Program-made: the position numbers and the translations under genes | DNA from: Tenericutes bacterium MZ-XQ | GTDB taxonomy: Bacteria > Bacillota_I > Bacilli_A > Acholeplasmatales > Acholeplasmataceae | Length of the DNA: 64,000 nucleotides | Direction of reading: 5' to 3' | Assembly: GCA_002838205.1 (NCBI GenBank) | Contig: CP017950.1 | Span: 1,680,858 to 1,744,857 of the forward strand | In this document: piece after piece, positions 1-64,000 of the stretch | Position numbering within the stretch: position 1 is the stretch's first letter | How the letters are laid out: each line of letters begins with the position of its first letter | The notes under the pieces: model-generated | Databases searched by the model: none | Seen by the model: only the letters and a program-made list of their open reading frames with translations | What the model was told of the DNA's origin: nothing

Positions 1-95
1 AGAGTTGTTCTAAGTTCATCTTGACCTTGTATACTCAAAACTGTAATAATAGTTAGAGTATAACTTCCTTTCTTTCTATTGTTATAATTAAATTA

Positions 96-246
96 AGCAC
101 TGTGGATTTGTGTCATTTATATATAGCTTTGACTATTGGAGGAGACTCTTACCACAGTTCTTATTTTTAATGTCAATCAGTAAGTTAGCGCTTGACGCTT
201 CATCACAAGACTACATAAATAAGAAATCTGTGACTTACCCAGTGCT
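96..246 (+). ncRNA. candidate bridge RNA of the IS110 element
   Basis: The leader of the transposase gene contains nested complementary segments. AGCACTG (96-102) pairs with CAGTGCT (240-246). GTAAGT (180-185) pairs with ACTTAC (233-238). AGCG (187-190) pairs with CGCT (196-199) around a 5-base loop. ACTGTGG (99-105) can alternatively pair with CCACAGT (152-158). In the IS110 group, the non-coding end upstream of the transposase is known to encode a structured bridge RNA that guides target and donor choice. Size and place fit. The fold was drawn by eye, the RNA ends are unknown, and the guide loops are not assigned. Confidence 0.4.
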
Positions 247-270
247 AAAACTTATATTGGAGGTGTTTTT

Positions 271-1437
271 ATGTACTTAATCGGAATTGATATCTCTAAG
301 TACAAACACGACTGCTTCATAGCTACTGAAGCAGGTATTCAAATCAAAGCATTCAGCTTTGATAACAATCGTTTAGGTTTCGATTTATTTCTTGAGGTCT
401 TAAAATCTTTAGATCAGTCAAAAGAAATAAGAATAGGTCTTGAGTCAACAGGACACTATGGATCAAACCTTAAACAGTTTATCACGGCATCTGGTTATAC
501 TTATCTGGAATTTAACCCTTACTTAACGCACATGTTTTCCAAGGCATTATCGTTACGTAAGACAAAGACAGATAAAGTTGACGCCAAAACGATTTCAAGT
601 ATGCTAGGTTCTGTTGACTACAAGACCTTACATACTAAATTTTACCACATCAACGAATTAAAACAACTGGTAAGGTATCGTCATGTTCAAATGGTCAATC
701 GTTCTAAAACACTCATTGAACTGACAAACATCCTTGATCGTATCTTTCCTGAGTTTAAACCTTTTTTTAACGAAAGACTCTCTAGTAGTGCGATGTTCAT
801 CCTTAAAAAGTTCAAATCCAGAGCAAGAATTTCGAAACTTTCTAACAATGACTATGAATCCATTAGAAGTCACTCTAAAGGCAGATTATCTTATGTTAGA
901 GTTCAAAAACTTAAATCTTTAGCTAAATCATCAGTTGGATATGAAACTCAGTCTGATCTGTTACTTCTTAAACACTCCATAAAACACTATGAGACGTTAA
1001 CTGAAATCATTGAATCTGTTGAACATGAAATCATCCATCTCATGGAAAATATCAATCAAACACTGACAACCATTCCAGGTCTCAACATCATCTCTGCAGC
1101 AATTATCATCGCCGAACTTGGTGATTTTAAAAACTTTACAAATCCAGCTCAAATTGTTTCATTTGCTGGACTGGATACATCTGTCAATCAATCAGGAACA
1201 ATAGAAACCAGAGGACATATCGTCAAACGTGGATCCGGATTACTTAGAATGACTTTTTGGCAAATCACTTTTGCGGGCTTAAGATTGAATCCTAAACTCT
1301 ATGATTATTACCTTAAGAAACGTGCTGAAGGTAAACATCATAAAGTCGCCATGGTTCACTCTGTTAGAAAACTAATACGCACGATATACTATTTAGGTGT
1401 CAACCAACTGACATTTGATCATTCACATTTCAAATAA
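271..1437 (+). CDS. IS110-family transposase
   Basis: 388-residue DEDD recombinase that excises and inserts the IS110 element. The N-terminal RuvC-like domain shows D7 (GIDIS), E58 (GLESTG) and the D101/D104 pair (TKTDKVDAK). The C-terminal Transposase_20 domain starts near residue 265 (TIPGLNIISA) and includes SFAGLD and the conserved RGSG region near 325. Length is normal for the family and the frame is intact, so the enzyme could be active. The start is set by a GGAGG site about 7 bases upstream. It lies downstream of the candidate bridge RNA and converges on sufS. Confidence 0.93.
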   Translation: MYLIGIDISKYKHDCFIATEAGIQIKAFSFDNNRLGFDLFLEVLKSLDQSKEIRIGLESTGHYGSNLKQFITASGYTYLEFNPYLTHMFSKALSLRKTKTDKVDAKTISSMLGSVDYKTLHTKFYHINELKQLVRYRHVQMVNRSKTLIELTNILDRIFPEFKPFFNERLSSSAMFILKKFKSRARISKLSNNDYESIRSHSKGRLSYVRVQKLKSLAKSSVGYETQSDLLLLKHSIKHYETLTEIIESVEHEIIHLMENINQTLTTIPGLNIISAAIIIAELGDFKNFTNPAQIVSFAGLDTSVNQSGTIETRGHIVKRGSGLLRMTFWQITFAGLRLNPKLYDYYLKKRAEGKHHKVAMVHSVRKLIRTIYYLGVNQLTFDHSHFK

Positions 1438-1549
1438 TCAAATGAGGGTGTAGCTACCTCTTATTTGTTCATAAAACTTATATAGGCTTCCATGTGAGGT
1501 CTTTTACTATTTTTTATCATTTATTGCTTGACTTATTATAGTAAGTCTC

Positions 1550-2755
1550 CTAAAATGATGAGAAAAAATCTTTTGCTGCTTTAATGCTTGAAACTAATAC
1601 ATCACAATCATTAAAGTCATTATAAATATGAAATGATACTCTAAGTGTAGAGTTTACACCTAAGAATCTAGAAACTAACTGAGCACAATGATGTCCTGCT
1701 CTGACACTTACTTGATATTGATCTAACATTGTTGCAATGTCATGTGGATGTATATCTTCGATATTAAACGTAATCGTTGAAATATCTGCCTCTTTATTAT
1801 ATATGGTTAAACTATCAATTTCCTCAAGTTTTTTGATGGTATAATCTCTAAGTGCCATTGTATGTTCATGGATATTTTCATATCCTACTTTTTGAATGTA
1901 ATCAACAGCTGCAGATAAACCAATCGCACCACTAATAATCGGTGTTCCTGCCTCAAATCTTAAAGGCGCTTCTTTCCACGTTGCATGATCTTTAAAGACT
2001 TGATCTGCCATTTCTCCACCGTATTCTACGGGTTCTAACATGTTGAGTAGATGGTTTTTTCCAAATAAGACACCTATACCAGAAGGACCAAACATTTTAT
2101 GACCTGAAAAAGCCATATAATCAACATCTAAAGCCTTTACATCAACTGCCATGTGTGGAACAGCTTGTGCGGCATCTAAAACGACTATAGCCCCATTAGC
2201 ATGTGCTAGACGTATGATTTCTTCGATAGGCGTTTGATATCCCATGACATTTGACACATAGGTTAATGCTACAACTTTAGTTTTATCACTTAAGACCTTC
2301 TTAAATGACTCAACTGTAATTCTACCTTCTTTTGTAAGAGGAACATAAGTTAAGGATGCACCGGTTTTTTTAGCGGTCATCATCCACGGAAGAATTGATG
2401 AGTGATGTTCTAATTCAGATGTGATAATCTCATCATCTTCCTTTAAAATATCACGATACGCATAAGCAACCATATTAAGTGCTGATGTAGTTCCTCTTGT
2501 AAAGATGATTTCGTCTTCGTTTGCGCCGATGAACTTAGATACATTTGTTCTAGATGCTTCATAAAGTCTTGTTGCTTCATACGCTAGGTCATAAGCACCA
2601 CGATGCACATTTACACCTAAATATTGGTAGTATTGATCAACTTGATCAATGACAGATTTCACCTTTAAAGATGATGCTGCTGAATCAAGATATGTCAATT
2701 TAGGTTCTTTACTATATATAGGAAAATCTTGTCTTATTTTTTTTACATCTATCAT
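1550..2755 (-). CDS. sufS: cysteine desulfurase SufS
   Basis: 401-residue pyridoxal-phosphate enzyme that removes sulfur from cysteine for Fe-S cluster assembly. The PLP lysine is K220 in SGHKMFGPSG. The active-site cysteine is C357 in RAGHHCAQ, the class II (SufS) signature. The gene overlaps sufD by four bases (ATGA), so it is the third gene of a sufC-D-S operon read on the minus strand. In most Firmicutes sufU and sufB follow. Here an IS110 element begins within about 110 bases of the stop, so those genes are either beyond the element or elsewhere. Confidence 0.95.
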   Translation of the reverse strand: MIDVKKIRQDFPIYSKEPKLTYLDSAASSLKVKSVIDQVDQYYQYLGVNVHRGAYDLAYEATRLYEASRTNVSKFIGANEDEIIFTRGTTSALNMVAYAYRDILKEDDEIITSELEHHSSILPWMMTAKKTGASLTYVPLTKEGRITVESFKKVLSDKTKVVALTYVSNVMGYQTPIEEIIRLAHANGAIVVLDAAQAVPHMAVDVKALDVDYMAFSGHKMFGPSGIGVLFGKNHLLNMLEPVEYGGEMADQVFKDHATWKEAPLRFEAGTPIISGAIGLSAAVDYIQKVGYENIHEHTMALRDYTIKKLEEIDSLTIYNKEADISTITFNIEDIHPHDIATMLDQYQVSVRAGHHCAQLVSRFLGVNSTLRVSFHIYNDFNDCDVLVSSIKAAKDFFSSF

Positions 2756-3627
2756 ATTCTTGAGTTTACAAGATTTACAAATCTTTCTCTTAATGGTTCA
2801 TCATCGATTTCATCAATGATTGGTTTTAAGAATCCATTAATAATTAATTTTTCAGCTTCAGCTCTATTCAATCCTCTACTTTGCAGATAATAAAGTTGTT
2901 CTTCTTCGATTCTACCAATGGTAGCACCATGACCAGCTTTAACATCATATTCATCAATAAGTAGTATTGGATTTACTTCGACAACAGCCTTATCTGAAGT
3001 AATAATACCTTTTAAGGTTTGGAAAGCATTTGCATTCTTCATACCTTTCTCAATTTTTTCAACACCATTAAGTAATATTCTACCTGATTTATTTGCTATG
3101 CCTATGTTTGTCATATTACCAAATGTGTTCGGTGCTTTGTGTACAATCAATACATCAATACTTTGTTTATGTTCATCTGATGATACTGCAACAGCTCTCA
3201 TATTAACTTCGGCACCTTCACCAATAAGATCTACATGCATTTTCGCTTCGATGACATTGCTTACAAATCCACCAATTAAATCTAATTTTGCATCTCTATG
3301 TGCTGTAAAATAATGTTCTAGCAATGCTTTGTTACTTTCTAATTCACTAACAAGTAAATATTTAACTTGACTATTATCTTTTGCGATTAAATTAAGCTTA
3401 TACGTGTTTTCTATTAAATCTGTACTTGCAATTTCTAAAATGATTTTAATACTTGTATGTTCTGATACGATGATTGTCAAATCCTCGTTGTTATCGTCTT
3501 CAATCGTTATTTTTATAGGATCTGGGTAATGGTTATTTTTAGGAATGATTAATTTTTGATTTTCAAAAACAAACCCGCTTGGAATGTTTGATGTTATTTC
3601 ATGATTCTTAATAACAATTGATTCCAT
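2752..3627 (-). CDS. sufD: Fe-S cluster assembly protein SufD
   Basis: 291-residue member of the SufB/SufD (UPF0051) family, the scaffold subunit that binds the SufC ATPase. The C-terminal half holds the family core, with runs such as NPILLIDEYDVKAGHGATIG and the following YYLQSRGL. It is short compared with typical SufD (about 420 residues), the missing part being N-terminal. The start overlaps the sufC stop by one base (TAATG) and the end overlaps sufS, which indicates translational coupling. Assignment as SufD rather than SufB rests on gene order and short length. Confidence 0.87.
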   Translation of the reverse strand: MESIVIKNHEITSNIPSGFVFENQKLIIPKNNHYPDPIKITIEDDNNEDLTIIVSEHTSIKIILEIASTDLIENTYKLNLIAKDNSQVKYLLVSELESNKALLEHYFTAHRDAKLDLIGGFVSNVIEAKMHVDLIGEGAEVNMRAVAVSSDEHKQSIDVLIVHKAPNTFGNMTNIGIANKSGRILLNGVEKIEKGMKNANAFQTLKGIITSDKAVVEVNPILLIDEYDVKAGHGATIGRIEEEQLYYLQSRGLNRAEAEKLIINGFLKPIIDEIDDEPLRERFVNLVNSRI

Positions 3628-4394
3628 TACGCTTCCTCTACTTCAAAATCTATACCTAATTCATCCTTGATCCATTCGTAACCATTTTTATCAATTTTTT
3701 CGATAAGTTCTTTTCCACCACTCATTACAATCTTACCATCGATCATAATGTGTACATTAGTTGGTGTAATATGATCTAGGATACGTTGATAGTGTGTAAT
3801 CAAGATACATCCAAACTCATCATTAACCATACCACTTACATTTTCACCAACAATTTTTAATGCGTCTACATCTAATCCTGAATCTATTTCATCAAGAATT
3901 GCAAATTTAGGTTTTAATACTTTAAGTTGAAGAATCTCATTTCTTTTTCTTTCTCCACCACTAAAACCTTCATTTAAATAGCGATGCGCTAAGTCTGGTC
4001 TCATTTTTAATTCTTCAACCATTTTTTCATACTTAATCGCAAAGTCAAACAATCCAACCTCTTGACCTGAAGTTGCCTTAAGTGCTTGACGCATAAAATC
4101 ACTATTTGTAACACCTGGAACTTCCGCTGGATATTGCATAGCTAAAAATAAGCCCGCACGAGCTCTTTCATCAACTTCCATCTCAAGAATGTTTTCACCA
4201 TCTAAAAATGCTTCACCTGAAGTAATTTCATATTTTGGATGTCCCATCAGTGCACTCGCAAGTGTTGATTTCCCAGTACCGTTTGGACCCATAATTGCAT
4301 GAACTTCTCCAGAATTAACTAAAAGATTTACGCCTTTTAATATCTCTTTGCCTTCGATTTCTACATGAAGGTTTTTGATTTCTAATTTTGCCAT
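3627..4394 (-). CDS. sufC: Fe-S assembly ATPase SufC
   Basis: 255-residue ABC-type ATPase of the SUF system. Walker A is GPNGTGKS (36-43), the signature is the degenerate FSGGERKRNE typical of SufC, and Walker B with switch is FAILDEIDSGLD. I chose the ATG at 4394 because AAGGAGG lies 5 bases upstream; a longer frame beginning at 4415 adds seven residues with no ribosome site. It is first in the operon. A TATAAT box sits about 26 bases upstream of the start. Confidence 0.95.
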   Translation of the reverse strand: MAKLEIKNLHVEIEGKEILKGVNLLVNSGEVHAIMGPNGTGKSTLASALMGHPKYEITSGEAFLDGENILEMEVDERARAGLFLAMQYPAEVPGVTNSDFMRQALKATSGQEVGLFDFAIKYEKMVEELKMRPDLAHRYLNEGFSGGERKRNEILQLKVLKPKFAILDEIDSGLDVDALKIVGENVSGMVNDEFGCILITHYQRILDHITPTNVHIMIDGKIVMSGGKELIEKIDKNGYEWIKDELGIDFEVEEA

Positions 4395-4419
4395 AATTTC
4401 CTCCTTATTTACCATTACT

Positions 4420-4425
4420 ATTATA
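4420..4425 (-). promoter_or_regulatory. -10 box of the suf operon
   Basis: TATAAT on the minus strand, about 26 bases upstream of the sufC ATG. The matching -35 (TTAGAT near 4444-4449) is weak, which suits an activated or regulated promoter. Confidence 0.5.
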
Positions 4426-4478
4426 AACTATTTCCCAAAATATATCTAATAATATACTAACTATATCGATAAATCATA

Positions 4479-4493
4479 GGGAAACGTTTTCAA
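4479..4493 (-). promoter_or_regulatory. cre-like palindrome upstream of suf operon
   Basis: On the minus strand the site reads TTGAAAACGTTTCCC, matching the CcpA consensus WTGNAANCGNWNNCW at every position but the last. It lies about 55 bases upstream of the suf -10 box and about 24 bases from the -35 of the small RNA promoter on the other strand, so it could serve either. Similar sites occur at 17499, 38412 and 55343. Confidence 0.4.
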
Positions 4494-4516
4494 TGAAAAT
4501 TTTATGTAAATTTACA

Positions 4517-4545
4517 TTGACTTTCAATTTTTTATGTTATTATAT
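4517..4545 (+). promoter_or_regulatory. promoter of the small RNA gene
   Basis: TTGACT (4517-4522) is followed at 15-17 bases by an AT-rich -10 region (TATTAT/TTATAT, 4538-4545). No protein gene follows on this strand; a structured stretch and a terminator do. Confidence 0.6.
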
Positions 4546-4550
4546 ATGTG

Positions 4551-4710
4551 TAGTCGTTGACCTTTTATATCAACATACTGCAATTAATGTATTTTTCTCC
4601 CAAAATACAGCGTGTTACTTACGCTTGATATACTTGGACTGCCATCCACAGGTATCATCATAAAAAAGTTAACTCCCTAAAAAAATGGACTTCCTAAGAA
4701 GTCCTTTTTT
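4551..4710 (+). ncRNA. structured small RNA of unknown family
   Basis: About 160 bases between a good promoter and a perfect terminator, with no reading frame of note. The predicted fold has GUUGAC (4556-4561) paired with GUUAAC (4668-4673). Inside it AUAUCA (4567-4572) pairs with UGAUAU (4626-4631) and encloses two hairpins: GUAUUUU/AAAAUAC (4589-4595/4602-4608) and AGCGU/ACGCU (4609-4613/4621-4625). A small hairpin (UGCC/GGUA, near 4640-4654) lies in the 3' arm. A rod with a bulged centre and a 3'-arm hairpin resembles 6S RNA in outline, but I see no decisive 6S sequence. It is not recognisable as SRP RNA, tmRNA or RNase P RNA. Confidence 0.6.
4687..4710 (+). terminator. terminator of the small RNA
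   Basis: GGACTTC (4687-4693), loop CTAA, GAAGTCC (4698-4704), then six T. The 7-bp stem is perfect. Confidence 0.9.
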
Positions 4711-4759
4711 ATTTTATTAATCAAGGGTCACTCTTTTTGTTGTTTATTCTATGTTTTTA

Positions 4760-6907
4760 TCATGGGTTGTGTGATAAGACAAGATCTAAATCCTCTGGAT
4801 TCCAACTTGATGTCCATGTCTCTGGAACTGAAGCCATTTGTAAGTAAATGGTTAGATTAGAGCATCCATAAAAGACATAATGTCCCATCGTTACTAAATT
4901 ATTTTGTAGATATATTTCATCAAGTGCCAAACATCCTCCAAATGCCCCATCATCAATGGTTTGTAGAGATGCTGGTAAATTCACTTCATTTAAACTTGAA
5001 CTGCCATAAAATGCATAAGCTTTTATCTCTAATACGCCTTCACTTATCGTAACTGTTTCAAGTTCACTATTTCCATAAAATGCATATTCACCAATTGAAG
5101 TGACTGTACCTGGAATCACGATATTTTTTAACATCTGATTGTTATAAAATGCGTGATCTCCTATTTCTGTTATATCGTTTGCGAATGTAACTGTTGTTAG
5201 ACTTTCACAACCATAACATAAATCAGATTGAATTTTCTTAACTTGATTTGGTATGTTTAATTCAGTTAATGCTGTATTTCCGTAAAATGCTCCACTACCA
5301 AGAAATGTTAGATTACTTGGTAAATCAATGCTTGTCAAGCTTGTATTATACTCAAATGCTCCACTACCAATATGGGTTATACTATTTGGTAATGTAATCT
5401 GTTCTAAACTTGATGCACCACTAAATGCACGATCTCCAATGCCAACTAATGTACTAGGCAAAGTAATATTTTTTAAAGATCTTGCTTGTTGAAACAAGTG
5501 AGGACTTAAACTTGTGATGGAATTAGGAATTGAAACATTATCCAATTGATAATTATTTTTAAATGCACCTTCACCAATATGGGTGATTTGATTATGAAGA
5601 CTAATACTTTCTAAGTTGATTGCTCCTAAAAAAGCCTCTTTACCTATATAAATGATGTGATTAGGTACTGTAAATGTTGTTAAACTATAATTATTTTGAA
5701 ATAAATTATCACTGATTTTACTGATGTTAGTTGATAAACTGACTTCAGCTAAATACGGAGCGTTTGCAAACGCAAAACTTCCTATAGTAGATACACTATC
5801 TGGGATTTCAAGCGATGTGAAATGATTAGCCATGAATGCACCAGAACCTATACTGAGTACACCATATGGAATCTCAATTTCTGATAAAGCATATGTATAA
5901 GCAAAAGCTTGATCACCAATGGAAGTAACCGTATTTGGTATCTCAATTTGATTGAGTTTGGTTGCTCCAAAGAATAACTCATCAGGGATACTCGTCATAT
6001 TATCCGGTAAGTCTACACTTGTTAAACTACTGGCTCCATAGAAAACTCCAGTTGATAAAATGATATCCTTTGGCAACTCAATTTCTACAAGATTTCTCGT
6101 ATGTGCAAATGCATAATCTTTAATTTCTATGATGTCGTCGTGTACAATAACACTTTCGATGGGTTCTCCGTAAAATGCTGATGGTCCAATAGAAACGACT
6201 TTTTGATTATTGATTCTTTTAGGAATCTCAACATGAGTATCTGATGATCGATAAGCTGCGATTTCTACTCCGCCATCAACTTCTCTAACAATAAACTTTT
6301 TCCCAGGTGTTTCAAATGATAATGCTGCAAAAGTCAATACGAGTATGAATAAACCTGATACAAATATGACGATATTTTGTTTCTCTTTTTCACTGATAAA
6401 TAAAAGAATACCTCCAAAGAAAACAAAGAATCCAATGGTAAACATCATGGTAATTGGAATCCATGTGATGCCATTAAAATATGGAATGATGGTCGAAATC
6501 GGGATAATTAGAAGCGTTGTTAAGAAAAACGAAGTCCAGTTCATAATATAAGCAAAACTCTTACGATGCCAATAATGTTGTGTACCTATAATTGAAAAAA
6601 CGGCAATTGTCACACCAATAACAAATACACTAATCCATAAAATGTTAAAAATAATACCGATTGTGATTGCTATAATCATGACAATGAGATTGATCATCAA
6701 GTCTCTTTGACTGAGTTTGCTATACTTAACTTTTTGCTGTGATAAAAAATCACCTTCTTGAGCACCTTGCCTGTAGCAATCCAGTGCTAAATCATGATCT
6801 CTTTTAATACCAACACCAAATTGATACTTCAACCCTTTTCTATAGTGTTCGTTATCGTTATCATGTCTTCTTGAAGCTCTTTTTCTGTATTTCCTAAGTA
6901 ATCTCAC
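4760..6907 (-). CDS. membrane-anchored BspA-like leucine-rich repeat protein
   Basis: 715 residues. The first 60 are basic and then Sel1-like (YQFGVGIKRDHDLALDCYRQGA). Four or five hydrophobic helices follow between about 70 and 200. The rest (about 215-700) is some 20 copies of a 23-residue LRR_5 repeat of the form IGxxAFYGxxSLxxIxLP. BspA-type repeats are usually surface adhesins or binding proteins; here the helices would anchor them, replacing a signal peptide. The start is GTG (6907), with AGAGGG 10 bases upstream. It is last in a long minus-strand run behind the Opp genes, 19 bases after a small membrane protein. Function unknown; binding of host or polymer is inference. Confidence 0.85.
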   Translation of the reverse strand: MRLLRKYRKRASRRHDNDNEHYRKGLKYQFGVGIKRDHDLALDCYRQGAQEGDFLSQQKVKYSKLSQRDLMINLIVMIIAITIGIIFNILWISVFVIGVTIAVFSIIGTQHYWHRKSFAYIMNWTSFFLTTLLIIPISTIIPYFNGITWIPITMMFTIGFFVFFGGILLFISEKEKQNIVIFVSGLFILVLTFAALSFETPGKKFIVREVDGGVEIAAYRSSDTHVEIPKRINNQKVVSIGPSAFYGEPIESVIVHDDIIEIKDYAFAHTRNLVEIELPKDIILSTGVFYGASSLTSVDLPDNMTSIPDELFFGATKLNQIEIPNTVTSIGDQAFAYTYALSEIEIPYGVLSIGSGAFMANHFTSLEIPDSVSTIGSFAFANAPYLAEVSLSTNISKISDNLFQNNYSLTTFTVPNHIIYIGKEAFLGAINLESISLHNQITHIGEGAFKNNYQLDNVSIPNSITSLSPHLFQQARSLKNITLPSTLVGIGDRAFSGASSLEQITLPNSITHIGSGAFEYNTSLTSIDLPSNLTFLGSGAFYGNTALTELNIPNQVKKIQSDLCYGCESLTTVTFANDITEIGDHAFYNNQMLKNIVIPGTVTSIGEYAFYGNSELETVTISEGVLEIKAYAFYGSSSLNEVNLPASLQTIDDGAFGGCLALDEIYLQNNLVTMGHYVFYGCSNLTIYLQMASVPETWTSSWNPEDLDLVLSHNP

Positions 6908-6925
6908 AATATCATACCCTCTTTT

Positions 6926-7432
6926 CTAAAAATATATAACAAGCAATAAGACCGCAGGAATTAATAGAATAAATGTGGAAATAAAAATTACTTTATAATA
7001 ATAACTAGGAATCGGATCATCTTCAATTTTTTTCATATATGTATAATAATCTATTTTTGGTTTCTTACCTGTAATCATTAGGAAAAATGATTTTGTTGAA
7101 TAAATGATAGAAGAAAATATGTTTAAATTATAAACAAAGAACGTCCATCCTATAAAAAATTCTATAACGACAACAAGCCACAAAGCATCAGTAATTGCCA
7201 ATAGGCTGGTATCATTTTGCCAAATCAGTCCAAATATGAATAACAGTATTGAAACAACAGTCATTACTAGTGCGCTTATCAAATGTTTTTTGATTGCTTT
7301 TCTTCTTTTCAGCTTACGTATTTCTTCAGCGCTTTTTTTAGGAGCTTGTGCTTCAGATATTTCTTCTTCTAGATCATCTTCTATTAGAAAGTTTTCTTGT
7401 TCATCAAGCATAATCTTTTGCTCATCTTTCAT
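6926..7432 (-). CDS. small membrane protein, unknown (possibly DUF3899-like)
   Basis: 168 residues: an acidic start rich in E and D, a basic patch (KLKRRKAIKKH, about 40-50), and three hydrophobic helices near 52-70, 80-105 and 146-168. I do not recognise the family with confidence; the arrangement recalls DUF3899. There is no ribosome site directly before the ATG. Instead a 10-codon leader frame with a strong AAAGGAG begins at 7454 and ends inside this gene, so translation may be coupled. It lies between a two-helix membrane protein and the BspA-like protein. Confidence 0.65.
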   Translation of the reverse strand: MKDEQKIMLDEQENFLIEDDLEEEISEAQAPKKSAEEIRKLKRRKAIKKHLISALVMTVVSILLFIFGLIWQNDTSLLAITDALWLVVVIEFFIGWTFFVYNLNIFSSIIYSTKSFFLMITGKKPKIDYYTYMKKIEDDPIPSYYYKVIFISTFILLIPAVLLLVIYF

Positions 7433-7454
7433 CTATATGTATAAGATTTCTCAT
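7422..7454 (-). CDS. 10-codon leader frame overlapping the 168-residue gene
   Basis: ATG at 7454 has AAAGGAG 10 bases upstream (7465-7471), the only good ribosome site in this gap. The frame encodes MRNLIHIDER and its TGA lies just past the ATG of the next gene, in another frame. It probably serves to bring ribosomes to the downstream start. No function for the peptide is proposed. Confidence 0.3.
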   Translation of the reverse strand: MRNLIHIDER

Positions 7455-7500
7455 GAAATCTTTACTCCTTTCGTTGTTTGTATGTTACTCACATACATCG

Positions 7501-8277
7501 CTAGTTGTCATTCACCCTTATTTTACTATACTTTTTGATTTGTTGACAACTATAATAGTAATACTTGCTTGGATATCTCTTTATTGGACAAAGAAAATAT
7601 GCCATACCTTGTTCATTTGAGTATCCAATATTAATATGAATTAAATGTTGATTGTTATGTTTATAGTTTACAATTTGATTAATCTCATTTTTCGCATGAT
7701 CATCTATCTTCTCATAGCGTTTAAACTGAAAAAACAAATGTTTGCTCACTTTGTCATGTTCATCATACTCTCTAAGCTTTTCCTCGACATGTTTTTGAAG
7801 TTCTTCGTTATAAAAGTCGACATCTTTATGTTTTGCAACAACGACAACATTCATGACATGACCAGACTTAGAAACATTTTTGAGCTTAGTTAAGAACTGC
7901 AGATAGACAATGTAGTCATTAGTTTCTAATGTCTTTGTATATCCATCAGTTTCAAATTGTGAAAGCCACGATTTTGTATAAAGTTTGCCATTAACTTTCT
8001 GGATGCCTTCTTGATAGGTGAGCATATGATAATAATCATAATACATACTATAATAAGAAAGTTTACCCCTTAGTAAATTAACATAAACCAAATATCCGAT
8101 GATTAGTGGAATATAAATACTCAGCAGAATATCTGGGTTAATATTTAATACAAAATTAAAAAATGCCCACAGGATTAAAAACACTACAGGGGGTATAAGA
8201 GTAAAAAAGAGAATTTTGTTTCTCTTTTTTTTGTAGTGTTTTAGTTGTTCAATTGGCTGACTTACTTGATTTGCCAT
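7501..8277 (-). CDS. membrane-anchored protein of unknown function
   Basis: 258 residues. Two hydrophobic helices (about 22-45 and 50-68) form a hairpin near the N-terminus; the rest is a soluble, tyrosine- and lysine-rich domain, probably cytoplasmic. I recognise no family. The ATG at 8277 lies inside the end of the preceding lipoprotein gene (16-base overlap) without a clear ribosome site, suggesting coupling. An upstream TTG (8334), with GAAGG before it, would add 19 residues and cannot be excluded. Confidence 0.6.
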   Translation of the reverse strand: MANQVSQPIEQLKHYKKKRNKILFFTLIPPVVFLILWAFFNFVLNINPDILLSIYIPLIIGYLVYVNLLRGKLSYYSMYYDYYHMLTYQEGIQKVNGKLYTKSWLSQFETDGYTKTLETNDYIVYLQFLTKLKNVSKSGHVMNVVVVAKHKDVDFYNEELQKHVEEKLREYDEHDKVSKHLFFQFKRYEKIDDHAKNEINQIVNYKHNNQHLIHINIGYSNEQGMAYFLCPIKRYPSKYYYYSCQQIKKYSKIRVNDN

Positions 8278-9047
8278 ATAGCGTAAACCGTCAATCTTTG
8301 AGATCTTGTAAATATTTCTCCATTGACATACCAAGTACCTTCACCATCAGAGCGTGAATTCCAACCAAGGAACACATAACTATCTGTATCTTCCATATCA
8401 GGGAAATCTATAACATCTCCATAAGGTATAGATATTGAATTTGGACTTGCAGGTCCACCTTCAACTGGATAATTTGCTCTAAATGAAACTGTTACAATAA
8501 TTGGATCCCAATGTGCATATAAATAAAGATCTTCTGTTTGATCTTTTGGAGTATTTTGATAACCTTTATCACCAGGAATGGTTGATGACTCATCTTCCCA
8601 ATCATATGTATACCAAGCTAAGAATGTATAACCTGTTCTTCTTGCTGTTGGTAAAACAAATGAATCTCCAGCAGTAAACTGTGTCGGATAATCATCTGTT
8701 AACATCGTACCACCGTTTAGATCAAAATATAAGTTTAAAATTTGTGGTTCCCATCCTGCATAAAGAATGATTGTCTTATCACCAAGGACATCATTTTCAA
8801 AGTCCCATAATTCTGTTTTTTCAATATCTTTATACCAACCTGTAAAAGTATAGCCACTTCGTTCAGGTAAATCTGGTTGTTCAATCTTTTCACCTTGTTT
8901 TAAATCTATATAAGAATCTACAGATGTTACATTATTACCAGCAAAAAATAAAACGTTAATTAGTTTTTCATCATTTCCATTATCTCTACATGATGCTAAT
9001 ACTAGTAAGTTAACCATGAGGAATACTACAAGAAGTATTTTTTTCAT
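8262..9047 (-). CDS. lipoprotein with three InlB B-type repeats
   Basis: 261 residues. The signal peptide ends in a lipobox, VLASC (C about 20). Three Listeria-Bacteroides repeats follow, each ending in a GW/AW plus W pattern: YTFTGWYKD...[14 protein letters not shown]...[14 protein letters not shown]...VYAIW. Such repeats occur in surface proteins and are thought to bind ligands or act as spacers. The gene overlaps oppF by four bases (ATGA), so it is transcribed with the oligopeptide transporter. Role in peptide capture is inference. Confidence 0.85.
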
Positions 9048-10933
9048 TTCTTAGTTCCTCCTGTTTTTTTAGTTTCTTTCTTAGGTTTAGCTTCTTGATT
9101 TGATGCTTTATATATTTTTTTATATTCAACAAACTCTTGTTCATTGGCATAAATTAAATGCCCTTCAGCTAATTCTCTAAGTTCAGGTTTATTAATCCTA
9201 TAATCATGCATTCTTGGATTATAGTCGATTCTCTTTCTGCCTTTCTCGTAGTCAGGATCTGGTTGAGGTATCGCAGAAAGCAATGATTTTGTATATGGAT
9301 GCATCGGATTGTTGAATAATTCTTCTGCTGGTGCAACCTCTACAATTTTACCATAGTACATAACTGCTATTCTATCACAGAAAAATCTTACAACAGATAA
9401 ATCATGTGCGATAAATAGTATTGTAAGTCCAAGTTCATCTTTTAATTTTGTTAATAAGTTGATGACTTGAGCTCTAATAGAAACGTCTAATGAAGAGATT
9501 GGTTCATCAGCAATGATAACACTTGGATTCATAATAAGTGCTCTTGCGATACCAATTCTTTGTCTTTGACCACCACTAAACTCATGTGGATATCTTGTAC
9601 CATATTCAGCACTTAACCCAACTAACTGAAGTGCTTCTCCAACTTTTTTGCTAATTTCTTCATCAGTGTAACCACCTTGAATAATTAAACCTTCTCCAAC
9701 AATTTCTTTAACAGTCATTCTTGGATTTAATGAAGAAATTGGATCTTGGAAGATCATTTGCATTTTTCTTGAGTTTTCTAATGCTTCGTGAGACTTATTA
9801 GTCTTTTTAATTTCATCAATAATATCTTTTTGTTCTTTGATTTTTTCTTTAGCTTCTTGCTTGATTTGTTCAACTAAGTTTTTATCAACAACCGTACTAG
9901 TACTATCTTTTGAAATACCGTCAATAAGGTTTTTGTATTCTTGTTTGACTTGATTGATTTCGGCTAATTTTTCATCAGCCTTTTGTTTGTAACTTAGTTT
10001 AATCTTTTTAAGCTCATTATTGATCTCAGTTTTGTTTGGATATACAACGCTACGTTTTTGCTCTAGATATTGCTTTTTAAGTTCGGCTTTTTCTTGATTT
10101 CTTTGAGCTTTTAATTGCTTAATTTGTTCGTTTGCAGCTTTGTGATCAATAATATCATTTTCAGCATTTTTAATTAAAGGTTCATATTTAGCATCAATTT
10201 GAGCTTTGAGCTTCAAATACTCTTCCTTTTGAACTTCCATTCTTTCTTTAATAACTTCTGCTTTTAAAGCAGCTGATTCTTTTAATGCTTCAATTCTTCT
10301 TTGATATCTTCTTAAAGCGAGTTTTAGTTCGTAATCATATTCTTTTGCAGCAGTATTATTGATGTGGCCAAGAATTTCATTCTTTTTAAGATGAAAATTA
10401 TAATCTACATTTTCTACATCCAAATTGAACTTGTTTTTCAGTTCATACAATGTAGCATTGTAGTTTTCAATTGGATCTTGTGCCTTTTTAAGGTCGATTT
10501 TTTCTTGCTTTCTAATGCTTTCTAAATCACCTTTTAAAAGCTCAATTTTTTGGTTCAACTCTTTCTTTAGATCAAGAACCTTGCGGTTATATTCATTTAA
10601 TGAAGCAATCTTTTCTTTTGCTTCTTGTTTAATTTCTTTAATTCTAATTTTGTTACCTTGGTATCCTGCAGAAATGCGAACGCCATCTAAATCAATCGTT
10701 CCATCTGTTGGTGTATATAACTTAATGATTGTTCTTCCTGTTGTAGTCTTTCCACATCCAGATTCACCAACTAAACCAAAAACTTCTCGTTTGTGCACAT
10801 CAAAAGATACACCGTCTACTGCTGGTACAGCAAGTTTGTTTTTACCAGTACCAGAGAAAAAATATTTTCTTAAGTTTTTGACTTCTAAAACTTTTTTTGA
10901 ATAATCAACAGTTGAAGTATTTTCTTTTTTCAT
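9044..10933 (-). CDS. oppF: oligopeptide ABC transporter ATPase OppF with coiled-coil insertion
   Basis: 629 residues, about twice the usual length. The Walker A ([12 protein letters not shown]) and the strand after it (TIDLDGVRI) are followed by about 300 residues rich in K, E, Q and L (about 90-385), predicted coiled coil. The fold then resumes at the Q-loop ([14 protein letters not shown]), signature ([15 protein letters not shown]), Walker B ([12 protein letters not shown]) and the [12 protein letters not shown] tail typical of OppF. All catalytic motifs are kept, so it should hydrolyse ATP. The insertion would point out of the nucleotide domain into the cytoplasm. It overlaps oppD by one base. 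Confidence 0.92.
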
Positions 10934-11964
10934 TATTTTACACTCCCTCTGTTTTCTTTTAATCGCTTAACTGCATTTGGAACTTCACACTTAGGTGCAT
11001 CTGGATGTAATAACCATGTAGCAGCGTAATGTGTATCTGATACCTTAAACATTGGAGGTTGTTCTTCAAAATCTATTTCCAATGCGTATTTATTTCTTGG
11101 TGCAAAAGCGTCACCTTTTGGTGGGTAAATCATATTTGGTGGAGTACCTTTAATCGCATCTAACTCTCTTGAAGTTGCTAAATTTGGCATAGATGATAAT
11201 AATGCCCATGTATACGGATGTTTTGGATCATAGAAAACTTCATCAGCTTTTCCGATTTCAACAATTTTACCTGCATACATAACTGCAATTCTATCTGCAA
11301 CATTTGCAACAACACCTAAGTCATGCGTAATAAAGATAACTGTTAAATCTCTTTTCTTTTTCAGTTCATTAATCAAATCAAGAATTTGACCTTGAATGGT
11401 AACATCTAATGATGTTGTTGGCTCATCACAAATAAGAATCTCTGCATTATTTGCTAGCGCAATAGAGATAACAATTCTTTGTCTCATTCCACCTGAAAAT
11501 TGGAAAGGATATTGATTATATCTTTTCTCAGGTTCAGGAATACCAACAGATTTCATGAGTTCAATTGCTCTTTTTTTAGCCATTTCATCTGGCATACCAA
11601 GCTTGAATCTTAATGCTTCTGTAATCTGCTTACCGACACTAACAATTGGGTTAAGTGAACTCATTGGATCTTGGAAAATCATGGAAATTTTACTTCCGCG
11701 AATTTCATGCATAAGACTTTCATCAATTTGTAATAAATCTCTACCTTTGTACATGATTGTTCCGTCTTCATAAATTGAGTTACCAGCTAATAATCCCATA
11801 ATTGCACGAGATGTAACACTCTTACCGGATCCAGATTCACCTACGATTGCCAAAGTTTCACCTTTATATAAATCGAAAGAAACACCTCTAATTGCATGTA
11901 AAATACCATATTGAGTTTTAAATGAGATCGCTAGATCTTTAACTTCTAAAATTTTTTCTGCCAT
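10933..11964 (-). CDS. oppD: oligopeptide ABC transporter ATPase OppD
   Basis: 343 residues, normal OppD size. Walker [10 protein letters not shown]-loop [12 protein letters not shown], signature [16 protein letters not shown], Walker [14 protein letters not shown]-loop FITHD, and the C-terminal oligopeptide-transporter extension with [12 protein letters not shown]. It pairs with OppF to energise OppB/OppC. Start and stop overlap its neighbours by one base each, a tight operon. Confidence 0.95.
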
Positions 11965-13376
11965 TATTCTACTCCTCTCAATGATGGATTGAATGCATCT
12001 CTTAATCCGTTTCCAAACAAGTTAAATGCAATCATTAAAATTGAAATATATGTCGCAGGGAATAATAGTGTATGTGGATGTACTTGCATCACTGCTTGAC
12101 CTTGTTGAATAAGCATACCAACACTGATTGCATCTTGGTAGTTAATAATACCTAAGAATGAGAATGTTGCTTCAGTAAAGACAAATATTGGAATTGCAAG
12201 AGCTAATCCTGTAACAATAAGTCCTAAAGTATTTGGGAATATATGTTTAAACATAATGCGTTTATCTGGCGCACCTAAAGTTCTCGCAGCTAAAACATAC
12301 TCTCTATTTTTAAATCGATAAAATTGTAATCGACCTGTTCCATAAGAACCAATCCAGCCAGTTAACGTAAACGCTAAGACAATGACCCAGAATGGACTAC
12401 CATATCTTAATGTTAATAAGGTTAATACAGCTAAGAATGGAATACCTGATACAATTTCAACAAAACGGTCAAACATTAAGTCTAATAGACCGCCATAATA
12501 TCCAGCAATCGCACCTATCGTTAGACCAACAATTGAGTTAATCATAACAACAGCAACTGCCATTAAAATAGAGATTCTTGCACCTCTCCATAATTCAGTA
12601 AATAAATCACGACCTTCTCTAGTTGTTCCAAACCAGAAATATGTGTCTTCTGGAGTTTGATCTATGGATGTAAGGAATTGATTTAACCTAACTTCATATT
12701 GATAATACTTAATTGATGGATCATTTTGATCAGTAATCTCACGAATTGCTAATATATCAATAATATAGTTTTTTTCTAAATACTCATCAAAAACATCTTG
12801 TGTAAGTGTTCTTCTTACTTCCCCAAGAGGGTCAACGTTTTCGTTATTTGCTATATTCGTGTCAATAATACCAAAATATCTTTCTGGCATGAATGAAGTA
12901 ATATAATTAGTATATGCATAATAATCTACTTTAACAGTTAAAGAATCTACATCAGCATAATCCGGATGATTTGGATCATCGATTAACTCTTGTGGCATAC
13001 CTGACAAGATAATACCTTCACCAAATTCAGAATGATACATGTATGTTAAAAATCTTTTACCTCTAGTAACAGTTTTTGTACCATCAAAAATACCTAACTC
13101 TTCTAAAACTGGAATTTTCGGTGTTAAAAAACCAAGACGAACAGCATTAGTTGAGTCTCTTTCAGGCAAATCATATTTTTTCATATATGGACCGAAAATT
13201 ACAAAAAACAACACTATACATATAATGATGAACGCTACGAGTGACGCTCTATTTTTCTTGAATCGATTCCATGAATCTTTATAATAACCAATTTCTTTTG
13301 TTTCTAGTGGTTGATCGAGTATTTTCTCATCAACTTCACGAGCGAAAACTAATTTACTCTTATCAATATCTATCAT
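11964..13376 (-). CDS. oppC: oligopeptide ABC transporter permease OppC with large external loop
   Basis: 470 residues. A first helix (about 43-63) is followed by some 195 residues predicted outside the cell, then the permease core from about 265 (DPP_BPD type) with the EAA loop near 365 (GAPDKRIMFKHIFPNTLG). Usual OppC has about 300 residues and a short loop here. The extra domain has no motif I recognise but includes the FGTTREGRDLF segment common to OppC just before the core. It overlaps oppB by four bases. Confidence 0.93.
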   Translation of the reverse strand: MIDIDKSKLVFAREVDEKILDQPLETKEIGYYKDSWNRFKKNRASLVAFIIICIVLFFVIFGPYMKKYDLPERDSTNAVRLGFLTPKIPVLEELGIFDGTKTVTRGKRFLTYMYHSEFGEGIILSGMPQELIDDPNHPDYADVDSLTVKVDYYAYTNYITSFMPERYFGIIDTNIANNENVDPLGEVRRTLTQDVFDEYLEKNYIIDILAIREITDQNDPSIKYYQYEVRLNQFLTSIDQTPEDTYFWFGTTREGRDLFTELWRGARISILMAVAVVMINSIVGLTIGAIAGYYGGLLDLMFDRFVEIVSGIPFLAVLTLLTLRYGSPFWVIVLAFTLTGWIGSYGTGRLQFYRFKNREYVLAARTLGAPDKRIMFKHIFPNTLGLIVTGLALAIPIFVFTEATFSFLGIINYQDAISVGMLIQQGQAVMQVHPHTLLFPATYISILMIAFNLFGNGLRDAFNPSLRGVE

Positions 13377-14338
13377 GATAACTTCCCACTTCCTACACGA
13401 ATTCTTGGATCAAACAATGTATATGAAACATCATTTACAATTGCTGCAACTAAGCCAATAAATTGAGTAAATGTATTAACTAACATCAACAGCGGATAAT
13501 CCCTACTTCTAAATGCTGATAAATAGATACGTCCAGTACCATCAACTCTAAAGATTTGTTCTGTAATGATACCACCATTAAAAACAAGTACTACGCCAAT
13601 GAAAATCGCTGGCAAGAATGGTATAAGCGCATTTTTTAATGCGTGTCTAAAGACAGCTTGTCTCTTTGTTAATCCCTTAGAACGCGCTAGTAGCATATAA
13701 TCTTGAGTTAACTGTTCAGTTAGCTCTGCGCGAACACTACGTGCAAAACCTGGAATGCTGGCAACAGTTAATACGATTACTGGTAATATATAAGTACTCA
13801 AGCCATACATCGTTCCAAGTTCTGCAAACTCAGATGCGGTGGCAATCTTATAATCTGGTGCCCATCCTAATCTAAAATAGAATAAATATTGTGATAATAC
13901 AGCGACAACAAAAAATGGTACAGAGATAAAAATCATAATACCAATTGAAATAATGGTATCAGGCCATTTGTTTTTATTAAGTGCCGCAACTATACCTAAT
14001 ACAATAGCAAATGGTATAGATAATAAATAAGGTACAATATTGATTTGTACTGAAGCTGGAATTTTACTAAAATAAATCGTAGAAACATCTCTTCTCAAAA
14101 TGTGTGAAAAACCAAATGATCCTTCAGTTACGATGTTTCTAATCCATAAACCAAACTGTACAACGATGGGTTGATCCCAACCTTCTCTGGCCTTATGAAT
14201 TTCGTACCAATCGTTACCTTGTCCTGGTACAGGAACATAATTGTCTGGTAACATTTTAATGAAGATAAAGAATAAAAAGATGATGATAAAAAAGGTAATC
14301 ACCATTAACCCCATTCTTTTTGCAAAATACTTTAACAA
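13373..14338 (-). CDS. oppB: oligopeptide ABC transporter permease OppB
   Basis: 321 residues, six predicted helices, with the DPP/Opp permease EAA loop (RSKGLTKRQAVFRHALKNALIP) near 225. First gene of oppB-C-D-F. I take TTG at 14338 as start: GAGGAG lies 9 bases upstream and the reading begins directly with the first helix. A nearby ATG is in another frame. Confidence 0.93.
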   Translation of the reverse strand: MLKYFAKRMGLMVITFFIIIFLFFIFIKMLPDNYVPVPGQGNDWYEIHKAREGWDQPIVVQFGLWIRNIVTEGSFGFSHILRRDVSTIYFSKIPASVQINIVPYLLSIPFAIVLGIVAALNKNKWPDTIISIGIMIFISVPFFVVAVLSQYLFYFRLGWAPDYKIATASEFAELGTMYGLSTYILPVIVLTVASIPGFARSVRAELTEQLTQDYMLLARSKGLTKRQAVFRHALKNALIPFLPAIFIGVVLVFNGGIITEQIFRVDGTGRIYLSAFRSRDYPLLMLVNTFTQFIGLVAAIVNDVSYTLFDPRIRVGSGKLS

Positions 14339-14601
14339 CTTTCATCACTCCTCATGAATTGACTTTTTTAGTGTACTAAAAATATTCACATAGTGAATAT
14401 GTGAAACTTCTAGACTATGATATCATAAAAACCTCAGTTTTTCAATAAGCATCATTGTCACAAATAACTTTTAGGAAAATTTGAAATTACGATTTAAAAG
14501 ATTACTTAAAAAATGTGATAAATATATCACTTAATCTTACTTATGATCACCGAAGATTTTATTATATTTTTATAATAAATGTGATACTTTTTCAAGCTGG
14601 G

Positions 14602-14661
14602 TTAAACTTAGATAATTGAGTTTTTTCAAAGTCTATATTTAACTCAATTATCTAAATTTAA
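14602..14661. repeat. 21-bp inverted repeat downstream of oppA
   Basis: The arms 14602-14622 and 14641-14661 are complementary with a single mismatch, around an 18-base AT-rich loop. It lies in the 410-base gap between oppB and oppA, beyond the oppA terminator hairpin. No T-run follows on either strand. It may be a second stop, an mRNA end protector or a regulatory cruciform. The rest of the gap, up to oppB, holds no frame or motif I can support. Confidence 0.6.
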
Positions 14662-14683
14662 TGAGCTTTATAGACAATATGAA

Positions 14684-14708
14684 GGGTATTTAGTTTGACT
14701 AAATACCC
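14684..14708 (-). terminator. stem-loop after oppA
   Basis: GGGTATTTAG and CTAAATACCC form a perfect 10-bp stem around a 5-base loop, 41 bases beyond the oppA stop. The T-run on the minus strand is weak (TTCATATT), so termination may be partial, letting some transcripts reach oppBCDF. Confidence 0.55.
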
Positions 14709-14748
14709 CTACATAGTAGTTCTCTAAATTATAAACTTATAATGAATC

Positions 14749-17421
14749 TTATTGTGCGTATGGATTATATAGTCCATCAGCGAAATCAGCATCAGTATTT
14801 AGGTAACGATATCTGTTTGGTCCCCAAATAAATGCGCCGTGATAGAATGGCCATGTGATTACAACGTTATCAGCATAAACGATAGCTGAAGAACGAGTAA
14901 CTGTTGGAATTAAGTTAACCCAATCCATCATTGCTTCATGCATAGCTGCTACGATGTTATAAACATCTGTAGTTGCACCTGGGAATGGTTCTTTAGCAGT
15001 AGCATCAAATGGTGTAGAGTCAGCATATAGACTGATTGCTACATCTTGCATTGTTTCTCTAAGGATACCAGCAGGTTTAACAACTGCACCAGTGTCTGGG
15101 TCTGTTTCTTCTTGTAACCAGTTATACCATTTCATATAGTCTTCATTGTCGCCAATTTCATCTAAACCAAGTTCTTCTAAGAAAGCCCAAGTGTTAGATA
15201 GATCAACTTCTAAATCTTCAATCCAATATGATGCATAACCCTTTGGATTATCTTCAGAAATTGCAGATTTATCAAATGGATTAGCTAAACCAAAACCATG
15301 CCAGAATTCACCAGCAAAGCCACCGATAGCTCCATATTGCCATTGAATACCAGTTGAAGTACCAAAACCAACTGAAGTTAACACGATATCAAAGTCCATA
15401 CGGTCTAATACTGCGTCATGAGCTTCTTGTGGGTTTGTAGAAATTTCAACAATCAGTTTATCTGTACCAAATAGTTCTTCAAAACTTTGTTTTACATATT
15501 GATATAATATAAGTTCAAATGGTCCATCTGTTCCTGCTAATTTAAGTGTAACAGGACCTGTATTTCCATCTGCTACCCAGTCATTGTAAGCTGCGTTGAA
15601 TAAATCAACTGCTCTTGATGGGATGTAACCCATAGTTTCTGGATCAATATCTGCATTTTCAAGAACTTGGAAATATTGTGGTGATTCTGAGTAATATAGT
15701 GGATCTTGGTTATATGCTTTTGTATCCATAGGAACATGTAATAATGATGCAGTATTTGGTGCATAAACATTATTTGCATAATAAATTCTGTCGAAACCAT
15801 AGAATAATGCTTGTCTAAAGCGTTTGTCTAACATGATTTCTGGAATTTCGTGTGTTCCACCGTATTCTGCAACAGAACCTCTAGTATTAAGAATAATATA
15901 TTGAGGATATCCATCCCATTCTTTCTTAACATTTGGATTTTCTGCATATTGTGCATAATAATCTTGAGTTAATCCAGCAACAGATAATTGACCATCTTCA
16001 AATAATTGCATTCTTTGATCAACATCATCAACGATTTCAATAACTTGTGATTTATAGTTAATTGTACCTTTTAATACATAGTCATAGTTTTTATTCATTA
16101 CAACTCTTTGGTTTTCATCCCAAGATTTAATGATATAAGCACCATATGATACATAAGGATTAGCAGGTGTACCATAAGTTGAATTTGTCTTATCAGCAGT
16201 TAATGAAGCTTCATAAGCAGCTGGTTCAACAAGTCTTAAGTTATTACCAAATCCAACAGCACTTGCTTGTGATACTGGTTCAAATGTAGTTACTGAGAAT
16301 GTGTAATCATCAATAATTTCAAATCCAACTTGATCCCAAGTTGCTGTTCCAGTAAAGTATTCATAAGCATTTGCAATTGGATAACCACTTCTGTTTTCTT
16401 CAGTTTTGAAGAAAATATTAGAACGGAAGTTATTTTGAAGTGGATCTAGATATTGTTGTAAACTATATTCGAAAGTTTCAGCTGTAATCGCTACACCATT
16501 TTCAAACATTAAGTCTTCTCTAATATGGTAAGTCCATGTAGTATCCATAATACTGCTTGCAGCATCACGATTATATCTACCTTCTGGTGTTAAGTGTTCA
16601 TCACCATTTGAATCGACAGGGAATCTTGTAGCACCGACTAAAATATTAACATAGTCTAAAGCTTCAATTGAGAATTCTCTATTTTCAATCTTAGAGAAAT
16701 CGCCCATGTAATCAGCAACACCATCAGCGATTGCTGTTTCCCAGTCAACTTCTGTTGAATAAAGGGCAGTAGCCATTAAATCAACTAAAGCATCTTCATG
16801 ACTCCAACGATAAACTAATGGGTTTAAGATTAATGCTGTATCAGCAGTTAAACTCCATGTATAAGTTTCGCCTGCAGCGTAGCTCACAGCTTTTGAATCA
16901 ATTGGTTCCCAATAAGCATATAATGTTGTTGAATCAGTTACTTCAAGTGGGAATTCAATTGCACTTGATTCTAACCAAGTTAAACCTGGTCTACCAAAGA
17001 ACCAACCACCGAACTCATAACCAGCTCTTGTAGGTGTAGGTGCACTAGTCACTGTACCACCATCTTCACCCAATAATACTGGATCTAAAGTCTCAGAAGT
17101 TTTAGTTTCAAAACTAACAACGACATTTAATGTCCAACCAGCATATAATGTTACATCTTCAGTAATTGGTGTTTCAAAATCAAAAGCGCTTGTTGCAGCT
17201 TCGTCTGTAAACCAACCAGTGAAACTATATGCCTTACCATCAACGCCTTCTCTTGTTGGTGCTGTAGGTTCAGTTACTAATGCATCTTCTTCAACTTCAA
17301 CAGCAGGAACAGCAGTTCCACCTTGGCTATCGAATGTTACAGTAAATGATTTAGAACCACAAGCAGCAAGTAATACGCCTGAGATAAGTAAAAGCCATAC
17401 TAATAAACTTTTTTTAATCAT
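14749..17421 (-). CDS. oppA: oligopeptide-binding lipoprotein OppA with N-terminal InlB-type repeats
   Basis: 890 residues. The lipobox is LLAACG (C about 21). Two Listeria-Bacteroides repeat units occupy about 26-175 (SFTGWF...LYAGW, YEFGGWF...LYAYW). The remainder is a family 5 solute-binding protein, recognisable from DTTWTYHIREDLMFENG and later the RQALFYGFDR region. Normal OppA has about 550 residues, so the repeats form an added stalk. GGAGG lies 11 bases before the ATG. It is followed by oppB after a 410-base gap with a stem-loop, giving separate control of the binding protein. Confidence 0.92.
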   Translation of the reverse strand: MIKKSLLVWLLLISGVLLAACGSKSFTVTFDSQGGTAVPAVEVEEDALVTEPTAPTREGVDGKAYSFTGWFTDEAATSAFDFETPITEDVTLYAGWTLNVVVSFETKTSETLDPVLLGEDGGTVTSAPTPTRAGYEFGGWFFGRPGLTWLESSAIEFPLEVTDSTTLYAYWEPIDSKAVSYAAGETYTWSLTADTALILNPLVYRWSHEDALVDLMATALYSTEVDWETAIADGVADYMGDFSKIENREFSIEALDYVNILVGATRFPVDSNGDEHLTPEGRYNRDAASSIMDTTWTYHIREDLMFENGVAITAETFEYSLQQYLDPLQNNFRSNIFFKTEENRSGYPIANAYEYFTGTATWDQVGFEIIDDYTFSVTTFEPVSQASAVGFGNNLRLVEPAAYEASLTADKTNSTYGTPANPYVSYGAYIIKSWDENQRVVMNKNYDYVLKGTINYKSQVIEIVDDVDQRMQLFEDGQLSVAGLTQDYYAQYAENPNVKKEWDGYPQYIILNTRGSVAEYGGTHEIPEIMLDKRFRQALFYGFDRIYYANNVYAPNTASLLHVPMDTKAYNQDPLYYSESPQYFQVLENADIDPETMGYIPSRAVDLFNAAYNDWVADGNTGPVTLKLAGTDGPFELILYQYVKQSFEELFGTDKLIVEISTNPQEAHDAVLDRMDFDIVLTSVGFGTSTGIQWQYGAIGGFAGEFWHGFGLANPFDKSAISEDNPKGYASYWIEDLEVDLSNTWAFLEELGLDEIGDNEDYMKWYNWLQEETDPDTGAVVKPAGILRETMQDVAISLYADSTPFDATAKEPFPGATTDVYNIVAAMHEAMMDWVNLIPTVTRSSAIVYADNVVITWPFYHGAFIWGPNRYRYLNTDADFADGLYNPYAQ

Positions 17422-17498
17422 ACTTTTTTCATTCCTCCATCTTTCTTTTATTTTTTACTATTATATCACGTTATTTGGAAATTTCTATAGTTTTCATG

Positions 17499-17512
17499 TG
17501 AAAACGTTTTAT
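17499..17512 (-). promoter_or_regulatory. cre-like palindrome at the oppA promoter
   Basis: The + strand reads TGAAAACGTTTTAT, one position off the CcpA core (TGNAANCGNWNNCA). It directly follows a TATTAT -10-like box on the minus strand and lies about 80 bases before the oppA ATG, where a bound repressor would block initiation. Confidence 0.45.
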
Positions 17513-17634
17513 AATAGTTAAAATTTTACCTTTTTTATAATATTTATAGGTACATTATGCCACTTTCTTCTTTTGTAAATAGAAATCATATGAGTTTTTT
17601 TGTGTTTGAAATACTTTTGAATACATTGTTTCTA

Positions 17635-19887
17635 TTATGAAGAAGCATATGGTGTTGCAGTACCATCTTTAATAGCATTTATTAAGTCAAGAATGGCTTG
17701 ATCTTTATAAAGGTCAGAAACTGCCAAGAAATAGTCAGGTTCTACGCCATACTCAATATCATTATATGTCCAGCCATCTACATCAGATCCTTCTCTATAA
17801 CTTAAGACATTTAAGCTGCTTAATTGATATATAGAGCCATCAGGTAATATAACAGGTATGATTGAACTTGCTCCACCACCTGACGTTGAGCCTATAATAG
17901 TTGCAATACCTTGATATTTTCCGATTGCAGCCATAAGGTTTGCTGCACTAAAGGTTACTTTTGATGTTAAAAAGTACCAATCGACGTTTTGTACTGCGTT
18001 TGTAGCTACTTCTACCCAATACGTTTGTTTTTCATTCGTCAGTGGATCTTGATAATTTACTTCTATAGGGTTTTCTGTTACGTATCCTAATACTCGGTAT
18101 AATGCACCTAAATTACCACCTGTATTATATGATAAATCGACAACAATATTTTCTATATTTGGATTTTCGATAAACATAGCTTCAATTGCATCTCTCATAT
18201 AATCGTCACTATCAACAACACTTTCATCATCATCTACAGATTTCGTTACAAATCCATCAAGATAGATGATTGCAGTGTTTTCAATGATTCGATATGGCGG
18301 AATATTTCCATCTGGCCATCTTGCATCAATTGCATCTTGAACTGAGAATAAAACATCATACCAAGATTTAACTCTAGGCCCTAAATCTAATATCGATAAA
18401 CTAGGTGTTTCACCTTCAACATCATCATAGACCGTTGTGTAAATCATTGATGAATGCAGTTCATCTAAGTTTTCTAATACAAAATCACTATATGCATTAT
18501 TTATTGTGCTTGTTGAAACACCTAAGAATCCTTGAACGTTTGCATAAAGTTGATCATAATACGTAACTACGCTATTGGTCTTTTTGAGACCATATAAATA
18601 ATCTAGAGTAAATGCAAACGCATCAAATGTTGCTAACTGAACATCTGCAGGTACTGATGTATCATTTGCTACACTTGTTCTAAATGTTTCTGGTTCTTCA
18701 CCAAATGCATAAATGCCTTTATAACCATCGACGTGATAATAAACATTATAATAGCTACTACCAGCAAATAATAGATTAATAATATGAATAGGCATGACAT
18801 ACGCCCCATCATCATAAATCATATCAAAACGGTAAGCATCTAAATCAAAGACAACTTGGTCACCATCTTCGATATACATTTCGTCTAAATACGATAATCC
18901 TTCAGAATAATTTGTACCGGTTGATTGAACATAACCACTAAAAAATGCCATATCATCTACAGTAATCGTGTTTTCTACGAAATCCAATAATGCTGTATAC
19001 GTATATGTCTCATCATCAAGAGGATCTTCAGTGTCATTATCATAAGTGACATCATAAGTCATGGTTAAGACTTGAGTTTCAGCATCAAATAAGTATTCAA
19101 TCTCATCAGAATAGACAAATCCATTCAACAAATTCATATAATCTTGTAAATTGACGTATGGTACATGCCCTTCATCTACATAATATGTCAGTAAAGTTCC
19201 ATTTGCGACTGTATATTCGTTTGTTGTAGATTCAAAAGGGAGTTCTACTTCACTTGTAATGACACTTTCAGTTTTTGCTTTAACAACTAAATCATAAGTA
19301 AATGTTAATCTTGTATCACCGTTTCTTGTATTAAGTGTCAAAGTAACTTGTTTATCTTCTCCACCGATTGGATTAGGAATAACAATGCCTCTTCTTGTGA
19401 TTGCAGTAGGATCAGATGATGACCATGATAATACAGTTCCATTTTCACCTTTGCTTGGTAGTTCAAGACTACTAGTCGTTACAACAAGTCCTTCGAAGCT
19501 GTCAAATGCTTCGATATCAAGCATAATCAGTTCTTCTTCGGTTGGCCCTTCAGGGATTTTTTCTTCCCAAAGTGCGAAAAGTGTTACATCTTCCGTGATG
19601 ACTGTCAAGAAATCAAACGCGACATTCTCATCGTCAAGGTACCAATAAACAAAATTGAATCCTTCTTTTTCTGGTGCCTGTGGCAGAGTAGCTGTCTTGT
19701 TTTCTTCAATTGTTTGAGAAGCAACTTCACCTCCTCCATTTGTATCAAATGTTACAACATAAGTAACTGGATCTACTGGATCAATAGGATCCTCAGGGGT
19801 TTCTTCAGGATCACATGCAACTAAAGTAAATATCAAAAGCAACATGAAGATACTAAAAGAAAACTTTTTTAAAAAAGTTTGGCTCAT
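17635..19887 (-). CDS. lipoprotein with InlB repeat, atrophied Ig domain and S41 peptidase-like domain
   Basis: 750 residues. The lipobox is TLVAC (C about 25). One Listeria-Bacteroides repeat follows (VTFDTNGGGEV...FNFVYWYL...LFALW, about 42-110). Next comes an atrophied bacterial Ig domain (VLSWSSSDPTAI, about 125-205). The C-terminal half is tail-specific protease-like (S41): NIVVDLSYNTGG near 580, KVTFSAANLMAA with the likely nucleophile serine, then GSTSGGGASS. The usual GKG lysine of CtpA is absent, so it is a tricorn/S41B-type enzyme or an inactive relative. It sits upstream of oppA and could supply peptides; that is inference. Confidence 0.85.
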   Translation of the reverse strand: MSQTFLKKFSFSIFMLLLIFTLVACDPEETPEDPIDPVDPVTYVVTFDTNGGGEVASQTIEENKTATLPQAPEKEGFNFVYWYLDDENVAFDFLTVITEDVTLFALWEEKIPEGPTEEELIMLDIEAFDSFEGLVVTTSSLELPSKGENGTVLSWSSSDPTAITRRGIVIPNPIGGEDKQVTLTLNTRNGDTRLTFTYDLVVKAKTESVITSEVELPFESTTNEYTVANGTLLTYYVDEGHVPYVNLQDYMNLLNGFVYSDEIEYLFDAETQVLTMTYDVTYDNDTEDPLDDETYTYTALLDFVENTITVDDMAFFSGYVQSTGTNYSEGLSYLDEMYIEDGDQVVFDLDAYRFDMIYDDGAYVMPIHIINLLFAGSSYYNVYYHVDGYKGIYAFGEEPETFRTSVANDTSVPADVQLATFDAFAFTLDYLYGLKKTNSVVTYYDQLYANVQGFLGVSTSTINNAYSDFVLENLDELHSSMIYTTVYDDVEGETPSLSILDLGPRVKSWYDVLFSVQDAIDARWPDGNIPPYRIIENTAIIYLDGFVTKSVDDDESVVDSDDYMRDAIEAMFIENPNIENIVVDLSYNTGGNLGALYRVLGYVTENPIEVNYQDPLTNEKQTYWVEVATNAVQNVDWYFLTSKVTFSAANLMAAIGKYQGIATIIGSTSGGGASSIIPVILPDGSIYQLSSLNVLSYREGSDVDGWTYNDIEYGVEPDYFLAVSDLYKDQAILDLINAIKDGTATPYASS

Positions 19888-19961
19888 GTATAAATTTCCT
19901 TTCTGCTATTCTTTTATACTATTTTAATCTTTTTTAGGAAAAAGTCAAAACTTTTCTACTA

Positions 19962-19998
19962 AAAAAAACTGCACAATGCTAAACATCGTACAGTTTTT
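19962..19998 (-). terminator. terminator of bcp-nifJ
   Basis: On the minus strand AAACTGTACGATG pairs with CATTGTGCAGTTT (two G-U pairs) around a short loop, followed by eight T. It lies directly after the nifJ stop. Confidence 0.85.
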
Positions 19999-20010
19999 AC
20001 TATTTTTTTA

Positions 20011-23000
20011 CTATTCTTGATCTAATGAGTAATCCATTGCAAGGTATCTTTGATACATCTTCCAACGTTTCTTAGCATCTTGCATATTCTTATCTAATAA
20101 TTCAGCAGCATGATCTGGGTTGATTTGTGCAAGTTGTGAGTATCTTGCTTCATTAAGTAGATAATCATGGTATTTATCCCATACCGGAGGTCTTGAGTCA
20201 ACTTGGAATGGATTCTTTCCTTCAGCTTCTCTTCTTGGATCGAATCTAAATGTTGGCCAATATCCACATTCAACAGCTAACTTACCTTGTTGAGCAGAAT
20301 TAGTTAAACCACCTTTAATACCGTGTTCGATACATGGTGAGTATGCGATAACGATTGATGGACCATCATAGCTTTCAGCTTCCTTCATTGCTTTAACAAC
20401 TTGAGCTTGTGAAGCACCTGAAGATACTTGAGCTACATAAACATGGCCATAGCTCATAGCGATTGCAGCTAAGTCTTTCTTCTTCGTATTCTTACCAGCA
20501 GCTGTAAACTTCGCAATTGATCCTGTAGGCGCTGATTTAGATGATTGACCACCAGTGTTTGAATAAACTTCAGTATCTAGTACTAAAATATTAACATCTT
20601 CGTTATTTGCCATAACATGGTCAATACCACCATAACCAATATCATAAGCCCAACCATCTCCACCAAGGATCCATTGTGAAATCTTCACAAAGTAATCTTT
20701 GATATCAAGTAAGTCTTTAGCATATGGTTTATCAATCTTTTCAAGTTCTTTAACCATTTCTGGTTTTAATCTTCTTGTGATTGAAGCATCTTTTCTATTT
20801 TCAATCCATTCTTTAGCTAATGCTTGAAGTGATTCAGGCATTTCACTCATATGGTCTGCTAATAATGTTTGTACTCTATCTCTTACAGTTTCATAAGCGA
20901 TTCTCATACCGAAACCAAACTCAGCATTATCTTCGAATAATGAGTTTGCCCATGCTGGACCAAAGCCTTCAGCATTTGTCGTATATGGAGTTGCAGGGAA
21001 TGATCCACCATAAATTGATGAACATCCTGTCGCGTTTGCAATCACTAAATGATCTCCATAAAGTTGAGTAAGTGCTTTAACATATGGTGTCTCACCACAA
21101 CCAGCACATGCTCCAGAGAATTCAAATAGAGGTTGTCTGAAACTTAAGTTCTTAGGATTGTTATCACCTAAGTCTTTATATGTAACTTCGTTGAAGAAAT
21201 AATTTGCAGTTTCTTGGCTACCTTTAGCAAGTTCATCACCAATTGGTACCATTGCAAGTGATTTTTCTTTTGTAGGACATACTTCAACACAGACACCACA
21301 TTCTGTACAATCAAGTGTAGATACTTGAATTGAGAATTTGTATCCTGCCATGTCTTTACCTTTAGCATCAATGAATTTTGCGCTTTCAGGTGCGTTTGCT
21401 GCTTCTTGATCATCTGCTAAGAATGATCTAATTACTCCATGTGGACATGCGAACACACATTGATTACATTGAATACAGTTTTCGCTTCTCCATTCAGGAA
21501 CGTAATTTGCAATACCGCGTTTTTCAAATGCAGAAGCACCATTTTCCATATGTGCATCTTCATAACCTAAGAATGCAGATACAGGAAGTGAATCACCTTC
21601 AATTGCGTTAACGATATCAGCGATTTTTTTAACGAAATCTGGACGGCTATCATGAGATGCTTCTACTTCATCAGTTAATGTTGCCCATTCAGCTTTAACA
21701 TCAACTTTAACGATGTTCTTATATCCAGCGTCAATTGCTTCTTCATTAAGTTTAACAATTGCATCACCTTTACGTCCATATGTTTTTTTAGCATATGATT
21801 TCATTAATTCATTTGCTTTTTCTGCGTCCATTAGGTGTTCATTCAACTTAAAGAATGCAGATTGCATAATTGTATTAATACGACGACCTAATCCAATTTC
21901 ATAAGCTAAGTCAACTGCATTGATGATATAGAAATTAGCTTTTTTAATTGCTAATTGGCGTTTAACTTTATTAGGTAATAACGTTTCAATATCTTCTGCA
22001 GGTGTTTGTGTATTTAGTAAGAATGTTCCACCTTGTTTCAATCCTTTTAACATATCATATTTTGTTAGATATGTATCAGTTGAACATGATACAAAGTTAG
22101 GATAATTAACTAAGTAAGTAGAACGAATAGGTTTGTCAGAAAATCTTAAGTGCATACGTGTTACACCACCAGCTTTTTTAGAGTCATATGACGCATAAGC
22201 TTGTGAGTATAAGTCAGTATTATCACCGATAATCTTAGTAATATTTTTAGAAGCCCCAACTGTACCATCAGAACCTAATCCGAAGAATAATAATTCTGTA
22301 GTGTTCGCATCAGTTAAGTCTAAATTCTTATCATAGGTAATCGATGTATGTGTGACATCATCATCAATACCAATAGTAAACTTGTCTTTTTGGGCACCAG
22401 CCATATTCTCAAATACTGAGACAACCATCGCTGGAGTTGTATCTTTAGATGATAATCCGTAAACACCACCTAAAATCATAGGTGCATCTTCTTTATCATA
22501 ATAAATAGATTTAACATCTAAGTATAATGGGTTGCCAGTTGCTCCTGGTTCCATTGTTCTGTCTAACACTGTAATTCTCTTAACAGTCTTAGGCATTTTG
22601 TCTAAGAAATATTTAGTGCTAAATGGTCTATATAAATGAACAGTTAGCAAACCAACCTTCTTACCTTTACCTACTAAATAATCAATAGATTGCTTAGCTG
22701 ATTCACACACAGAACCCATTGCGATCACAACATCAGTTGCATCTTTGTCACCATAATAAGTAAATGGTGCATAATCTCTACCAGTCACCTTAGAGATTTC
22801 TTGCATGTACTCATTAACGATATCAGGAACTTGTGCATAATGTGATGATTGTAATACTTTTGTTTGGAAGTAAACATCATCACTTTGAGCTGTACCACGA
22901 GTTACAGGTCTTTCAGGATTTAATCCTTTTTGTCTGAACTTCGCAACAGCTTCTCTATCTAATAATCGATCAAATACTTCATAATCTAAAACTTCGATTG

Positions 23001-23550
23001 ATTGAACTTCGTGTGATGTTCTAAATCCATCAAAGAAATGAACGAATGGAATACTTGACTTGATTGCTGCTAAATGTGCAATACCGCCTAAATCCATTGA
23101 AGACTGAACAGATGTAGATGCTAAGAATGCAAATCCTGTTTGTCTTGCTGCCATAACATCTTGATGATCACCAAAGATTGATAGTGCTTGAGCAGCAATA
23201 GATCTAGCCGCAACATGAATAACACCTGGTAACATTTGACCAGCGATTTTATACATGTTAGGTATCTTTAATAATAAACCTTGTGATGCAGTATATGTTG
23301 TAGTCAATACTCCCATTTGTAATGACCCGTGCACTGTACCAGCAGCGCCTGCCTCACTTTGCATTTCGATAATCTTCACAGGCATGCCGAATAAATTCTT
23401 TTTACCTGCAGAAGCCCAAAGGTCAACGTATTGTGCCATTGGTGAGGATGGTGTAATTGGATATATACCAGCAACTTCTGTAAATGCATATGAACAATAT
23501 GCTGCTGCTTCGTTACCATCCATTGATTTAATAACTTTTTTAGCTACCAT
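20011..23550 (-). CDS. nifJ: pyruvate:ferredoxin (flavodoxin) oxidoreductase
   Basis: 1179-residue single-chain enzyme that turns pyruvate and CoA into acetyl-CoA and CO2 with reduced ferredoxin or flavodoxin. Domain I carries GIYPITPSSPMA. Two ferredoxin-type clusters are bound by CIQCNQCVFACP (about 690) and CTECGVCVEVCP (about 747). The thiamine domain begins with GACAGCGETPYVKAL, and the TPP/metal loop is NTGGQSSKS. Length is normal. AGGAGG lies 8 bases before the ATG. It follows bcp by 24 bases. It points to strictly fermentative, oxygen-sensitive pyruvate metabolism. Confidence 0.97.
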   Translation of the reverse strand: MVAKKVIKSMDGNEAAAYCSYAFTEVAGIYPITPSSPMAQYVDLWASAGKKNLFGMPVKIIEMQSEAGAAGTVHGSLQMGVLTTTYTASQGLLLKIPNMYKIAGQMLPGVIHVAARSIAAQALSIFGDHQDVMAARQTGFAFLASTSVQSSMDLGGIAHLAAIKSSIPFVHFFDGFRTSHEVQSIEVLDYEVFDRLLDREAVAKFRQKGLNPERPVTRGTAQSDDVYFQTKVLQSSHYAQVPDIVNEYMQEISKVTGRDYAPFTYYGDKDATDVVIAMGSVCESAKQSIDYLVGKGKKVGLLTVHLYRPFSTKYFLDKMPKTVKRITVLDRTMEPGATGNPLYLDVKSIYYDKEDAPMILGGVYGLSSKDTTPAMVVSVFENMAGAQKDKFTIGIDDDVTHTSITYDKNLDLTDANTTELLFFGLGSDGTVGASKNITKIIGDNTDLYSQAYASYDSKKAGGVTRMHLRFSDKPIRSTYLVNYPNFVSCSTDTYLTKYDMLKGLKQGGTFLLNTQTPAEDIETLLPNKVKRQLAIKKANFYIINAVDLAYEIGLGRRINTIMQSAFFKLNEHLMDAEKANELMKSYAKKTYGRKGDAIVKLNEEAIDAGYKNIVKVDVKAEWATLTDEVEASHDSRPDFVKKIADIVNAIEGDSLPVSAFLGYEDAHMENGASAFEKRGIANYVPEWRSENCIQCNQCVFACPHGVIRSFLADDQEAANAPESAKFIDAKGKDMAGYKFSIQVSTLDCTECGVCVEVCPTKEKSLAMVPIGDELAKGSQETANYFFNEVTYKDLGDNNPKNLSFRQPLFEFSGACAGCGETPYVKALTQLYGDHLVIANATGCSSIYGGSFPATPYTTNAEGFGPAWANSLFEDNAEFGFGMRIAYETVRDRVQTLLADHMSEMPESLQALAKEWIENRKDASITRRLKPEMVKELEKIDKPYAKDLLDIKDYFVKISQWILGGDGWAYDIGYGGIDHVMANNEDVNILVLDTEVYSNTGGQSSKSAPTGSIAKFTAAGKNTKKKDLAAIAMSYGHVYVAQVSSGASQAQVVKAMKEAESYDGPSIVIAYSPCIEHGIKGGLTNSAQQGKLAVECGYWPTFRFDPRREAEGKNPFQVDSRPPVWDKYHDYLLNEARYSQLAQINPDHAAELLDKNMQDAKKRWKMYQRYLAMDYSLDQE

Positions 23551-23574
23551 AAATACTTCCTCCTGATTCTAGTA

Positions 23575-24030
23575 TTAAGTTAATACTTCTAAAATCTCAG
23601 CTGCATTCTCTTTTGGAGATGCCTTTTCAAACACGTGAGTAATAACGCCTTCTTCATTTAAAATAAATGTTGAACGATTTACACCCATATATTTTCTACC
23701 GTACATGCTTTTTTCAACATATACTCCGAAATATGAACATACTTTTACATCCTCATCACTTAATAAGATAAACGGTAAGTCATAGTCTTCAACAAACTTT
23801 TTATGACTTTTTACGCTATCTTTGGAAATCCCAATGACGACGATATCTTTTTCTTTGAATTGATCATATGAATCTCTAAATGCACAGGCTTGTGCTGTAC
23901 ATCCTGAAGTATTATCTTTTGGATAAAAATAAATCACTACTTTTTTTCCTAAATAATCTTTTAAGCTATGTGTTTCTCCATAAGCATCAGGCAAAGAAAA
24001 ATCCTGAACTTTTGTTCCTACCTTTAACAT
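23575..24030 (-). CDS. bcp: Bcp/PrxQ-type peroxiredoxin
   Basis: 151 residues. The motif GCTAQACAFRD holds the peroxidatic C44 and resolving C49, the CX4C pattern of atypical 2-Cys PrxQ. It reduces peroxides with thioredoxin-like partners. The ATG at 24030 has GGAGG upstream; a longer frame from 24072 lacks one. It lies 24 bases before nifJ, probably protecting that oxygen-sensitive enzyme in one transcript. A TATAAT box lies near 24071-24076 (minus). Confidence 0.93.
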   Translation of the reverse strand: MLKVGTKVQDFSLPDAYGETHSLKDYLGKKVVIYFYPKDNTSGCTAQACAFRDSYDQFKEKDIVVIGISKDSVKSHKKFVEDYDLPFILLSDEDVKVCSYFGVYVEKSMYGRKYMGVNRSTFILNEEGVITHVFEKASPKENAAEILEVLT

Positions 24031-24138
24031 AGTTAACCTCCATTTTTGATATGAGCATTTCCCACATTTCATTATAACGCATTTGGAGGTTTTTTTTAAG
24101 GGTTTCTCGAAATTTCACATATATTTAATAAAGTTTAA

Positions 24139-24154
24139 AAAGTTTATAAACTTT
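24139..24154. promoter_or_regulatory. 16-bp perfect palindrome upstream of bcp
   Basis: AAAGTTTATAAACTTT is its own reverse complement. It lies about 65 bases upstream of the bcp -10 box and just after the tRNA-Leu terminator. It could be an operator of a redox or peroxide regulator, but it does not match the PerR or Rex consensus as I know them. Confidence 0.3.
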
Positions 24155-24163
24155 AGGATTTCA

Positions 24164-24187
24164 AATAAAAAAACGACAATGTCGCTT
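24164..24187 (-). terminator. terminator of tRNA-Leu
   Basis: On the minus strand AAGCGAC and GTCGTTT form a stem (one G-U pair) around a 3-base loop, followed by a run of T. Confidence 0.8.
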
Positions 24188-24199
24188 CTTTTGAGTAAT

Positions 24200-24284
24200 T
24201 GGTGCGGGTGACAGGAGTTGAACCTGCACGCCGTAAGGCGCTAGATCCTAAGTCTAGTGCGTCTGCCAATTTCGCCACACCCGC
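24200..24284 (-). tRNA. tRNA-Leu (anticodon UAG)
   Basis: Acceptor GCGGGTG pairs with CACCCGC, the discriminator is A, and CCA is encoded. The anticodon loop is CTTAGGA in a CTAGA/TCTAG stem, and a long variable arm typical of leucine tRNA is present (GCGCCTTACGGCGT). Confidence 0.97.
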
Positions 24285-24340
24285 GCAAAAAGAATTATAC
24301 CTTTTTTTTAGAAAAGTGTCAATTCTTTTTTGAAATAATC

Positions 24341-25906
24341 TTAGATTTTTAATTTTCTCTTTCTATATATATACGAAGAAAGAACAATGAGTCCGCAAAT
24401 TGGAATGATTCCTAATAAATATAACATATTAAACCCCGGTTCGTCAACAACATCTATGAGAACACGTGTTTGATATGTTTGATCATCAACTTGATAGTTC
24501 ATATATACATAATAAGCACCTGATTTACTTGCTCTATGTTCATATTCGTTATGATCTATAGATATATTTGTAGCTGTTACACCTTCACTTTCTAGTGTCT
24601 GTGATAACCAAGTTATAATATCCTCTGCTGACTTTATTTGAGTTGGTGTTGTTGTAATGATATATGAATCGTTCACATTAAACTCCGGTCCTCGGTTATC
24701 AATTACATGAATATAAATGTCTTTTGTCGATGTATTTCCTGATGTATCTTTGGCAGATACGGTCATCATATAGATGCCTGGTTCAGTGTTTAGCAAATAT
24801 CCATCATGAGATATACGAATGCTAGATAGATTAACTCCGACATCATCGGTGATCACATAATAACCTAGAATTTGTTCGTGAGTTAAAGGTGTATCTCCTA
24901 CATACAAGTAAATTTGCGATGAGCCTCTTATAATAGGTCCTTGATTATCATATAGTTCTACATCAAACGTTTGTGAAGTATGATTCAAACTTGAATCAGT
25001 AACATCGACAGTTATCTGATAGATCCCTACAGTTGTAGCTGATGTATAAGTATCATACGTAATAGCTAAATGTTCATGTGATAAAACATCAACATTATCT
25101 GTAACACTTATGTATGATGTTAATGTGTTGACATCAACTTTATCAGATAAAGGTATCCTTATTGGTTCAGATAAAGATAGCACCGGTGCAGTTAAATCTT
25201 CAACTAAAACAGATAAAATGTATTGCTTTGTTATATTGTTGAAAGTTGCTTCATAAATCATTTCATAATTTCCAGGCAAGCGATCACTTTGACTATAAGT
25301 ATCATAAGAAAGTTGCTTAGATAGATTTAATCCTGATGGTGATTGTGCTGTAATATATGAAGAGATGGTTTCTGTTGTTAAAAGATTATCGTAGTTTATT
25401 TTTATTTGCCCATAATATTTTAAGACATCATTAGGATCAATAAATGGTTCAAAACCAGCGAAATCTTGATAGGTACCTTCATATAAAATGATTTCATATG
25501 GTGCAACAAAATTTGAAGCATCTAAATGCAAAATCTCGATTAAAAGATAATCATCATTTGGTGTAAATTCAATATAAACTCTTTCATTAACTTCATCTTT
25601 TTGATAAGCCAAAGGCATGGGGTTTGCAGCATTCACATAAGTTATTTCGGCTTCTAATGTTTGTATTTCGTCATACCAAACAGAAACAGCCTGTCTACTC
25701 ATCACAAGCGTATAGGTTGGTCCATTATTAATTTTAAACTCTGTGTTACTTTGATAGACATTTGGTTCATTACCAACTTCAAATAATGTTGAAACATCTA
25801 AATAATTTTTTCCAATAGGAAGCGTTTCAACTGTTGCATAACTTTCTCCGTGCAATAAGATTAAACTTAAACAAATCATTGTAATAAAAATAAATATTTT
25901 TTTCAT
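24341..25906 (-). CDS. surface protein with tandem Ig-like domains and C-terminal anchor
   Basis: 521 residues. A cleavable signal peptide (about 1-24) and a C-terminal membrane helix (about 495-513) followed by RKRKLKI give a type I membrane topology. From about 240 there are two or three Ig-like units of about 85 residues, of the kind seen in DUF5011/Cry22-like proteins, with linkers such as DNQGPII and DNRGPEF and the repeating VTVSAKDTSGN/VDVTDSSLN strand. No catalytic motif. It is flanked by tRNA genes on the same strand. Role probably structural or adhesive. Confidence 0.75.
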   Translation of the reverse strand: MKKIFIFITMICLSLILLHGESYATVETLPIGKNYLDVSTLFEVGNEPNVYQSNTEFKINNGPTYTLVMSRQAVSVWYDEIQTLEAEITYVNAANPMPLAYQKDEVNERVYIEFTPNDDYLLIEILHLDASNFVAPYEIILYEGTYQDFAGFEPFIDPNDVLKYYGQIKINYDNLLTTETISSYITAQSPSGLNLSKQLSYDTYSQSDRLPGNYEMIYEATFNNITKQYILSVLVEDLTAPVLSLSEPIRIPLSDKVDVNTLTSYISVTDNVDVLSHEHLAITYDTYTSATTVGIYQITVDVTDSSLNHTSQTFDVELYDNQGPIIRGSSQIYLYVGDTPLTHEQILGYYVITDDVGVNLSSIRISHDGYLLNTEPGIYMMTVSAKDTSGNTSTKDIYIHVIDNRGPEFNVNDSYIITTTPTQIKSAEDIITWLSQTLESEGVTATNISIDHNEYEHRASKSGAYYVYMNYQVDDQTYQTRVLIDVVDEPGFNMLYLLGIIPICGLIVLSSYIYRKRKLKI

Positions 25907-25960
25907 GTTTTTATTCCTCCTATTTCATACTATTGAAATAAAAGGTTTTTTACTTTAAAA

Positions 25961-25986
25961 AGAAAAAAGAAACGACAGGTCGCTTC
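25961..25986 (-). terminator. terminator of the tRNA-His/tRNA-Gln unit
   Basis: On the minus strand GAAGCG and CGTTTC pair (one G-U) around a 6-base loop, followed by TTTTTTCTTTTT. Confidence 0.75.
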
Positions 25987-25999
25987 TCTAACTTTTAAA

Positions 26000-26073
26000 T
26001 GGCAGGCCCAGCTGGATTTGAACCAACGATGAGGGAGTCAAAGTCCCTTGCCTTACCCCTTGGCTATGGGCCT
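26000..26073 (-). tRNA. tRNA-Gln (anticodon UUG)
   Basis: Acceptor AGGCCCA pairs with TGGGCCT, the discriminator is G, and CCA is encoded. The anticodon loop is CTTTGAC in a GGGA/TCCC stem. Confidence 0.96.
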
Positions 26074-26084
26074 AAATGCTATTA

Positions 26085-26161
26085 TGGGGCGACCGAAGGG
26101 AATCGAACCCTCGAATGTCGGGACCACAACCCGATGCGTTAACCACTTCGCCACGGTCGCC
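26085..26161 (-). tRNA. tRNA-His (anticodon GUG)
   Basis: Acceptor GCGACCG pairs with CGGTCGC, with the extra 5' G (position -1) opposite C73 that marks histidine tRNAs. CCA is encoded. The anticodon loop is TTGTGGT. It is 11 bases upstream of tRNA-Gln and probably shares its transcript. Confidence 0.96.
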
Positions 26162-26288
26162 ATATCATAGCGCAATTTCTATTATACAATAAATTTCATA
26201 TTTGTAAAGTGAAATAATGTAATTTTTTTATTTTAGTTGTATATTTATAAATTATCGTGTATCATACTTTACGAAAGGTGTGATATAC

Positions 26289-27260
26289 ATGATGAAATGG
26301 ATAGGTAGATCCATCTATGTGCTTGCAATTGTATTTATTTCAGTTGTAGTATTTAGATTAGCATATACTGCGAAACTACAAGAATATTATGATGGTGAGA
26401 TTAGAGAAAATAGAGACGATGATGAAACTTTACTTAAGGGATTAATGACATCTCTTACGATTGATTATTATCGTGAAACTCCAAAAGTTTATGAATACAT
26501 CAGTGACGAAGGCGATTATCAATTTAATTTATCTGCTTATGCTATTGGTATTTCTTATGGAGAAGAAAAATACGATGGTTTAATGTTTGTGATTAATAAT
26601 ATTAAGATCACTGAAAACGATGAACTCATCGATAACCCTATTATAAGAATGTCAGTAACTTTATCTCATCAAACACTCTTGGTTAATGAAGAGTATCAAA
26701 ACAATGGCAGCATTATTTATGATCCTATATTAAAGTTTAGTATTTACAATGTTCCTGCATTATTTTTATTTGATGCTGTAAATTATATGTTGATTCAAAA
26801 CGATGATGAAAATGCTGAACCTGAGTATGCAACTATCGAGACTTTAACACTAGAGTATTCTAATGGCGAAACAAATGATAATGGCAGTTATGTTTTTGAT
26901 GAAATCCCATTCTTTGTTGCTTCTACTACTGAATATAGAGATGCTGTACACGACGATCATAAAGATAGCAATTTTGCGATCGATCCTGAATCTTATCGTT
27001 TAAGTGATGACTTTGGTGATGATGGTCTTACAGAAGATGATATCATTCAGTTTAATTTAGTTACCGAAAAAGACGATTTATCAGGATATAATGGTGTGAT
27101 GTGGAGAATCATGTTTATTTATGGTTTAGTTGTACTCATGATTACTTATTTCTTATTCTTCCATAAATATGTAAGACAAAGAATGCGAATGAAACAAGAA
27201 AAGGAAGTTAAAGTATCCAATCAAGCAATCTTTAAAGATGATGTTGAAGACGAAAAGTAA
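26289..27260 (+). CDS. bitopic membrane protein of unknown function
   Basis: 323 residues with one helix near 6-22 and another near 270-290, and an acidic domain of about 240 residues between them, predicted outside the cell. The C-terminal tail is basic and cytoplasmic. I recognise no family. The ATG at 26289 has GAAAGGTG 8 bases upstream; a GTG at 26280 overlaps that site and is less likely. The stop codon lies in the loop of its own terminator hairpin. Confidence 0.7.
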   Translation: MMKWIGRSIYVLAIVFISVVVFRLAYTAKLQEYYDGEIRENRDDDETLLKGLMTSLTIDYYRETPKVYEYISDEGDYQFNLSAYAIGISYGEEKYDGLMFVINNIKITENDELIDNPIIRMSVTLSHQTLLVNEEYQNNGSIIYDPILKFSIYNVPALFLFDAVNYMLIQNDDENAEPEYATIETLTLEYSNGETNDNGSYVFDEIPFFVASTTEYRDAVHDDHKDSNFAIDPESYRLSDDFGDDGLTEDDIIQFNLVTEKDDLSGYNGVMWRIMFIYGLVVLMITYFLFFHKYVRQRMRMKQEKEVKVSNQAIFKDDVEDEK

Positions 27261-27276
27261 ATTTTCGTCTTTTTTC
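27248..27276 (+). terminator. terminator overlapping the stop codon of the 323-residue gene
   Basis: AGACGAAAA (27248-27256) and TTTTCGTCT (27262-27270) form a perfect 9-bp stem. The 5-base loop contains part of the TAA stop, and a T-run follows. Confidence 0.85.
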
Positions 27277-27287
27277 TTTTTTAACAA

Positions 27288-27317
27288 TTGCATTTTAATC
27301 TTTGTTTATGCTATACT
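27288..27317 (+). promoter_or_regulatory. promoter of tRNA-Trp
   Basis: TTGCAT (27288-27293), 18-base spacer, TATACT (27312-27317), 14 bases before the mature tRNA. Confidence 0.65.
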
Positions 27318-27330
27318 TATACATGCTGTT

Positions 27331-27405
27331 AGGGATATGGTGTCAATGGTAGCACAGCGGTCTCCAAAACCGTTAGTACGGGTTCGAATCCTGTTATCCC
27401 TGCCA
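27331..27405 (+). tRNA. tRNA-Trp (anticodon CCA)
   Basis: Acceptor AGGGATA/TATCCCT, discriminator G and encoded CCA. The anticodon loop is CTCCAAA. This is the UGG-reading type. No UCA-anticodon partner, which Mycoplasma uses to read UGA, is seen in the window. Confidence 0.97.
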
Positions 27406-27417
27406 TATATAAATGAC

Positions 27418-27447
27418 AAAGAGCAGAATTACTGCTCTTTTTTTATT
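27418..27447 (+). terminator. terminator of tRNA-Trp
   Basis: AAAGAGCAG (27418-27426) and CTGCTCTTT (27432-27440) form a perfect 9-bp stem with loop AATTA, followed by a T-run that reaches into the end of the converging thioredoxin-like gene. Confidence 0.88.
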
Positions 27448-27703
27448 TTCCAGTATGCTTTTGTAAAAATGCTTTAACCAAATCCGGCTTCATATCTATT
27501 AAGATATCGTCATCTTTGATTAGTACAGGTAAAGCTAATACCATATATTTTTTTACCATTTCTACAAAGAAATCAAAGTTCTCTTCTTTATCTACTATGG
27601 TAATATCATGTTGATATTTATTATTTAACACGGTCTTTAAAAAAAGCTTTAATTTGTTGCAATTAGGACAATTAGGTTTTGTTAACATATATAATTTTGA
27701 CAT
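27443..27703 (-). CDS. small thioredoxin/glutaredoxin-like protein
   Basis: 86 residues, a single compact thioredoxin-fold domain. The redox motif CPNC lies at about 12-15, and the cis-proline is probably in ALPVLI near 59-64. It has no signal peptide, so it acts in the cytoplasm as a small disulfide reductant. AAGGAG lies before the ATG. Glutaredoxin-like by size; partner unknown. Confidence 0.8.
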   Translation of the reverse strand: MSKLYMLTKPNCPNCNKLKLFLKTVLNNKYQHDITIVDKEENFDFFVEMVKKYMVLALPVLIKDDDILIDMKPDLVKAFLQKHTGK

Positions 27704-27765
27704 TTTTAAACTCCTTACGTTTTATATCAAATACATTTTAACAAAGATAACTCCTTTTCTTCATA

Positions 27766-29454
27766 TTAACGCTTAAAAGAAACTTTGATGGTTGTACCTT
27801 CTGAAAGGCTCGATTTCAAATTAATCTTCCCATGATATTTGATCGCAATATGTTTAACGATTGCTAGTCCTAAACCTGTACCACCATCAAGTCTACCTTT
27901 ATCGACACGATAGAATCTTTCAAACACGCGTGTTTGGTGTTCTTTAGGAATGCCTTTACCCTGATCTTTAACAATAAATAAAACTTCATCTTTAACTGCT
28001 TTTAGTTCAAGTGAAATCGTCTTGTTGTCATCACTATATTTATAAGCATTCTCAATCAGGTTTTTAAACAACTTAGTAAAATCCAAAGGATCACCGTAAT
28101 ATGAAATATCTTCTTTGTGTATGATATTGATTTTCATATTTTTTTCTTTTAAAGGTTGATTAAGTGTATCTAGGACTTCATCTAAAATCTGATGAAGTTT
28201 TATATCTTGATATGTTTCTTCCTTAATGTTTTCTAATCTTGATAACATCAGCATATCTTCAACAAGCGCTGACATAAACTCAGTTTGATTGATAATTTTT
28301 TTAGAGCTTTCCTTAACTTCTTTTTGATCTTTAATCATGTCATAAAGAATTAATTCGGCATATCCTCTGATCGCAGTCAGTGGTGATTTTAGTTCATGAG
28401 ATGCATGAGAGAAGAAATCTCTTTTCATCTGTCCTATTTGTCGTTCTTCAGTAACATCTTTTAACACCATTAAAATACTTGCAAGATGTTCATCTTCTTC
28501 GTTTTTGTGTAGAGGATAAATATAACAATCATAAATTCTATCCTTAGCTTTATAGTCTTTTTGAAATGGTTTGTTGTGCTCATAAACACTATCAATCGCC
28601 TTATTAAGCTCGACATCTCTAATAAACTTATATCCTTCTTGATTCAAATATTCATCTGTTAAGTCGAATAATATGCTTGCATCATCATTAAAGAACATGA
28701 GTTTTTTTTGATGATCAAATAACAATATAGACTGTCTAATTTCGCTTAAAATAAATCTAAGCTGTTCCTGATAATTATGAATTTTATTTAAGTTTTTTGA
28801 TGTTTCATAATTGATTTGGTTCATCTCATGAAGCATTTCATTGATTTCTTCATAAGGGCTATTTAAACTCATCATCTGATATTTTCCTTGATTAAGTCTA
28901 ACCATACCATCTTTGACTTTATCCCAAGGTTTTAATAAATTTTCATTAACTCTTTTTAATCCAAAATAGTAAATAACTAAAATGAATGAGGCACTGATGA
29001 CTAATGCCCACATCACTTGACGATAGGTGCTGATTTGTGTTTCTAATGGAATAGAAACCCTTATATATGTGCCATCATCTAGACGACTAGCAATATATAG
29101 TAAATCGACATTAATCGTGTCAGATTTTCTGATGTACACTGCTCCTAAATCAAGAATTTCAGGTCTCTCACTTTTATCTTGCCCTATTTCTTCATCATGT
29201 GTATCCGCTAAGACTAATCCATTTTGATCTAAAATAGTTATTCTTCTTTGGCTTTGATCAAATGAACTCACAAAATCTTGATCTGATTCGCTATAGTTTT
29301 CGTAACTTGTAACAACTTCATCTAACAAAAAAGACATCATCGATGATTGATGTCTTTTTTCGAAATGATACATGGCTAAAAAAACAATCACAAAAAACAA
29401 CATAAATGCACTTAATAAAAGTAAGATGTTATTTCTAATGACGGCTTTTTTCAT
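27766..29454 (-). CDS. phoR: sensor histidine kinase PhoR-like
   Basis: 562 residues. Helix 1 is about 9-30, an extracytoplasmic domain follows to about 145, then helix 2 (about 148-165), a HAMP-like linker and a PAS domain (about 230-330). The HisKA box is FFSHASHELKSPLTAIRGY with the phosphorylated histidine near 351. The HATPase domain shows NLIENAYKYS, KDQGKGIP and GTGLGLAIVK. It overlaps the regulator gene by four bases and lies behind pst-phoU, so a phosphate signal is likely. By sequence it could also be called WalK/ResE-like. Confidence 0.88.
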   Translation of the reverse strand: MKKAVIRNNILLLLSAFMLFFVIVFLAMYHFEKRHQSSMMSFLLDEVVTSYENYSESDQDFVSSFDQSQRRITILDQNGLVLADTHDEEIGQDKSERPEILDLGAVYIRKSDTINVDLLYIASRLDDGTYIRVSIPLETQISTYRQVMWALVISASFILVIYYFGLKRVNENLLKPWDKVKDGMVRLNQGKYQMMSLNSPYEEINEMLHEMNQINYETSKNLNKIHNYQEQLRFILSEIRQSILLFDHQKKLMFFNDDASILFDLTDEYLNQEGYKFIRDVELNKAIDSVYEHNKPFQKDYKAKDRIYDCYIYPLHKNEEDEHLASILMVLKDVTEERQIGQMKRDFFSHASHELKSPLTAIRGYAELILYDMIKDQKEVKESSKKIINQTEFMSALVEDMLMLSRLENIKEETYQDIKLHQILDEVLDTLNQPLKEKNMKINIIHKEDISYYGDPLDFTKLFKNLIENAYKYSDDNKTISLELKAVKDEVLFIVKDQGKGIPKEHQTRVFERFYRVDKGRLDGGTGLGLAIVKHIAIKYHGKINLKSSLSEGTTIKVSFKR

Positions 29455-30113
29455 TCGATATGATACCCCACACCACGTATAGTTTTTATTTCTACATGCG
29501 CGTCATTTGTTCTTAGTTTTTGTCTTAATGATTTGATGTGCATGTCTAATGTTCTTGTTTCACCAATAAAATCTGTTTCCCAAACAAATTTAAAAATCAT
29601 TTCTTTAGAAACAACATCACCTTGATTTTTTAATAACAATTTTAATATTTCATATTCTTTATTTGTTAAATAAACTTCTTCTTCGTTGATTTTAAATGTA
29701 TGTTTTTTGTCATTTAATCTCACATTTTTTAGCGAGAAAATATAATCGCCTTGAAGGGTTCTAAGTCTTGCTTGGATACGTGATGTTAACTCTAAAACGC
29801 CAAATGGCTTTGTCATGTAATCATCGGCACCTAAGTCCAGAGCTATCACTTTATCCATTTCATTTTGTAGTGCAGATACCATCATAACCGGTATATGGGT
29901 ATCAATTTTTCTAATCAATTTCAGCAAATCTAACCCTGATGTATCAGGTAGCATCACATCGAGTAAAATCATATCTGGTTTTTGTTTTCTAAAACTTTGC
30001 ATAAATGCTTCTCCAGTAGAAAAGCCTTGACCTTTAAAGCCAGCATTTTCAATCGTTTTTTCAATCACATATTGAATAGCTTGATCGTCTTCTACAAAAT
30101 AAATCATTGGCAT
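29451..30113 (-). CDS. phoP: response regulator PhoP-like (OmpR family)
   Basis: 220 residues. The receiver domain has acidic D9/D10, phospho-acceptor D52 in ILLDVMLPD and the conserved lysine in MTKPFG near 102. A winged-helix Trans_reg_C domain follows, ending in IKTIRGVGYHIE. GGAGG is well placed. It is 13 bases after phoU. It probably binds the 11-bp-spaced repeats upstream of pstS. Confidence 0.9.
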   Translation of the reverse strand: MPMIYFVEDDQAIQYVIEKTIENAGFKGQGFSTGEAFMQSFRKQKPDMILLDVMLPDTSGLDLLKLIRKIDTHIPVMMVSALQNEMDKVIALDLGADDYMTKPFGVLELTSRIQARLRTLQGDYIFSLKNVRLNDKKHTFKINEEEVYLTNKEYEILKLLLKNQGDVVSKEMIFKFVWETDFIGETRTLDMHIKSLRQKLRTNDAHVEIKTIRGVGYHIE

Positions 30114-30126
30114 ATATGCCCCTCCT

Positions 30127-30789
30127 TTAGAATAACAATGTATTCTTATGTGTTCCTTTAACCATGAAGATAATCCATTGTGCTATGTTTACTGCATGAT
30201 CACCAACACGCTCAAAATATTTAGCAACCATGAGCACATAAATGAGCTCATTTGCATCAATTTTATCATTTTTTAGTTCAGTTGTCATCTTTGTGATGAG
30301 TTGTTGGAATAATTCATCGACTAAATCATCTTTTTTAATGACTTCTTGTGCAATTTCTTCATTCACATGAACCAATCCTTTTATACTTAATAAAACCATT
30401 TCTTCAACAATTTCAGCCATTTTAGATGTAATTGGTAAAACTCTTTTATTTAGACTACCTTCTAGGTGAAGTGTCATTTCTGCGATATCTGTAGCATGAT
30501 CACCAATACGCTCTAAGTCTGTAATGAGTTTTAAAATACCAGTAACCAGCCTAAGATCGCTTGCGACTGGTTGTTCTCTCCATATAATTTTTAACGCCTG
30601 TTTAGCGATCTCTTCTTCATACTGATCAACTTGGTCATCTTTTTTGATGACTACTTTAGCAAGCTCTAAATCATTATTTTTAAATGCATCCAAACCTTCT
30701 CTTAAATTACTTAAGGCAAGATCTGCCATCTCTGCAACTTGTTTTTTTAGTTCTTCAATCATTTCTTCTAAATGTTGTCTTAATGTCAT
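30127..30789 (-). CDS. phoU: phosphate transport regulator PhoU
   Basis: 220 residues, two PhoU helical repeats, each with the metal-binding run around ERIGDHATDIAE (about 93) and ERVGDHAVNIAQ (about 193). It links the Pst transporter to the PhoR kinase and limits phosphate uptake when phosphate is plentiful. It follows pstB by 14 bases. Confidence 0.95.
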   Translation of the reverse strand: MTLRQHLEEMIEELKKQVAEMADLALSNLREGLDAFKNNDLELAKVVIKKDDQVDQYEEEIAKQALKIIWREQPVASDLRLVTGILKLITDLERIGDHATDIAEMTLHLEGSLNKRVLPITSKMAEIVEEMVLLSIKGLVHVNEEIAQEVIKKDDLVDELFQQLITKMTTELKNDKIDANELIYVLMVAKYFERVGDHAVNIAQWIIFMVKGTHKNTLLF

Positions 30790-30803
30790 ATTTTTTCTCC
30801 TTT

Positions 30804-31574
30804 TTACCCGAATCTACCGGTGATATATTCTTCTGTTTTTTTATTTTCTGGGGTTGAAAATACATGATTTGTATCCCCAAATTCAACGAGCTCACCCATT
30901 AAGAAGAATGCTGTTTTATCTGATATACGCGCAGCTTGTTGCATGTTATGTGTTACGATAACAATTGTATAATCTTTCTTTAATTCTACCACTAAATCTT
31001 CTATTTTTGCGGTTGCAACCGGATCAAGCGCAGAAGTCGGCTCATCCATTAGTATCACTTCTGGTTTCATCGCAATCGTTCTAGCAATACAAAGTCTTTG
31101 CTGTTGTCCACCAGATAACGACAATGCACTTTCTTTTAACCTGTCTTTAACTTCATCCCATAGAGCTGCTTGTTTTAAACTAGTTTCAACAATTTCATTC
31201 AACTCCTGTTTGTTTTTTAAACCCTGGCATTTTGGACCATAAGCAATGTTATCATAAATACTCATTGGAAAGGGGTTAGGTTTTTGGAAAACCATACCGA
31301 CTTTCGTTCTAAGTCCAATAACATCAGTGTTTTGATCATAAATGTTTTGTCCGTGATATGAAACATCACCAGAAATCTTACATGATTCAACCAAATCATT
31401 CATTCGATTTAACGTTCTTAAAAATGTGGACTTCCCACATCCAGAAGGACCGATTAGCGCTGTAACTTCTTTTTCATAAATCGGTAGTTCTATGTTGATT
31501 AAAGCTTGTTTTTCACCATAATATAAATCTAGATTTTTTACTTCAAATGTTTTTTTATTTTCAACTATTGTCAT
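30804..31574 (-). CDS. pstB: phosphate ABC transporter ATPase PstB
   Basis: 256 residues. Walker [10 protein letters not shown], the PstB-specific [11 protein letters not shown]-loop [15 protein letters not shown], signature [17 protein letters not shown], Walker [13 protein letters not shown] and [13 protein letters not shown], which together are diagnostic for PstB. It overlaps pstA by four bases. Confidence 0.97.
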
Positions 31575-32782
31575 CTGACTACACCATACTTTCTCATAAA
31601 TCTTTTTGATACCAACTTAATTGATATATTTAATACTAATACAATCATCAAGATAATTAATGCTATCGTTGATGATAACTCTATATTTGCAGGTTCATCA
31701 GTCATCATCGACCATATATGCACTGCTAAAGAGGTTGATCTATCTGTTAGGTACACGTCATCTTTAATCGATGTACCGATTGCGAATACTAACGCAGCAC
31801 TTTCACCAATAATTCTACCGATTGCCAGTAATGTTGCTGTTAAAATACCACTAAATGCATTCGGCAAAATGACTTTAAACACTGTTTGTGTTTTACTTGC
31901 TCCTAAAGCTAAGCTTGCAAATCTATAATCATCAGGAACAACTTTTAAACTTTCTTCTGTCGTTCTAATAATCACTGGTAATAGAATTACTGCTAAAGTC
32001 ATTGAACCAGAAATTAGATTCCCTGTAGTTGCTGATGTTAGTCTAATGGTTATGGGTACAAATATGGCTAGACCCATGAGACCATAAATAATCGATGGTA
32101 CACCAGTTAAAGTTTCAATAAATGATCTTAACATACGATTAAATTTATTATTTTTTGCGTATTCATTTAAATAGATTGCTGCACCAATACCAATAGGAAG
32201 GGCAAATACGAGGGTTAATACAATTAAGTAAAGTGTTGTAATAATAGAACCTCTAATGCCTCCACCCGTGGTCGCAAACTCTAATTCTCTAATATTATCT
32301 TGTTGATCAAGGAGATTGATCATGTTTTCTGCACCACGGCTTGATAAAGCGCTTGCTGCACCATCAAATGCAATTCTGATCACTTCATATTCAGTTCTCA
32401 AATCTAAATTAGGATCACCTACACCTTTATTTTGAAGTGTATGGAGTGGTGAATCAGGATGAACATAAGTCACTACAATCACATTTTTACCTTGTAAATC
32501 AGTATCATCAGTTAATGCTAGCCCCCATTTTTCCGAATAAAAAGTCTCTTCATTAAACTCTTTACTTGTTGTATAATTACCTAACTCAAATCCTTCATCC
32601 AGATCTGCAATATAAGTAACTGCAGTATAATTATTGGTAATTAAATCAAAATTTAATAATCTAAATCCATTTAAAAATACATATCCTACAATCAGCAATA
32701 ATACACCAAGAGATATAAACGAAGCACCATATGTTATCCCTTTATATAAATTTTCTCTTTTATTTCTATTTAACATGGACAT
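31571..32782 (-). CDS. pstA: phosphate ABC transporter permease PstA
   Basis: 403 residues, longer than the usual 280-300. The extra part is an extracytoplasmic segment of about 130 residues between the first helix (about 18-36) and the permease core (from about 180). The core shows the EAA-type loop [23 protein letters not shown]. The start overlaps pstC by 17 bases; a second in-frame ATG lies two codons on. Confidence 0.93.
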
Positions 32783-33722
32783 GACCTACTTTCTTTTTAA
32801 TCGTATTCAAGATTAAATTGGTAAGCAATATCACTGCCATTAAAACAATACCAACTGAAAAGCGTATATCATAATCCAAGCCTACAGTTTCTTTCATACC
32901 TTCAAGCATAGTTGTTGTTAAAGTGGATGTTGTATCTAGTATATTAAAAGATAGTCCAGATCTTCTACCACCAGCGACTAAACTGACTGCAGTTGCTTCA
33001 CCCAGTGCTCTACCTACACCCAATATTGCAGATGTGAAAATTCCAGATTTAGCTGCCGCTAATACAACTTTAAAATTCGTTTGCATAGGCGTTGCTCCTA
33101 ATGCTAGTGAACCGTGAATAATTTCTTTATCTACTGATCTAATTGCAACTTCACTAATTGAAGTAATTGTTGGTATTGTCATAATTGCTAGCACAATCAC
33201 AGCTGCTAGCATAGAGTTACCACCCTTTGATTGATAGCCGATAAGTGCACTAAAATTATATACGAATTTTAATACAAAACCTGCACCAAATAAACCATAA
33301 ATAATTGAGGGTATCGATGCTAAAAGTTCTATAACCGTTCTTAACGTTTCAGCAAGTCTTTTTGGTGCAATCTTTGCAATAAATAAAGCAGTTAATACAC
33401 CTACAGGAAAACTTAATAATAGTGATAAAAAGGCGATAAACAATGTGCTTACTATGATAAACCCTACACTGTATAGATTAGAGTTGAAAGATTCACCAAT
33501 GAGCCATGTATCTCCTGTCAAAAATCTCCACAAACTCACTGATCCTAGTCCACCATTATCACTGATAAAAGGTGTGATTCCTTTGACTAGGATAACACCT
33601 ACAACAACAAACACAAATGATGATGATAAAATCGCAAGAAAGAATAAAAAATTTCTTGTGATGATATCAATGATTTTGTTTTTTCCGTTCTTTGATTTTC
33701 TTAAATTTAATAATTGCTGCAT
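32766..33722 (-). CDS. pstC: phosphate ABC transporter permease PstC
   Basis: 318 residues. Six helices, with the EAA loop SLALGATPMQTNFKVVLAAAKSG and the GRALGEATAVSLVAGG segment typical of PstC. I chose ATG 33722 because AAGGA lies just upstream; a TTG at 33743 would add seven residues. It is second in the operon behind pstS and a stem-loop. Confidence 0.95.
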   Translation of the reverse strand: MQQLLNLRKSKNGKNKIIDIITRNFLFFLAILSSSFVFVVVGVILVKGITPFISDNGGLGSVSLWRFLTGDTWLIGESFNSNLYSVGFIIVSTLFIAFLSLLLSFPVGVLTALFIAKIAPKRLAETLRTVIELLASIPSIIYGLFGAGFVLKFVYNFSALIGYQSKGGNSMLAAVIVLAIMTIPTITSISEVAIRSVDKEIIHGSLALGATPMQTNFKVVLAAAKSGIFTSAILGVGRALGEATAVSLVAGGRRSGLSFNILDTTSTLTTTMLEGMKETVGLDYDIRFSVGIVLMAVILLTNLILNTIKKKVGHVHVK

Positions 33723-33746
33723 ATTCTCATCCTTTACACGCAAGAA

Positions 33747-33765
33747 AAGACCTAATAAAGGTCTT
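33747..33765 (-). terminator. weak stem-loop between pstS and pstC
   Basis: AAGACC and GGTCTT form a 6-bp stem with a 7-base loop, followed on the minus strand by TTCTT. It is probably a partial terminator or mRNA end that keeps pstS transcripts more plentiful than those of the permeases. Confidence 0.5.
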
Positions 33766-33785
33766 CATCTTATTTATCTTAAACT

Positions 33786-34739
33786 TTATTCAGTGATTAA
33801 ATCTGACCATTTAGTATAGGTACCATCATAGATTTTTCTTAAATCATCTGCTGTGACATTGTTCAATGGATTATTAACATGAACGATTGCTACAATAGCA
33901 TCCCATGCAAGTTGACCATATTGTTCTTCAGGAAGTGCAACTCCACCAACTTCTAACTCACTATCTTTGAATGGTCTAGATGCAAATCCAACATCTTTGC
34001 CTACAGATTCATCTTTTTGATCGCCAACAACTCTCTTATACGCATCGCTTGAACCAGTATGGTCATGATCAGCGACGAAGTTACCAGCTTTAGCACTAAA
34101 TGCTTGTGTTAATGCTTCTGCTACTTTTTGAATAGAATCCGATCCACCAAATCTTACAGTTACACCACTATTATCTTGTTCAGTAATTGGATAATTTGCT
34201 TTAATATCATCCCAAGTTTGAGTAGCTGGAAGTGCAACTGCACCTGCATTATTGATGATATCAGCTCCATCAGTAGTTCCTAAGAATGCAACGAATGCTT
34301 CAACTAAGTCTTCAACTTCTTGACTAGGGAAGTCACCTTCAGTTCTAACCATCCAGTTAAATGGACGTTTTAAATCATATGTGTTGTTAATAACATTTGC
34401 TTCTGTTGGTGCTACACCATTAAATGATAAACCTTTAATTTCGTTAGTTAAACTTGATAATGATACATAACCAATACCAAACTCATCTGTTTGCAATGAT
34501 GTCATGATGCCTGTGTTATCTTTAATAACAAAACCTTCAACCAAAACATCATCACTTGATTCTGCTTCATCAAATCCAATACCACCCATAAAACCTGCTC
34601 TTGTACCTGACGTAGTATCTCTTGTATATACAGTAATATTACTATCTGTATTAAATCCTTCTTCTTCAGCTTGACATGCAACAAGTCCTAAAGTTAAGCC
34701 AAAGACTAATAATAACATTAAACCTTTAATTTTCTTCAT
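33786..34739 (-). CDS. pstS: phosphate-binding lipoprotein PstS
   Basis: 317 residues. Lipobox GLVAC (C about 22). The phosphate-binding loops are visible as TRDTTSGTRAGF near the N-terminus and the GSSDAYKRVVGD region later. Both halves carry ligand-binding stretches in an order that looks swapped relative to typical PstS, so the two lobes deserve comparison. ATG 34739 has GAGGAG 7 bases upstream; an earlier ATG includes that site itself. It is first in the pst operon. Confidence 0.93.
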   Translation of the reverse strand: MKKIKGLMLLLVFGLTLGLVACQAEEEGFNTDSNITVYTRDTTSGTRAGFMGGIGFDEAESSDDVLVEGFVIKDNTGIMTSLQTDEFGIGYVSLSSLTNEIKGLSFNGVAPTEANVINNTYDLKRPFNWMVRTEGDFPSQEVEDLVEAFVAFLGTTDGADIINNAGAVALPATQTWDDIKANYPITEQDNSGVTVRFGGSDSIQKVAEALTQAFSAKAGNFVADHDHTGSSDAYKRVVGDQKDESVGKDVGFASRPFKDSELEVGGVALPEEQYGQLAWDAIVAIVHVNNPLNNVTADDLRKIYDGTYTKWSDLITE

Positions 34740-34770
34740 TTCAAATCTCCTCATTTATTTTTTCAATCAT

Positions 34771-34776
34771 ATTATA
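34771..34776 (-). promoter_or_regulatory. -10 box of the pst operon
   Basis: TATAAT on the minus strand, 31 bases before the pstS ATG, with no good -35, as in activator-dependent promoters. Confidence 0.6.
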
Positions 34777-34808
34777 TGTTTAATCAAATAAATAAGATAT
34801 CATGAATC

Positions 34809-34850
34809 AGTAAGAGTTAAGTAAATTTATTGTAAAATTAAAAGTGTAAA
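34809..34850 (-). promoter_or_regulatory. PHO-box-like direct repeats upstream of pstS
   Basis: On the minus strand CTTACT, TTTACT and TTTACA begin exactly 11 bases apart (34809-14, 34820-25, 34831-36). A fourth TTTACA is 14 bases further (34845-50). The Bacillus PhoP box is a series of TTWACA hexamers with an 11-bp period. The array lies 33 bases upstream of the -10 box. Confidence 0.65.
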
Positions 34851-34970
34851 CATTTTCTATTTACCAATCTTAATCTTATATCACTTGTTTTTTGTAAATA
34901 TATGCTGCAACTAAAGGTTGCTTTAAAACATTTTTTTGTGTGCTAAAATAAGAGTGTAAAGGAGGTATGT

Positions 34971-35522
34971 ATGGTTGATTTAGCAAAAATCGGGAAAACG
35001 ATTGAATCTTTACGTAAAGAAAAAAACATGACACAAGATGAGCTCGCTAGCAAGCTATATGTGTCACGTCAAGCAGTTAGCAAATGGGAAACTGGAAAAA
35101 GTATACCTTCCATTGAGGCGATGATTCTTCTTACTGAACTATTTAACATCAGTATAGAATCACTCTTAGAAGATACTGATCTCTTAATAAAGGATTTGGA
35201 TAAACAACTGATCCAGTTACCAAGAGAAGCTGTGTTTTCAAACCTTATCAAGTCTGATCAACTTGATAAAGATTTTAAGTCATATTTCTATTTATTTACT
35301 ATTGAAGAAAGAAAACAGTTTATTAACCTTGTCATTCAAGGCAAGATAACACTACCATATACACTCATGCGGCCACATTTAAGTGAAGATGAACGTGTTT
35401 ACTTATTAGGATATATCATCACTTATGATAAACTTCAGATCGATGAACTATATCCATATTTAACTGTTGAAGAGAGACGTATGGTCTCACATAAAAATCA
35501 TATTTATATAAGAAAGGAGTAA
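34971..35522 (+). CDS. HTH (XRE) regulator with helical-repeat tail
   Basis: 183 residues. An HTH_3 domain fills about 6-62 (MTQDELASKLYVSRQAVSKWETG). The tail holds degenerate units of about 28 residues with an LxPxLSxEER-like start (MRPHLSEDERVYLL, LYPYLTVEERRMV). AAAGGAGG precedes the ATG. It is divergent from pstS, sharing its upstream region, and four bases upstream of a companion made only of such repeats. A regulator of its own operon or of a stress response is likely; ligand unknown. Confidence 0.82.
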   Translation: MVDLAKIGKTIESLRKEKNMTQDELASKLYVSRQAVSKWETGKSIPSIEAMILLTELFNISIESLLEDTDLLIKDLDKQLIQLPREAVFSNLIKSDQLDKDFKSYFYLFTIEERKQFINLVIQGKITLPYTLMRPHLSEDERVYLLGYIITYDKLQIDELYPYLTVEERRMVSHKNHIYIRKE

Positions 35523-35526
35523 ACTA

Positions 35527-35886
35527 ATGAACGTTTACAAATATTTACCATTTATGAATGATGAAGATTTAGAAGAACTTGCTGATAAAATATTATCTAA
35601 TGAAGTTACTGAAGTACCTCTTTACAAGTTATACCCATTTTTATCAAGACACAAACTAGAAGAAATCGTTGCCCAAATGATTGAGAAAAATGAGCATGAT
35701 CACTTGATGCATGTGTTACCATTTGTATCTGCAAATACAATTCATATGATTAGAGAAAAAATAAGTGAAGGTAAACTTGAAGGATTTGATGAGTCTCATT
35801 TGTTACCATTTATGAGTCCAAATGAAATCAAAGACTTATTTTACTCAAAGCTTAAGGAAACAAAAAAAGAAGAGGAACAAAAGTGA
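35527..35886 (+). CDS. small helical-repeat protein, partner of the HTH regulator
   Basis: 119 residues formed of four units of 27-32 residues, each opening with a PF motif: KYLPFMNDEDLEEL, LYPFLSRHKLEEI, VLPFVSANTIHMI, LLPFMSPNEIKDL. The units match those in the tail of the upstream HTH protein. Its ribosome site (AAAGGAG) overlaps the end of that gene. No known family recognised. The two proteins may stack into one solenoid. Confidence 0.72.
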   Translation: MNVYKYLPFMNDEDLEELADKILSNEVTEVPLYKLYPFLSRHKLEEIVAQMIEKNEHDHLMHVLPFVSANTIHMIREKISEGKLEGFDESHLLPFMSPNEIKDLFYSKLKETKKEEEQK

Positions 35887-35900
35887 ATAAATTCACTCAG

Positions 35901-35924
35901 GGCGATAAAATCGCCTTTTCTTTT
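35901..35924 (+). terminator. terminator of the HTH operon
   Basis: GGCGAT, loop AAA, ATCGCC, then TTTTCTTTTTTT. A second small hairpin (GTGAAT/ATTCAC) lies just before at 35883-35896. Confidence 0.85.
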
Positions 35925-35950
35925 TTTATCTTTCTTTTTATAATAGAATC

Positions 35951-37258
35951 ATGGACCCTATCTTACTCAAATATAAGTTTATAGATCTCTTAGCCTTCGC
36001 TGCGATGCAGGGTAAGGATGTCTATGAAAATGAACTGAATAAACTTTCAAATTTGAAAGCCTATCGAAAGCCAAAACTAACCATTCAATCCATCTTTCAA
36101 ACATACTGGCCCATATTTAAACCTTTGTTTATCGATAGACTAAGACCTGCCATCATTTCTAATGTTGAAAAAATGATTGACTGTAAAAATTTATCTAAAG
36201 GACATCTTTTTTTCGAGTGTCCTTCTTGTGATAACTTTCATCTCCAAGGTTTATCTTGTCATTCTAGATTTTGTGTTTCTTGTAACCAGAACTATCGTGA
36301 GAAAAGAACGATTGCTGTTCAATCAAAACTTTTAGATGTCCCTCACCGTCACTTCGTCTTTTCTATCGCTAGAGAACTTAGAGATTACTTTAGAATTTAT
36401 CGGGGGCTTTTTGATGTCTTTTTCTCATCTGTTAATGAAGCGCTTCAAGCACTTGTCTTTTCATCAAAGATTGCAGTTAAAGAAGATCGTAGACTTGGTC
36501 TCATTGCTTTTCTTCATACCTTTGGGCGTGATCTTAAGTTTAATCCTCATATTCACGTTTTGGTTGCTGAAAGAACGCTCGATCTCAATCAAAACTTGCG
36601 AAAGTTTTCTTACTTTCATTTTGAAAAACTTAGACTTTACTTCCAACTTGCTTTACTTAGAAATATCTCAAATTACTTAAAGGTCCACGCGAGTAAGGAC
36701 ATCTATAACCGCTTCAATCGTTTGAGATCTTCTCTCATCTCAAAATATAAGAAAGGCTTTTATGCACATGGTCCAAAACTTAAAGATTATGGTTTTCTGA
36801 ATGCTGCGAAAAAAGTTTCTGATTATATCACACGTTATGCTTCACGTCCTGCAATTTCTGAAGAACGTATTTTGAATCTCGATACTTCTACCCATATGAT
36901 CACTTGGACCTATGATCCTCATGAAGATGATGATAAATCAGAAGATGATCCTTCATTTCTTGGTAGACAAACCATCACTGAACATGTCTTTAGGTTTATT
37001 GCCAAACTCATCGTTCACATTCCAGATGAGCACTTTCACACCATTCGCTATTTTGGTTTCTATGCAAATAAATCAAAGAAATCGGTCGCTACTTTCAAAA
37101 AACTACTTTCAAATGCTTCTATTAAACTCAAACGTTCTCGCTCAAATTGGATACATATGCTAAAATCAATTTATAAGTATCATCCCATCTTATGTTCATG
37201 TGGCCACATCATGAAACTTAATCTAGATTATTCTTTACTAAGAGACCCCGGAGGTTAA
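35951..37258 (+). CDS. IS91-family HUH transposase
   Basis: 435 residues. A zinc-binding domain (C90, C93, C103, C108, C111) is followed by the metal-binding HUH motif in NPHIHVL (H200, H202) and by twin tyrosines Y292 and Y296 in DYITRYASRP, the YxxxY pair of IS91-type nickases. The reading frame is intact. There is no evident ribosome site; a TATAAT lies just upstream of the ATG, so the mRNA may be nearly leaderless. A 73-residue frame follows four bases after the stop. Confidence 0.9.
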   Translation: MDPILLKYKFIDLLAFAAMQGKDVYENELNKLSNLKAYRKPKLTIQSIFQTYWPIFKPLFIDRLRPAIISNVEKMIDCKNLSKGHLFFECPSCDNFHLQGLSCHSRFCVSCNQNYREKRTIAVQSKLLDVPHRHFVFSIARELRDYFRIYRGLFDVFFSSVNEALQALVFSSKIAVKEDRRLGLIAFLHTFGRDLKFNPHIHVLVAERTLDLNQNLRKFSYFHFEKLRLYFQLALLRNISNYLKVHASKDIYNRFNRLRSSLISKYKKGFYAHGPKLKDYGFLNAAKKVSDYITRYASRPAISEERILNLDTSTHMITWTYDPHEDDDKSEDDPSFLGRQTITEHVFRFIAKLIVHIPDEHFHTIRYFGFYANKSKKSVATFKKLLSNASIKLKRSRSNWIHMLKSIYKYHPILCSCGHIMKLNLDYSLLRDPGG

Positions 37259-37262
37259 ACCT

Positions 37263-37484
37263 ATGCCAAAATATTTTAATACCATCAAATTGAAAATTTC
37301 TGATGAAGAGAAAAAACTTCGCTTAGAAGACTATCGCTATGCCCTTCAAAACGGCTTTTACTTTGGACCACCTGTTGATATCCACGATTTTATGAATAAA
37401 GATATCTTCCTATTAAGTAAAAAAGAATGCGTTTCTCAAATCGAGAAGCGCATTTTTTATACTTCAATCTCAAAAACGAATTGA
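37263..37484 (+). CDS. small protein downstream of the IS91-like transposase
   Basis: 73 residues, hydrophilic, no known motif. A strong GGAGG lies 7 bases before the ATG, four bases after the transposase stop, which supports real translation. The last 20 codons run through a terminator hairpin (37426-37458) and overlap the converging cyclase gene by 28 bases, so the natural C-terminus may have been altered by the insertion. Function unknown. Confidence 0.5.
   Translation: MPKYFNTIKLKISDEEKKLRLEDYRYALQNGFYFGPPVDIHDFMNKDIFLLSKKECVSQIEKRIFYTSISKTN
37426..37458. terminator. two-way terminator between IS91-like element and cyclase gene
   Basis: AATGCGTTTCTC and GAGAAGCGCATT form a 12-bp stem (one G-U pair on the + strand) with loop AAATC. 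T-runs follow on both strands. The cyclase stop codon lies in the + strand T-run. Confidence 0.75.
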
Positions 37485-38374
37485 TCTTTACCATTATTTT
37501 TAGCTTGATATAATAAATCATCTGCTTTTCTAACTAAATCATTTTTGACTGTGCCTTTTATGATACCCATGGAAACTGAAAATCTTTTACTTGTCTTAGG
37601 TAACTCGATCTGTTTTGTTTTACTTAAAATATCATTTGCAACGTGTAAAACTTTCTCCGTTTGTTCAAAAAATAATCCAACAAACTCATCTCCACCTAAC
37701 CTATAGAATTTGTTATGTTCGGTTTCGTATTGCTTAAGTACATGAGACATTTTTATTAAGGCTTCATTACCAACATGGTGACTATATTGATCATTAATAT
37801 TCTTAAAATCATCAATATCTATATATAAAATATGTAAATGATCCATATGATATCTTAGTCCATAATGATAATCGAAAGCATATTTATTAAATAATTTTGT
37901 CAATGAGTCTTTATGTGTTTTTTCGTATAATTCTTCTTCGTGTTCCATAAGTTCAGTAATGTTAGTTGCAAATAGCGCATAAATGTTTTGATTTGACTCA
38001 ACTTTAAAACCATCAAAGTGAATCCATGTTCTTAGATTTTTATGAATGACTGGTATAGTTATATTCATGCTTTTATCGAAATTATGTAATTCATTAATAA
38101 TATACTTCTTGTATTCTGTAATACCCGATACCTCAGCATATTTATTACTGTAATCAATGAGGTTCATCAGCTCTTTCATCGATATTTGATCGCTTTCTGA
38201 TAATCCAACGAGTTTTAATGAGTTGCTAATGACATGTAAATGAATATCCTCTTTATTTGATATATCTGCATAAAGCAAAACACGATCTTTACTCCCAAGA
38301 ATAATATCATCAATAACATCAACACCGTATTTATTTTTTAAATTTTTTTGTGCCTGTTTAAAGTATTTCTCCAT
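37457..38374 (-). CDS. diguanylate cyclase (GGDEF), soluble
   Basis: 305 residues. The N-terminal half is PAS-like. The GGDEF domain starts near 150 (KDSLTKLFNKYAFD). It shows YIDIDDFKNIND and the intact active loop RLGGDEFVG near 224, so it should make cyclic di-GMP from GTP. No membrane helix and no EAL or HD-GYP partner in the window. ATG 38374 has GGAGAG upstream; longer frames lack a site. A cre-like palindrome lies just upstream at 38412. Confidence 0.88.
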   Translation of the reverse strand: MEKYFKQAQKNLKNKYGVDVIDDIILGSKDRVLLYADISNKEDIHLHVISNSLKLVGLSESDQISMKELMNLIDYSNKYAEVSGITEYKKYIINELHNFDKSMNITIPVIHKNLRTWIHFDGFKVESNQNIYALFATNITELMEHEEELYEKTHKDSLTKLFNKYAFDYHYGLRYHMDHLHILYIDIDDFKNINDQYSHHVGNEALIKMSHVLKQYETEHNKFYRLGGDEFVGLFFEQTEKVLHVANDILSKTKQIELPKTSKRFSVSMGIIKGTVKNDLVRKADDLLYQAKNNGKDQFVFEIEV

Positions 38375-38411
38375 ATATATTTCTCTCCACATGTAAATAT
38401 AATTTAGCATA

Positions 38412-38423
38412 GAAAACGTTTTA
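38412..38423. promoter_or_regulatory. cre-like palindrome upstream of the cyclase gene
   Basis: GAAAACGTTTTA, sharing the AAAACGTTTT core with 17501-17510, about 38 bases before the cyclase ATG. Confidence 0.4.
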
Positions 38424-38473
38424 ATTCAATTTTTTTTGTTAAAATTTAGGTATTTTTAGTCATTTTTTTGTTT

Positions 38474-38502
38474 TTACAAAAAAAACACCATCAAGGTGTT
38501 TT
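38474..38502 (-). terminator. terminator of the ABC-2 exporter operon
   Basis: On the minus strand AAAACACC and GGTGTTTT form an 8-bp stem around a 5-base loop, followed by a run of T. Confidence 0.85.
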
Positions 38503-38516
38503 CATTAAATCGTATG

Positions 38517-39410
38517 TTAATGCTTAATTTTTCTACTCATATTTAAGTAACCAAAATATAATAAAGCTCCCGCAATCATTGCTGAACCAAGCATCAACCA
38601 AATCATATCCACATGTTGTCCAAACAATCCAAGTTCATTAACACCAAAGTATAATCTCATGATATCAACATTTTCAGCTGGTATAATACTTTCTAAGGTT
38701 GTAAGAGGTTCATTTAACATGATATTTTTTAGCAATATTGTCATATGTGTGAATGGAAATATGGATGAAACATAAGTGACTCCAGTAGAGAACACTGCTA
38801 AAGGCATATAAATACCACATATAAATCCAATTAATGTGCCTAAAACACCAGATAATGTACCAAAAGCATTAACTGAGCGTAATAAAGTTGTTAAGTAAAT
38901 CATCAATGATGCTGAGACAAAAGTGAAGAATAACAACAATAATGATGTTTGTAATATCACTTCAAATGAGAACCAGTATCCACTGATAATACCTGCATAA
39001 ACAATTGTAAATGCCCACATCAATAATGTGAAGAATACAGTTACAATAATCGATGAGATGTAATAACTAAAAATGATTTTATATCGCTTAACAGGCGTTA
39101 CTAAGTATGCATCTAAAGATCTTTGTTCTAAATCAGTTATTATATTTCCCATGATACCCAAAGATAAAGAGATTGTGTTAATGACTAAGATCCCACCCAT
39201 CATATTACTGATTTTCATGAAGTCAACAAACTCTCTAGTAATGAGTCCTTGTTCTTGAATATTTCTTAACTCATTCACATAGTTTTCACCAATAAAAAGA
39301 AAATATAGCGTTAGCAAAATAATAACACTTAAGAATGAAAAAAAGACTGCAGTTTTATCTCTTAAAAACTTAAGCATATGTCTTTTGACTAATGAAACAA
39401 ACTCATACAT
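38517..39410 (-). CDS. ABC-2 type exporter permease
   Basis: 297 residues, six predicted helices. The first follows a short cytoplasmic start (YEFVSLVKRHMLKFLRDKTAV) and a large loop of about 50 residues lies between helices 1 and 2, typical of ABC-2 (drug or polysaccharide export) permeases. I chose the ATG at 39410: it overlaps the ATPase stop by 8 bases and AAAGGA lies 8 bases upstream. A longer frame to 39503 lies wholly inside the ATPase gene. Confidence 0.85.
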   Translation of the reverse strand: MYEFVSLVKRHMLKFLRDKTAVFFSFLSVIILLTLYFLFIGENYVNELRNIQEQGLITREFVDFMKISNMMGGILVINTISLSLGIMGNIITDLEQRSLDAYLVTPVKRYKIIFSYYISSIIVTVFFTLLMWAFTIVYAGIISGYWFSFEVILQTSLLLLFFTFVSASLMIYLTTLLRSVNAFGTLSGVLGTLIGFICGIYMPLAVFSTGVTYVSSIFPFTHMTILLKNIMLNEPLTTLESIIPAENVDIMRLYFGVNELGLFGQHVDMIWLMLGSAMIAGALLYFGYLNMSRKIKH

Positions 39411-40311
39411 AAATTTCATCCTTTCCGACGACATTAATAAACACATCATCCATAGATCCTTTAACAACTTCAATTTGTTTGATGTGCTCTTTGATTTCAT
39501 CAATCAGGTCTAAAGTATCTTTTGTATCTTTAACAGTTATGATAAATTGATCAGCTATTTTTTCATAAGCTCTTTTCAAAAATTTCATTTTATCCTTAAA
39601 GGCTTCTTTATCAAATGGAACAACTTTAATACGATCAAAGCTAAATTTTTCCTTTAAGTAAGCTGGTGTACCTTGAACCATGATCTTACCTTTATTAATG
39701 ATAACTACATGATCTGCATTTGCTGCTTCTTCCATATAATGTGTAGTTAAAAATATGGTAATACCTTTTTCTTTTTGTAGTCTTTGAATAACTTTCCAAA
39801 CAATTTGTCTAGTCTCTGGATCTAATCCAGTTGTTGGTTCATCAAGCAATAATAACTCTGGATTAGCAAACAATGCTCTAGCAATTTCTGTTCTTCTTTT
39901 TTGTCCTCCAGATAATGTTTTAAATCTTTGATTCTCAAATTCTTTCAAATTTAAAAACTCAGATAACTCTTCGTATCTTTCCAACACTTTTTCTTTGGTC
40001 TTTAGATATAGAGCTCCTCTATAAATCAAATTTTCTTTAACTGTTAAAACATCATCTAGCACATTGTTTTGAAAGACTACGCCTATTTTTTCTCTAAAAT
40101 ATTTCTCATTGGTTTCACCATTTAATGTAACGTCACCAGAATCTTTATTTAATAGCGTTGTGATTACATTGATTGTTGTTGATTTACCAGCACCATTTGG
40201 TCCTAGAAATGCAAAAAGACTGCCTCTTTTTACATCAAAAGATATATCATCAACAGCAACGATATCCTTATATGATTTCACTAAGTTTTTTACACCAAGA
40301 ATTATATCCAT
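39403..40311 (-). CDS. ABC-2 type exporter ATPase
   Basis: 302 residues. Walker A GPNGAGKS, Q-loop VVFQNNVLDD, signature LSGGQKRRTEIARAL, Walker B LLLLDEPTTGLD, H-loop TTHYMEEA. It belongs to the CcmA/DrrA-type group with a C-terminal extension (from about 225). Substrate unknown; drug or lipid-like compounds are common for the family. Confidence 0.9.
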   Translation of the reverse strand: MDIILGVKNLVKSYKDIVAVDDISFDVKRGSLFAFLGPNGAGKSTTINVITTLLNKDSGDVTLNGETNEKYFREKIGVVFQNNVLDDVLTVKENLIYRGALYLKTKEKVLERYEELSEFLNLKEFENQRFKTLSGGQKRRTEIARALFANPELLLLDEPTTGLDPETRQIVWKVIQRLQKEKGITIFLTTHYMEEAANADHVVIINKGKIMVQGTPAYLKEKFSFDRIKVVPFDKEAFKDKMKFLKRAYEKIADQFIITVKDTKDTLDLIDEIKEHIKQIEVVKGSMDDVFINVVGKDEIYV

Positions 40312-40412
40312 ATATGCACCATCCTATTCATTTTTATAATGCCATTTTCACTCATTATATCATTTTCTTATTGAAATAATAAAATCCTGTTGAATTTTTT
40401 TACAAAAAAAAG

Positions 40413-40438
40413 CTGACGTTTGGTGCATAGTGTTGTTA
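40413..40438 (+). repeat. left terminal inverted repeat
   Basis: Starts CTGACGTTTGG and is identical over 26 bases to the reverse complement of 41560-41585. Confidence 0.97.
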
Positions 40439-40512
40439 AATTTTTCTGATAAATCATTAACAAGGGCGAATATTAAACTTTTTATTTTGAGTGGAATTTT
40501 CCAAAACTAAAA

Positions 40513-40521
40513 TGTTATAAT
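40513..40521 (+). promoter_or_regulatory. extended -10 promoter of the IS1595-like transposase
   Basis: TGTTATAAT, the full TGnTATAAT motif, inside the element. No -35 at the right distance. Transcription would begin near 40528, at the first of the interlaced repeats. Confidence 0.6.
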
Positions 40522-40527
40522 GAACGT

Positions 40528-40630
40528 GCCAAACAAATAAACTAAGGAACCGCAAAAGCGAGTATTTTACCCTGGTTTGTTTGGCGACTTTCCTTAGTTG
40601 GGTGAAATACTCGCTTTTGTGGTCTAAGGA
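40528..40630 (+). promoter_or_regulatory. transposase leader with three interlaced inverted repeats
   Basis: Three segments recur as reverse complements in the same order. A is 40528-40537/40576-40585 (10 bp, perfect). B is 40540-40549/40590-40599 (10 bp, perfect). C is 40550-40572/40600-40622 (23 bp, two G-U type differences). The order A B C A' B' C' means each pair crosses the others. B contains CTAAGGA, the same 7 bases as the ribosome site of the transposase (40624-40630), so B' can pair with either. This looks like a translational switch with a decoy ribosome site. Confidence 0.7.
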
Positions 40631-40635
40631 GTATT

Positions 40636-41562
40636 ATGCCCAAGTTCAAAATATGTTCACTTTGTGGTACAGTTAATTCTACAATCAAGCATGGTCGTAC
40701 TAAGAATGGTAAACCGAGATTTAAGTGTAAATCTTGTATGGGAACTTTTATACAAGACGAATCTACAACAAGTTACTTAAATAATAGTGATTACATCTTC
40801 AAAAGATTTATTGGATTTATGATTGATGATGTAACTTTAGAAGTAATCGCAAGAAACCTAAGCATTGATATAAAGACAGCTTTATATTATCGATACCTTA
40901 TCTTCGAATCTTTAAGAGATTACCAAGATGAGGTATTTTTGAATGGAACTATTCTAGTAGATGAGACTTTCGTCAGAATAAGTGATAAAAGATATAAACT
41001 GGTTAGACGTGATGGTAAGGGGATTAGAGGGATTTCATTTAATCATCTTTGCGTGATTACTTTGATAAGTTTAGAAGGAATAACTATAGCTAAAGTGTCA
41101 TCAAGAGGAAACGCTTCACCAAAAAAGTTTATTGATTTATGTACAAAAAACATTGGAGAAGTGACTAAATTTATCCATGATGGATCGGTAATACAGAAAC
41201 AATTTATGCGTCAATTTAGTGTCCCTAATTATGATGCACGCAGAGAATGTGATGGAAAATACAATACACTTTTAGTAGATTCATTACATAGCAATATAAA
41301 AAGATACTTATTCAAGCACGCAGGATATCGTCTAAAAAATCTACAACATTACATGAATTTTTTCGTTTATAGATATAATCATACGCCTAAATCAAAACAC
41401 ATTAACAGTCGTCAAATTATTGAAAGCAGGAATTCTATGATTGATGATTTATACAGAAGAGTTAAAAAGATAAAAAAGAGAATCACTTATAGAAATTTCC
41501 AAAGTGATCCTGGAATTACGGATGTACTAGAATCAGTGAGTAGTGATTATTATGAAAAATAA
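40636..41562 (+). CDS. IS1595-like transposase
   Basis: 308 residues. N-terminal zinc ribbon (C7, C10, C31, C34), then a DDE-type nuclease core: D109 in LVDETF, D182 in IHDGSV, and N220/K222 in LHSNIKRYL, fitting the DDNK pattern of the IS1595 group. The frame is complete and ends inside the right terminal repeat. AAGGAG lies 5 bases before the ATG. Its leader holds the interlaced repeats. Family assignment is by motif and terminal-repeat type. Confidence 0.87.
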   Translation: MPKFKICSLCGTVNSTIKHGRTKNGKPRFKCKSCMGTFIQDESTTSYLNNSDYIFKRFIGFMIDDVTLEVIARNLSIDIKTALYYRYLIFESLRDYQDEVFLNGTILVDETFVRISDKRYKLVRRDGKGIRGISFNHLCVITLISLEGITIAKVSSRGNASPKKFIDLCTKNIGEVTKFIHDGSVIQKQFMRQFSVPNYDARRECDGKYNTLLVDSLHSNIKRYLFKHAGYRLKNLQHYMNFFVYRYNHTPKSKHINSRQIIESRNSMIDDLYRRVKKIKKRITYRNFQSDPGITDVLESVSSDYYEK

Positions 41563-41585
41563 CAACACTATGCACCAAACGTCAG
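41560..41585 (+). repeat. right terminal inverted repeat
   Basis: Ends CCAAACGTCAG; exact reverse complement of the left repeat. The transposase stop codon lies at its inner edge. Confidence 0.97.
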
Positions 41586-41606
41586 AAAAAAAAGACCAAA
41601 GGTCTA
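41586..41606 (-). terminator. terminator of the kinase-like gene, entered by the IS1595-like element
   Basis: On the minus strand AGACC, loop TTT, GGTCT, then eight or nine T. The insertion junction falls at the end of that T-run, and the stem overlaps the stop codon of the gene. Confidence 0.75.
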
Positions 41607-42341
41607 TTTTGTAATATCTTTGTTTTTAGGATCATATACTAAAGTTGTTAAAACTTTGTGTTCGAAAATATCATCTGTCTCAATCATTTTGATTGCTGCC
41701 ATCAGTGGGACTGCAAAAAGAATTTTTTCTTTATCAAAATCCATGATGGATGAAGCTTTATTCAAATAGTTTTTTGCAAGATCATATTGCTCTAACCTAA
41801 GCGTAACATATGTACTAGCAACATCTAATATCGGATTGGCAAGTTTCGCGTGAATCCAATCCATAATATAGTATGAACTATCATGAAGAACAACATGAGA
41901 AGGCTGATAATCAAAATGACATAAATAGTTTTCATACTCTATGGTTTCTAATACATTTTGTGCGATATGTTTGATCTCTTTTGCGAGCTGACTCATCTCA
42001 ATCCATCTTTTAAATACGATATGTGCATTTTCAAGTTCAAGGCCTTTATATTGGTGAATTTCATGCTGAATGTTTACAAAGTCATTGAGTAATGCTTCAT
42101 CGATATTTCTGATTAAGTAAAATCCTAAATTTTGATGGCTTAGATAAGGCATTTTTATTTCATGTGCATTTACTTTTTCAACATCAGAGACATTCAAGTG
42201 CGTTTTACGTCTTAAAATATCGTGTATGTATATTTCTTTATCCACCCATTCTTCAGGATAAAAATCATCGTATGTTTTATACACGATGTCGTCTTCGATA
42301 TAAACTTTCGCCATGTGACCATGTTTCAAAATAGTTCTCAA
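41604..42341 (-). CDS. aminoglycoside phosphotransferase-fold kinase, atypical
   Basis: 245 residues with the APH/choline-kinase fold. A short glycine loop (HGHMAKVY) and K22 open the N-lobe. The catalytic loop is CHFDYQPSHVVL with D144, where the usual HGDxxxxN asparagine is replaced by H149. The second metal site is IMDW (D161). The start is TTG at 42341, since a later ATG (42314) would cut the glycine loop; no ribosome site is clear for either. Substrate unknown: sugars, choline or an antibiotic are possible. Confidence 0.75.
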   Translation of the reverse strand: MRTILKHGHMAKVYIEDDIVYKTYDDFYPEEWVDKEIYIHDILRRKTHLNVSDVEKVNAHEIKMPYLSHQNLGFYLIRNIDEALLNDFVNIQHEIHQYKGLELENAHIVFKRWIEMSQLAKEIKHIAQNVLETIEYENYLCHFDYQPSHVVLHDSSYYIMDWIHAKLANPILDVASTYVTLRLEQYDLAKNYLNKASSIMDFDKEKILFAVPLMAAIKMIETDDIFEHKVLTTLVYDPKNKDITK

Positions 42342-42397
42342 TCTATCACAACCAAACTTGTCGATATAATAAAAACAAGGACAAAATCCTTGTTTGA

Positions 42398-42754
42398 TTA
42401 CGTAGTCGTATTAAAAATAATATGAATGATAATTAAAACAAACGTGATTGGACCCATCACACGGTGTGCAATGTATAATTTTTTATTTTTAAGCTTCGAA
42501 AACATCATTCCAAATGCACCTGTTAATAATAATGCGATGAGCGTCAATAATCCGGTAAGTCTTAAAGCATCATTAATGATAGCGATGATAAAGTGTGTCA
42601 ATGCAGACAAAGATGCAGCCATACCAAAAATCTTATGTTTTGATGCAATCCATAAGACTGGTTTATTTTTTATATATTTTTTGATACCATTCGTCATCGC
42701 AAGCACAAAGAAGACAACTGTTAATATCCCTAGAATAATAAGCAATGCATCCAT
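42398..42754 (-). CDS. four-helix membrane protein with twin HX13H (heme-like) pattern
   Basis: 118 residues, four predicted helices. Helix 2 has H40 and H54, and helix 4 has H97 and H111, each pair 14 residues apart. This is the spacing by which two helices hold two b-type hemes in cytochrome b and ferric reductases. ATG 42754 has GGAGG 7 bases upstream; the longer frame from 42793 has none. I know no named family for it. It is divergent from a YczE-type membrane protein. A redox role is inference from the histidines. Confidence 0.7.
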   Translation of the reverse strand: MDALLIILGILTVVFFVLAMTNGIKKYIKNKPVLWIASKHKIFGMAASLSALTHFIIAIINDALRLTGLLTLIALLLTGAFGMMFSKLKNKKLYIAHRVMGPITFVLIIIHIIFNTTT

Positions 42755-42809
42755 ACAAATCCTCCAATAAATGATTTGTATATATCTTATCATAATTTTT
42801 CTAATAATG

Positions 42810-42844
42810 TGTCAATAATCTTTGAATTTTATTGATTATTGACA
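42810..42844. promoter_or_regulatory. inverted repeat between divergent membrane protein genes
   Basis: TGTCAATAAT (42810-42819) and ATTATTGACA (42835-42844) are perfect 10-bp complements spaced by 15 bases. The right arm contains a TTGACA box. Probably an operator for the divergent pair. Confidence 0.45.
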
Positions 42845-42862
42845 TAATAAGAAGGTTTTTTT

Positions 42863-42871
42863 TGTTATAAT
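42863..42871 (+). promoter_or_regulatory. extended -10 promoter of the YczE-type gene
   Basis: TGTTATAAT, full TGnTATAAT motif, 35 bases before the ATG. Confidence 0.6.
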
Positions 42872-42905
42872 GTTAATTAGTAGTTGATCAACCTTGGAGG
42901 TCAAT

Positions 42906-43559
42906 ATGGATCAAAAGTTTATGAAAAACTATCCGTTACGGATATTCTTGTATGTGTTTGGGATCATGATTCTAGGATTAGGTATTAATGTCTTACTAAG
43001 ATCATCACTTGGTGCTGGAGCATGGGACACTGTCTCAAATAATTTCAGTCAACTGATTGGTATGACAATCGGTACAGCTTCTATCATCATCAATGTTACT
43101 GTATTAGCTTTTGTTTTTTTATACAACAAACATTGGAAATATCTATTCATTTTAGTTCCAGTTTTTAGTTTGGGCTTAGTCATTGACTTCTGGGATATCA
43201 TTGTTTTTGGTAGTTACACAGTAAATGTCCTTTGGCTACAACTCATCTTCTATGTGGGTGGTGCAGTCATTTTATCTTTAGGCTTAGCAGTGATCATCGT
43301 TTCAAAATACCCTGCAATGGTCTATGATGAACTCACTATAAGTTTAATGCGTCTTTTGAACATAAAGAAATTTTTTACGATGCGTATCATGATTGAGTTA
43401 TTCGCCATTGTACTCGCAACGTTATTTGGTTTTTTAGCAGGCATAGGTTTTGGGGCAGTTAATGTCGGCAGTTTCATACTAGCTTTCGCAATAGGTCCAA
43501 TGATTACCCTGCATATAAAGTGGTTAAACACTTTATTTAGAACTGAAGCCATATCATAA
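42906..43559 (+). CDS. YczE/YitT-type integral membrane protein
   Basis: 217 residues with five or six helices. The first part, YVFGIMILGLGINVLLRSSLGAGAWD, is the hallmark of the YczE/YyaS family. GGAGG precedes the ATG at 42906. Family members are membrane proteins of unknown transport or secretion role; in Bacillus YczE affects lipopeptide production. Confidence 0.82.
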   Translation: MDQKFMKNYPLRIFLYVFGIMILGLGINVLLRSSLGAGAWDTVSNNFSQLIGMTIGTASIIINVTVLAFVFLYNKHWKYLFILVPVFSLGLVIDFWDIIVFGSYTVNVLWLQLIFYVGGAVILSLGLAVIIVSKYPAMVYDELTISLMRLLNIKKFFTMRIMIELFAIVLATLFGFLAGIGFGAVNVGSFILAFAIGPMITLHIKWLNTLFRTEAIS

Positions 43560-43622
43560 ATCTTTCATTTGAAATTAAAGTATTTCATGATAGAATAGAT
43601 ATGTATTTTGAGGAGGTGTCGT

Positions 43623-44111
43623 ATGGAAAAGTTAAATTTTGACATTATTGAGCTTGAAGCTTATCGCACGATAGGCATGAAGTGGGAAGGCAATTGGAAA
43701 GAAATTACTGAGTTAAAACAAATGATTAAAGATATGAGTGAACGTGTTTCTGAATTACCTAAAGCGGTGAATCCTGAACATCAACTTGGTTTATCTTACC
43801 ATACAAAAAATGGTGGTTTTGTTCATTATTCTGTATATGAAGTTGATCAATCACAAGATATACCAAAGGGGATGATTGAGTTTAACGTCCCAGAATCCTT
43901 ATATTTACATGTATCACATCCAGAAAATCAATCGATTGGTCAAACATATCATGACATATTTGAATGGATTGAGCATAGTGAGTACAAATTAAAATTAGAT
44001 CCTCATATAAAATATTATGATCCACTTCCAATTAAGCATGAAGTTTATAGCAGTGGAAGAGATCTGAACAATCCTTATTTCGAAATTTTTATACCTATAG
44101 AAAAAAGATAA
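43623..44111 (+). CDS. GyrI-like small-molecule-binding protein
   Basis: 162 residues. The pattern LEAYRTIGMKWEG near the start and FEIFIPIEKR at the end match the GyrI-like (AraC_E_bind) domain, found alone or attached to AraC/MerR regulators, where it binds drugs or other small molecules. Here it stands alone, without an HTH. GGAGG lies before the ATG. It follows the YczE gene by 63 bases. Confidence 0.82.
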   Translation: MEKLNFDIIELEAYRTIGMKWEGNWKEITELKQMIKDMSERVSELPKAVNPEHQLGLSYHTKNGGFVHYSVYEVDQSQDIPKGMIEFNVPESLYLHVSHPENQSIGQTYHDIFEWIEHSEYKLKLDPHIKYYDPLPIKHEVYSSGRDLNNPYFEIFIPIEKR

Positions 44112-44114
44112 CAA

Positions 44115-44150
44115 AAAAGCTATTTGACGATGATTTGTCAAATAGCTTTT
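44115..44150. terminator. two-way terminator between the GyrI-like gene and the converging lipoprotein gene
   Basis: AAAAGCTATTTGAC and GTCAAATAGCTTTT form a 14-bp perfect stem. The minus-strand T-run (six T) is the stronger; on the + strand the tail is TATTATTT. Confidence 0.85.
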
Positions 44151-44170
44151 ATTATTTCATTAAGTTTTTT

Positions 44171-46972
44171 TTATGTAATGATTGGTTCTTCTTGCTGTTC
44201 ACTACCAAACATCATCATGAAATTATAAATTCTCTCTTCATCAGCTAAAGTTAAATTATCAGCATCTAATAAAGCGATTGCTTCAACTTCATCAAAGATC
44301 ATATTAAGCTGTGCTTTAACATCAAGTTGCATTTGATCAACTTCTGCTTGAGTTGCACCAGTAAGTGCAAATATATCAGTATACTCAATGATTTGATCAA
44401 AAACAATATCAACAGTAGCTAAAACTAAAGCTTCATTAGTTGCAGTAAATGTATTATCTAATACTTCTGCGATTGCTAGTCCGATACCCAATTCTGGAGT
44501 ACTTAAATTTGTATTTAAGATAAACGCATCTAAATCAATTAAATCCGCCTGAGCCATTAAATCAGCTTGAAGATTTATCGTATTTAACATCACAGTATTG
44601 ATATATGGTTTTAATGCTTCAAACATCGTATCAAATGGTAATACAACACCTTCCATTTGTAATGCAGTTTTAAGTGGAAGTCTAGCAGCATCTAAGATAA
44701 TATCAAACTCAGCACTTGTAACCCCTTCAAATAGTTCTAAATCAATCATATTAATGTCATTGATCAGTTGTTCTAAATCAACCATCATTTGAATCATATT
44801 AGTACCTTGATTTTCATTGAGTGCAATGACAGTTTTAATAATTCTTGCTTCTGTATCAACAACATATCTAAATACATCATTTGCAGCACCACCTAATAAA
44901 TCACTAAGTGCCTTATAAGTATCAAACTCAAGTTTTAAATCTTCTAACATACCTAACACAATGGTTTTTTCATTTTCAGGCATATAAGCATCGTTTTCTA
45001 CTTGGTAAATGATATTTTCGATGGCTAACATATAATAATACTCTTCATATGCAGGTGTTGTTAAAGCCTCAAGTGCAGCGATTTCAGTTGCATAATCTAG
45101 TTTAAATTGATCAAGATAATCAATCACATATAAAGCAAAGTCAATAACAACTAATGGGTTGTTTTCAAAATCATAGTATTCGTATACTTCATCATAAGCT
45201 TGATCAAGAATTGCTTGACCACCAGTGATTAATGTTTCATCAATGTCTCCGATTAAACTTAAGAATAGGTTAATTGACGCATGACTTATTTGACCATTGA
45301 CTTGAGCATACTGTAATCCTGTTGTAATATCCGCATTTGTAAGTTCACCTGAGATGATTAACACTGTTTCATATAAAAGTTCAAAATCAGTAGCTGCTGG
45401 TAATGCGTTTTGTAACATCAGTACCATTTCGTCTTTAATGATTAATCCTTCTGTTAATGTTAAAGCATCGCCAGATATCGCGCCATCGATTAAGTCTATA
45501 GAATTTTGAGGGAATGTATCTTTTACAGTCAATAAGAACTCAAATACAACTTCTAAAGACCCCTTAAAATGTGTTTCTTCAGTAGTCATCAGTGTTATCA
45601 TTTCACCCATCATGACATTCATTTGTGTGAGTTCTTCAACGTGCATTTCTGCTTCATGTTTCCACTCAATTGCATCGTAAAGATTAAATAACGCTTCTAA
45701 TTCAGAAAACATATTGTTTATAAATGCTTGTCCTTGAACATCTTGATACATTGCAACCATGATCATATGCATATCAGTTAAGTACTCACTCATCATTTCA
45801 TCTTCAAAATAATAATCTTCAGGATAGAAATTATATCCATATACTAAAGCATAATATATTTCTTCTACACTATATCTAAATTCACGATGATTTCCACTAA
45901 AGAATGCATCAAGACCATCGTATTCATCAACAGTTGCAAAACTCTTCATATAGTTGTATGCATCGATATAATCTTGTGTCAACACAATATCAGTGATTTG
46001 TTGTTCATACATTGGTATTTCTTCTGTATAGTAAGCAATATCTAATGTTTGTCTTCTAATACCTGATTCTAGCATAACAAGCGCAAACTGATAAACCATG
46101 TTTGCTAAATCTTGATGGTCCATACCATAAAGATCTAATATTTCTAGTTCAAATAAGAAATCATCTAAACCTGTCATCATTGGCATATTCATAGCCATAT
46201 CTTTAGCATCATCAAAGAACATAACTGCTTGATTTTGTGACATGCCCATAGATATTGCTGCACCTGCATAAGCTTCAATCATATCATAAGTGGTTAAGTA
46301 TTCATTGTATGCCCATTCATCTTCAAAATCATCTTCAGTCATATCTTTTTCATAATTAGAGTTTATACCACTTAGTATTGAAGTAATAATGTTATCTTGT
46401 GAAATGTTTTCTTCTACCGTATAAGTTACTGTAGCAGAATTATCAGATGTTAAAGCATCCTTCTTAGCAACAACATAAACATTATGTGTACCTACTGGAA
46501 TATTTTTAGTTGATAAATCTAGTGAAGTTGTTGTAACACTGTAAGAAAGTGATCCAACATAAACGATATAACCGGTTGCATCTGTCACAGCATTCCACGT
46601 GAGCACACCCGCACTGATAGCAACTCCTGTTGGTGCATCAACCGTATCAACAGTTCCATCCGTAACGACATAGTTTAAAACAGCAGAAGGTATGGAGACT
46701 TTATCGTCTTTAGCAGCAACCACCGATACAGCATATGTATCTGGTGCTAGATCTAATGTTGTTAAATCAAATGTTGTTTCCTCTACTTCGTATTCTGCAT
46801 CATTAACAAAAACGACATAGTGATCGGCTTCAGGAACAGCATCCCAGGTCAAAACACCATCCGTAATATCTAAGTTCTGTGGTGCATCTAAATCGAGATC
46901 AACTTCTCTTGTACAAGCCGCAATCCCAAATGCAAAAGTTAAAAATACAAACAATAAAAGAATCTTTTTCAT
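44171..46972 (-). CDS. large lipoprotein with two fibronectin-III-like domains
   Basis: 933 residues. Lipobox FGIAAC (C about 20). Two domains of about 80 residues follow (about 30-190), each with a LTWDAVxxADxYVVFV / LTWNAVTDATGYIVYV core, Fn3-like. The remaining 740 residues are acidic, mainly helical and poor in motifs. Probably a surface structural or adhesion protein. It lies 109 bases downstream of an FtsX-type permease on the same strand. No catalytic motif seen. Confidence 0.75.
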   Translation of the reverse strand: MKKILLLFVFLTFAFGIAACTREVDLDLDAPQNLDITDGVLTWDAVPEADHYVVFVNDAEYEVEETTFDLTTLDLAPDTYAVSVVAAKDDKVSIPSAVLNYVVTDGTVDTVDAPTGVAISAGVLTWNAVTDATGYIVYVGSLSYSVTTTSLDLSTKNIPVGTHNVYVVAKKDALTSDNSATVTYTVEENISQDNIITSILSGINSNYEKDMTEDDFEDEWAYNEYLTTYDMIEAYAGAAISMGMSQNQAVMFFDDAKDMAMNMPMMTGLDDFLFELEILDLYGMDHQDLANMVYQFALVMLESGIRRQTLDIAYYTEEIPMYEQQITDIVLTQDYIDAYNYMKSFATVDEYDGLDAFFSGNHREFRYSVEEIYYALVYGYNFYPEDYYFEDEMMSEYLTDMHMIMVAMYQDVQGQAFINNMFSELEALFNLYDAIEWKHEAEMHVEELTQMNVMMGEMITLMTTEETHFKGSLEVVFEFLLTVKDTFPQNSIDLIDGAISGDALTLTEGLIIKDEMVLMLQNALPAATDFELLYETVLIISGELTNADITTGLQYAQVNGQISHASINLFLSLIGDIDETLITGGQAILDQAYDEVYEYYDFENNPLVVIDFALYVIDYLDQFKLDYATEIAALEALTTPAYEEYYYMLAIENIIYQVENDAYMPENEKTIVLGMLEDLKLEFDTYKALSDLLGGAANDVFRYVVDTEARIIKTVIALNENQGTNMIQMMVDLEQLINDINMIDLELFEGVTSAEFDIILDAARLPLKTALQMEGVVLPFDTMFEALKPYINTVMLNTINLQADLMAQADLIDLDAFILNTNLSTPELGIGLAIAEVLDNTFTATNEALVLATVDIVFDQIIEYTDIFALTGATQAEVDQMQLDVKAQLNMIFDEVEAIALLDADNLTLADEERIYNFMMMFGSEQQEEPIIT

Positions 46973-47081
46973 AATATCCTCCTTATAGAATATTTTTATG
47001 TCAATTGTTTCAAAAATGTTTCTTGTTGCTTACCCTCATTATATTACTTAGTCCATAAAATATCAATTGTTTTGAAGTTCT

Positions 47082-49607
47082 TTACATTCTATTTATTTTT
47101 AAAACTTCTATCGCATCCACTTGATTTACCTTTAAGATGTAAAACAGTTGATTGATACTAAATGTTAGTATTAATAATATTCCACCTAGCCATATAGGTT
47201 TGATTGATAATCTGATCGGTTCATATTCTCCAAACAAAATAGCTAAATCAGACATTTTGACTGCAATCAATACATAACCTATAGTGCTAATAAGCCACAA
47301 AACAAGAAATATAGTAACGAAAACTTTAATGAGCGATTTTGTCATCATCTTTTTATCTATACCCAACACAAACATTCTTGCATATATTTCTTTTAAATCA
47401 TGATAGAGCAAGATAGAATGATTCATTAAAGCGACTAAGAAACATATAATGATAATCGCAAGAATAAATGTAATATATGTAGTGACTCTTCTCATCTCAA
47501 AAATAAGTGGTGCCATTTCATCTTCAACATCAAAGATTGAAATGAGTTCTTGGCTGTATGCATCCAAAAGTATATCTTTTAGTGTGTTTTTTTGTCCACT
47601 TGCATTAACTAAAAACACATTATAGATATCACCTTCATCATATATATGATGTAGATTTGTGAAAGCTAGATCACCTAGTTGTTTTTCAAAAAAACCGGCG
47701 ATGATAAATGTTTGTTCTTTGTATTCTCCATTTACATATATCTCAATCTCATCGCCAAGATGATAATCATATAAATATGTATACCTATCAGGCAAGATGA
47801 CATATAAGGTTGTTACTTTGTTTAAATCTCTAAGTGCATCATCACTTATATTAGTATGAAAGAATTTTTGAATATCTTCAGAGTTCATCGAAATCAGTTG
47901 TTTAATGGTTTGATTTTCATTCGCTATTTTCACTTCTTGAAATAAACCAGCTTTTGAAATGTCCTCAACTTCATAAATTGATTCAATTTCTATGTATTTA
48001 TCATCATATTCACTTGTAATATTTCCAATGATGAAATCGAGTTCATAAGTTTGTTGATAAGCTTCTGCTCTTTGGACCATGTAATCATTCGCAAAAACCA
48101 ATAACAAGATTGTTAAAAATGCAATAAGTACCAAGTTTAAATAATGCTTAAAAGTGCTTTTTGTAAGCATCGCTTTTATTTGATAATAACCGATATTTCT
48201 ATCATGTTTTTTAAACCAATACTTTTTGATTGAAAAAAATGAAAGTTTTATCAAGTAAACAAGGATGTATAAAGTAATTATAAGTATAATAATCACATGA
48301 TAACCATTAAATAAGGACTCTATAATATCGATAGATAGAATCATATATACGAAGATAAAAAATATAATTATACCTAGTAATAATGATTTCGATAATTTAT
48401 TTCTGTCATCTAAATCTTTAAGACTCTTAATGTCAGAAACTTGAAAAAACTTTTTAAAGTAAAAATAAACAACAGCACATAGTAAAACCATACTGATTAG
48501 AAGTGCGTATAAAATACGTATATAGGATATTTTGTATATCATATCTGAAGCAAGATAATTTAATCCAAAATTAATGATGAGTTGGGATAAAGAAATTGCT
48601 AAAAGAAATGAGATAAAAAAGAAAATCAGCATCTCCATCATGACAATCCCAATGGAGAATCGTTTTTTTCCACCCAAGATATGAATGGTAGCATACAATT
48701 GTTTCTTCTCGTGGAAATAAACTTCTAGTGTCGTTTTTAATACGAACATAATCGCAAACAATGAGATTGAAATAATCATAAAAAATGCTGTAATATTTCT
48801 TTGAATAAACTGTTGAATTGCATCGTCGTCAACAGTGATATTGTAGGTTAACAAACGATAAGGTTCTTTTGATTGAAGTATTGTAATGACATCGTTGATC
48901 TCATATGATGCATGGATGTCAATATACACTTTATTGTAAATGTTAGAAAGCAAGATTGGATTTAAACTTGCCAATGAGGGGCTTAATGCATTTAAGAAAA
49001 ATGGTAACCCTTCAGTTTTATCAATAAAGATTTGCATTTCATCAAAAAGCATATCATCTTTAACAACTTCGACAATCTTAAATGTTTTTTGTTGCTCATT
49101 CACTTGAATAAAAACTTCATTTCCAACGTCTAAATTCATCTCAAGAGCTAGACTTTCAGTTATAATCATCTCATCATCAAGCAAACTATCTTGATAATAG
49201 ACATATCTATTAATTTTCTTAAGAATATCTAAATGAGAAGCTTTTACATGTACATATTGTCTGTTTTGATCGCTTGCCTGTAATAAAACATCAAATTCAA
49301 AAAACATTGCTTTCTCATTTATAACTTCATTAATTTGATCATCAGTTTGTAAAACAGATGTTGAAAAAAAGCGAGTATTGCCGTTAGGGGAAACGCTCAT
49401 GATTAAATCATAGTTTTCATATGTTTCTTCAAGTTTTCCATAATAATAAGATGTAAAAAAATCTTTCATTGAAAAGCCTAATATGAGTGAAGTAAATACA
49501 CCTAAAAAACCAATCAACATCAAGATCGATTTCAGTGGTGAACTTATGATATTCTTATATACGAAACGCACTTGAAACAAAAGTCTACTTAGACTTTTTT
49601 TCATCAT
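47082..49607 (-). CDS. FtsX/MacB-type ABC permease
   Basis: 841 residues. Helices lie near 28-48, then a group of three around 280-400, a further group near 410-460, one near 495, and a last three near 705-830. This is the arrangement of long FtsX-type permeases with two repeats and two external domains. Such transporters move lipoproteins, peptides or lipids, or act as mechanotransmitters. The start ATG lies within the ATPase gene (23-base overlap), with AGGTGA upstream. Confidence 0.85.
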   Translation of the reverse strand: MMKKSLSRLLFQVRFVYKNIISSPLKSILMLIGFLGVFTSLILGFSMKDFFTSYYYGKLEETYENYDLIMSVSPNGNTRFFSTSVLQTDDQINEVINEKAMFFEFDVLLQASDQNRQYVHVKASHLDILKKINRYVYYQDSLLDDEMIITESLALEMNLDVGNEVFIQVNEQQKTFKIVEVVKDDMLFDEMQIFIDKTEGLPFFLNALSPSLASLNPILLSNIYNKVYIDIHASYEINDVITILQSKEPYRLLTYNITVDDDAIQQFIQRNITAFFMIISISLFAIMFVLKTTLEVYFHEKKQLYATIHILGGKKRFSIGIVMMEMLIFFFISFLLAISLSQLIINFGLNYLASDMIYKISYIRILYALLISMVLLCAVVYFYFKKFFQVSDIKSLKDLDDRNKLSKSLLLGIIIFFIFVYMILSIDIIESLFNGYHVIIILIITLYILVYLIKLSFFSIKKYWFKKHDRNIGYYQIKAMLTKSTFKHYLNLVLIAFLTILLLVFANDYMVQRAEAYQQTYELDFIIGNITSEYDDKYIEIESIYEVEDISKAGLFQEVKIANENQTIKQLISMNSEDIQKFFHTNISDDALRDLNKVTTLYVILPDRYTYLYDYHLGDEIEIYVNGEYKEQTFIIAGFFEKQLGDLAFTNLHHIYDEGDIYNVFLVNASGQKNTLKDILLDAYSQELISIFDVEDEMAPLIFEMRRVTTYITFILAIIIICFLVALMNHSILLYHDLKEIYARMFVLGIDKKMMTKSLIKVFVTIFLVLWLISTIGYVLIAVKMSDLAILFGEYEPIRLSIKPIWLGGILLILTFSINQLFYILKVNQVDAIEVLKINRM

Positions 49608-50265
49608 GAATCACCTGTCCATCAACCATATGAATGGTTCTTGTCCCATATGTTGTTAAGTCCATATTATGTGTCACCATAAGAATTGTTTTATGATATG
49701 TTTGATTCAGCGTTTTAAACAGTTCCATGATCTTCTTACCATTTTCAATGTCTAAGTTACCTGTTGGTTCATCTGCAAAGATAATTTTCGGATCATTAAT
49801 TAAACATCTTGCGATGGCAACTCTTTGCTGCATCCCTCCAGATAACTCAGATGGATAATGGTTCATATAAGCTTTCATGTCTACCATTTCCAAAACATCT
49901 AAGATATCCTTTTTTGATTTGTGCTTACCTAATACAGAAGCAAGCATGATATTTTCGTATACGGTTAAGTTAGGAATTAAATTATAAAACTGAAAAACAA
50001 ATCCAATATCTAAAGATCTTAATTTAGCTTTTTCTTGTTCATTATAACTATTTAATGAACGATCAAACATGAAAACATCCCCATCTTCGAAGGGTTCAAG
50101 TCCGCTTAAGACATATAATAGTGTCGTTTTTCCGGATCCTGAAGGTCCTACAATAGATATAAATTCTTTTTCTTTAATCTCTATGTTTAGACCTCTTAAA
50201 ACTTCAGTTTCAATGTTTTGATGTTGATATACTTTTTTTAGATTCAATGTTTTAATTAAGATCAT
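49585..50265 (-). CDS. LolD/MacB-type ABC ATPase
   Basis: 226 residues. Walker A GPSGSGKTT, Q-loop FVFQFYNLIPNLTVYEN (typical of MacB/LolD), signature LSGGMQQRVAIARCL, Walker B IIFADEPTGNLD, H-loop VTHNM. ATG 50265 has AGGG upstream; an ATG two codons earlier is too near to it. It works with the overlapping permease. Confidence 0.93.
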   Translation of the reverse strand: MILIKTLNLKKVYQHQNIETEVLRGLNIEIKEKEFISIVGPSGSGKTTLLYVLSGLEPFEDGDVFMFDRSLNSYNEQEKAKLRSLDIGFVFQFYNLIPNLTVYENIMLASVLGKHKSKKDILDVLEMVDMKAYMNHYPSELSGGMQQRVAIARCLINDPKIIFADEPTGNLDIENGKKIMELFKTLNQTYHKTILMVTHNMDLTTYGTRTIHMVDGQVIHDEKKSK

Positions 50266-50401
50266 ATACATCCCTGATTTCTTTGGATTTAACTTAGTTT
50301 AATACTATCATATTCAAACTTTTTTTTAAATGGTTATGATACCTTTTTATCATTGTAACTGCTATAATAAAACTAAAGAAACTTTGATACGGGGTGAAAC
50401 G

Positions 50402-51565
50402 ATGCAACTTAAGGAACAATTTATAAAAATATATGCAGAACAACCAAGTGAAATGTATTTTTCACCTGGAAGAGTAAACATCATTGGTGAGCACATCGAT
50501 TATAATGGTGGACTGGTCTTACCAGCAGCTATTTCACTTGGCACTTACGCCTTAATTAATTTTAGAGATGATGATATCATCCGTGTTTTTTCGACAAACT
50601 TTAAAGAACAAGGCGTTATCGAAATATCTCTAAAGCATCTTGAATATGCTGCTAGTGATCATTATGCAAATTATATCAAAGGTGTTTTTAAACTATTCAT
50701 GGAAAAACATAAACATATCAATCGAGGTATGAATATATTCATTCATGGGACATTGCCGCCACAATCTGGCTTATCTTCTTCTGCATCATTATTAGTTTTA
50801 ATGGTATATATTTTATCTGATGTCTATCAAATAAATTTATCAAAAACAGACATGGCACTTTATGCTAAAGATGTAGAGAATCATTATATGCATATGCATT
50901 GCGGCATCATGGACCAACTCATTATTGCAAAAGGAATCAAGCATAAAGCCTTGCTCATGAATACATCTACTTTAGAGACAACACCTGTTGATGCATTTCT
51001 AGATGGTTATTCATGGGTGATCATGAATACACATTATGAAAGAAAAACTACAGAATCTAAATATAATGAGCGTGTTAAAGAATGTGGTGATGCTTTAAAA
51101 ATCATTAAAGATTATAAATCTATCAGTCATCTTTGTGAGTTATCAGTTTCTGAGTTTGAAAGCATCAAAGAACATATCACAAATGAAACACTTGTAAAAA
51201 GAGCTAGACACACTATCTCAGAACAACAAAGAGTCTTAAGAAGTATACATGCTTTAAGTCATCAAGATGCTAAACTTATGGGTAACCTTTTAAATCAGTC
51301 TCATCAGTCACTCAAAGATGATTATGAAGTTACTGGTTTTCATTTAGATATGCTTGTTGAAGGGGCAAAAAGTGCTGGTGCAATTGGTGCTCGTGTCACT
51401 GGTGCAGGATTCGGAGGATGTGCAATCGCACTTGTACCAAACAATCAAATGCATGATTTTGATCAACTAACAGATAATTATTACTTTCATAAAACTGGTA
51501 TTCACGCTTCTTTTTATCATGTTGACTTTATGGATGGGGTATCTAAAATCGAGGTATTCAAATGA
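50402..51565 (+). CDS. galK: galactokinase
   Basis: 387 residues, GHMP kinase that phosphorylates galactose at C1. The galactokinase signature GRVNIIGEHIDYNGG lies near 23-37, the ATP loop LPPQSGLSSSASL near 118, and the third motif GARVTGAGFGGCAI near 338. GGGGTGA precedes the ATG. The stop overlaps the galT start (ATGA). A TATAAT box lies at 50363-50368. Confidence 0.96.
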   Translation: MQLKEQFIKIYAEQPSEMYFSPGRVNIIGEHIDYNGGLVLPAAISLGTYALINFRDDDIIRVFSTNFKEQGVIEISLKHLEYAASDHYANYIKGVFKLFMEKHKHINRGMNIFIHGTLPPQSGLSSSASLLVLMVYILSDVYQINLSKTDMALYAKDVENHYMHMHCGIMDQLIIAKGIKHKALLMNTSTLETTPVDAFLDGYSWVIMNTHYERKTTESKYNERVKECGDALKIIKDYKSISHLCELSVSEFESIKEHITNETLVKRARHTISEQQRVLRSIHALSHQDAKLMGNLLNQSHQSLKDDYEVTGFHLDMLVEGAKSAGAIGARVTGAGFGGCAIALVPNNQMHDFDQLTDNYYFHKTGIHASFYHVDFMDGVSKIEVFK

Positions 51566-53028
51566 AAATGTATATAGATGCATTTCTTACTTATGCATTG
51601 GATAACCATCTCATTAAAGATATTGATGTCGCAAAACATCATATGGTAAAACTATTTGGGCTGACAAATTATGCTTATGATAACTATCATTTACCGATCG
51701 ATCAAGTTTTAGAAAAATTGCTCGATGTTGCATATGAGAACCATTTATTTACACCGAATACAACATTAGAACGCGATGCATTTGAAGCTTATATGTTTGA
51801 TCAGATCATGCCATCTCCAAAAGAGGTTAAGCAAACATTTTTGGATAAAGCTGAAAAAGATAAAAATCAAGCTTTTACTTATCTTTATGATTTATCTAAA
51901 CATGTGAACTATATTAAAACAAATAGAATCAATCAAAACATACATTTTATTTATCCTTCACCATATGGTGCTCTACAAATCACGATTAACTTATCTAAAC
52001 CAGAAAAAGACCCAAAAGATATCGCAAAAGCGCTTGAAAAAACAAAATTAAGCGTAGATGGTCCAGCTTGTGTCTTGTGTAAGGAAAACGAGCAAAACTA
52101 TGAAAATGCCAGAATGAACTTAAGAATTGTTCCCATCGATTTGGCTCAAGAAATATGGCACTTTCAATATTCACCTTACTTATATTTTAATGAGCACTCC
52201 ATCGTTTTAAGTGATGTTCATAGAGATATGAAAATTGATCAAAAAACATTTAGAGCCTTATTTGATTTTATCGATTATATGCCCTCATATTTTATAGGAT
52301 CAAATGCAGATTTACCCATTGTAGGTGGATCCATATTAAATCACGATCACTTTCAATCTGGAAGACATCATTTTCCTATAGAAGATGCAACACCCATAAA
52401 AACATATGATGATTTAAAAGACATTTCTATATCGCACCTATACTGGCCTTTATCAACCATAAGATTAAGATCTAAACATAGAAGTCATTTAGAAGATTTT
52501 GCATCACATGTTTTAAACTCATGGAAGACATATCTAAATGAAGAATTAAGCATCATACCCTATACAAATGTGCCACATCAAACCATCACCCCAATTGTTA
52601 GATTTAAAAACGACTATTATGAACTAGATTTAATATTACGTAATAATCGTACAGATGAGACATTCCCTGATGGTATATTTCATCCTCATCAAGCATATCA
52701 TCATATCAAAAAAGAAAACATTGGACTGATTGAAGCCGCAGGTTTAGCCATTCTTCCTGGAAGATTAAAGGAAGAGTTGAGGCTTTGTTATAAGTTCCTT
52801 AATGAAGGACAAAGAGATCCAAGCATCCAAAAACATATGCCTTGGTTAAATAAACTTTCTCGAGAGAAACACATAGATAACATGAACGATTTATATCAAG
52901 AAGTTGGAAAAGTATTTACTCATGTACTTGAAGACTCTGGTGTCTTTAAATTAAATCAAACTGGTATTTCTGCAATGGATGCATTTATCAAATCAACCAT
53001 TCATTCATACAAAAAACGTGAACACTAA
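51562..53028 (+). CDS. galT: galactose-1-phosphate uridylyltransferase, Firmicutes type
   Basis: 488 residues, the long GalT form of Gram-positive bacteria (GalT class 2). The active-site segment is NHDHFQSGRHHFP (about 255). It moves UMP between glucose- and galactose-1-phosphate in the Leloir pathway. The epimerase GalE is not in the window. A two-way terminator overlaps its last codons. Confidence 0.95.
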   Translation: MKMYIDAFLTYALDNHLIKDIDVAKHHMVKLFGLTNYAYDNYHLPIDQVLEKLLDVAYENHLFTPNTTLERDAFEAYMFDQIMPSPKEVKQTFLDKAEKDKNQAFTYLYDLSKHVNYIKTNRINQNIHFIYPSPYGALQITINLSKPEKDPKDIAKALEKTKLSVDGPACVLCKENEQNYENARMNLRIVPIDLAQEIWHFQYSPYLYFNEHSIVLSDVHRDMKIDQKTFRALFDFIDYMPSYFIGSNADLPIVGGSILNHDHFQSGRHHFPIEDATPIKTYDDLKDISISHLYWPLSTIRLRSKHRSHLEDFASHVLNSWKTYLNEELSIIPYTNVPHQTITPIVRFKNDYYELDLILRNNRTDETFPDGIFHPHQAYHHIKKENIGLIEAAGLAILPGRLKEELRLCYKFLNEGQRDPSIQKHMPWLNKLSREKHIDNMNDLYQEVGKVFTHVLEDSGVFKLNQTGISAMDAFIKSTIHSYKKREH

Positions 53029-53046
53029 TCGATGTGCTCACGTTTT
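53013..53046. terminator. two-way terminator between galT and degV
   Basis: AAAACGTGAACAC (53013-53025) and GTGCTCACGTTTT (53034-53046) form a 13-bp stem with one mismatch. T-runs follow on both strands. It starts inside the galT coding end. Confidence 0.85.
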
Positions 53047-53060
53047 TATTTAATCACTAT

Positions 53061-53912
53061 TTATTTTTTTACTCTTCTTGCGACATAAGCGAACATGTCA
53101 GGACCTGTATGTATACCCAACACTGGTGTTAATTCAGATAACTCTAAATTTCTAACGCTTAATGCACGTTTTAACGTTTCACCAAGTTCTTCAGCTTTTT
53201 CTTTATCTGATGCATAGTGAATCGTTAAATCAATTAAGTCACTACCGAAATCTTCAACAAGTATGTTTTTCATGTTGAGTAATGATCTCTTAAGTCCTAA
53301 TGCTTTAGATGCAGTTACGTAAACACCTTCATCATTAACCGTAATCACTGGTTTAATATGAAGTAGATCTCCGATTGTACCTTCAACTTTACCAATACGT
53401 CCACCTCTTCTTAAGTACTTGAGGGTTGCGATTGTGTAATATGCTTTTGAGTTCTTATATCTAAGTTCATCTAACGCTTCAATAATTTTATTTGTTTCTA
53501 CGCCTTTATTCACTAACTCAACTGCTTCTCTTACGATATAACCTTGTTGAGCTCCTAATGTTTTTGTATCATAATGTGTAATTGCTAAATCTTTTTCTTG
53601 TTCAATTTCAATTCTAAATGCATTAAAAGTACCTGATAATCCTGAAGAAATATTAATCACTAATAGTGCTTCATATCCTTCTTTTTTAACTTGTTTGAAA
53701 ATATCATGTAAATCACCTGATTTTGGAAGTGAAGTTTTAATGTTTTTTTTATCTAAGTCTCTGTAAATTTCTTGTGAAGTAACTTCTAGTTGATCTCTAA
53801 AGCTCTCATCATCAATATTGATGATCAATGGAATGACAAATAAATTCTTATGTTTTTCAATATAGTCTTTTGGCAAGTTGCATCCAGAATCAGTTAAAAT
53901 TGCTGTTTTCAT
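53061..53912 (-). CDS. DegV-family fatty-acid-binding protein
   Basis: 283 residues. The DegV start TDSGCNLP, the ISSGLSGTF loop and the C-terminal GIHTGPD are present, the residues that hold a fatty acid in DegV/FakB proteins. Such proteins present fatty acids to the FakA kinase for phospholipid synthesis, a route used by bacteria that take fatty acids from outside. FakA is not in the window. Single gene. Confidence 0.92.
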   Translation of the reverse strand: MKTAILTDSGCNLPKDYIEKHKNLFVIPLIINIDDESFRDQLEVTSQEIYRDLDKKNIKTSLPKSGDLHDIFKQVKKEGYEALLVINISSGLSGTFNAFRIEIEQEKDLAITHYDTKTLGAQQGYIVREAVELVNKGVETNKIIEALDELRYKNSKAYYTIATLKYLRRGGRIGKVEGTIGDLLHIKPVITVNDEGVYVTASKALGLKRSLLNMKNILVEDFGSDLIDLTIHYASDKEKAEELGETLKRALSVRNLELSELTPVLGIHTGPDMFAYVARRVKK

Positions 53913-54044
53913 ATTTATACCTCTGTTTTTTTGTTATTTTTTTATATGTGTTTCATAACTCTATGCATAAATCATAACATAATTTCTATATCAAAGTAAT
54001 AAATATGAAATAATTTAAAATAAATTAAAATATCATTTGAAAAA

Positions 54045-55274
54045 TTACGTATTTTTCACATAAATTAAATTACCAACGAATATAATGCTCATGATCATTG
54101 CAAAAACCACAAACATTATTGACATCGAATAATCAGCTAGTAATCCAATTAATGGTGCAAATATAACAATGAGCAAAGAGGCTGTTTGTGATTCAGCACT
54201 TAAAACAGTAGCTCTTTTATCACTATCAGTGACATCTCCAATACGCTCAACCATCAATGGTTTTCTGATATTCATCAGCACATATAGCACTAAGAACATC
54301 AATCCTACAACAAAAATCGAGTCTAAAAAGAAACTCAAGACACCTATTGCTACACCAGTTATTAACCAAATATAGGCAATTAAAATGCCTGGTTTTCCAA
54401 TTGATTTTACACGATAAGAGTTCCTACTTGATATAGCACTTACTAAGTAAATAACTGCATAGATAATACCAATATAAATTTTTGTGTGCTCTTCTTCATC
54501 AAACTGATTAAAAATCAATACGCCCATAGACATAGTAATCAAAATCGGTTGAATATAATCTTTAATGCTTTTAAATGTTGCTTGATATGATGCTGAATTG
54601 AACACAGCATTTCTTACTAGCTTTGTCTTAAATGTATATCTAATATTATCAACATTATGCTTAACAAAACTCTTAAATGAGAACTTGACATCTCTTTTTT
54701 CATTTAATGTATTTGGATAAGATAAGATTAAAAGCAAATCCAAAACATAGGGGATGATTGCAACTAAGAATAAAAATCTTATTTCCGGTAAATATAAAAC
54801 AAGTCCAATAGAAACTAAACTGGCAATCATCGATCCAATCAGTGAATAAGATCTAGTTAATCCATATATCTTTGTCTTAGATGACTTAATGTTTTTTTGA
54901 TCCATAAAAGACATAATCATCGATTTATGCGTGCCTGATCTAAATGCTTCACCTAGAGCATATAAACTCATTGCGATGACGAACATATAAAACTCAGTTG
55001 CAATAAAAAACATCATAAAAGACATGATGTAAAAAGCAAAACAAATGACTAATTCTGTCTTTTTACCATATCGATCTGCAATCACTCCAGAAGGTATCTC
55101 AAATATATATATGACTATCTCTCTAATCGAAAACAAAACACCTACTAAAAATAGGTTTAAGTCGTTCATCAAAAAATAAATAATCATATAAGGTTCAAAA
55201 AATCTTAAGTTCTTTAATAAGCCATAAAATCCAAATTTTGTTATTTGCAATCTATGCTTCTTTAAATCTTCCAT
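54045..55274 (-). CDS. MFS transporter
   Basis: 409 residues, 11-12 helices. Motif A of the major facilitator family is visible as GVIADRYGKKTE between helices 2 and 3. ATG 55274 has GAGGTG upstream; the longer frame to 55328 has no site. Substrate unknown; drug efflux or metabolite export are typical. Single gene, divergent from the serine operon. Confidence 0.87.
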   Translation of the reverse strand: MEDLKKHRLQITKFGFYGLLKNLRFFEPYMIIYFLMNDLNLFLVGVLFSIREIVIYIFEIPSGVIADRYGKKTELVICFAFYIMSFMMFFIATEFYMFVIAMSLYALGEAFRSGTHKSMIMSFMDQKNIKSSKTKIYGLTRSYSLIGSMIASLVSIGLVLYLPEIRFLFLVAIIPYVLDLLLILSYPNTLNEKRDVKFSFKSFVKHNVDNIRYTFKTKLVRNAVFNSASYQATFKSIKDYIQPILITMSMGVLIFNQFDEEEHTKIYIGIIYAVIYLVSAISSRNSYRVKSIGKPGILIAYIWLITGVAIGVLSFFLDSIFVVGLMFLVLYVLMNIRKPLMVERIGDVTDSDKRATVLSAESQTASLLIVIFAPLIGLLADYSMSIMFVVFAMIMSIIFVGNLIYVKNT

Positions 55275-55342
55275 AAGAGCACCTCTATTGTTTAAAAATA
55301 TTATATCATTTTTACAAATTTTTATCATAATCTCGGTTGTAA

Positions 55343-55365
55343 TAAAAGCGCTTTCATGTTACAAT
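55343..55365 (+). promoter_or_regulatory. promoter with cre-like operator of the serine operon
   Basis: TAAAAGCGCTTTCA (55343-55356) matches the CcpA core at all but one fixed position and directly precedes TGTTACAAT, an extended -10 box (55357-55365). The leader of about 125 bases that follows has a 9-bp hairpin (55384-55392/55400-55408). I see no T-box. Confidence 0.5.
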
Positions 55366-55495
55366 GATTTTGGAATTACACTACATTTTTATCGACATTA
55401 TAAAAATGACCCGATAAGAAACAACAAAATCAAATATTTATCTTTATTAGGTTTTTAAACCAACAATGCCGAAAAGAAAAGAGAGGTTATTTTTT

Positions 55496-56731
55496 ATGCA
55501 GTTTAAGTCAAAACCGATTGCTGTGCAAGACATTCTTTTACCTAATGATTGGATCAACTATGAAAAATGGTCTGTAGTTGCATGCGACCAGTTTACGAGT
55601 CAACCAGAGTATTGGGAAGAGTTAAGAGAAAGAATCGGTGATGAACCATCAACTTATGATCTTATTCTCCCTGAGGTTTATCTAGAATCTATGAGTGATC
55701 AAACCATTGATAAAATCAATGAAAAAATGTTTGAATACATCAACAACAACATCTTGAAAAATCTTGGTCCTTCTATGATTTTAGTTGAAAGAAAGACCCT
55801 TTGTGGAAAAACTAGACTAGGTATGATGCTTAGTATTGATTTAGAAACATATGATTATCAGCCATTTACAAAACCTTTTATCAGAACAACAGAAAACACG
55901 ATCATTTCAAGAATACCTCCAAGAGTAAAAATCAGAAAAGATGCACCACTTGAATTAACACATGTGATGTTGCTTGCTAATGATCCTGAAAAACAAATAT
56001 TAAAAAACCTTTTTAAAAGAAAAGATGAATTTAACATTGTGTATGATTTTGACTTAAATATGCGTGGGGGACATATTAGAGGTTATCAAATTACAGATTG
56101 TGAACCTGTTATAAATGATTTCTATAGTTTAATCAAAGACCCTGAAAATCCCATACTATTTATAGTTGGTGATGGCAATCACTCACTTGCAACCGCAAAA
56201 ACGCATTGGGAGACATTAAAACCATCTTTATCTAATGAAGATCTAGAAAATCATCCTGCACGATATGCATTAGTTGAAGTTGTAAATATTTACGATGATG
56301 GCTTGGAGTTTGAAGGTATTAATCGCGTTTTATTCAATGTAGATGAGTTGTTTCTATCAAGTCTTCAAGATGCTATTGATCAAGAAGTCGAGTCATGGGT
56401 ATATACCAAAAAAACTGGGAAAATCCCATTTTATATGCCAAAGAGTACAGCGTTAGCATATGAACAAATCCAAAACTTCATTGATGATTATTTATCATAT
56501 CATCAAGATATGATGATAGATTATATCCATGGTGATGATGAAATGATGGACATATGCAATAAAAAAGACGATCGCTTAGGCATTCATATGCCAGTTTTAG
56601 ATCGTAAAGATTTATTTCCATTTATTCAAATGGGTAAAATTTTACCAAGAAAGTCATTTTCAATGGGAAATGCTACCGCAAAAAGATATTACTTAGAAAG
56701 TAGATTCATTAAAAAAATGAGTTTGAAATAG
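55496..56731 (+). CDS. DUF1015 (SerC-associated) protein
   Basis: 411 residues. Family hallmarks are KPIAVQDILLP near the start, VACDQFTSQPEYW, and the FIVGDGNHSLATAK segment near 215. DUF1015 proteins are often encoded beside serC and serA in anaerobes and may act in serine or phosphoserine metabolism. Biochemistry is unproven. ATG 55496 has GAGAGG upstream. It is 12 bases before serC. Confidence 0.88.
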   Translation: MQFKSKPIAVQDILLPNDWINYEKWSVVACDQFTSQPEYWEELRERIGDEPSTYDLILPEVYLESMSDQTIDKINEKMFEYINNNILKNLGPSMILVERKTLCGKTRLGMMLSIDLETYDYQPFTKPFIRTTENTIISRIPPRVKIRKDAPLELTHVMLLANDPEKQILKNLFKRKDEFNIVYDFDLNMRGGHIRGYQITDCEPVINDFYSLIKDPENPILFIVGDGNHSLATAKTHWETLKPSLSNEDLENHPARYALVEVVNIYDDGLEFEGINRVLFNVDELFLSSLQDAIDQEVESWVYTKKTGKIPFYMPKSTALAYEQIQNFIDDYLSYHQDMMIDYIHGDDEMMDICNKKDDRLGIHMPVLDRKDLFPFIQMGKILPRKSFSMGNATAKRYYLESRFIKKMSLK

Positions 56732-56743
56732 GAAGGAGAAATC

Positions 56744-57829
56744 ATGAAAAGAGTATTTAATTTTTCAGCTGGACCAGCTGTATTACCAGAAGCGGTCTTA
56801 AAAGAAGCTGCTCAAGAAATGCTAGATTATAACAACACTGGCATGTCAGTTATGGAAATGAGTCATCGCTCATCCATGTACAAAAAAATTATCGAGGATG
56901 CAGAAAAAGATTTAAGAACCTTAATGCATATTCCTGATAACTACAAAGTATTATTCCTACAGGGAGGTGCAACCCTTCAATTTTCAATGATTCCTATGAA
57001 TTTGTTGAAAAACGGTGTTGCTGATTATATTATCACAGGAGCTTGGGCTAAAAAAGCTTTTAAAGAAGCTCAAAAATATGGAAAAGTAAGAGCTATTGCT
57101 TCTTCAGAAGATAAGAACTTCTCATATATCCCTGATGTATCTAATCTAGATATATCTGAAGATGCTGATTATGTTTACATGTGTGACAACAATACAATTT
57201 ATGGTACAAAATTCCATAGTCTCCCAGACACAAAAGGTAAAGTACTCATATCTGATGCTTCTTCTTGTATATTATCAGAACCTGTCGATGTTTCTAAATA
57301 TGGTGTCATTTTCGCGGGTGCACAAAAAAATATTGGTCCTGCAGGAACTGTCATTGTAATTATAAGAGAAGATTTAATTCGAACTGATATCAACCCAAAT
57401 ACACCAATTATGCTAAGATATGATATTCATGCTGAGAATGACTCTATGTATAATACACCTCCAACATATGGTATTTACATGTGTGGAAAAGTATTTAAAT
57501 GGTTACTTGAAAAAGGTGGCATTGAAAAAATGCATGAAGAAAACATCAAAAAAGCTAGTCTTTTATATGGCACCATCGATCATAGTGATTTATTCTATGG
57601 TACTGTTGATCCTGAATCAAGATCACTGATGAATGTTTGCTTTAAAACTGATGATGATGAACTCAACGATTTATTCATCAAAGAAGCTAAAGCACTCGGT
57701 TTAGAAAACTTAAAAGGACATCGTTCTGTTGGTGGTATGAGAGCTTCTATCTACAATGCTATGCCTTATGAAGGTGTTCAAGCACTTGTTGATTTCATGA
57801 AAGCTTTTGAAGAAAAACACGGAAAGTAG
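56744..57829 (+). CDS. serC: phosphoserine aminotransferase
   Basis: 361 residues, class V PLP aminotransferase that converts 3-phosphohydroxypyruvate to phosphoserine. The start NFSAGPAVLPEAVL is diagnostic. The PLP lysine lies in FAGAQKNIGPAG (about 191). GGHRSVGGMRASIYNA is the C-terminal substrate site, written here as GHRSVGGMRAS. AAGGAG precedes the ATG. Middle gene of the operon. Confidence 0.96.
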   Translation: MKRVFNFSAGPAVLPEAVLKEAAQEMLDYNNTGMSVMEMSHRSSMYKKIIEDAEKDLRTLMHIPDNYKVLFLQGGATLQFSMIPMNLLKNGVADYIITGAWAKKAFKEAQKYGKVRAIASSEDKNFSYIPDVSNLDISEDADYVYMCDNNTIYGTKFHSLPDTKGKVLISDASSCILSEPVDVSKYGVIFAGAQKNIGPAGTVIVIIREDLIRTDINPNTPIMLRYDIHAENDSMYNTPPTYGIYMCGKVFKWLLEKGGIEKMHEENIKKASLLYGTIDHSDLFYGTVDPESRSLMNVCFKTDDDELNDLFIKEAKALGLENLKGHRSVGGMRASIYNAMPYEGVQALVDFMKAFEEKHGK

Positions 57830-57837
57830 GTCTTTAA

Positions 57838-58989
57838 ATGTATAAAATTCATTGTTTAAATAATATTTCACAAGAAGGTTTAAGTGTATTATCAAGCGAT
57901 TACACTTTGACTGATGACATCAACGAAAGTGATGCAGTATTGGTAAGAAGTTTTAATATGCACGAGCTAAACTTAAATCAACAAGTTGTTGCAGTTGCAA
58001 GAGCTGGTGCTGGTGTCAACAATATTCCTTTAGATAAATATGCAAGTCAGGGTATAGTTGTTTTTAACACACCAGGCGCTAATGCGAATGCTGTTAAGGA
58101 ACTCACAATTGCTGGTATGTTTTTAGCAGCTAGAAACTTATACCCAGGTATGCAATGGGTTAAAGAAAACAACCAAGATCCTGATATCCAAAAAAATATG
58201 GAGAAAGCAAAAAAAGCTTTCGCTGGAACTGAAATTCTAAATAAAACCATTGGTATTATCGGATTAGGTGCAATTGGTATCATGCTTGCAAATACTTGTG
58301 CAAAAATGGGTATGAAAGTTTTAGGTACAAAACGTCATTTAGAAACCTTAAAGGATCTAGATTTTCATGACAACGTCACTTTAGTAAAAACTAAGGAAGA
58401 AATCTTTGAAAAAGCTGATTATATAAGTCTTAATCTTCCACTAAATGATAACACTAAACATTTAATAGATAAAAAAGCTTTTGACCAAATGAAAGACGGC
58501 GTTATTATTTTAAACTTTGCAAGAGATAAGTTAGTTAATGATGAGGATTTGGAAGTTGCCATTAAAAATCAAAAAGTGAGAGCTTATGTCACAGATTTTC
58601 CAAATCCAAAAACAGCACAAATGGAAGGTGTCATTGCATTCCCACATTTAGGTGCATCAAGTGAAGAAGCTGAAACAAATTGTGCAATTATGGCATCAAC
58701 AGAAATTTCTAAGTTTATCGAAACAGGCGCAATCAAGCATAGTGTCAATTATCCAGATATTTCAGTAGAACCAAAACAGTCTAAATATCGTTATGTCGTT
58801 TTATGTAAAGTGCATGGAAATGATCAAGAACTTTATATTAAAGAAATCGTCTCTCTATTTGAACGTATTGAACATGTATATCAATCATTCAATAATCAAT
58901 ATGGAGTCATTATCGTAGATTCAAATGAAGATGCAATCACAGACATAGATCAAGTTTCATTTGTTACAAAGGTACGAGTCATTAAATAA
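57838..58989 (+). CDS. serA: D-3-phosphoglycerate dehydrogenase
   Basis: 383 residues. The NAD loop is GIIGLGAIG (about 141). Catalytic residues are the arginine in LNFARDKLV, the glutamate region, and the histidine in FPHLGASSEE. The C-terminal part after about 310 is a short ACT-like domain. It makes 3-phosphohydroxypyruvate, the first step of serine synthesis, and starts 9 bases after serC. The last enzyme (SerB) is not in the window. Confidence 0.95.
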   Translation: MYKIHCLNNISQEGLSVLSSDYTLTDDINESDAVLVRSFNMHELNLNQQVVAVARAGAGVNNIPLDKYASQGIVVFNTPGANANAVKELTIAGMFLAARNLYPGMQWVKENNQDPDIQKNMEKAKKAFAGTEILNKTIGIIGLGAIGIMLANTCAKMGMKVLGTKRHLETLKDLDFHDNVTLVKTKEEIFEKADYISLNLPLNDNTKHLIDKKAFDQMKDGVIILNFARDKLVNDEDLEVAIKNQKVRAYVTDFPNPKTAQMEGVIAFPHLGASSEEAETNCAIMASTEISKFIETGAIKHSVNYPDISVEPKQSKYRYVVLCKVHGNDQELYIKEIVSLFERIEHVYQSFNNQYGVIIVDSNEDAITDIDQVSFVTKVRVIK

Positions 58990-59017
58990 AAAAATATCCT
59001 TGATCGCTCAAGGATAT
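58985..59017 (-). terminator. terminator of the M20 amidohydrolase gene
   Basis: ATATCCTTGA and TCAAGGATAT form a perfect 10-bp stem with a 4-base loop. The T-run is on the minus strand (A-run 58985-58994, overlapping the serA stop). It may also end serA transcripts weakly. Confidence 0.85.
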
Positions 59018-59020
59018 GGA

Positions 59021-60142
59021 TTAGATCAGATGATATGCTTTTGCAATTGAAATATATAATTCTACACCTTTGATTAAAACTTCATCTTTAAAATTAAAAA
59101 AACAACTATGAAGTGGATGTATATACCCCTTCTCCTCGTTACGAGTACCTAGCATGGTAAACATGCCAGGTACTTTTTCTTGATAAAAAGCAAAATCTTC
59201 TGATGCCATCAGTGGTTTGATATACTCATAATCTTTATCAAGATGTTTTTCGATAAACTCAACAATATCTGGATCATTATATACGACTGGATATAATTCC
59301 ATTAAATTAGAAGATATTTCCACTTGGAAAGATAACTTTATACCCTCAATGATCTCTTCTATTCTCTTTTTCATAGAATAAAAGACTTCATCTTTAAAAG
59401 CTCTCATCGTTCCAGTGATTTCTACATGTTGGGCAATGATATTTCTAGCTTCTCCACCATGAATCGTTCCTACTGTAATCACACCTTGTTCAAAAGGATC
59501 AACGTTTCTCGAAATAATCGTATAAAGTTGAGAGATTAAATGAGTGCTTGCGACAATTGCATCATTACCATCATGAGGGGATGCTCCATGTGCAGATTTT
59601 CCGTTGATTTCAATGTTAAACTCAAGATTTCGTGCCATCATCGGACCTTTAACAAGTCCATATACACCTTCTTTGAGATTTGGATATAGATGTATGCCAA
59701 AAATCTTTTTAACATTAAACTTATCCAAAAATCCTTCTTCTACAATCACTTTAGCTCCACCAGGATATTCTTCTGCAGGCTGAAAGATTAAAACGATAGA
59801 ATCGTTTAATAGCGTTTGGTCTTTTAAATACTTCGCAAACCCTAAAAGCATTGCCATATGGCCATCATGGCCACATGCATGCATTTTTCCTGGATGTGTA
59901 GACGGATAAGGATAATCTGATTTTTCTGATACAGGTAAAGCATCCATGTCAGATCTAAAAGCTATTGCAGTATCTTTTTTGCCTTTTTTATATGCCACCC
60001 ACCCAGTGATAGCAGCTTGATGGATCTCATATCCCATGCCTTCTAGTTCTTTTTTAATATATGCACTTGTTTTAAATAAGTCAAATGAGATCTCTGGGAT
60101 TTGATGTAAATCTTTTCTTACTTTTTTTAAATATTCAACCAT
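59021..60142 (-). CDS. M20 amidohydrolase (N-acyl amino acid / hippurate hydrolase type)
   Basis: 373 residues, M20D metallopeptidase. Metal ligands lie in HACGHDGHMAML (about 98-109) and in FQPAEEYPGGA (about 131), with the final histidine in LHSCFFNF near 352. A dimerisation domain (about 180-290) includes NGKSAHGASPHDGNDA. Such enzymes remove acyl groups from amino acids or peptides. ATG 60142 has AAGGAG 8 bases upstream; the long frame to 60256 lies inside the upstream gene. Confidence 0.93.
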   Translation of the reverse strand: MVEYLKKVRKDLHQIPEISFDLFKTSAYIKKELEGMGYEIHQAAITGWVAYKKGKKDTAIAFRSDMDALPVSEKSDYPYPSTHPGKMHACGHDGHMAMLLGFAKYLKDQTLLNDSIVLIFQPAEEYPGGAKVIVEEGFLDKFNVKKIFGIHLYPNLKEGVYGLVKGPMMARNLEFNIEINGKSAHGASPHDGNDAIVASTHLISQLYTIISRNVDPFEQGVITVGTIHGGEARNIIAQHVEITGTMRAFKDEVFYSMKKRIEEIIEGIKLSFQVEISSNLMELYPVVYNDPDIVEFIEKHLDKDYEYIKPLMASEDFAFYQEKVPGMFTMLGTRNEEKGYIHPLHSCFFNFKDEVLIKGVELYISIAKAYHLI

Positions 60143-60162
60143 ATTGTTTCTCCTTATTTTAC

Positions 60163-60852
60163 TTACGCTCTTTGCTTTTCTTTGATTAAATGATATAAGA
60201 CTAGTATCAAATAAAAGACTGGAATTGCAGCTAATGATGATATAAAAAGCACCCATCCATAAATGGTTATTAACACTTTATATCTACCAAGATATGAAAT
60301 GAATGACATAAATATTGGAACAATCACTAAAAATATTATAACAAGCCACCAATAGTCTTTAAAGGTTTGATGAACTTCCGATAAAATATACTTATTACTT
60401 ATATCAATGACTAGCCAAGCAAAAAATATAATGAATATATAATATACACCACTTTTGATCGCAACATCATATGAATCAAAAAAACTTTCTTCAACGGTAT
60501 GCACCGACAAAATATTAAAATCATCAAAAAATAGAAGATCATATGTTTCTTCGGCAGTCCCTAAGCGTTGATTATGATGCTTAACTTCAATATCAATAAA
60601 AACCTTGACTTCTTTAACTGGTACATCATTATCTAAAAGTTCTACATCTAGTATAATTTGACCAATATCATAATTGAGATTATTAACAACGTTAAAATCG
60701 ATCTCTAGTTTTGTTGCTGCAGAAGTTGTGCTTCTTGAAACTCTCTTTTCTGAAACATAAAAAGAGACGTCTTTGCCATCGATCTCATGATCACTTATAT
60801 ATGGAGACACCCAAAGAATAAGAGACAAAAACAATATAAACAGGGCTTTCAT
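60163..60852 (-). CDS. membrane protein of unknown function with signal peptide
   Basis: 229 residues. A signal peptide or helix (about 3-18), an extracytoplasmic domain of about 110 residues with beta character, then three helices near 133-152, 168-188 and 195-222. No known family recognised. It lies 20 bases upstream of the M20 gene and is probably co-transcribed. Confidence 0.65.
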   Translation of the reverse strand: MKALFILFLSLILWVSPYISDHEIDGKDVSFYVSEKRVSRSTTSAATKLEIDFNVVNNLNYDIGQIILDVELLDNDVPVKEVKVFIDIEVKHHNQRLGTAEETYDLLFFDDFNILSVHTVEESFFDSYDVAIKSGVYYIFIIFFAWLVIDISNKYILSEVHQTFKDYWWLVIIFLVIVPIFMSFISYLGRYKVLITIYGWVLFISSLAAIPVFYLILVLYHLIKEKQRA

Positions 60853-60996
60853 TTAACCATCCCCCTTTTTCTTTAATTATAGCATAACAGATTAAAAGAC
60901 AATCCATTTCTTATGATTACTCTAACATACTAAACATATTTTAAAACCTTATCAAGTTCAAATGATTGAACATATGTTAAAATAAGGAGAACAGTT

Positions 60997-61089
60997 ATGT
61001 TTAAAAATAGTGAAAACATAAAAAGAGTATTAAGGAAGGAATATTTATGGATAGACTATATGATATTGGACTTATTGGCATTGCAGTGA
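60997..61089 (+). CDS. 30-codon leader frame overlapping the gnd start
   Basis: ATG at 60997 has AAGGAG 7 bases upstream. The frame encodes 30 residues, basic then hydrophobic (MFKNSENIKRVLRKEYLW...), and ends with TGA inside gnd, in another frame. The ribosome site of gnd (AAGGAAGG) lies inside it, so translation of the leader would influence gnd. May be chance in AT-rich DNA. Confidence 0.3.
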   Translation: MFKNSENIKRVLRKEYLWIDYMILDLLALQ

Positions 61090-62501
61090 TGGGTGAAAAC
61101 CTTGCATTAAATATGGAATCAAAAGGTTTTAGTGTCGTTGTATCATCAAGAAAACAAGATACGATTGATGCGTTTTTAAATGGACGTGCAAAAGGTAAAA
61201 ACTTTGCAGGTACAACAGATATGGAAGAACTTGTATCCATGCTTAAAAAACCAAGAAAAATTATGCTAATGATTAAGGCAGGTCACCCAGTCGATCAAGT
61301 CATTGAACAACTGATACCACTTCTTGATCAAGGTGATGTCATCATCGATGGTGGTAACTCAAATTATAATGACACAACAAGACGTAGTTTATATCTAAGA
61401 GATAAAGGACTACACTATATTGGTACTGGTGTTTCTGGTGGCGAAGAAGGTGCGCTTACCGGCCCATCCATTATGCCAGGCGGACACCAAGAAGCTTGGC
61501 CAATCGTTAAACCAATCCTACAAGCAATTGCCGCAAAAGTAAATGATGGTCAAATATGTTGTGACTGGGTTGGCGAAGATGGTGCAGGTCATTTTGTCAA
61601 AATGGTTCACAATGGTATTGAGTATGGAGACATGCAACTCATTTCTGAATCTTATCACTTATTAAAATCACTCGTTGGTCTATCAAATGATGAAATGGCA
61701 AGTGTCTTTAAAACTTGGAACCAAGGAGAACTTGATAGTTATTTAATCGAGATCACATCTGAAATATTAGCATTTAAAGATGAACATGGTGAAGCTTTAG
61801 TCGACAAAATACTTGATACTGCAGGACAAAAGGGTACTGGGAAATGGACTGTAAATGCTGCACTTGATGAAGGTATCCCATTAACACTGATTGGTGAATC
61901 CGTATTTTCTAGATTTTTATCAGCATTAAAAGATGAAAGATTTATTGCTTCTAAGCATTATCCAAAAGAAAATATAACATTAGATGAAGATCAAAATATA
62001 TTTATCGAAGATTTAAGAAAAGCACTTTATGGTGCGAAAATCATGAGTTATACTCAAGGCTATGAACTCATGAAAGCTGCTGCTCACACATATAAATGGA
62101 CTTTGAATTATGGTGGTATAGCTTTAATGTGGCGTGGAGGTTGTATCATCCGTTCAGTATTCTTAGATAAGATTAAACATGCGTTTGATAACAATCCTAA
62201 CCTAACAAATCTACTTCTTGATGATTACTTTAAAGAAACGATGAATCGAGTGATCCCAAGTTTAAGAAAAGTTGTTTCTAAAGCCGTTTTACAGGGTATT
62301 CCTGTACCGACATTGTCTGCAGCACTTGCATATTTTGATGGTTATACGACAGACCGTCTACCAGCAAATCTTCTTCAGGCACAAAGGGATTATTTTGGAG
62401 CACACACTTATGAACGAACAGATAAAAAAAGAGGCGAGTTCTTCCATACCAACTGGACTGGAAAAGGCGGAACAACAACCTCAACGACTTATAACAAATA
62501 A
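61047..62501 (+). CDS. gnd: 6-phosphogluconate dehydrogenase, decarboxylating
   Basis: 484 residues, normal length. The NADP loop is GLIGIAVMGENLALN. Substrate residues lie in GGNSNYNDT, GVSGGEEGA and the catalytic FVKMVHNGIEYGDMQ (lysine about 187). It converts 6-phosphogluconate to ribulose-5-phosphate with NADPH. Single gene with its own terminator. Confidence 0.97.
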   Translation: MDRLYDIGLIGIAVMGENLALNMESKGFSVVVSSRKQDTIDAFLNGRAKGKNFAGTTDMEELVSMLKKPRKIMLMIKAGHPVDQVIEQLIPLLDQGDVIIDGGNSNYNDTTRRSLYLRDKGLHYIGTGVSGGEEGALTGPSIMPGGHQEAWPIVKPILQAIAAKVNDGQICCDWVGEDGAGHFVKMVHNGIEYGDMQLISESYHLLKSLVGLSNDEMASVFKTWNQGELDSYLIEITSEILAFKDEHGEALVDKILDTAGQKGTGKWTVNAALDEGIPLTLIGESVFSRFLSALKDERFIASKHYPKENITLDEDQNIFIEDLRKALYGAKIMSYTQGYELMKAAAHTYKWTLNYGGIALMWRGGCIIRSVFLDKIKHAFDNNPNLTNLLLDDYFKETMNRVIPSLRKVVSKAVLQGIPVPTLSAALAYFDGYTTDRLPANLLQAQRDYFGAHTYERTDKKRGEFFHTNWTGKGGTTTSTTYNK

Positions 62502-62504
62502 TTT

Positions 62505-62545
62505 AGAAGCTTTACTTAAGAACCCTTAAGTGAAGCTTTTCTTTT
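62505..62545 (+). terminator. terminator of gnd
   Basis: A long stem: AGAAGCTT and ACTTAAG pair with CTTAAGT and AAGCTTTTCT, followed by a T-rich tail. Confidence 0.8.
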
Positions 62546-62648
62546 GATGACTTATTGTAATCATTAAAGCACATCTTCTATCATGAGATATCGTTTTTCA
62601 TATGACAAGTTCTATGATATAATATAAAAAAGCTAAAGGAGGCAATGT

Positions 62649-64000
62649 ATGAAAAAAATCTTGTTATCAAGTACACTCTTTTTAATCACATTTTTACTTA
62701 TGTCCTGCACACCAAAATTAGATCGCGGGATAAAACCTGAAATCTATGAAACAACAAGATCGATTACCCATGCATTAACTGAACATCAAAATGACTTTTT
62801 TAAAGAACATATCATCTTAGATTTTGATCATACGGATGATGGATTTATCATTGAGTACTCTGACAAGAGTTACTATCCCGATAAAAAGTTAAGTTTAGTA
62901 ACCGGTGATGAAACGCTATGGAGCATTGGCCCATATCTAAGACTAGATTATTCATTCATCGACGAAGATACACTTGTTATCAACTATCATGAAGATAGAT
63001 TTAGTTACGGTAGAATGTATATATCTATCGAAACAGGAGATATATCACATCATACAACATTTCCTTATATTGTTGGATATGGTGATGTAACTAGCGGATA
63101 CGTTTTAGTTAAATGGGCTTCAGATGAATATGATGGTCGATTTATCATTCAAAGAACTCATGATGATGGCATCGAGACAACATATCAGTTTACAACATAT
63201 TGGTTACATGATTTCATGCGTGTCGATCATAACAAGTTTATCATCATAGCTGAAGATCGCATACCTACTGATATTGGTGAAGATATTTATAAAAGACTAA
63301 TTATAATCAATGATGATGGTGATGTTCTTGAAGACCACCTTTTTGAAAAAAACGTATTAGTTGAGTATTTTGAACATGGATTTGCTGTTTTCTATGATTC
63401 AAAAACAGTTGTCCTTTATAATTATGATTTCGAAGAAGTCAATCGTTTAGCCGTCGATTCAAATCTCAACATCAAACTTAATTATGAAACGAATCATCTC
63501 AATGGTATCGTTCTTAAAAAAGTGGATTTTCCCGAAGAAAGCTATGTTTTTATAGATTTTGATGGCAACATCACCTATGAGTTCACATACCCCATTGATA
63601 CTGAAGAACCTTATCAATCATTTTATTATCCAATAGTTTCGTTTTCAAATGGTGATGTCATTGAACTCTTATATGACAATCATGGAACTACACTACAAAG
63701 AAAAAACCAATTGAACAACATACTATGGCAGTTTGAATTAGAAAGTGGTGTCTATCAAATAGGTGTATCTGATTCAACCATTATGATAGGTTTACAAGAA
63801 CCCTTTAATAAATTTCAAACTTACTCTTTTGATGGTGAGCAAATAAAAGATAGAGCACTTGAATGTAAGGGACTCATATCTTCTACTGATAGTACTTACA
63901 CCTGTATAGATTCAAACATCAAACAATATGATCTAGATGATGATTCAATCCTATGGGAAAACAGCGATTTAGCAGTTCCTTTTGGAATGAAAGAAACACC
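62649..64000 (+). CDS. lipoprotein, cut by the window end
   Basis: At least 450 residues, open to the last base. Lipobox LLMSC (C 20). After that the sequence repeats short beta patterns such as ...IDDDGDVLEDHLF..., ...FIDFDGNITYEFTY... and ...YSFDGEQIKDRALE..., which suggests a beta-propeller of the PQQ/NHL type; this is a guess from pattern only. AAAGGAGG lies 8 bases before the ATG and a TATAAT box near 62620-62630. Substrate unknown. Confidence 0.75.
   Translation, partial: MKKILLSSTLFLITFLLMSCTPKLDRGIKPEIYETTRSITHALTEHQNDFFKEHIILDFDHTDDGFIIEYSDKSYYPDKKLSLVTGDETLWSIGPYLRLDYSFIDEDTLVINYHEDRFSYGRMYISIETGDISHHTTFPYIVGYGDVTSGYVLVKWASDEYDGRFIIQRTHDDGIETTYQFTTYWLHDFMRVDHNKFIIIAEDRIPTDIGEDIYKRLIIINDDGDVLEDHLFEKNVLVEYFEHGFAVFYDSKTVVLYNYDFEEVNRLAVDSNLNIKLNYETNHLNGIVLKKVDFPEESYVFIDFDGNITYEFTYPIDTEEPYQSFYYPIVSFSNGDVIELLYDNHGTTLQRKNQLNNILWQFELESGVYQIGVSDSTIMIGLQEPFNKFQTYSFDGEQIKDRALECKGLISSTDSTYTCIDSNIKQYDLDDDSILWENSDLAVPFGMKET

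What the first reader, a model, noticed from the sequence alone, without database searches (positions are those of the whole stretch)
4517..4710. Unassigned stand-alone small RNA gene
A TTGACT promoter, about 160 bases with several compatible stems and no frame, and a perfect terminator, with no gene downstream on that strand. The outline (outer stem, bulged centre, small 3'-arm hairpin) recalls 6S RNA, but I cannot confirm that.
Basis: partly seen in the sequence, partly recalled or inferred. Interest (0 to 1): 0.6.

Follow-up and report, generated by a model that had tools for sequence, protein, structure and literature searches.

The report
Conserved sugar-linked small RNA beside sufC
A short, strongly conserved RNA gene in wall-less bacteria of the order Acholeplasmatales sits beside an iron-sulfur gene, carries a sugar-control (CcpA-type) DNA switch in front of it, and shows C-rich loops that probably silence messages of nutrient-use genes; it is a new RNA family of a familiar kind.

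Summary
The stand-alone RNA gene is real: about 4550-4711 (+), with a terminator. It folds better than all 200 shuffles (z -4.7), and a covariance model finds it in 32 of 88 genomes of the family and 36 of 160 of the order. It lies head-to-head with sufC in every one of 30 homologs with enough flank. Compensatory changes support a 5' hairpin, an ACCU/AGGU stem around a GCCAUCC-loop hairpin, and the terminator; a CUCCC-loop hairpin is nearly invariant. It is not 6S RNA, matches no Rfam 15 family and encodes no conserved peptide.

The quoted TTGACT is not conserved. The genome has a CcpA-like regulator and HPr kinase.

Best reading: a CcpA-controlled, probably CcpA-activated, trans-acting small RNA whose invariant CUCCC loop pairs with GGGAG-type Shine-Dalgarno sites of transport and catabolic genes, as RsaI, RoxS and FsrA do elsewhere in Firmicutes. 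Gene, fold and operator sequence are shown by comparison; transcription, CcpA binding, direction of control and targets are inferred. New RNA family, known kind of regulator.

The parts
4479..4492 (-). cre-type operator TGAAAACGTTTCCC (13 of 14 to TGWAARCGYTWNCW), centre about 64 bases before the RNA start
   Evidence: ends 53-55 bases before the modelled RNA 5' end in 28 homologs; related sites in the second family of the order. Protein binding not tested.
4504..4517 (.). Perfect palindrome ATGTAAATTTACAT just upstream of the core promoter; role unknown
   Evidence: found nowhere else in four genomes of the genus; degenerate in other genera.
4538..4543 (+). -10 element TATTAT, preceded by TGT (extended type)
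   Evidence: Conserved as TATAAT/TATTAT/TAAAAT in homologs.
4550..4711 (+). Small RNA, about 160 nt (predicted ends)
4549..4582 (+). H1, 5' hairpin with ACCUUUU in the loop (4560-4566)
   Evidence: own arms pair better than swapped arms, z -9.4.
4588..4609 (+). H2, hairpin UGUAUUUUU-CUCCC-AAAAUACA; loop CUCCC at 4597-4601
   Evidence: UUUUUCUCCCAA nearly invariant; mean P(unpaired) of CUCCC 1.00 over 31 homologs.
4614..4674 (+). P3, long-range stem (usually ACCU/AGGU) around H4; imperfect in this genome
   Evidence: z -5.4, many compensated forms.
4626..4659 (+). H4, hairpin with invariant GCCAUCC (4641-4647)
   Evidence: (z -14.9).
4673..4677 (+). Second CUCCC, single-stranded before the terminator
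   Evidence: Present in about half the homologs; P(unpaired) 0.75.
4687..4710 (+). Intrinsic terminator GGACUUC-CUAA-GAAGUCC and U run
   Evidence: 98.5% of cells paired, double changes in 6 of 7 pairs.
3627..4394 (-). sufC (Fe-S assembly ATPase), divergent neighbour, conserved synteny
   Evidence: beside the RNA in all 30 homologs that have enough flanking sequence.

Best explanation
A trans-acting small regulatory RNA of about 160 nt, the founding member of a new RNA family of Acholeplasmatales. Shown by sequence comparison: an own promoter with a cre-type operator centred about 64 bases upstream of the start, a conserved multi-hairpin fold, a terminator, no conserved peptide, and unpaired C-rich loops under strict conservation. 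Inferred: CcpA with HPr(Ser-P) binds the cre and, because the site lies upstream of the promoter, more likely activates than represses the RNA when a preferred sugar is present. The CUCCC loop, possibly helped by the GCCAUCC loop, the ACCUUUU loop and the 3' CUCCC, then pairs with GGGAG(AAA) Shine-Dalgarno sites and blocks translation of transport and alternative-substrate genes.
For: Homologs by covariance model in 32/88 and 36/160 genomes, all beside sufC. Covariation. cre at fixed distance, while the distance from cre to sufC varies (G021). CcpA-like protein with TIGR01481 clearly the best family, 295 bits against 170 for the next, and HPr kinase. CcpA is reported only in Acholeplasmatales among the Mollicutes studied (PMC5138195). 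Upstream cre sites usually activate (PMC3796520). CUCCC always unpaired. GGGAGAAA-ATG sites precede sugar-symporter, epimerase, glycerol kinase, sugar ABC, alanine dehydrogenase and similar genes.
Against: No expression data. The CcpA match is under the curated cut-off (295 of 442 bits), and the genome has six other LacI-family proteins with similar operators. Cre-like sites are no more frequent in the genome than a backwards control (7 against 4). Targets were picked by pattern from three genomes; functional enrichment was not measured.
Confidence: 0.6

Rival explanations
1. The same small RNA, but repressed rather than activated by CcpA, or controlled by another LacI-type protein, so that it accumulates when sugar runs out, as RsaI does in Staphylococcus aureus.
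For: RsaI is CcpA-repressed and pairs with Shine-Dalgarno sites (PMC9266662). Seven LacI-family proteins are encoded. Upstream cre sites can repress (the E. faecalis agu operon, PMC3796520).
Against: The site is upstream of the promoter, not on it, and the -35 is weak and not conserved, which fits an activated promoter.
Confidence: 0.25
2. A small RNA that acts mainly by binding a protein or another RNA (sponge or structural role); the C-rich loops are not used on mRNAs.
For: GCCAUCC is not a Shine-Dalgarno complement, and one f5 homolog (L116) has lost the CUCCC loop but kept GCCAUCC and the 3' CUCCC. No target was proven.
Against: CUCCC is otherwise nearly invariant, always in a loop, and complementary to Shine-Dalgarno cores.
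Confidence: 0.1
3. Leader or attenuator of the downstream gene, or a gene for a short peptide.
For: A similar membrane-protein gene follows on the + strand in roughly ten homologs. About ten homologs can read AUG-YFSPK from the CUCCC hairpin.
Against: In this genome and several others the downstream gene is different or convergent while the RNA is kept; a promoter-like TGGACA-N17-TATCAT stands between RNA and gene in several genomes. Peptide start and frame are not conserved.
Confidence: 0.04
4. A divergent 6S RNA.
For: Length and stand-alone gene only.
Against: No match at E <= 10 in the genome with a model that rings in 8 of 14 control genomes; the fold is not a rod with a central bubble.
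Confidence: 0.01

Closest known systems
RsaI (RsaOG) of Staphylococcus aureus
   Same: Small RNA under CcpA; C-rich region that pairs with Shine-Dalgarno sites of sugar genes (PMC9266662, PMC8216469)
   Different: No sequence or covariance match; cre upstream of the promoter instead of repressing; different fold; different order of bacteria
RoxS/RsaE and FsrA (C-rich-region RNAs of Bacillus subtilis)
   Same: Stand-alone RNAs that show C-rich unpaired regions to target Shine-Dalgarno sites of metabolic genes (PMC8216469)
   Different: Controlled by Rex or Fur, not cre; no Rfam match here
RosA of Bacillus subtilis
   Same: Small RNA under CcpA (PMC8216469)
   Different: RosA is G-rich and acts as a sponge; its cre overlaps the start and represses
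6S RNA
   Same: Size and stand-alone gene only
   Different: No model match, no central-bubble rod

Membership tests
6S RNA (RF00013) | Scores with the family model | tested here: not met
   no match in window, locally at E <= 10, or in the genome at E <= 10.
6S RNA (RF00013) | Long rod with large central bubble | tested here: not met
   separate hairpins plus P3 around H4.
RsaI / RoxS / FsrA families | Scores with the Rfam model of the family | tested here: not met
   no such family among matches up to E 10.
C-rich-loop trans-acting sRNA (kind, not family) | Independent transcription unit with promoter and terminator, no conserved ORF | tested here: met
   (from sequence; transcription not seen).
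C-rich-loop trans-acting sRNA (kind, not family) | Conserved unpaired C-rich motif | tested here: met
   CUCCC nearly invariant, P(unpaired) 1.00.
C-rich-loop trans-acting sRNA (kind, not family) | Pairs with Shine-Dalgarno sites of target mRNAs | tested here: inconclusive
   plausible sites; no enrichment test, no experiment.
CcpA regulon | cre operator at the promoter | tested here: met
   12-14 of 14 consensus positions at fixed distance in 28 homologs.
CcpA regulon | Genome encodes CcpA and HPr kinase | tested here: inconclusive
   HPr kinase over cut-off; CcpA-like protein with ccpA as best model but under its cut-off.
CcpA regulon | CcpA binding and sugar-dependent expression | not testable with these tools
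   Needs gel shift and Northern blot.

The most novel reading that the evidence does not exclude
A CcpA-activated small RNA that extends carbon catabolite control to the translation level in Mollicutes, through several Shine-Dalgarno-pairing loops in one RNA, making up for the very small transcriptional CcpA regulon reported there.
Probability: 0.35. Interest if true: 0.65.

Novelty: new member of a known kind. Interest (0 to 1): 0.5.

Why it matters
It gives a new, well-defined RNA family with covariation support, absent from Rfam 15, in a group where I found no described conserved regulatory small RNA. It ties that RNA to CcpA, which PMC5138195 reports only in Acholeplasmatales among the Mollicutes it studied and credits with just three operons in A. 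laidlawii. If the control is confirmed, sugar control in these reduced genomes works partly by RNA, and it can be tested in cultured members such as Peloplasma aerotolerans.

Tried and rejected
6S RNA: rejected. Other Rfam families at low threshold: only hits far below their gathering scores. Peptide gene: no conserved start or frame. Leader of the downstream gene: neighbour varies and is convergent here. Phytoplasma-like hit in G107: chance, at the end of a ribosomal protein gene. Weak blastn hits in many genomes (E 1e-4 to 0.01): short low-complexity matches, not used. Palindrome 4504-4517 as an operator shared by a regulon: it occurs nowhere else in four genomes. A strict cre pattern found one other site and a looser one was hardly more frequent than its backwards control, so a genome-wide cre regulon was not established. 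H4 loop against the sufC start codon: AUGGCA fits sufC of f1 genomes only, f5 sufC genes start differently, so not followed. Literature searches for earlier descriptions in Acholeplasma found none in the held library.

Full report
Observation. The minus-strand neighbour on the left is sufC (3627-4394); on the right is a minus-strand BspA-like repeat protein (4760-6907), so no gene follows the RNA on its strand. The segment folds at -36.2 kcal/mol against -20.6 for shuffles, z -4.7, 0 of 200.

Conservation. A DNA search of 61 genomes found clear homologs in eight others, down to 71-72% identity in other genera. A covariance model from these nine sequences found 32 of 88 genomes of the family and 36 of 160 of the order. 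A pattern scan of about 85,000 species genomes gave 36 stretches; those confirmed by the model are Acholeplasmataceae, Acholeplasmatales or Tenericutes records, or MAGs labelled only Bacillota or Mycoplasmatota, and the hits in unrelated phyla were not confirmed. sufC lies divergent beside the RNA in all 30 homologs with enough flank (G017 has only 22 bases upstream), and in the second family f5 (L114-L118). No such RNA is visible in front of sufC in eight genomes of genus g12. One weak hit among the small g8 genomes was chance.

Structure. The recurring elements are H1 (5' hairpin with ACCUUUU in the loop), H2 (hairpin with CUCCC loop), P3 (long-range stem, usually ACCU/AGGU) around H4 (hairpin with GCCAUCC), and the terminator. 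In a strand-swap test the arms of one RNA pair better with each other than with arms of other homologs: z -9.4 (H1), -4.1 (H2), -5.4 (P3), -14.9 (H4). P3 takes many compensated forms, for example AACC/GGUU, GACC/GGUC, UACC/GGUA, GCUC/GAGC, CAAUCA/UGAUUG. On the model alignment, which leans towards its own structure and holds neither H1 nor P3, 93% of cells pair, 21 of 30 pairs show double changes, and sliding the partners removes the signal. The U-A pairs of H2 hardly ever change, which fits a second use of that sequence in pairing with targets (inference). In this genome P3 is imperfect and a small local hairpin may replace it.

Promoter. The upstream alignment shows a near-invariant GGAAACGTTTTCAATG(A/T)AAA, that is TGAAAACGTTTCC on the other strand, matching 12 to 14 of 14 cre consensus positions and ending 53-55 bases before the modelled RNA 5' end in 28 homologs. 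G034 (44 bases) and the f5-type locus L071 (58) differ, and G017 has too little upstream sequence. Homologs in f5 keep related sites such as GGAAATCGTTTTCA. The distance from cre to sufC varies, with an insertion in G021, so the site belongs to the RNA. The -10 box is conserved and TTGACT is not, which fits an activated promoter. The genome holds a CcpA-like protein, best model TIGR01481 at 295 bits but under the cut-off of 442, and an HPr kinase. A tandem pair of the same operator stands before a gene that I read as pyruvate formate-lyase from its translation. PMC5138195 reports CcpA only in Acholeplasmatales among the Mollicutes studied, with three operons. PMC3796520 states that genes with cre sites upstream of their promoters are as a rule activated, while reporting an exception.

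Mechanism. CUCCC in H2 is unpaired in every homolog (mean P 1.00), GCCAUC 0.75, the 3' CUCCC 0.75 where present, against 0.40 for the whole RNA. CUCCC is complementary to GGGAG, a Shine-Dalgarno core. GGGAGAAA followed by ATG occurs 10, 9 and 14 times in three genomes against 5, 6 and 3 for the backwards control. Most matches precede real genes, many for transport or catabolism: GPH symporter, epimerase, sulfatase, glycerol kinase, sugar ABC ATPase, alanine dehydrogenase, an amino-acid dehydrogenase, ornithine carbamoyltransferase. An MgtC-type gene (G000, G004), and a lipoprotein gene and a TetR gene (G000, G019), carry the site in two genomes each. No background of gene functions was measured, so enrichment is not shown.

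Comparison. It works most like the C-rich-region RNAs RsaI, RoxS/RsaE and FsrA, but matches none of them by covariance model, so it is filed as a new family of a known kind. Shown by sequence: gene, fold, operator sequence, distribution. Inferred: transcription, CcpA binding, activation, targets.

Noticed in passing
L002 and L022 (Tenericutes bacterium MO-XQ, about 1.70 and 1.60 Mb): The sufC/small-RNA locus is present twice, identical over 3.2 kb and about 99 kb apart: a recent duplication or an assembly artefact.
   Followed up: partly
window 4420-4470 and the same place in homologs: Conserved TTAGCATATAAATAGCA-like repeat (TAGCA twice, 11 bases apart) between sufC and the cre, in suf promoter orientation; possibly an operator of the suf operon.
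   Followed up: no
L159 near 1480-1530 (G000:C1 about 179,660): Two tandem GAAAACGTTTTCA operators followed by an AT-rich palindrome, before a gene that looks like pyruvate formate-lyase; same layout as the small RNA promoter.
   Followed up: partly
L116 (G157), f5 homolog: The H2 hairpin is kept but its CUCCC loop has become UUUUCUUUU-like, while GCCAUCC and GGUGACUCCC remain: a natural loop variant.
   Followed up: no
window 271-1437: ORF that reads like an IS110-type transposase; its flanks (1-270) were not examined for a bridge RNA.
   Followed up: no
window 50401 (+): A galactokinase-like gene starts with GGGGTGAAACGATG; predicted duplex with the H2 loop -13.3 kcal/mol against a window mean of -10.7.
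   Followed up: no
L078, L079, L081, L084, L090, L093, L095, L102, L105, L115, downstream of the RNA: A recurring membrane-protein gene (MLDKxNNKLSLLT...LLFDxxTIISNIY) follows on the same strand in about ten homologs but is not there in this genome.
   Followed up: partly

Follow-up and report, generated by a model that had tools for sequence, protein, structure and literature searches.

The stacking of two b hemes inside a bundle of membrane helices is an arrangement that is already known, and so are stand-alone di-heme cytochromes, for example those of the DUF4405 family. For the ferric reductase domain (PF01794, with NOX, FRE, STEAP and YedZ/MsrQ in its superfamily) the layout of the heme ligands is described in PMC3591440: short ferric reductase domains mostly have two or three histidines, and the rare ones with four are found near the long forms. 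One DUF4405 (PF14358) protein and FezC, with a like histidine pattern, were shown to bind heme b (PMC11334425). In cytochrome b6 the histidines are on one helix of each hairpin and packing glycines on the other, with quasi-two-fold symmetry (PMC5730185). The Mollicutes are described in a review as having neither quinones nor cytochromes (PMC7930009).

Here, we describe a 118-residue protein encoded in a stretch of 64,000 nucleotides from Tenericutes bacterium MZ-XQ, a member of the Acholeplasmataceae whose genome is a single contig of 2,157,199 bases. This whole stretch is referred to as the window. We consider it likely that the protein is a minimal bis-histidine di-heme b cytochrome, that is, a two-heme transmembrane electron wire. 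The best reading of its design is kinship with the ferric reductase and DUF4405 cytochromes, minus the outer helices and any flavin domain.

The comparison with each of the known systems shows both likeness and difference. As in the PF01794 superfamily, four histidines are placed on two parallel helices, one helix apart; however, there are four helices instead of six and no FAD or NAD domain. The FAD- and NADPH-binding domains carried on the chain of NADPH oxidases and long ferric reductases are absent. Having all four histidines, the protein also differs from most short ferric reductase domains. With DUF4405 and FezC it shares two HX13H pairs and, by prediction, the form of a stand-alone membrane cytochrome without a flavin domain. 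Six DUF4405 proteins that we aligned from the phylum sample have the same two pairs in 214-280 residues, and DUF4405 has six helices (PMC11334425), while our model has four. The core of cytochrome b/b6 (helices A-D) is likewise a glycine helix and a two-histidine helix, used twice with quasi-two-fold symmetry, but our protein has 118 residues instead of the about 215 of cytochrome b6, and it comes without partner subunits and without detected quinone synthesis. Finally, it is about equal in size to the designed proteins 4D2 and CytbX, the latter membrane-embedded, and shares their plan of a four-helix di-heme bundle (PMC10120048). Those are man-made, with hemes about 6 Å apart and histidines placed symmetrically on alternating helices, whereas the window protein is natural and has cytochrome-b-like spacing.

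Its novelty lies in its minimal size, in a hairpin repeat that is still visible and in where it occurs: a free-living relative of the mollicutes without detected UbiA or ferrochelatase genes. A stand-alone core of four helices and four histidines is a variant of which we found no description in the literature examined. With a size about that of the designed di-heme wires, it offers a natural counterpart for the minimum of protein around two stacked hemes.

The gene and its four histidines

The gene is read on the minus strand, from 42754 to 42398 with the stop codon included. The preliminary description had placed it correctly and left the strand unstated; the plus strand of the same interval is rich in stop codons. 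The features are, in window positions:

42398 to 42754, minus strand: gene of the 118-residue four-helix protein (open reading frame and translation, dN/dS, homologues in 24 genomes)
42761 to 42765, minus strand: ribosome-binding site GGAGG, found by eye, six bases ahead of the ATG at 42754
42789 to 42815, minus strand: promoter-like TTGACA, 15 bases, TATGAT, found by eye
42373 to 42395, minus strand: terminator-like stem-loop, immediately past the stop codon
42635 to 42637, minus strand: codon of H40, predicted cytosol-side heme ligand, conserved in 23/23 genomes reaching the position
42593 to 42595, minus strand: codon of H54, predicted outer heme ligand, 23/23 genomes
42464 to 42466, minus strand: codon of H97, predicted cytosol-side heme ligand, 24/24 genomes
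42422 to 42424, minus strand: codon of H111, predicted outer heme ligand, 22/22 genomes

The promoter-like pair, with its spacing of 15, was not reported by a promoter scan that required 16-18. Two terminator-like sites were found in the region, against 0.2 expected from shuffled sequences. Given the ribosome-binding site, the promoter-like boxes and the stem-loop past the stop codon, the gene looks like a single-gene transcription unit. One flank is an APH-like gene (41604-42341, minus strand) just below the Pfam cut-off, and the other is a divergent gene (42894-43559, plus strand) with a weak YitT-like match. By eye, three transposase-like reading frames can also be seen in the window (271-1437, 35951-37258 and 40636-41562, all on the plus strand), one of which lies within 1 kb of the gene.

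According to the translation, H40, H54, H97 and H111 are the only histidines of the protein. The two HX13H pairs that had been noticed in this small membrane protein, H40/H54 and H97/H111, are confirmed and are located in helices 2 and 4. If four histidines are placed randomly in 118 positions, two pairs 14 apart are obtained in 0.07% of the cases, or in 2.4% when any spacing of 11-16 is permitted. By themselves such odds are weak evidence, as the window contains many proteins; the case rests on conservation.

All four histidines are unchanged in the homologues wherever the sequence reaches, and free variation was not seen. The counts given above were made by hand over 24 genomes, with duplicate loci merged and five incomplete genes kept in; in the assembly these five either are incomplete or shift frame towards their end, and one is split over two contigs. 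In an alignment of 17 sequences, down to 26% identity, no column is invariant other than those of the four histidines and G68; next come G9 and G82 (16/17 each) and R98 (15/17). The dN/dS is about 0.09 against a 79%-identical orthologue and 0.18 against a 67%-identical one, which shows purifying selection on the gene; synonymous sites are close to saturation in this analysis. A 132-residue relative (L059 3851-4249, plus strand, in G021) has a long insertion ahead of helix 2 and retains both HX13H pairs.

Predicted fold, internal repeat and family relations

An AlphaFold2 model based on 13 sequences has helices at residues 3-27, 31-38, 40-60, 66-88 and 91-117, with a mean pLDDT of 94. It is a four-helix bundle with four membrane-length helices, and all 118 residues are within the bundle. 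Among the best Foldseek matches in the PDB are formate dehydrogenase N, the designed di-heme protein 4D2, STEAP1, cytochrome b and NOX5, all at E >0.2. With VIA-align the Z values are 12.9 for cytochrome b6, 10.6 for STEAP4, 10.4 for b561 and 9.7 for NOX5, over 113-117 residues each and over 117 for cytochrome b6; designed and unrelated four-helix bundles score up to Z 13.1. Since unrelated bundles score alike, the structural matches of the model to cytochromes are supportive but non-diagnostic.

The chain appears to be one hairpin, a glycine helix followed by an HX13H helix, used twice over. When the N-terminal half is aligned with the C-terminal half an E-value of 3.2e-6 is obtained, and none of 200 hydrophobicity-preserving shuffles is equally good. 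The alignment pairs G9 with G68, G23 with G82, H40 with H97 and H54 with H111. With the histidines masked the repeat is marginal: the E-value is 0.009, and 3 of 100 shuffles are equally good. A repeat that is still visible bears on the possible origin of the cytochrome b core by doubling of a hairpin.

Four transmembrane helices would hold two stacked, non-covalently bound b hemes, one ligated by H40 and H97 near the cytosol and the other by H54 and H111 near the outside. On helices 1 and 3 there are, just like in cytochrome b/b6, glycines 14 residues apart, of which position 23 is weaker (glycine in 12/17 sequences); these small residues would leave space for the hemes. Lysines and arginines are clustered in the loops past helices 1 and 3, so by the positive-inside rule H40 and H97 are predicted to be near the cytosol. 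Heme binding and orientation are things that we infer, and the same goes for the direction, the donor and the acceptor discussed below.

No Pfam family is matched above its cut-off by the window protein. Its best family match is Ferric_reduct (PF01794), where it scores 24.1 bits against a gathering cut-off of 28 bits; three of the nine relatives scanned pass this cut-off (L007 with 30.7, L008 with 28.9 and L010 with 33.8). For DUF4405 (PF14358) its score is 15.3, that of the best relative 26.4, and the cut-off 26.7. Eukaryotic b561 (PF03188, cut-off 23) does not match the window protein, and one relative, L010, passes at 29.7. Over 13 members of the family, all match Ferric_reduct at E<1 (best 4e-8), 11 match DUF4405 (best 9.7e-6) and six match eukaryotic b561 at E<1; the match to prokaryotic b561 (PF01292) is weak, with six members at E<1 and a best value of 0.0019. 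Further, in the relatives the start of the Ferric_reduct profile can align with either half, in line with the internal repeat. For the window protein there is no match to cytochrome b families in Pfam up to E 10 and none to transport, signalling, FAD or NADPH domains, and nothing relevant was matched by sequence when solved structures were searched with profiles.

When the family is compared as a profile to NOX-like proteins from the same order, all four histidines fall on the four invariant histidines of those proteins (probability 36, E 4e-4). The probability is 59 for MsrQ-like paralogues, and the alignment to DUF4405 covers 23 columns only. Both probabilities, for the NOX-like and for the MsrQ-like proteins, are low.

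The proposal that this is a two-heme cytochrome is supported by the conservation of the histidines, by the fold model and by Pfam matches that, though weak, agree in pointing to membrane domains with heme, the heme being predicted. What speaks against it are the Pfam scores below cut-off, the Foldseek E-values above 0.2, the equal Z values of designed or unrelated bundles, the low-probability profile matches, the marginal repeat when histidines are masked and, as described below, the lack of ferrochelatase and of a conserved neighbour.

Distribution, heme and quinones

Homologues are found in 24 genomes in total. Of a set of 61 genomes, 15 have one (17 listed, two weak unrelated matches dropped); among 160 genomes from the order the number is 19, after removal of a NOX-like protein from the 20 listed, and in a phylum-wide sample of 392 it is nine, where one of the nine, G154, is remote. 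The two dropped matches, in G006 and G019, are other membrane proteins without the histidine pattern, and the one dropped from the order-wide search, in G008, is a NOX-like protein of 449 residues. A weak second match in the genome of the window is not a second copy; it is an MsrQ-like paralogue in which the canonical first histidine is an arginine, which is given as a mark of YedZ/STEAP (PMC3591440). No homologue was found in the plasmid records and viral contigs searched.

The organism of the window is congeneric with Tenericutes bacterium MO-XQ, by kinship and common contig position. In MO-XQ (CP017948.1) there are two copies of the gene with equal score, at about 1.638 Mb (L032) and 1.737 Mb (L033). 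They lie about 99 kb apart and suggest that a large segment was duplicated or that the assembly contains a repeat.

We read the open reading frames in 18 neighbourhoods of relatives. There is no conserved neighbour and no partner gene that could be named, and gene order is common to close relatives only. Neither an iron transporter nor a flavin reductase gene adjoins in these 18 neighbourhoods.

Ferrochelatase, which completes heme synthesis, is found in 0/61 genomes and in 8/14 controls, which means that heme must come from outside; probably it is scavenged. That a heme protein would be unexpected in this lineage, as had been remarked, is in agreement both with this result and with the review of the Mollicutes (PMC7930009). 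Cytochrome bd is found in 2/61 genomes, both from one genus, both without ferrochelatase and 83-84% complete, and heme scavenging is implied for these two relatives as well. With this distribution cytochrome bd is ruled out as a general partner.

The need for outside heme bears on two further explanations of the protein. In the first, it handles or senses heme and is not a wire: the histidine pairs bind scavenged heme for storage or passage. This would suit a lineage without ferrochelatase and a gene that stands alone, but a stack of two HX13H sites, packed by glycines, is how an electron-transfer cytochrome is laid out (PMC5730185), and no transport or signalling domain is present, so we regard it as very improbable. 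To the same degree we doubt that the four histidines serve a metal ion or proton transfer in a protein without heme. The missing ferrochelatase and the weak family scores could be read in that way; however, the way in which the histidines are spaced and their alignment with known heme ligands argue for heme, as does the glycine pattern, and the cytochrome bd genes in the two relatives without ferrochelatase show that heme is used in the family.

UbiA prenyltransferase is found above cut-off in 0/61 genomes and in 14/14 controls, which makes a quinone an unlikely partner of the protein. In a cultured member of the Acholeplasmataceae quinones were undetectable (PMC11122141). The same source reports that this member used little oxygen and that its growth was not stimulated by ferrihydrite or AQDS; the latter speaks against dissimilatory use in that strain, which need not be a carrier of the gene. 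Of the acceptors that had been offered for the protein, iron and oxygen are still candidates, as is extracellular flavin, while quinone is disfavoured.

Possible routes of the electrons

In the two-heme wire electrons would enter at the lysine-rich cytosolic face, pass from heme to heme and leave to an acceptor outside. The donor could be a cytosolic flavoprotein or an NqrBCDEF-like complex, and candidates for the acceptor are an extracytosolic FMN protein, ferric iron or oxygen. That the flow is outward, to flavin or iron, is a tentative suggestion to which we give somewhat less than an even chance. In general, a conserved and predicted two-heme membrane protein in a mollicute lineage points to electron transfer across the membrane without quinones.

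The protein might instead be the membrane part of a ferric reductase or of an oxidase that forms superoxide, its partner being a separate flavin reductase in the cytosol, in iron uptake or oxygen removal. We find this rather unlikely: Ferric_reduct is the best family match and the four histidines align with those of NOX-like proteins, but the neighbourhoods hold no iron transporter or flavin reductase gene next to it, and the low oxygen use and lack of ferrihydrite stimulation reported for the cultured family member, not necessarily a gene carrier, point the other way (PMC11122141).

A more specific form of the wire concerns Na+-NQR. The genome of the window has an nqrB-C-D-E-F cluster without nqrA (L094, C1:2024000-2042000, locus 6930-10726, minus strand), in which NqrF is above its NCBIfam cut-off and the other subunits are matched below theirs. 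NqrA is found above cut-off in 0/61 genomes and in 2/14 controls. With UbiA undetected, an nqrB-F complex lacking nqrA would pump with NADH as its driving force, and there is no obvious quinone for it to reduce. Elsewhere in this genome there is another NqrB/RnfD match, and besides NqrC it encodes two small FMN_bind proteins, as well as the MsrQ-like paralogue. One of the FMN_bind proteins is predicted to be a membrane-anchored protein of 129 residues (L096 6271-7113, minus strand), with flavodoxin-like and MarR-like neighbours by eye; it might act as a flavin partner at the outer face.

A strong FMN_bind gene of the NqrC/RnfG type is present in 15/15 genomes with the small cytochrome and in 16/46 without it (Fisher 6e-6, uncorrected for ancestry). 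By genus the numbers are 6/6 and 6/19 (0.005, again ancestry-uncorrected). The genomes were sorted by hand, and the type was assigned when FMN_bind matched at E below 1e-9 starting at position 1 of the profile, which does not separate NQR from RNF; another sorting criterion gives 15/15 and 15/46.

The cytochrome could then be the output module of a quinone-free NQR, with electrons going from NqrBCDEF without NqrA to the cytochrome and on to the outside. The cluster without nqrA, the absence of NqrA and UbiA above cut-off from the 61 genomes and the co-occurrence fit this idea. However, the cytochrome and nqr genes are not adjacent, the NqrC/RnfG-type gene also occurs in sixteen genomes that do not have the cytochrome, and the co-occurrence is both uncorrected for ancestry and based on a marker that is blind to NQR versus RNF; we consider this version unlikely. 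The full picture, in which a natural single-protein di-heme wire of 118 residues and CytbX-like plan, with scavenged heme, lets electrons out of an NADH-driven, quinone-free Na+-NQR that no longer has NqrA, is improbable. If true, it would mean a respiratory chain of flavins and two scavenged hemes, with no quinone, in a group that is said to be free of cytochromes.

Other combinations of these domains occur in related genomes. In G026 and G035, of one related genus, a fusion of NqrB and FMN_bind, about 500 residues long, comes after cydA and cydB (L100 6122-10808 and L099 3-4075, minus strand). G026 also has a second NqrD/NqrE-like pair, with a normal nqrB-F cluster adjoining. In the genus of the window organism, G004 is without the small cytochrome and has a Ferric_reduct-FMN_bind fusion of about 336 residues (L098 5914-6924, plus strand).
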